21,238 bases of DNA, taken from positions 1-21,238 of IMG/VR virus record IMGVR_UViG_3300028610_002058; one strand, written 5' to 3'. This DNA is from a virus. Under the pieces are notes generated by a model. It saw nothing but the letters and a program-made list of their open reading frames with translations, was not told where the DNA came from and made no database searches. Of the stretch, positions 1-21,238 are shown piece after piece. Made by a program: the position numbers and the translations under genes. Each line of letters opens with the position of its first letter. The first letter of the stretch is position 1.

Positions 1-1
1 C

Positions 2-277
2 TGTTCTCTTGTACCAAAAGCGCTGTGGAGTGTGGATGGATGGTATCGGGATCCAGGCAAATGGGAAGGTTGGTATATCACCCAGCCACAAGTATTTTTT
101 GGACCTAGCTTTTATAGAAATACCGGTAAAACCGAACCAGCCACTTATAATGAATCCGTTAATTTTGAAAAGACATTTAGTGCAACGACAGATGCATATG
201 GAACACCCGGTGACCATCTTCTTCAAGATCCAGCCACTATAATTAATAACGGTATAGGAGCAAAGATAACTCCATGA
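2..277 (+). CDS. C-terminal end of a probable appendage/tail protein (5' partial)
   Basis: The frame beginning at base 2 is open from the left edge to a TGA at 275-277, giving the last 91 residues of a protein that starts outside the window. A GTG at 32 lies in this frame, but no start is needed because the frame stays open upstream. The segment is rich in Trp, Tyr, Gly and Pro (for example WYRDPGKWEGWYI), a composition usual in beta-rich phage surface or fibre proteins. The stop overlaps the ATG of the next gene (ATGA at 274-277), so the two are probably translationally coupled. I recognise no specific family; the appendage role is inferred from composition and from its place upstream of the lysis genes and portal. 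Confidence 0.75.
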   Translation, partial: CSLVPKALWSVDGWYRDPGKWEGWYITQPQVFFGPSFYRNTGKTEPATYNESVNFEKTFSATTDAYGTPGDHLLQDPATIINNGIGAKITP

Positions 278-1140
278 GTATAAGACCTTGGAATTTTCCG
301 TGTTGGCAAGATAGGGACGAAGGTCCTCCTGTAGCCCGTGGTATCCGGGGTATGGTATCTGAATGTGGCCCTGGAGCACTAAATCCTGCAGCTCAACCTT
401 TTGTTAACAATATTTGTACAATTATCTTCAGTTTTCTATTTAGAAGTGGATGGTCAGATAGTTCTGTAGCAGGTGGATTCTTTAGTATTGGGGAAGTAGG
501 AGCTTTTGGACAAAACCCACCCCTCGCTGTTTTTTACATTGACGACGGCAGTGGAAATATTGTTTTACGTATCCTCTCCCGGAATACCAATACAGGGACT
601 GAAAGATATAATTTTGATTTAGGTGACGAAGATGGGGTGAGTTGGTTAGCAGATGATAAATGGTATCAGGTAGGGCTCTGTTTGACCGCTACGGGCTTAT
701 CTTATGCTGTGAATGGTAATCCGGGGTGTACCGTCGTTAAAACGCTTGACAACCCGGGAGCTTCGGAATTCCACGAAGGATCCGAAAGGCTCTTTGTAGG
801 ATCCTCTGCCGCCACAGGTGCATCAAATCCTATTTTCATATCTTCCGGTTGGCCTACTTGTGTAGTTGGTCCTGCTGCCATGTCTGCGGTTGCTTTAGAT
901 TTCTCAGATCTTGTCACACGAAACAGAATTTGGGATTCAAATGGAGATTTTAAGAATCCCGGAGAGAATGGTTCATTGTGGTTGGGAGATACCTATTCCG
1001 CACAGAGACCATCTATTTGGTTACCCAATGGTTCTGCTCAATTTGAGAATGGTTCCTTTGGAGTAACGTGGACTACGCGTAGTGGAGGTGGATCAGGATA
1101 TGTTACAACACCTGGTTGCCTAAGGAAACAATACGAATGA
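274..1140 (+). CDS. Probable tail/appendage protein with LamG/concanavalin-like fold
   Basis: This 288-residue protein has no signal peptide or membrane segment. The middle alternates short hydrophobic strands with Gly/Asn/Asp turns, and residues about 130-148 (WYQVG, then GLSYAVNG) resemble the W-x-x-V ... v-x-v-N-G edge of LamG or concanavalin-like domains that phages use on fibres and appendages to bind glycans. The C-terminus is Gly/Ser-rich. The start is set by ATGA overlap with the upstream gene, and its own stop overlaps the ATG of the M15 peptidase gene at 1137. Seen directly: an intact frame and beta-rich composition. Inferred: a virion surface or receptor-binding role. A structural lectin-like module without binding activity is equally possible. 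Confidence 0.85.
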   Translation: MSIRPWNFPCWQDRDEGPPVARGIRGMVSECGPGALNPAAQPFVNNICTIIFSFLFRSGWSDSSVAGGFFSIGEVGAFGQNPPLAVFYIDDGSGNIVLRILSRNTNTGTERYNFDLGDEDGVSWLADDKWYQVGLCLTATGLSYAVNGNPGCTVVKTLDNPGASEFHEGSERLFVGSSAATGASNPIFISSGWPTCVVGPAAMSAVALDFSDLVTRNRIWDSNGDFKNPGENGSLWLGDTYSAQRPSIWLPNGSAQFENGSFGVTWTTRSGGGSGYVTTPGCLRKQYE

Positions 1141-1583
1141 TTACTCATAAATATGGTAAAGGATCCCGACGCTGTTTAAAAACATGTCATCCAATCCTAC
1201 AAGAAATTGCCAAGGAAGCTTTACGTATAAGTCCATATGATATTACAATTATCTATGGGTTAAGAGGAGAGGAAGAACAAACAGCCCTGTATATGTTAGG
1301 AAAGAGTAAACTACAGTATCCTCTTTCCAGACATAATCGTACGCAGGATGAAAATGTGATGCATCAATGGGAAGTCAGTGATGCTTTGGACTTCGCTCCA
1401 TACAAAGATGGGATTGATTGGGATGATGGGCTTGCTTTTGCAGTAGTAGCAGGCTGTTTTATGGGTGCTGCAGAGAATTTGGGTTATCGCCTCAGGTGGG
1501 GTGGTGACTGGGACATGGACGGACAAACAACGGACCAGACTTTTATGGATCTGGGTCATTTAGAAATTTACTGGAGAATATGA
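1137..1583 (+). CDS. M15-family metallopeptidase endolysin
   Basis: This 148-residue protein is probably the phage peptidoglycan peptidase, cutting the stem peptide as L-Ala-D-Glu or D-Ala-D-Ala type M15 enzymes do. The zinc-site pattern of M15 (VanY/T5-endolysin-like) is visible: SRH with H66, SDALDF with D85, and near the end DLGHLEI with H141 and possible catalytic D138, preceded by the usual WGGDW block at 121-125. The gap between H66 and D85 (18 residues between them) is longer than in the compact SxHxxGxAxD form. I prefer the ATG at 1137 to an in-frame TTG at 1116 because it overlaps the previous stop (ATGA) and has AAGGA about 11 nt upstream. No signal peptide is seen, so export should depend on a holin; the next gene encodes a likely one. 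Confidence 0.9.
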   Translation: MITHKYGKGSRRCLKTCHPILQEIAKEALRISPYDITIIYGLRGEEEQTALYMLGKSKLQYPLSRHNRTQDENVMHQWEVSDALDFAPYKDGIDWDDGLAFAVVAGCFMGAAENLGYRLRWGGDWDMDGQTTDQTFMDLGHLEIYWRI

Positions 1584-1584
1584 T

Positions 1585-2055
1585 ATGTGGAGTACACTCT
1601 TATCCAAGTTAGCCGGAACTCTTCCAGATTCCGTAATTGGGTATTACAAGGAAAAACGTAAACTCAAAAATGCGTTAAAGTTGGCTAAATTGGACGGCAA
1701 GATAGCCATACAGAAAGCTGCGGATGAACGAAAGGCTGCTCAGCAACACCACATACAAACTTGGGAAATGTCATACGTAAACCAACAAAGAGAATCGATT
1801 AAAGATGAGATCGTATTGGCTGTTTTCTTATGGCCCTTCGTTGGAGTATTTATTCCCGGAGTCCAGGATTATGTATTATTGGGGTTTGATTACTTGGCAA
1901 AAGTACCATATTGGTGGGTTGGTTTAGTTGTATCCATCTCTTTAGCTATTTATGGTATACGGCATCGGCAGGCCAGTAAAATACAGGCTCCTGGACTTCG
2001 TACGTCGGATACCCGCGTAGAAATATCACCTCGTTCTGTTATTCCACACGAATAA
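1585..2055 (+). CDS. Holin-like membrane protein (GTA-type 3TM holin resemblance)
   Basis: This 156-residue protein begins with a charged helical region (about 20-55, Lys/Ala/Glu-rich, coiled-coil-like). A HIQTWEMS...RESIKDEI stretch follows (57-76), then a hydrophobic segment at about 75-95 and a second at about 107-125, and a polar tail. The W-E-x ... S-x-K-D-E pattern just before the first membrane segment resembles the family known as holin of 3TMs for gene transfer agent release (PF11351). Its start lies 2 nt after the stop of the M15 peptidase gene, with GGAGA about 8 nt upstream, so both are probably made from one transcript as a lysis pair. The holin role is inferred; a spanin-like or other inner-membrane protein cannot be excluded. 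Confidence 0.85.
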   Translation: MWSTLLSKLAGTLPDSVIGYYKEKRKLKNALKLAKLDGKIAIQKAADERKAAQQHHIQTWEMSYVNQQRESIKDEIVLAVFLWPFVGVFIPGVQDYVLLGFDYLAKVPYWWVGLVVSISLAIYGIRHRQASKIQAPGLRTSDTRVEISPRSVIPHE

Positions 2056-2092
2056 CCTATATAATTCAATACATACATGGGAATAAGAATTC
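2056..2092 (+). promoter_or_regulatory. Candidate late promoter -10 element upstream of portal
   Basis: The 37-nt gap before the portal gene is AT-rich and holds a perfect TATAAT at 2060-2065. At a 16-18 nt spacing the upstream sequence is a poor -35 (TGTTAT at 2037-2042 is the 17-nt position). N4 late promoters are read by host sigma70 RNA polymerase with help from phage SSB and are weak at -35, so an isolated -10 is compatible, but chance occurrence in AT-rich DNA is also likely. The portal start has only a weak ribosome site (GGGA at about 2080). Confidence 0.25.
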
Positions 2093-4237
2093 ATGGCTGA
2101 CGAACAGATTGTTGAGACCCTTGACCGGGCAGAACTCAGAGTAAAGACTGATTGGGCAAATCCACCTAAACTGGAAGACCTCAAACAGGATTATATGGAT
2201 GCAGCAAATCATCATAATAATCATGTTACGCAGGTAAATACCTGGCTAGACAACTTGAATGTGACGGGTGCTGCTAAACCTAAATTCCGTAAAGGTCGCT
2301 CACAAATTGTACCGAAGCTCATCCGCAAACAAGCTGAATGGCGCTATGCTGCCCTGTCTGAATCTTTTCTTTCCCATGAGAATTTGTTTACTACTGAACC
2401 GGTCACTTTTGAAGATAGGGATGCCGCAGAACAAAATGGTTTAGTCATCAATAACCAATTTAATACAAAATTGGATAAAGTTGCCTTTATTGATGAGTAT
2501 GTACGAGCAGGTGTGGATGAGGGTTCCATCATAGTCCGTGTTGGTTGGGATTTTCAAGAAGAGGAAATTGAAGTAGAGAACTTGGTTCCTACTCCTATCA
2601 CTAATCAATTTCATAAAGATATGGTGGAACAAGCTGCTGGACTCATGATGCAAGATCCAGAGGGAGCATCACAACAGTTACCCCCAGAGCTATTACAGAC
2701 GGCTCAATTGTCCCTAGAAATGGGAGAATTAGTAGAACTCAAGGTGGATCCTGATGAGCCTACACGTAAAGAAAAACGTACTATTCTAAATCAACCTACG
2801 GTAGAGGTTACCGATTTTAGTTCTACTATTATCGATCCAACATGTAAAGGTATTTTGGATAATGCTGCCTTTATTATTCATAAGTTTGAAACGAGTAAGA
2901 GCGATCTAGAGAAAGATGGTCGGTATGTAAATCTTGATCATATCAACATAGAACGCAATGCCATACAAAATGCAGAGACCGATACTGAACAATCTGAAGA
3001 TACGGGCTCATTCAATTTCAAGGATAAACCTAGAAAGAAATTTGATGTATTTGAGTATTGGGGTTTTTGGGATATTGATAATACAGGGATGACCGTTGCA
3101 TTTGTCTCAGCCTGGGTTGGTGACGTAATGATTCGCTTGGAAAGATCTCCTTTCCCTGATGGAAAATTACCCTTTGTACTTATTCCGTATTTACCTAAAC
3201 GGAAGAGTGTATATGGCGAACCTGATGGCTCCTTACTTGAAGATAACCAGAAGATTGCGGGAGCCGTGACTCGCGGTATGATCGACATGATGGGTCGTTC
3301 AGCCGTTGGACAGATAGGGTATCGAAAAGATGCCCTGGATGTTACCAATCTTCGTAAATTTGAAGCCGGAACGGATTATTCTTTTAATGCCAATATTGAT
3401 CCTCAAATGGCATTTCATACTCACAAGTTCCCTGAAATACCACAATCCGCTCAATTCATGTTGCAGTTACAAAACAATGAAGCAGAATCATTAACCGGCG
3501 TAAAAGCCTTCCATGGTGGGATTAGTGGGGAAGGGTTAGGCAGGTCTGCTACTGCTGCCAGGTCCGCTATTGATGCGGCCGGTAAGAGGGAATTAGGTAT
3601 ACTCCGCAGACTCGCTAGTGGAGTAGTACAAATTGGTAGGAAAGTTATGGCGATGAATGCTGTTTTTCTATCAGAAGAAGAAATAATTCGCATAACTAAC
3701 GAAGAGTTTGTTACAATTAAGCGGGATGACCTCCAAGGTAAGGTTGATATTAAGTTAAAAATCAGTACCGCAGAGGCCGATGATACCAAGGCACAGGAGT
3801 TAGCATTTATGTTGCAAACGACTGGGCCCAACTCGGATCCAGCAGAAGTGCGGATGATCCGGGCAGAAATAGCCAAGTTACGCAAGATGCCTGAATTGGC
3901 TAAACGAATTGAAGAATTCCAACCGCAACCTGATCCGTTGGCGGTTAAGAAGGCAGAATTGGAAATTGAATTACTTGTAGCTGAGATTGATAAGACAAAA
4001 TCGGAAGCTGAAGAAAATAGAGCTGAAGCACAGTTAGACCGCTCACAAGCAAGTAAAGCTGACTCAGAAAGAGATTTGAAAGATCTGGAATTTGTTGAAA
4101 CAGAATCCGGGGTAACACAGGAAAGAGCAAAAGAAGTTGTAGGTGAACAAGCTCGTGCAAATGAGAACTTAGAAGTCACCAAAGCAATACTTTCACCAGA
4201 AAGTGGCAATACCCAATCCGGGCAACCCACTCAATGA
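2093..4237 (+). CDS. Portal protein, N4 gp59-like
   Basis: This 714-residue protein should form the dodecameric ring at the capsid vertex through which DNA is packaged and ejected. The N-terminal part strongly resembles portal proteins of N4-like phages: a K-x-R-K-G-R-S-Q-I-V-P-K-L block followed by RKQAEWRYAALSESFLS (residues about 83-99) and then FIDEYVRAGVDEG.IIVRVGW. Residues about 400-500 hold the conserved GAVTRGMIDMM and GLGRSATAARSAIDAA segments, probably the stem/wing helices. The C-terminal 110 residues (about 600-710) are highly charged and helical, predicted by eye to be coiled coil, ending in a short polar tail. It lies directly before the 123-aa gene (13 nt gap), the order seen in N4. 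Family recognition is by remembered pattern, with no alignment run. Confidence 0.95.
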   Translation: MADEQIVETLDRAELRVKTDWANPPKLEDLKQDYMDAANHHNNHVTQVNTWLDNLNVTGAAKPKFRKGRSQIVPKLIRKQAEWRYAALSESFLSHENLFTTEPVTFEDRDAAEQNGLVINNQFNTKLDKVAFIDEYVRAGVDEGSIIVRVGWDFQEEEIEVENLVPTPITNQFHKDMVEQAAGLMMQDPEGASQQLPPELLQTAQLSLEMGELVELKVDPDEPTRKEKRTILNQPTVEVTDFSSTIIDPTCKGILDNAAFIIHKFETSKSDLEKDGRYVNLDHINIERNAIQNAETDTEQSEDTGSFNFKDKPRKKFDVFEYWGFWDIDNTGMTVAFVSAWVGDVMIRLERSPFPDGKLPFVLIPYLPKRKSVYGEPDGSLLEDNQKIAGAVTRGMIDMMGRSAVGQIGYRKDALDVTNLRKFEAGTDYSFNANIDPQMAFHTHKFPEIPQSAQFMLQLQNNEAESLTGVKAFHGGISGEGLGRSATAARSAIDAAGKRELGILRRLASGVVQIGRKVMAMNAVFLSEEEIIRITNEEFVTIKRDDLQGKVDIKLKISTAEADDTKAQELAFMLQTTGPNSDPAEVRMIRAEIAKLRKMPELAKRIEEFQPQPDPLAVKKAELEIELLVAEIDKTKSEAEENRAEAQLDRSQASKADSERDLKDLEFVETESGVTQERAKEVVGEQARANENLEVTKAILSPESGNTQSGQPTQ

Positions 4238-4250
4238 GGAGTAAGTAGTA

Positions 4251-4622
4251 ATGAACGAGGTAGAACGCAATATTCAAGAAATTGAAATAACTATTGAAGA
4301 GGCTAAAGCCTGCCAAACTAGAAAGAATACACTTTTACGCTTGTATGATAATCCAGACTTTAAAGATATTATCCTGGAAGGATTTTTTAAAGAAGAAGCT
4401 GAACGTATTGTAAGTTTGCGAGGTTCTCCAAATTGTCGTATGGGTGAACAGGGTGCAATGCAATATGCCTTAGCTAATGATATAATTACCAGTATTGGCG
4501 GTTTACGACAATTTTTGATTACAATAGAAACAAGAGGTAATGCTGCAGATCAGGCTCTTGTTGCTGATGAAGAAACTCATCAACAACTTCTAAATGAACA
4601 GTTAGGCGTTTCGGAGGTGTGA
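4251..4622 (+). CDS. Small conserved N4-like protein between portal and scaffold (gp58-like)
   Basis: This 123-residue, mostly helical, acidic protein begins with a charged helix (MNEVERNIQEIEITIEEAK). NPDFKDIILEGFFKEEAERIV follows at about residues 34-54, and IGGLRQF sits near residue 84. The pattern of NPDF-x-x-x-IL-x-G-x-F, then IGGLRQ, then a DEE-containing tail is typical of the small protein following the portal in N4-like and some other podoviruses. Its function is not established; adjacency suggests a head-assembly role. GAGGAG at 4236-4241 lies 9 nt before the ATG and overlaps the portal stop, which favours coupled translation. Confidence 0.88.
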   Translation: MNEVERNIQEIEITIEEAKACQTRKNTLLRLYDNPDFKDIILEGFFKEEAERIVSLRGSPNCRMGEQGAMQYALANDIITSIGGLRQFLITIETRGNAADQALVADEETHQQLLNEQLGVSEV

Positions 4623-4623
4623 T

Positions 4624-5898
4624 ATGTCAAACGAAGACAACAATGCACCACTGAAAACAGTAGCGGAACTTACAGACGCTGAAATTATGGGTATGGATTC
4701 TCCAGAGAGTTTAATACCTCCTGAAGAAAACAAAGAAAACAAAGAAAACAAAGAAAACGAAGATAACGAAGATAACGATAATTCTGACGCTGAGGGTGAC
4801 ACCTCAGCAGATGACCAGGCTGCGGACGGCGAATCCGACGAGGGTAACGATTCAGAGAATACAGGTGGTACTGACTCTGAAGATAGTTCCTCAGAAGACC
4901 AAGGCGATGGCGCAGGTGATACCTCTACTGATAAGGATGATGGTGATGACACTGAGAGTACGGACTTAGATTCATCTGGAGATTCTTCCGAAGACGACCA
5001 ATCTTCGGATCAGGATGATTCAGACGATGATGAGGAAGATTCTGATTCAGATACCATCAATTTTGAAGTAGAGTATAAGAAGCTCATGGCTCCTTTCAGG
5101 GCTGCCAAGCGGGAAGTATCATTAAATAATATTGATGATGCCCGTCGCTTGATGCAAATGGGTGTAGATTATTCTCGGAAGATGGAGAGTATGAAACCTC
5201 ATATGCGGGTAATAAGAACCCTGGAGAAAGCCGGACTTCTTGATCCTAAAAAGATCAACTTTTTAATTGACCTGGACCGAAAGAGTCCAGAGGCGATTAA
5301 AAAGCTCCTCAAAGATGCTGACATTGATCCAATGACATTATCTAATGAGGACGACGTGGAAAACTATTCTCCCACTGACCATACTATGGGCGATAAGGAA
5401 TTAGCGGTCACGGAAGTTCTTGATAAAATTAAGGGCAATCCGTCCTTTAACAGAACCGTTGAAGTTATCACCAATGAAATGGATACGAAGAGTAGAACCA
5501 TGTTGCAAGACAATCCTGCAATTATTGCTATGATTGATGAGCACATCGACTCAGGAATCTATGATCAAGTCATGGATAGAGTCGCAAGTGAGCGAACTTT
5601 CGGGCGTCTTGTGGGCCTGTCTGATCTGAATGCCTATTACCAAATTGGCGATGCAATGCATAAAGCTAATGCCTTTAAAGGGGTAGACCAGCTTAGCAAC
5701 ACCGACAATGGAGAGGACAATCAGAACTCAGCACAGGATTCTGGATCAGATTCAGCGAAAGCTGAAAAACAGCGAAAGAATCGCAAACGTGCTGCAAGTT
5801 CTACCAAAAGTGGAATAAGCGGTGGGAAAGCGGCTCCAGATTTTTCACAGATGTCTGATGCAGAGATCGAAAAATTTGATTCGTCGACCCTAACGTAA
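4624..5898 (+). CDS. Acidic scaffold-like / prohead assembly protein (gp57-like)
   Basis: This 424-residue protein lies immediately upstream of the major capsid gene, where scaffold proteins usually sit. Residues about 35-140 are an extremely acidic, low-complexity Asp/Glu/Ser stretch opening with a tandem ENK-type repeat. Residues about 145-345 look like a folded helical region, followed by a basic patch (KAEKQRKNRKRAA, about 380-395). The same short motif occurs near both ends: LTDAEIMGMDS at 16-26 and MSDAEIEKFDS at 410-420. A basic, helical C-terminus and acidic body fit a capsid-binding scaffold, but gp57 homologues are sometimes labelled tape measure or merely structural. The start is set by a perfect GGAGGT at 4613-4618, inside the end of the previous gene, 5 nt from the ATG. 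Confidence 0.88.
   Translation: MSNEDNNAPLKTVAELTDAEIMGMDSPESLIPPEENKENKENKENEDNEDNDNSDAEGDTSADDQAADGESDEGNDSENTGGTDSEDSSSEDQGDGAGDTSTDKDDGDDTESTDLDSSGDSSEDDQSSDQDDSDDDEEDSDSDTINFEVEYKKLMAPFRAAKREVSLNNIDDARRLMQMGVDYSRKMESMKPHMRVIRTLEKAGLLDPKKINFLIDLDRKSPEAIKKLLKDADIDPMTLSNEDDVENYSPTDHTMGDKELAVTEVLDKIKGNPSFNRTVEVITNEMDTKSRTMLQDNPAIIAMIDEHIDSGIYDQVMDRVASERTFGRLVGLSDLNAYYQIGDAMHKANAFKGVDQLSNTDNGEDNQNSAQDSGSDSAKAEKQRKNRKRAASSTKSGISGGKAAPDFSQMSDAEIEKFDSSTLT
4726..4779 (+). repeat. 9-nt tandem repeat coding ENK/DNE units
   Basis: Six consecutive 9-nt units, the first three exactly GAAAACAAA and the last three diverged (GAAAACGAA, GATAACGAA, GATAACGAT), encode ENK-ENK-ENK-ENE-DNE-DND at residues 35-52 of the scaffold-like protein. 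Unit length is a multiple of three, so copy-number changes by slippage keep the frame. It opens the long acidic linker. Confidence 0.95.
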
Positions 5899-5914
5899 TG
5901 TAAACTCAAAAAAT

Positions 5915-5920
5915 AAGGAG
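5915..5920 (+). promoter_or_regulatory. Strong ribosome binding site of the major capsid gene
   Basis: AAGGAG lies 9 nt before the ATG at 5930, in a 31-nt A-rich gap. It is among the best ribosome sites in the window, as expected for the most abundant virion protein. Confidence 0.8.
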
Positions 5921-5929
5921 TGCATTATT

Positions 5930-7435
5930 ATGCCTTTTGAAAATCCTCACGGTTACGGAAATACCGCAGGAACTACATCTGATGTAGGCCCCCAAATCCG
6001 GGTCGATTTCTATCGACGGAGAGCACTTGTTGAAGCTGCCAAAGAAATGTACTTTGGACAATTGGCCAATGTGACCAATATGCCGAAGAACATGGGTAAG
6101 ACCATCAAGTTGTTCCATTACATGCCTTTGCTCGATGATCGCAACCAAAGTGATCAGGGTATCCAAGCTGATGGTGTTTCGTTAGTTGCAGATTTTGTAG
6201 TAGCTACGACCATCGTTACCCACGTTTTGAAATTGGTCGCTCCTGCGGCTGATGGTGGACGTACTTACTACTTCTGGGGTCAAGCTCAGGGTGGTAGCAT
6301 TGGTGCTGCAAAGACTGCTGCTCAAAATGTAGCTGAAGGACAGGAATTTAGCTGGTTGATTATGAACGGCTGGATCCCATCTTCTGATGCTAACTATGCT
6401 GCTGGCGTAGTTACTATTGAAGCTGCTGGTTGGACAGAAACTACAGAAACCACTGGTGACGAATTCACCGATTACGGTAATCTGTATGGTTCAAGCAAGG
6501 ACGTTGGTACTATTACGGCTAAACTGCCTGCACTCACCGAGTTTGGTGGACGTGTAAACAGGGTTGGTCATAAGCGTATCATGTTGTCAGGTACTCTTGA
6601 GAAATTCGGTTTCTTCGACGAATACACCCAGGAAAGCTTGGATTTTGATACAGATGATCAGCTTCTCAGCCACATCACCATGGAAGCCGTTAAGGGCGCC
6701 AACGAAATAACGGAAGATCAACTCCAGATCGACCTTCTGGCAGCAGCCGGCGTAATTCGTTATGCAGGTATTGCCACTAGTACGGTTTCTCTGGCGGGAT
6801 CTACCGCTGCAGCTAACTTGGAAGACGTGATCGCATACGACGACCTCGTGAAGTTGGATATCGAGCTTGATCAGAACCGGACACCAAAGAACACTCAGTT
6901 GATTTCTGGTTCACGTATGATCGACACTCGTGTCATCAATGCTGCTCGTTATGCTTACATCGGTAGCGAACTCCAACCTGCAATCATGCGGATGACTGAT
7001 TATCACAGCGACAAAGCATTTATCCCGGCAGTACAGTATGCTGACGGTGGTACGCTTGCTCGCGGTGAGTTCGGTGCCGTAGGTAATTTCCGCATTATCG
7101 TTGTGCCGGAAATGATGCATTGGGACGCTTCTGGTGCCTCAGTTGGCAATACGGCTGATGAAGTCGTTAACTGGTCAGCAGACGAATCAGGTGTCGCCAA
7201 GGTTAACGTTTACCCGTTCCTGGTTGTTGGTGACGGCTCCTTTACGACTGTAGGTTTCCAGACTGATGGGAAAACTGTAAAGTTTACCATCACTCATAAG
7301 AAGCCTGGTCGTGATACCGCTGATCGCAATGATCCGTACGGCGAGGTTGGGTTCTACTCAATCAAGTGGTACTACGGCTTCATGACTCTGCGCTCTGAAA
7401 GGATCGCTCTTCTGAAGTCGGTTGCTACTCTCTGA
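5930..7435 (+). CDS. Major capsid protein, N4 gp56-like (HK97 fold expected)
   Basis: This 501-residue protein is the main shell subunit. The block GKTIKLFHYMPLLDDRN followed by DQGI.ADG (residues about 57-82) is a hallmark of N4-like capsid proteins. Later stretches (FGGRVNRVGHKRIMLSGTLE, KFGFFDEYTQESLDFDTDD, ITEDQLQIDLLAAAGVIRYAG) also fit that family. It is about 100 residues longer than the roughly 400-residue N4 capsid protein; much of the excess may lie between about residues 85 and 175, a Gly/Ala/Thr-rich, Trp-containing stretch that could be a surface domain. Codon use looks more uniform and more GC-rich than in the neighbours, as expected for high expression. It follows the scaffold gene and is closed by a hairpin 19 nt after its stop. 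Confidence 0.96.
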   Translation: MPFENPHGYGNTAGTTSDVGPQIRVDFYRRRALVEAAKEMYFGQLANVTNMPKNMGKTIKLFHYMPLLDDRNQSDQGIQADGVSLVADFVVATTIVTHVLKLVAPAADGGRTYYFWGQAQGGSIGAAKTAAQNVAEGQEFSWLIMNGWIPSSDANYAAGVVTIEAAGWTETTETTGDEFTDYGNLYGSSKDVGTITAKLPALTEFGGRVNRVGHKRIMLSGTLEKFGFFDEYTQESLDFDTDDQLLSHITMEAVKGANEITEDQLQIDLLAAAGVIRYAGIATSTVSLAGSTAAANLEDVIAYDDLVKLDIELDQNRTPKNTQLISGSRMIDTRVINAARYAYIGSELQPAIMRMTDYHSDKAFIPAVQYADGGTLARGEFGAVGNFRIIVVPEMMHWDASGASVGNTADEVVNWSADESGVAKVNVYPFLVVGDGSFTTVGFQTDGKTVKFTITHKKPGRDTADRNDPYGEVGFYSIKWYYGFMTLRSERIALLKSVATL

Positions 7436-7453
7436 GTAATGCAACAATAACCG

Positions 7454-7479
7454 GAATCCCCACCATTTGGTGGGGATTC
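7454..7479 (+). terminator. Hairpin downstream of capsid gene (terminator or mRNA stabiliser)
   Basis: A perfect 11-bp inverted repeat, GAATCCCCACC / GGTGGGGATTC, with an ATTT loop, starts 19 nt after the capsid stop. The bases after it are TATTGACAA, so the U-tract of an intrinsic terminator is poor on this strand. It may therefore act as a partial terminator or protect the 3' end of the abundant capsid message while allowing read-through into the virion genes that follow. The reverse strand has no U-tract either. Confidence 0.7.
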
Positions 7480-7518
7480 TATTGACAATAGAATTACACT
7501 GGACTAGAGGATATTGAT

Positions 7519-8151
7519 ATGACTGACAATACAGCATTAGAAGTACTCAAATCCCGAGCTGATGCGCTCGGATTACCATACCATCACCGCGCAGGACCTG
7601 ATAAAATTGCGGACATAATTAATGCCCATTTGGTTCAGAATCCTTATGCGGAAGCAGATCTAGAACCCCAAGTTGAACCACGTATGGTTGAAATTGCTGG
7701 GGTAATGTGCGATGTTTCACATGTACCAGAAGTTGATCCTAAGATGGGTGGCGTACTCGACGAGAAGGGTTTCAAGGTATTTAGAGACAACCTAGCATCT
7801 AAGATTCGTCCTGCCCACTCGAGACTTAGACGTGTTCGGTTACAGAATATGAATCCGGCTAAGAAAGACTGGCCTGGTGAATGGATATCTGTAGGTTCCG
7901 CTAAATTAGGAACGTTCAAAAAGTATATTCCTTTCAATGGTGAGCCCTATCATATTCCGCAGATTATTTACGATATGCTAAAAGAGAGGCAATGCACTGT
8001 ATTTTACAATGCAAAGAATCCACAGGGCGGCCCGGATATCCGTAAGGGTAAGTTAATGAAGGAATATGCTGTTGAAGACCTTCCGCCATTGACTCGGGAA
8101 GAGTTGGATGACTTAGCTGCACGTCAAGCCCTCGCCGGTAATGGTTTATAA
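7519..8151 (+). CDS. N4-like virion protein with N-terminal HeH/LEM-like helix pair
   Basis: This 210-residue protein directly follows the capsid gene, the place of N4 gp55. Residues about 6-40 (LEVLKSRADALGLPYHHRAG, then DKIADIINAHL) resemble the HeH/LEM/SAP-like helix-extended loop-helix of phage head proteins. The middle and C-terminal part carries the pattern LRRVRLQNMNPAKKDWPGE, GTFKKYIPFNGEPYHIP, and LMKEYAVEDLPPLTREEL, which I associate with a conserved protein of N4-like phages. Function is unknown; nucleic-acid or protein binding through the HeH-like region is an inference. AGAGGA at 7506-7511 lies 7 nt before the ATG. Confidence 0.88.
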   Translation: MTDNTALEVLKSRADALGLPYHHRAGPDKIADIINAHLVQNPYAEADLEPQVEPRMVEIAGVMCDVSHVPEVDPKMGGVLDEKGFKVFRDNLASKIRPAHSRLRRVRLQNMNPAKKDWPGEWISVGSAKLGTFKKYIPFNGEPYHIPQIIYDMLKERQCTVFYNAKNPQGGPDIRKGKLMKEYAVEDLPPLTREELDDLAARQALAGNGL

Positions 8152-8159
8152 AAGGATAA

Positions 8160-8936
8160 ATGATGACTGAGCATAGCCCCGACCAAATACAGAAACCTAC
8201 GTTTCCACAATTCACGAACTTGGCCCTCAACGAGGGCCTGTTCGATCAACTGATGAAATCCGTAGAGTTTCATCTGGATAAAGAATATAAACAGAGCCGA
8301 TTACGTGGTACAGAATATGCCAAGGTGTACGTCGGGGCTATCCAGGGTGTTATGCAATACACTACCCAGTATTTACTGGGCACTATGCTTATTACAGAAC
8401 AGAGAGACAAAGCAAAAGCTGAAATTAGTTTAATTACCTCACAAGAAAATCTCATTGATGAACAAATAGCAATGAGTCTACTGGAACAAGAGAGGATCCG
8501 GTATGAAATTGATACCTTACTCCCCTTACAGGCAACCAAGCTTCAGTCAGAAATTGATGTACTCGACAATCAAGTACTGAAAATTACCGCAGAAATTGCA
8601 CATCTGGTGGTACAGCAAGCGCTGATTGTTAAACAGGGACTGAAGGTTGACCAAGAAATACTGTTCCTGATAGCCAAGGTAGTTACTGAGAATGCTAATA
8701 CACAAAGTGGTATAGCTGCTTCTGGTAGCCTCATTGGTAAGCAAATGTCATTACTGACTGCTCAAAAATTAGGTTTCTCTGGAGATCTACAGGTTAAGTC
8801 AGCTAAACTGTTTGCAGACTACGATGCCGTATTCCAATCTGTGCAGGAAACTCCTGGAGCTGCTACGTTAGGTAACCAGGCTGTTACTGCAATTGGTCAA
8901 GCTCAGACCACCGCTTCTGCTATTGCGGGCGTCTGA
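8160..8936 (+). CDS. Coiled-coil virion protein (gp54-like)
   Basis: This 258-residue protein has a conserved-looking N-terminal part, with NEGLFDQLM at about 21-29 and a YAKVYVGAIQGVMQYTTQYLLGT stretch at about 53-75. It is followed by a long helical region (about 80-185) rich in Ile, Leu, Gln and Glu with heptad-like spacing, and a C-terminal segment SAKLFADYDAVFQSVQE. This is the character of the gp54-type structural protein in the N4 late operon; I infer a neck or internal head part. Two ATGs occur in tandem at 8160 and 8163. AAGGA at 8152-8156 is only 3 nt from the first and 6 nt from the second, so the true start may be 8163. No membrane segment is seen. Confidence 0.87.
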   Translation: MMTEHSPDQIQKPTFPQFTNLALNEGLFDQLMKSVEFHLDKEYKQSRLRGTEYAKVYVGAIQGVMQYTTQYLLGTMLITEQRDKAKAEISLITSQENLIDEQIAMSLLEQERIRYEIDTLLPLQATKLQSEIDVLDNQVLKITAEIAHLVVQQALIVKQGLKVDQEILFLIAKVVTENANTQSGIAASGSLIGKQMSLLTAQKLGFSGDLQVKSAKLFADYDAVFQSVQETPGAATLGNQAVTAIGQAQTTASAIAGV

Positions 8937-8945
8937 TGAAGCACC

Positions 8946-11417
8946 ATGGGATTATTTAGTGGTAAAACACGATATGCTGCTTATGCAGGTTCGGCTCCTA
9001 TGTTCGAGGTTGACGACAGACCAGCTACAGTAAAAAGTCAAATACTACAAACATCTATTTCGGGCAATGATACTATGTCTGGTGCCATTATGATGGGCAT
9101 TCAGACAGATTACTTTGCCCGAGCCAAGGCCATGATGCGATATGCCAGTAAGGCCGATGGATACATTCGTGGCTTCCCTACCAGTAATTTAAATCTAATT
9201 ACCATTGCTCCTGATGCTATTGAAGCGGCTCTCACCCGGGCGATAGGTGCGTACGATGCCATTACCTGGTCTCAGGCAGGTATTTTTGATGAAGAATTCC
9301 TACTGTCCAAAGCAATCCAAGCCGTATTCACAGATGACGATTACTTTGATTGGACTTCCAATGGTGGGTTACCGGCAGATACACATTGGGATGATGTATT
9401 GGTTACTACGAAAATTCCGGTAGTCAATCCGGATACCAGTGATCATTATGATGCGAGCAATGATTTTGGATACATTCGGTTCATTATTGATTTGGATGAT
9501 CCTGGACTTGATTTACTCGGAGAATTTGGTCCAGATGCTTTCGCACTAATGGGTCTGGATGATCGCATTGATGGGATATATACCGTCACCTTTGATTACA
9601 CCGATAATCTTGGAGCGGCCCAAGTATTTACCGTAGGGACCAAAATAGACATCTCAGAATACCTGACTGGATCCCATGTAATGGTTCGCTATGAGTTAGA
9701 CGGTAAAACCTATTATTGGACATACCTGATTGGTTCAGGTGTTGATCCTGCTTTTGAATTAGATATTCAATTGGATGCCCGGGAAGGAGAGTACCTTCCT
9801 GTAGCTGTTCTAATGCACGATAAGGTATGGTTCGATCAAGACCCTAATTCTCAGTTAGCAATTACGACAAATAAGCTCCTGAGGCGTTTAAACACGTCTG
9901 GGACGGACTTAAAGGATGGCTTTTTAGAAGCTGAAGCTAATGACCCCCAAAAAGGTGGAGAGATCTGGGATTTCTTTGTACATTATGGTGTGCCCATCCA
10001 AACCGATGTCCGTGGATCCAAAGAGTATCTTTGGTATTTCTTTTCAGAATTAGAAGGATGGTCCACCTATAATGCAGCGGATTACTATACATATCTCACA
10101 TCACTTTCGGGAAACCGGTACCTCAGTGCACAGCCCATTACAGAATTAAACATCAGTGAGGCGGGCATTAATGGTTATAACGTGGAATACCGTTGGTCGT
10201 ATATTGAGACAAAATCCTTCGCCGGCCAGTATGCTTCTCTCGCGGGCAAGGAAATATCGATTGACATTATTGAATTAGAACAGACTGGTACAGATCCCGC
10301 TTACCAGACTGCGGTAGATGCGGTTATTGGTCCTGGGACAGCATTAGGAATCTGGGGAAATGATCCCGACAAGCAGGGATATCATGACTTAATTGTGATC
10401 ACCAGACAAAATCCAGATGACCCAGATAATCCAGGAGTACCTCAGGGTTATCAACAAATGCTCATCATGGGTTTGAGTATGCGGTACAAGATTAATACCA
10501 AAGACAATGACACCAATAATTATCGTTTTAGGTACGCTGAAGCATTGTTATTTGGTGACGATGAGGAGACAGCAGAATTTAGAATGCCAATTCTCTACAA
10601 GTCTCTAAAAGAAGTGCCGACCCTACATCGAGAAGAAGTTTGTACGGATGCACTAACGACTACGGTATTCTTGGTACAAAGAACGAAAGTGCGATGGTAC
10701 CAGACAGGATTCTTTAAATGGGTGATTATTATTATCGCCATTATTCTTATCATATACGCTATTATGAATCCAGGTTTTCTGAAGGAGGCTATGGCATTTT
10801 TGCAATTTGCTACAGCCAGTACAATAGCCTATGTTGCGGCAGTTGTTGCCTTCACCTTTGCTATTGGGTGGATAATTTCTACTGCTGCATCAAATATTGG
10901 AGGACGAGCGGGCCAGCTATTTGCTATTATTGCAGCCGTCGCTTTCTTTTATAGTGCAGGTGGTTTTGGTAATATAGCAGACACTTTCCATCAAGTGGTG
11001 GAGAGTCCAGGTTGGGCGTCTGCTCAAGCATTTATTAGCGCAACTTATCCAATATATAACATGGGGTTCACAGTTTATAGTACACTTGTCTTAGAGAAGC
11101 TCGAAGCGGACCTTAGAGACTTCATATCAAGTGCCAAGGAAAGACAACAGGAGTTACAGGACGCATGGGATGCTTTCGGACCTGTTCCGAGCTGGCTAGA
11201 TCCACTGGATTTAGTTAATATATATATAAGACAAGGACAATCTGAGTTAGCCGACTCATACTTTGCCCGTGTCCTTGAACCTAATCCAGGGGTTCAAGGA
11301 TATGAACTAATTTCTAATTTTACTGATGTGGCTCTAATATTGCCGCAGGCAGCAGGACAATCAACCGTCCTAGACGGAATGTTTAATGATTTTGCAAAAC
11401 AACGAGGAGCAGTATAA
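8946..11417 (+). CDS. Large virion protein with C-terminal transmembrane cluster (gp53-like)
   Basis: This 823-residue protein starts with MGLFSGKTRYAAYAGS, an opening shared by large structural proteins of several podoviruses. The first 585 residues look soluble, with Asp/Tyr/Trp-rich beta segments (about 140-300 and 330-450). Three strongly hydrophobic segments follow at about 592-611, 620-650 and 658-675, then a helical, charged tail (about 705-790) with the motif SWLDPLDL. A virion protein with such segments could enter or span the host membrane at ejection, as internal virion proteins of podoviruses do; this is inference. The start has only weak Shine-Dalgarno similarity 9 nt after the previous stop, suggesting coupling. 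Its stop overlaps the next ATG by one base (TAATG). Confidence 0.9.
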   Translation: MGLFSGKTRYAAYAGSAPMFEVDDRPATVKSQILQTSISGNDTMSGAIMMGIQTDYFARAKAMMRYASKADGYIRGFPTSNLNLITIAPDAIEAALTRAIGAYDAITWSQAGIFDEEFLLSKAIQAVFTDDDYFDWTSNGGLPADTHWDDVLVTTKIPVVNPDTSDHYDASNDFGYIRFIIDLDDPGLDLLGEFGPDAFALMGLDDRIDGIYTVTFDYTDNLGAAQVFTVGTKIDISEYLTGSHVMVRYELDGKTYYWTYLIGSGVDPAFELDIQLDAREGEYLPVAVLMHDKVWFDQDPNSQLAITTNKLLRRLNTSGTDLKDGFLEAEANDPQKGGEIWDFFVHYGVPIQTDVRGSKEYLWYFFSELEGWSTYNAADYYTYLTSLSGNRYLSAQPITELNISEAGINGYNVEYRWSYIETKSFAGQYASLAGKEISIDIIELEQTGTDPAYQTAVDAVIGPGTALGIWGNDPDKQGYHDLIVITRQNPDDPDNPGVPQGYQQMLIMGLSMRYKINTKDNDTNNYRFRYAEALLFGDDEETAEFRMPILYKSLKEVPTLHREEVCTDALTTTVFLVQRTKVRWYQTGFFKWVIIIIAIILIIYAIMNPGFLKEAMAFLQFATASTIAYVAAVVAFTFAIGWIISTAASNIGGRAGQLFAIIAAVAFFYSAGGFGNIADTFHQVVESPGWASAQAFISATYPIYNMGFTVYSTLVLEKLEADLRDFISSAKERQQELQDAWDAFGPVPSWLDPLDLVNIYIRQGQSELADSYFARVLEPNPGVQGYELISNFTDVALILPQAAGQSTVLDGMFNDFAKQRGAV

Positions 11418-11878
11418 TGGCTGGCAACCAAAATTCATTTATAAATATGGACCAATTTCTTTCTGGACAAGGGAGTGCCTTAAATTTAAGTGGTACTCAA
11501 CAACAGAACGCGAGTCCATTTTCTCTTATGGATCCCAGTTCTTCTGGTTTCTTACAGCCATTTGGCGCTGATCAGAATTCCGGTGGTGGGTTATTTGGAC
11601 AATTGGGTAACCTATTTAAATCTGAAGGTTTCCAAAGTGGAGTAAGTGGCTTTTCACAATTAGCTAATATTTATTCTGGTTTTAAAGCCCTGGGTTTAGC
11701 AAAAGATACCTTGAGTTTTCAAAAAAGCGCATTTAATAAAAACTTCAATGCTCAAGTTAAGGATTATGAAAATACTCTGAAAGATCGATGGACTGCCCGT
11801 AATGCTTCAGCAGCCTCTCGTGGACAATCTTTTGAATCTTTAGGCAGTTTCCTCAATGATCGTAAGATTGGTGGATAA
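11417..11878 (+). CDS. Small Gly/Ser/Gln-rich internal virion protein (gp52-like)
   Basis: This 153-residue protein has a disordered, Gln/Ser/Gly/Phe-rich N-terminal half. The C-terminal half is helical, with FQKSAFNKNFNAQVKDYENTL (about 105-125), then KDRW.AR.A and SFESLGSFLNDRKI. The F-x-K-x-A-F-N-x-N ... L-x-D-R ... S-x-x-S-x-x-x-F/Y order is one I associate with the small structural gene two positions before the polymerase in N4-like phages. Probable virion component; function unknown. GAGGAG at 11404-11409 precedes an ATG that overlaps the upstream stop. Confidence 0.87.
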   Translation: MAGNQNSFINMDQFLSGQGSALNLSGTQQQNASPFSLMDPSSSGFLQPFGADQNSGGGLFGQLGNLFKSEGFQSGVSGFSQLANIYSGFKALGLAKDTLSFQKSAFNKNFNAQVKDYENTLKDRWTARNASAASRGQSFESLGSFLNDRKIGG

Positions 11879-11889
11879 CGGAGAATATA

Positions 11890-13356
11890 ATGGCTAGACC
11901 AATTACTTGGCGTAATGTTACAAATACTGTTACCGGCAATCCTGCTTCTGCTTTAGGAATTGCCTCTTCTGCTTTTGGTCGAGCAGGACGAAGTGCTCGT
12001 GAGCGGATTGTCCAAATTCGAGAAGGTGAAGACAGGGATCAGGAAAGTATTACTAATGAGGCATTATCTTCTATTTTTGCTAAAGACGGTTCTATTGATT
12101 CTGATGATTTGCAAAATCTCCCGGCTGGAGTCGATATTGCTACAATCCTTGATCGGATGAATACACAAGATGTTACTGGCGCCGATGTCGGTGCTAGTAA
12201 AGCGAGTACTCGATTAAGTACTGCCCAAGCAATTGAGGAAGAACGGGCAAATACACCACAAGCAATTGCTCGAGCACTAGCGAGAGAAGACACCGCTGAT
12301 GAATTAGCTCAGTCAGATATAGAACTTCGACAAAAAGGTGTAGAAATTAGGCAATCGCAATTAGCAAATCAAAATGCAGAGATTGCTCGGGTACAAGAGA
12401 ATAGGTCAGCCAGCATTGCCATAGATGCAGCTTTCTCTCGTTTCCAATTAGAAGCAAATGCTCCTGCAAGGGAAGCAGCTACTCAAGCTATTGCAGCATT
12501 AAATGCAAGAGATGATATTAATGATCCAGTTTTGCGACAGCGATTATTGGATGATATTACTGAGCCCTTACAAAACCATATTGCTCAGAATAAAACAGAG
12601 TTAGCTCCAGGATTTTTGGCAGAATATTTAATAAATAATACTGCAAGTCGAGAAGCCATTGCGGATAGTTCATTAGGTTCTCAAGTAGCAGCCCGCTCAG
12701 AAAGAGCGGAAGCTCGAGCCGATGTTCGGCAAGAGTCTATTAATAAGAATATTGAGCGTCAAAGGAATGTCCTTGCCTCAATGGCTACTGGTACGAATAA
12801 TTCTAATCTTTGGCAAATAGCTGCAAATCCGGATGGCACAATTACTGTGTTAGACAAAGATTCGGCAAAAGATAATAAGTTGAGTAAAGAACAAGCTCAC
12901 CGTCAAATTAAAAGACAGACAAAAGGTGTAGGTTTCCTGAAACCAGGTTCTTCTATTGCTTTGGGTATTACTGAGGATAAAGATCTTCCAAAGAAAGCTC
13001 AAGAAGAAATTGATGATCTTTTAGCTCGAGTAGGTGGGAATAGGCAACTTTTTACCCAGTTAACTGAGAATGTAGAATTTGATCCGGATATTGGTGATGA
13101 TGAAGTTCATGGAATGCCGAGTAAAGACGATGTTGATCGGGCTGTTGACATATATACAAGAGAAGCAGGTCTCATGTTAAAAGTAGATCCTCAATTTAAT
13201 GGTGGTGTGGATCCCGCTACAAATTTCTTACAACAGTTACTTAAAGGAATAGATAATTCAGCATTACCCTTTGGTGGTCCAAAATCTGACACCTCAGCCA
13301 TTGATGCTGCTGTAGCTTCTGCAGGTGAAGCTGCTGTCGCTCGATTAGGCGAGTAA
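11890..13356 (+). CDS. Helical internal virion protein preceding vRNAP (gp51-like)
   Basis: This 488-residue protein is Ala/Glu/Arg/Gln-rich and almost wholly helical by eye, with a coiled-coil-like stretch around residues 140-175 (runs such as ELRQKGVEIRQSQLANQNAE). It opens MARPITWRNV, resembling the gene directly upstream of the virion RNA polymerase in N4-like phages. The C-terminal third holds more structured-looking blocks (KGVGFLKPGSSIALGITED, FDPDIGDDEVHGMPSKDDVD). It probably travels in the head and helps package or eject the polymerase, an inference from adjacency: only 5 nt separate its stop from the polymerase ATG. GGAG lies about 8 nt before its own start. Confidence 0.88.
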   Translation: MARPITWRNVTNTVTGNPASALGIASSAFGRAGRSARERIVQIREGEDRDQESITNEALSSIFAKDGSIDSDDLQNLPAGVDIATILDRMNTQDVTGADVGASKASTRLSTAQAIEEERANTPQAIARALAREDTADELAQSDIELRQKGVEIRQSQLANQNAEIARVQENRSASIAIDAAFSRFQLEANAPAREAATQAIAALNARDDINDPVLRQRLLDDITEPLQNHIAQNKTELAPGFLAEYLINNTASREAIADSSLGSQVAARSERAEARADVRQESINKNIERQRNVLASMATGTNNSNLWQIAANPDGTITVLDKDSAKDNKLSKEQAHRQIKRQTKGVGFLKPGSSIALGITEDKDLPKKAQEEIDDLLARVGGNRQLFTQLTENVEFDPDIGDDEVHGMPSKDDVDRAVDIYTREAGLMLKVDPQFNGGVDPATNFLQQLLKGIDNSALPFGGPKSDTSAIDAAVASAGEAAVARLGE

Positions 13357-13361
13357 ATATA

Positions 13362-16300
13362 ATGCCTAGTGTATATGACCGGTTAGCGGGAATTTCTGGC
13401 AAAAACATTGACGATACTCTGGCTAGTAAGAAGCAGAGTATAGCCAATACACAAAATGCCCGTGCTAGACGATTAGATCCCTCTTACACAATATTTGATC
13501 CAGATGAATGGATTAAACCTCTTGATGGCGATACGTTAGTCCATAAAACTCAATTCACTACAGATGGAAAACCATTAACTATGCGTTTTGCCCTTCCAGC
13601 GGGACAAACATACGATACTTTTGAAATTAAAAAAGATCAAATACCAGAAGGTCGACCTGGCCATGACCCTTATGCGGATAATCCGCGTCGTGCAGATTTC
13701 CATAGAGAAGCCTTAGCCCTACAATTGGGTAAGGATTTCGATGATATTTCAAATCAAGATTTGTATAATGCAGGCATAGCACAACATCAACGCCTTATTG
13801 ATGGAATAGAATCTCTTCGCGGTCAACCAATGCGCCTTGATAGGAAAGGTGATAAATATGGGCGGGCCCTTGGCAGATTTGAAAATCCGGATGCACTAAA
13901 AGAAATATCGGGTGGTGTACAAGCAGGATATACTTCACCATTTAATGCCCAAGAACAAGTGGCAGATTTTCTGGAAGACCCTTCAAATTTTGTTAAGCCC
14001 CAGGATCGTTCTTTAGTAGAAGCCATGTTTCAGGATTCTCCTGTAGGTTTTGTGGGCACCATAGCTACTGTAGCGAATACTATTGCCCAATTTGTAGCCA
14101 TTGGTCAATCTGTTGCCTCAGGTAAATCTGTGCCACCAGAATTAAATCAATTCTTTGAAAATAATAGAGATCGCATTAAAAATGCGAAAGAACATTTTTC
14201 AACAAATAGTAAAAATTTTCGTGAAAGAATGGATGCGAAAGAAAAACAATTTTTACAAGAACCACTTTATAATGCTCGAGTTGTTAAATTCAGCGAAGAA
14301 CATCCAAATGCTCTAGATGGCACTATTGCATTTCTGGCAGGTATTGCAGAATATGGGGATCGTCTTGAATATCTGTATGAAAATCCGGGACGAATTTTGG
14401 ATGCATCTGCAGAATCTTTACCGTATATGCTGGGAATTGGTGTTATTGGTAAAGTATCAGCAAAAGTAGCTTCTGAAGCGATAGGACGAGGTTTAGCCAA
14501 TCGATTAGTTAAAGAAGGTGCTACTAATAAAAATGCTATCGCTGTTGCGACTGAATATTTGGCCAGTAAAGCGGGTAAGGCAGCAGTTGAGAAAGCATCT
14601 TCCCGGGCAGGTATATTAGCTATTGCTAGTTCCGAAGCTGCAATGAATGCGGCAGAAGTCTACGGACAAGTAGCCGTAATGACTCCGGAAGAATTAGCTG
14701 GCTCAGAAAGATATACAAAATTACGGGGTCAAAATTTGAGCCATGAAGCAGCTCGAGATATTTTAGCTAAAGAAGCATTTAATAAAATATTCTATTGGAA
14801 TTTTGCTGTAGCAGGATTTGCTTCTAAATTTTCAGGAGCGGGTGCTTGGGAATCACAATTACTTAGGCAATTTACAAATAAAACAAAAAAAGGATTTTTA
14901 CGACGTACCGGAAATTTGGTAGGAGAAAGTTTCAAGGCAGGTGGGCGAGAATTTGTTGAAGAATCAATTCAATCAGGTGCTGGGGAAGCATTATCTCAAC
15001 GAGGAAGGGAAGAAACAACAGGAGTACAAGTAGGTCCTGGTGTTGGTGCTGCAACTGCAGAAGGTGGAGTAGTAGGCTTTGCTTCAGGTTTAGGACTTAG
15101 TGGTGCTGCTCGTATGGGTGCCGGTTTTTCTAAAGGGTTCATAAAAACTACTAAAAACTTAAATAAAAAAATAAATGAAGATATTGGTGCTGCTACAGAA
15201 AATGTAACAGTAATAGGAGCCGATGGTGCAGTCGGTGGTGGAGTAAATGTTGATAGTACAATAAAAACGGAAAAACAGGAAAATGTATACCAGCCGGAAG
15301 AACATATTAAAAGGATGCTTCAGGACTCCGAAACAGCAGAGACAACTGATGAGGAAGCATCACACCTCTTTATTGATATGCAGAGACATTGGGGAGAATT
15401 CAAAAAGCAAGCAACTGATGAGGAAATTGCAACCCTTGAAGGCTCAGTTGAACGGTTCTTTGATGAAGCCTATGTGGCCCTTAACACTAAAGCTATCGAA
15501 CTCACTAAAGAATTCTCACAAGAAGAATTATTCGCAGATCCGGATAAGAAAGCCATCATTATGGCGGCAGCTAAATATGCAGGGTTCCAGAATCCAGATA
15601 CCAACTCTAAGATGGGTCAATATCTTAATGCTGTTCGGGTTACACAAGCTACACTAGAAACTGCACAAGAGACTGCGGACGCAAATGAAGAGATTCTTTT
15701 GGCTCAAGGAACTTCAAAAGAAAATATTAATCGTGTTATTGAAGAAAAAATGGGATATGGGGTTGAGGGTCAATTGGGCCTGAACGGCCATGTGATAAGA
15801 ATTGAAGGAGCGGTCCTGGAAGGAAACTCTGAGGAGTATTCTCGATTTGATCGAGTATTAGGTAATTTTATAATAAGCCAGGTTAGAAAATTGAAGGCTT
15901 CAAATGAATTGCTGGAACGTGTTACCAACATTAAAGATAATGAAACAGTTGCCGGTATTGAGGAAGAAATCAAAGAACAATTTAAGCTGAATCAAAAAAT
16001 AACGTATAAACCACAGCAAGGAACGAATAAGAATACAGGATTATTTGGTTTTATTGCTTTACAGACTTCTGAATTGGCTGAAATGGGAGCAGTACGTCAG
16101 ACATTAGCTGATCAGGCGGTAATTGAGTTTGAAGGATTGAATGAACATTCCTTACAAATTGCACAACAACCCATACCGGGAGCTGATTTGGCTCAGTTAC
16201 AGGAAGCCTTTGAAAGTTTCCTTACAATTCCTTCGGAAACAAGTGTTGACGAGACGGCGCCAGCCGGCGAGGAAACCCAAGTCGAAGACTCCCAAGGTCC

Positions 16301-19300
16301 TGAAATAAAGGCGACTGTTGAGGCCGGTTCTTTGGCCGAAACAGAGAGCCGTATTTCAGAATCTCGGGAGTCTGAGCTGAGCACTACGGAAATACAAACT
16401 GCAGAGACAGATGTCGAGGCGTCAGCCGAGACCCAAGTCAAAGACGGGACCCCCGTCCCGGCTTTGCTGTCCCAAGAGAAAGATAGAGCGTCCGACGCTA
16501 CCGAGCAGCAAGCCGAGCCGAAGGCAAAGGCGCCCGCTGCGGAGGTAGCTGAGGACGTAGATGCGGAGATTGAAGAGATAATCTCTGCAGATTCTGCGGA
16601 GAATATTCAGGAAGAAGAGGAATTCATTATTCCGGGCATAAACGGGCCTGTAATAGAGCCAACTACCCAAACTGATACATTGGCTGCCTCAGAAGAAGAA
16701 ACGGGCGTAGAGGAGCCTACAGAGCCTTCAGAACCCATAAAATTGGATGAAGCAGACTTAGAGAAAGCACGGATCACGGCAGAAGAGATTCAGAGCCTTT
16801 TAAAAGAAGAAAATGTAACTCTGGATGATATTTCTTTTACCAGTGAAAATACACAAGAACAGTTTTTACAAAAGGTAGAAGAATTTGATGGGGATATTCG
16901 TTTAGCTGCGGAAGATTTTCTAACTCGTTTGGAAGTTACACATGGTGAAAGCGTCATCAGGTCTCCAACTAATCGAGTAAATGAGGAAATAGAAACTGAA
17001 TTAATAGAGTCTACTCAGACTTTACTGAGTGGTAAAAAGTTAAAACCTACACTAATTAATCGTTTAAGTAACAGTGTTGACTTTATATCTGAGCCACTAG
17101 TACGACATTTAGCTGCATTAGTGGGTCGGAATAAACTTCCAACATCTAATTGGACAGAAAAACAGCTATTAGATACGAGAAATGACCTTAAAGCACGGTT
17201 TATCCAGCTTAAACTTCCGACTCAGATCTTACAAGGTATACAAAATAGTCGGGAAACAGTGAATTCTCTACTTGCTGCTGTCCCGAATGTATTCTCTACG
17301 TTGAATGAGCGAGGTACTAGGTCTAAATTCTACAGAGATATTGATGCAAGCTTCAAAGAACGCCAAGGATTCAATGGAGTTATAAATTTTGTTAATAACT
17401 TTGTAGTAACTTTTAATGATCTTCATCTAGGATTGTTAAATGATTTAGAAAATCCAAATAGTCCCTTTAACAAGGCAAATAGGGGAGCAGAAGGTGCTGC
17501 TATCGCACGAAGACTGCAGGAATACAGTTTACAATTCTTATTTCAAGCAGAGAATGGGGAAATAGATGAGAACTTCGCTACTATTATGGCGCTTGAAGCG
17601 GGTAATTGGTTAGTAGGAAATGGTGCTGGCACAGTTAATAAGACAAATGATTCAATTAACAGTCTCTTAGGTCGCTCATCTGGAGTTGAAATTACTAACT
17701 GGGAGAGAGAACGCTTTGGAAATGGCACTCTTGCCACTACAGTTATCACAAACATTGGTAATAGAGTACTTAGACAAGCAAATATTGCACTTAAGAACAA
17801 AGTTGACCTAGATCCACTGTTTGAAGAAAAATTAGCAGTTTCTATCGGTACTATGGTAGTTAGTACCTTAAAGAAGATGGATAGAGTAGAATTACATCCT
17901 ATTGAAGTTGGGTTGCGAACTAATCTTAGTAATCAGGTTGTTGATACGGCTGTTAATCCGAAAACCATAATGTACTTAATACACAACAAAACACAAAGTA
18001 CGGATCCAAATCAGGTAGGGTTTTATCAGGAAGCTGTAATTAACGAACAATTGAGAACTCAATTTCAGCAAGCCCGGCGACTTATGCGGGATGTCTTCTC
18101 TATTGATGCATATCAACGAGGACCGTCTGATAGCGCTCCGCCTGGGCCCACACATTATCAACATAGTTCAAGAGCTGCTCCTGTAAAACATACAAAGAAT
18201 TTGGAAAAAAATTCCAAACACCCATGGCGCCTTATTCCGTCGCATATTAAAGAATTTAATACGTGGACGAAAGAGCGTATGTTACAGGTCATGGGACAAA
18301 AGACTGAACAACAAATTGAAACGACTATTCATATTGATCATCGCTCTTCTATTGAATCTAAAAATGCACGGAATATTAGGTCTTACAATGATTTAACCCA
18401 TGCTATTAATGAATGGGGTACTGATGAATTTTATTTTGGACATCTTTTAATCAGCACTGGGCGTAATATGATCGATAGCAATATGATCAATCCTCAGGGT
18501 GATAAATTACACCGAGCCACAATGAGCATGTCAACCCATGCCATTACTTTAAAGTCCACAAGCTTACGTCCTCAAGGTATTAATCACACAAACTTGAATA
18601 AATTTAAGAGTGGATTAGCATTTGCTTTAGATATTGATTCCAGTGTTTTAACCACAGATGAAGTTATTACGGCTTTTGATGCTCGAATTAACAGTGAAGA
18701 TTATCAAGCAGCTTTGACAATAATGAGAGCAGAGCGAGCTGAAGGTGTTCAGTATACAAAAGAAGAGATGGATACTATTGCTCTTGTCTTGAGTGAAGAT
18801 GATGGACCCACGTCACTTATGGCGTTACGTGCTTGGGCAGATCTGTTAAGAGCGGGTGATCAGAATAAAAGACAAGTAACAGTCACTGCACCAGATGAAG
18901 CTGATGGTAAGACCAACGGGTATACTTCATTGTCCATGCAAATTGTACCGAATAATAGAAGTATTCTAAATACACTCGTGAGTCAGTATCAAGCAGGTGG
19001 TATTTTCTTCCGCAGGGATATTTACAAAGAGTATCCTGATTTTGCTGGAGAAAAAGGTACTAATGATAATTATCAGCAAGTTATTAAGGAGATGGAAAAA
19101 ATTGTAGAGGCCATGCGTAACGGTCAGAAGATTGTTCTACAGAATCCGCCTTTAGATAATTTTGGAAAAGAATTACCAGTATTGCCCGATCGTCGACTTA
19201 ATTTTGATCCTATTGGTTCAATAGAGAGGAATGTATTCATTCATTTGGATCGAAGCTTTGCAAAGTCACCATTGATGATTGGAGCATATGGTTCACAATA

Positions 19301-21238
19301 TCAATCAATTCGTAAAGCCAAAGCGGAAGATCAAGTTAGGGAAGCTAAAACAGAATTAGCTCTCGCAGGTGGGGAAGTTGTTACTGAAGAAAATTTGGAA
19401 GAGGCAAAGAAAGCTTATGCTATTCTATTAACTCGAAACCAGATTGTGGCACAAACCGGTCAAGGTAAAGAAACAAATGGCCAAGTAATGTATGAAGAAC
19501 GCTTAGCTTCCATGGCCAATATTACAACAGTAGAAGCTTTTTACAAACTCCGAACTTCACATAAAATACCGGTTCAATTTTGGACAGAATATAGCATAGC
19601 AACAGATATGTTATTCGGTCATGCCTTACAGGCTGACTTAGAAGTCCGTATGATGGGTTTTTATGATCTACGTAATGATTTGAATGATGCAGCCTGGCTG
19701 GCCAATAGAATATTTGTATCTGATTATAAACGGAGAGTGGCTCATTTTGAAAAAAGAAATGACGCTTTTCTTTCAGAAAAAGATCGTCAAACAATCCTTC
19801 GCAGTATGCGGAAACAAGGATTATTTCCAATTGTTAAATCGGCATTGTCCAACACAATTGAAGATGGTATTGAATTAACCAATTTCCAAAGAGAACCTAT
19901 TGATATCAAGGCTGCTCGTGGTAGATCTTATTTTTCAGAAAAAGAACAAATTAGTGATACTGGATATCGCACTGATGGTAGTAGTTTTACTCCATCCTCA
20001 ACTCATTCATTGACATCTGCTGTGACCACACCGACTCCTAATGCAGAAGTAGGCGTACGTGCAGTTGTAAATTTAATCTTATCTTCCGATGGTAGTGTTA
20101 TGAGCAATACCATGGGTCAATATGCTGCCCTGGGATTACATGATGCTATATATATGAGCCCAGAAACAGTGGATGAAGCAGGTACCTTTGCAAATCAACA
20201 GTTTGCTGAGGTTCATGAAAATTGGAATATGCCTGCAGAGATATTAGTGACTTTAGAAAGAATGTTACGGTTGATCGCAAAGAAAGATTCACGCCTCTCT
20301 GAAGCTGATAAGATAGAAATCTACCAAGATTTTCTAGCACATCGTACTAGGTTTGGCACTGTAGCAAAAACAGATACAACCCCGCCTATTATTTCTTTTA
20401 ACACATGGATTGCAGACTTAAGGACAGCTATTGATGAAAATACGGAAGGGCGGAAAAAACTCCATCAGCAAATTTCCCATGTGGCTAACTTTGCTAAAGA
20501 AGGGACCTCTCACTCAGTTTCCGATGCTACGGGGACGACAGTCCCAGTCAAAACACCGGAACTTGCGGAAGCGGCGGAGACGTGGAGAGCCGGATTAAAA
20601 CAGTTACAGGTAGAAGAACAAGAACGAGCTTGGACTGTTAAAAAAGATGCCATTATTGTTAAATTACATACTGCTATTCATAATGACGGGAATACAGATG
20701 ACATACTCCGGGATTGGTTTACTGCTACAGACAATATGTATCAGCCCAATGCTGAACATGTCTTAGATGTCTTATTTGGCGCCTACCAAGATTTATTTAA
20801 TGAAGATACGGATATTACACGTCTACGTGAATTGATCAATGTTACCCGAGCACAGCTTACTCTCCCAGATGGTATAACCGGTGAACCTCGAGCCATTCAA
20901 GTGAAAATGGCTGATTCTGCGGATATGGGAGTCACTGATGGTCGATACGATCCAGATGCTGGCATTATTTTCCTACGCAGTGATGCACGTAATTATATGG
21001 ATACACTGATGCATGAGATTGTACATGCCAGTGATGTTCGTGCATTAGAAAATCTGAGGAACGAAAAAGAAGAGGATTTCAATCAACTCTTAAAAGAATC
21101 TTTGACTTGGGCCCGGAGGAATGTCGCCGCTGCTGACGGCACCGCTGCAAGACTCGCTTCTCTCACCATTCTTAATACAGAAGATGACGTGTGGGCGGTT
21201 GCTGAATACATAGCCTGGTTAAATACGTCCCTGGAAGT
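13362..21238 (+). CDS. Giant virion-encapsidated RNA polymerase, N4 gp50-like, multidomain (3' partial)
   Basis: The frame is open for 2625 codons to the right edge. In N4 this protein is packaged, ejected with the DNA, and transcribes early genes from single-stranded hairpin promoters. T7-type motifs appear in order: STGR (R1701) followed by NPQG (1710-1713), motif A DGKTNG (D1848), motif B RSFAK...AYG (R1964, K1968, Y1976) and motif C LHDAI (D2261). The +4/+8 spacing in motif B equals that of T7 (R627, K631, Y639). The first position of the usual D/TxxGR is Ile (I1697). N-terminal to the core are a nuclease-like domain (44-194), a Gly/Ala-rich hydrophobic region (about 320-605) and an acidic linker (about 950-1140). 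C-terminal to it is a zincin-like domain. N4's polymerase core starts near residue 998 of about 3500; here the catalytic Asp lies about 290 residues further in. There is no clear ribosome site, so coupling to the upstream gene is likely. Confidence 0.95.
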   Translation, partial: MPSVYDRLAGISGKNIDDTLASKKQSIANTQNARARRLDPSYTIFDPDEWIKPLDGDTLVHKTQFTTDGKPLTMRFALPAGQTYDTFEIKKDQIPEGRPGHDPYADNPRRADFHREALALQLGKDFDDISNQDLYNAGIAQHQRLIDGIESLRGQPMRLDRKGDKYGRALGRFENPDALKEISGGVQAGYTSPFNAQEQVADFLEDPSNFVKPQDRSLVEAMFQDSPVGFVGTIATVANTIAQFVAIGQSVASGKSVPPELNQFFENNRDRIKNAKEHFSTNSKNFRERMDAKEKQFLQEPLYNARVVKFSEEHPNALDGTIAFLAGIAEYGDRLEYLYENPGRILDASAESLPYMLGIGVIGKVSAKVASEAIGRGLANRLVKEGATNKNAIAVATEYLASKAGKAAVEKASSRAGILAIASSEAAMNAAEVYGQVAVMTPEELAGSERYTKLRGQNLSHEAARDILAKEAFNKIFYWNFAVAGFASKFSGAGAWESQLLRQFTNKTKKGFLRRTGNLVGESFKAGGREFVEESIQSGAGEALSQRGREETTGVQVGPGVGAATAEGGVVGFASGLGLSGAARMGAGFSKGFIKTTKNLNKKINEDIGAATENVTVIGADGAVGGGVNVDSTIKTEKQENVYQPEEHIKRMLQDSETAETTDEEASHLFIDMQRHWGEFKKQATDEEIATLEGSVERFFDEAYVALNTKAIELTKEFSQEELFADPDKKAIIMAAAKYAGFQNPDTNSKMGQYLNAVRVTQATLETAQETADANEEILLAQGTSKENINRVIEEKMGYGVEGQLGLNGHVIRIEGAVLEGNSEEYSRFDRVLGNFIISQVRKLKASNELLERVTNIKDNETVAGIEEEIKEQFKLNQKITYKPQQGTNKNTGLFGFIALQTSELAEMGAVRQTLADQAVIEFEGLNEHSLQIAQQPIPGADLAQLQEAFESFLTIPSETSVDETAPAGEETQVEDSQGPEIKATVEAGSLAETESRISESRESELSTTEIQTAETDVEASAETQVKDGTPVPALLSQEKDRASDATEQQAEPKAKAPAAEVAEDVDAEIEEIISADSAENIQEEEEFIIPGINGPVIEPTTQTDTLAASEEETGVEEPTEPSEPIKLDEADLEKARITAEEIQSLLKEENVTLDDISFTSENTQEQFLQKVEEFDGDIRLAAEDFLTRLEVTHGESVIRSPTNRVNEEIETELIESTQTLLSGKKLKPTLINRLSNSVDFISEPLVRHLAALVGRNKLPTSNWTEKQLLDTRNDLKARFIQLKLPTQILQGIQNSRETVNSLLAAVPNVFSTLNERGTRSKFYRDIDASFKERQGFNGVINFVNNFVVTFNDLHLGLLNDLENPNSPFNKANRGAEGAAIARRLQEYSLQFLFQAENGEIDENFATIMALEAGNWLVGNGAGTVNKTNDSINSLLGRSSGVEITNWERERFGNGTLATTVITNIGNRVLRQANIALKNKVDLDPLFEEKLAVSIGTMVVSTLKKMDRVELHPIEVGLRTNLSNQVVDTAVNPKTIMYLIHNKTQSTDPNQVGFYQEAVINEQLRTQFQQARRLMRDVFSIDAYQRGPSDSAPPGPTHYQHSSRAAPVKHTKNLEKNSKHPWRLIPSHIKEFNTWTKERMLQVMGQKTEQQIETTIHIDHRSSIESKNARNIRSYNDLTHAINEWGTDEFYFGHLLISTGRNMIDSNMINPQGDKLHRATMSMSTHAITLKSTSLRPQGINHTNLNKFKSGLAFALDIDSSVLTTDEVITAFDARINSEDYQAALTIMRAERAEGVQYTKEEMDTIALVLSEDDGPTSLMALRAWADLLRAGDQNKRQVTVTAPDEADGKTNGYTSLSMQIVPNNRSILNTLVSQYQAGGIFFRRDIYKEYPDFAGEKGTNDNYQQVIKEMEKIVEAMRNGQKIVLQNPPLDNFGKELPVLPDRRLNFDPIGSIERNVFIHLDRSFAKSPLMIGAYGSQYQSIRKAKAEDQVREAKTELALAGGEVVTEENLEEAKKAYAILLTRNQIVAQTGQGKETNGQVMYEERLASMANITTVEAFYKLRTSHKIPVQFWTEYSIATDMLFGHALQADLEVRMMGFYDLRNDLNDAAWLANRIFVSDYKRRVAHFEKRNDAFLSEKDRQTILRSMRKQGLFPIVKSALSNTIEDGIELTNFQREPIDIKAARGRSYFSEKEQISDTGYRTDGSSFTPSSTHSLTSAVTTPTPNAEVGVRAVVNLILSSDGSVMSNTMGQYAALGLHDAIYMSPETVDEAGTFANQQFAEVHENWNMPAEILVTLERMLRLIAKKDSRLSEADKIEIYQDFLAHRTRFGTVAKTDTTPPIISFNTWIADLRTAIDENTEGRKKLHQQISHVANFAKEGTSHSVSDATGTTVPVKTPELAEAAETWRAGLKQLQVEEQERAWTVKKDAIIVKLHTAIHNDGNTDDILRDWFTATDNMYQPNAEHVLDVLFGAYQDLFNEDTDITRLRELINVTRAQLTLPDGITGEPRAIQVKMADSADMGVTDGRYDPDAGIIFLRSDARNYMDTLMHEIVHASDVRALENLRNEKEEDFNQLLKESLTWARRNVAAADGTAARLASLTILNTEDDVWAVAEYIAWLNTSLE
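13491..13943 (+). other. Staphylococcal-nuclease-like (TNase) domain in vRNAP N-terminus
   Basis: Residues about 44-194 match the order of landmarks of thermonuclease domains. DGDT (55-58) corresponds to nuclease D19-T22, GKPLTMRF (69-76) to GQPMTFR with R35, and DTFE (85-88) to DTPE with D40 and E43. FHREA (113-117) corresponds to the conserved GPEA helix, RGQPMRL (153-159) to the following strand, and DKYGRALG (164-171) to DKYGRGLA with R87; then GGVQAGYT resembles the QGLAKVAY tail. All three residue types of the active site (Asp pair, Arg pair, Glu) are present. The spacing is looser than in the 149-residue S. aureus enzyme, with a 4-residue insertion before R75 and a longer stretch before the DKYGR block. 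The domain call is inference from motifs, not a search. Confidence 0.6.
14940..15140 (+). other. Gly/Ala-rich membrane-active-looking segment of vRNAP
   Basis: Residues about 527-593 combine an amphipathic E-rich helix (REFVEESIQSGAGEALSQ) with a Gly/Ala/Val-rich, glycine-zipper-like hydrophobic run (GVGAATAEGGVVGFASGLGL). Other hydrophobic patches lie upstream (YMLGIGVIGKV near 365). Such helices are common in ejected internal virion proteins and large polyvalent phage proteins and may contact or cross the host membrane during entry; this is inferred. Confidence 0.45.
16229..16760 (+). repeat. GC-rich acidic linker with internal duplication in vRNAP
   Basis: This stretch encodes roughly residues 957-1133, a disordered Glu/Ala/Ser/Thr/Pro-rich linker just ahead of the polymerase region. 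It is clearly more GC-rich than the flanking polymerase sequence. A 15-nt word, ACCCAAGTCGAAGAC at 16275-16289, recurs with one change at 16431-16445, an offset of 156 nt (52 codons), so ETQVED and ETQVKD are copies in the same frame. Each copy is preceded by a similar GCCG-GAG stretch. Confidence 0.75.
18423..20250 (+). other. T7/N4-type RNA polymerase catalytic core of vRNAP
   Basis: This span holds all catalytic motifs. The promoter/template-contacting GR block (ISTGRNMIDSNMINPQG) aligns with T7 DWRGRVYAVSMFNPQG without gaps. Motif A is DGKTNGY (T7 DGSCSGI) with metal-binding D1848. Motif B is RSFAKSPLMIGAYGS (T7 RPVTKRSVMTLAYGS). Motif C is HDAIYMSPE (T7 HDSFGTIPA) with metal-binding D2261. 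The distance between the two Asp residues is 413, close to the 392 of N4 (D559 to D951 in mini-vRNAP). No catalytic residue is missing, so an active enzyme is expected. Confidence 0.93.
20889..21238 (+). other. Zincin metallopeptidase-like domain downstream of polymerase core
   Basis: Residues about 2510 to the window edge contain GRYDPDAGIIFL, then YMDTLMHEIVHASD. HEIVH is a zinc-binding HExxH with H2551, catalytic E2552 and H2555. About 60 residues on, VWAVAEYIAWL offers E2615 as a possible third (gluzincin-type) ligand; D2558 is an alternative metzincin/aspzincin-like ligand. A strand with an Asp/Gly turn before the HExxH helix is the usual layout of zincins in large phage polyvalent proteins. 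The domain may continue past the window. Confidence 0.6.

Follow-up and report, generated by a model that had tools for sequence, protein, structure and literature searches.

Similar motifs at the two ends of gp57, a probable scaffolding protein of N4-like phages, and a proposed two-hook mode of action

Introduction

What might a phage protein do with similar short peptides at its two extreme ends? The question is raised by an open reading frame (ORF) in a 21,238-nucleotide stretch of viral DNA (IMG/VR record IMGVR_UViG_3300028610_002058, positions 1 to 21,238; hereafter, the window), which is a fragment of a Schitoviridae (N4-like) phage. The ORF encodes a homologue of N4 gp57. In the sections of the published accounts compared here, gp57 is one of 17 proteins conserved in the N4-like family and is labelled either "tape measure" or "hypothetical"; PHROG and many phage records label the family "tail length tape measure". 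A sequence-only reading of the window had drawn attention to the paired peptides and taken them for two docking sites of one partner. A published description of a twin motif in gp57 was not found in the consulted portions of the open-licence literature.

The gp57 gene and its surroundings

The gp57 gene and its neighbors are as follows:

2093..4237, + strand: portal protein, an alternative partner of gp57 (PHROG 1216; Pfam SU10_portal)
4251..4622, + strand: gp58-like small gene, between the portal and gp57 genes (PHROG 2346)
4624..5898, + strand: N4 gp57 homologue, 424 a.a., probable scaffolding protein (PHROG 2120, E-value 4.7e-98; between the gp58-like gene and the major capsid protein gene)
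5930..7435, + strand: major capsid protein (MCP), 501 a.a., presumed partner of gp57 (TIGR04387, N4-gp56 family, 292 bits; PHROG 1357)

By profile, gene order, and both terminal motifs, the window protein is a member of the N4 gp57 family (PHROG 2120). The profile match spans residues 13-421 of window gp57 and positions 9-401 of the 403 in the profile; no other PHROG is matched by the protein, and all 93 aligned gp57 members (93/93) match PHROG 2120. Relatives were located by tblastn in 469 phage records; none exceeds 60% identity to window gp57, and in none does a single place span 80% of it. Within the head module, the window gene immediately precedes the MCP gene, which is a scaffold-type position. 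The annotated relatives inspected keep the succession of portal, small gene, gp57, and MCP, except that the small gene is not annotated in one record and that two records have a split gene.

The locus has several further features. The window MCP is about 100 residues longer than N4 gp56 (501 vs. 401 a.a.), and therefore seems to carry an inserted stretch, like some marine relatives. The MCP annotation of Alteromonas phage PT15-A5 consists of two frames that overlap (L012:2822-4367). An open-ended frame of 2,625 a.a. at 13362-21236 of the window is the virion RNA polymerase (PHROG 2206), and it contains a metallopeptidase-like HEIVH motif (HExxH, nucleotide 21012) at residue 2551. An endolysin is found at 1116-1583 (PHROG 465, E-value 1.6e-35), and the frame preceding it (274-1140) has no PHROG match at 0.01.

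Two similar peptides at the ends of gp57

The two peptides of the window protein are as follows:

4669..4701, + strand: N-terminal hook motif LTDAEIMGMDS, residues 16-26 (second-highest profile score among 6,855 window positions, 13.1)
5851..5883, + strand: C-terminal hook motif MSDAEIEKFDS, residues 410-420 (highest profile score among 6,855 window positions, 19.6)

Translation places both peptides at exactly the residues reported in the sequence-only reading. Judged on the window protein by itself, the likeness of the two ends exceeds chance only modestly (shuffle p = 0.005, first 40 vs. last 22 residues); the twin motif is secure because both copies occur across the family. The pattern that had been proposed, [LM][ST]DAEI-x-x-[MF]-DS, holds in the window, but its DAEI and DS are peculiar to the window and a few near relatives, and the family-wide pattern is broader: hydrophobic-L-x-[ML]-[ST]-D-[ED]-[DE]-[FI]-x-x-[LMQ]. 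The motif is also of a common helix-capping type and matches a capping box plus hydrophobic staple.

Homologous loci were gathered from IMG/VR scans, scans of bacterial genome contigs, and named records, yielding 357 loci that all contain a gp57 frame; repeats of the same contigs among them were removed by clustering. The start-codon rule gave the expected length in 24/24 checked cases (23 annotated records and the window). Frames that were complete and at least 300 a.a. long numbered 330 and fell into 131 clusters at 70% core identity; the 27 of 357 loci with open or short (<300 a.a.) ORFs, including the split gene of Delftia phage RG-2014, were left out. The ends were then compared by a cross-validated 12-residue profile, trained on one end in other clades, with the threshold set at the 99.5th percentile of shuffles. 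The profile trained on the C-end detects the N-end in 121 of the 131 non-redundant complete homologues, and the profile trained on the N-end detects the C-end in all of them (131/131). By eye, nine of the remaining ten N-ends are weaker variants, and L354 has its motif further in, near residue 60. The poorest N-end variants are those of L021 and L014, and motif anchors were set by hand for L021, L027, L250, and L354. The median start is residue 9 for the N motif and 18 residues short of the C-terminus for the C motif. Alignment of homologues, which had been suggested as a check on the paired peptides, shows both copies to be conserved, with no complete close homologue lacking one among the 131 representatives.

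The same kind of motif is present at both ends in 24 named phages from all over the family, the exception being Delftia phage RG-2014, which has the N half of gp57 in a separate frame. The break in this gene (L025:1654-2849) falls within the core and leaves two frames that overlap, one with the N hook and the acidic linker, the other with the core and the C hook; it is either a frameshift of the record or a real split. In Acinetobacter phage At2 (L022:1653-2828), the similar stretch at either end extends to about 19 residues and contains two successive helix starts.

The motif is also specific to gp57. Among 67 N4 proteins (gp1 to gp67; 20,267 positions), the two places that score highest with the pooled profile are the ends of gp57, at 36.0 and 26.9, and the next reaches 4.9. 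Likewise, the ends of gp57 are the two top places of the window (14 ORFs, 6,855 positions), at 19.6 and 13.1, followed by -0.8. With the pooled profile, a third copy above the chosen threshold was found in none of the 131 gp57 proteins, of which 103 have two copies above threshold, 23 have one, and 5 have none. Only four places outside gp57 score at least 12 among 2.64 million positions in all frames of the loci, and the highest of them lies in the N-terminal piece of the split Delftia gene. No other virion protein carries the motif above threshold in the 67 N4 proteins, the window ORFs, or the frames of the loci.

Concerted change of the two copies

For the covariation test, the N copy of each phage was compared with its own C copy and with those of all others, over 18 positions scored by BLOSUM62 and centred. 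Own pairs average 28.75 and other pairs 22.90 (z 8.0, p 0.0002, 130 representatives; L354 is absent from this test and included in the 131-representative tree simulations). The difference persists at 50% identity, where 22 of 27 clusters entered the test (29.2 vs. 19.1, z 5.4), and in the 86 representatives that remain when the 26 of the window clade and the 19 of a Rhodovirinae-like group are removed, where z is 5.0. When permutation is restricted to within clades, p is 0.0004. Across seven controls with shifted windows, z ranged between -1.3 and 1.9, and p was 0.023 in one of these. In simulations of independent N and C evolution on the core tree, the observed value of 5.82 was reached in 0 of 2,000 runs, the largest being 2.54.

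Gene conversion or recent duplication was considered as the source of the likeness and rejected. At positions that share a residue between the two copies, the codon is identical in 362 of 818 cases, with 348 expected; since codons are shared no more than by chance, DNA exchange between the copies is unlikely. Because the N and C copies covary in each phage, the simplest reading is that both answer to one binding surface. As far as sequence comparison goes, this suggests a common partner for the two hooks, and it suggests that one gp57 molecule grips the same partner with both ends. Split roles, with one end for the portal and the other for the capsid, agree less well with the way the two ends change in concert.

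Predicted shape of gp57

According to charge, column conservation, and structure prediction, three regions lie between the motifs:

4699..5070, + strand: acidic tether predicted to be disordered, residues 26-149, net charge -49 (pLDDT mostly <50)
5071..5673, + strand: helical core, about residues 150-350 (pLDDT mostly >90; conserved columns)
5758..5808, + strand: basic stretch, residues 379-395, ahead of the C hook (charge)

An AlphaFold2 model of the window protein (built with 92 relatives) has a confident core, disordered linkers, and short helices at both ends, at residues 18-23 and 27-30 (N) and 412-417 and 420-423 (C). A separate AlphaFold2 model of N4 gp57 likewise has helices at residues 9-14 and 17-21 (N) and 388-390 and 393-397 (C), with confidence rising at both tips. 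The acidic linker, helical core, and basic patch of the sequence-only reading are therefore all present as claimed, by charge and by the AlphaFold2 model. Some linker figures come from 22 representatives; the net-sign counts come from all 131, among which the N linker is net negative in 131/131 and the 30 residues preceding the C motif are net positive in 129/131. Predicted disorder and this family-wide linker charge bear out the idea of a long flexible tether.

A PDB sequence search gave no match to window gp57, and a fold search of its model gave no PDB match with an E-value below 0.001 and a VIA Z of at most 3.0; this lack of a PDB fold match is not proof of a new fold. In BFVD, the same model has seven fold matches with an E-value below 0.001, all of them phage proteins.

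Possible partner of the two ends

The reading favored here, and judged moderately probable, is that the gp57-family scaffold has two equivalent hooks for one partner site, most likely on the MCP, with which it clasps two subunits or capsomers. Each gp57 chain would carry one short helical hook at either terminus, joined to the helical core by a long acidic tether on the N side and a shorter basic tether on the C side. Both hooks would bind the same site, most likely on the MCP, at the inner face of the growing procapsid, and one chain could thus clasp two coat subunits or capsomers. The choice of the capsid as partner is a best guess by analogy with other scaffolds.

Covariation with the MCP itself was examined in two passes. 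In a first pass with 104 representatives, strong couplings (z >3) made up 2.15% of motif-MCP pairs vs. 0.99% of motif-portal pairs, and several of the top couplings were near the MCP N-terminus. A second pass, in which MCP starts were trimmed and gp57-core columns were added as a control, found motif-MCP covariation no stronger than that of the core control and marked no MCP region (116 of 131 representatives). The MCP N-arm was accordingly rejected as a partner site identified by covariation, since no enrichment is left after trimming and core control. The proposal of two docking sites for one partner is partly borne out: both copies are conserved and covary within each phage, as binding to one site would lead one to expect, but covariation with the MCP does not exceed the core control. 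As for the scaffold trait of a coat-binding terminal helical hook, short helices are predicted at both ends of gp57, with MCP covariation not above that of the core.

Two alternatives keep the hooks and change what they bind. First, the ends of gp57 could bind each other, the N hook of one chain to the C hook of another, in a scaffold network whose self-association would account for the concerted change. Covariation of the N and C copies is equally expected under such an arrangement, and other scaffolds oligomerise, as P22 does into trimers and tetramers in the sections of the literature compared; but both copies have the same acidic run and should repel each other in direct pairing, and pairing of like ends needs no two copies so similar, which makes self-association unlikely. 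Secondly, both hooks could bind a single partner other than the MCP, i.e., the portal, gp58, or another head protein. This is just as unlikely. The P22 scaffold also contacts the portal, according to the same partial sources, but a 12-copy portal site would poorly suit a two-ended, many-copy scaffold, and motif-portal couplings are the rarer in the first-pass figures above, a weak point in that the core control was applied to the MCP only.

A third alternative, which is very improbable, is that the ends are generic helix-capping tips with no partner, alike because few residues start a helix well. The pattern is compatible with the capping box and hydrophobic staple noted above, and the match in the window protein alone reaches only the p of 0.005. 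On the other hand, the ends are conserved beside fast-changing disordered linkers in 131/131 representatives, the motif is confined to gp57, and the covarying sites extend past the helix cap (e.g., -3, +5, and +8). Part of the likeness between the N and C copies may still come from a shared need to start a helix.

Scaffold or tape measure

By the public label of the family, gp57 would belong to the tail. A tape measure is expected in the tail module, whereas the window gp57 gene lies between those of the portal and the MCP. In the sections of the virion studies compared, the virion protein lists of CB1, Moo19, and B2 do not include gp57, which was not identified in the N4 virion either and is represented by one peptide in LIT1. 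The KP8 virion list includes gp57 without a figure in the last column, taken here as coverage, where the MCP has 91 and the portal 57. The particles of ZC03 are different: gp57 is listed there with >20% coverage, among 65 of 85 predicted proteins detected. The comparisons with the literature made in this text draw on parts of PMC4933390, PMC10925440, PMC12633501, PMC10386132, PMC3715699, PMC11654681, PMC6027278, and PMC4193335, and further on parts of PMC6950046, PMC12005531, PMC6813328, PMC5644958, PMC11619397, PMC7650795, and PMC2784036.

Gene position and architecture fit a scaffold, and from gene order and the published virion proteomes, gp57 is probably a scaffolding protein. Since the gene lies between portal and MCP and most of the virion proteomes compared are without gp57, the "tail length tape measure" label is probably wrong. 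That gp57 is a tape measure or belongs to the tail in some other way, with its two ends attached to two tail parts, is hardly credible as the main reading: the PHROG 2120 label and the ZC03 particles (an exception among the virion lists) favor it, but the gene position, the CB1, Moo19, B2, and N4 virions, and the KP8 entry that lacks the figure given for MCP and portal count against it.

Comparison with known scaffolds

The published function of the gp57 family is unassigned or given as tape measure, whereas here it is read as a scaffold with a hook at each end. In the portions of the literature compared, scaffolds use a single terminal hook. As is predicted for gp57, the scaffolds of P22 (gp8) and 80alpha have a short terminal helical hook, which binds coat in P22 and 80alpha, and are helical for most of the remainder (a likeness by description). 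Those of SPP1 (gp11) and phi29 (gp7) also have a terminal helical hook that binds coat. However, P22 gp8 and the 80alpha scaffold have one hook per chain, at the C-terminus, and SPP1 gp11 and phi29 gp7 have one at the N-terminus, where gp57 would have two. CpmB of SaPI1, in the sections compared, is a two-legged molecule that straddles two capsomers, as is proposed for gp57; in CpmB, however, the two legs arise through dimerisation, whereas in gp57 they would be the two ends of one chain.

The scaffolds of Kuravirus and Grimontviridae (SU10, phage 7-11; PHROG 9013) have the same order of portal, small gene, scaffold, and MCP, and the same acidic half, helical core, and basic stretch as gp57, but differ from it in PHROG and in the sequences of their ends. 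The PHROG 9013 profile does not match window gp57, and the SU10 scaffold matches 9013 and 3927. In 13 loci of this type, end-to-end likeness is weak (p 0.04 to 0.73). Three of their scaffold genes (L358:6232-7308, L360:1195-2247, and L361:1216-2235) encode F-x-F-L-x-D at the end and a similar F-x-F-x-x-L-[DE]-D at the start. Twin ends of a Kuravirus type are a lead only.

Implications

With two hooks as the favored reading, a conserved N4-like protein would acquire a function and a binding element that can be tested; the hook peptides are short, lend themselves to simple assays, and could perhaps be used for loading cargo into N4-type shells. Tentatively, and with more doubt than belief, Schitoviridae scaffolds may be seen as intrinsically bivalent: each chain would bear a pair of equivalent coat hooks that evolve together on tethers of unequal length and would clasp two capsomers without dimerisation, the tethers helping to set the spacing of a T=9 shell. 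If this is true, a looser echo in Kuravirus and Grimontviridae would widen twin-hook scaffolds into a larger class, and two co-evolving hooks per chain would represent a new way of setting capsid geometry.
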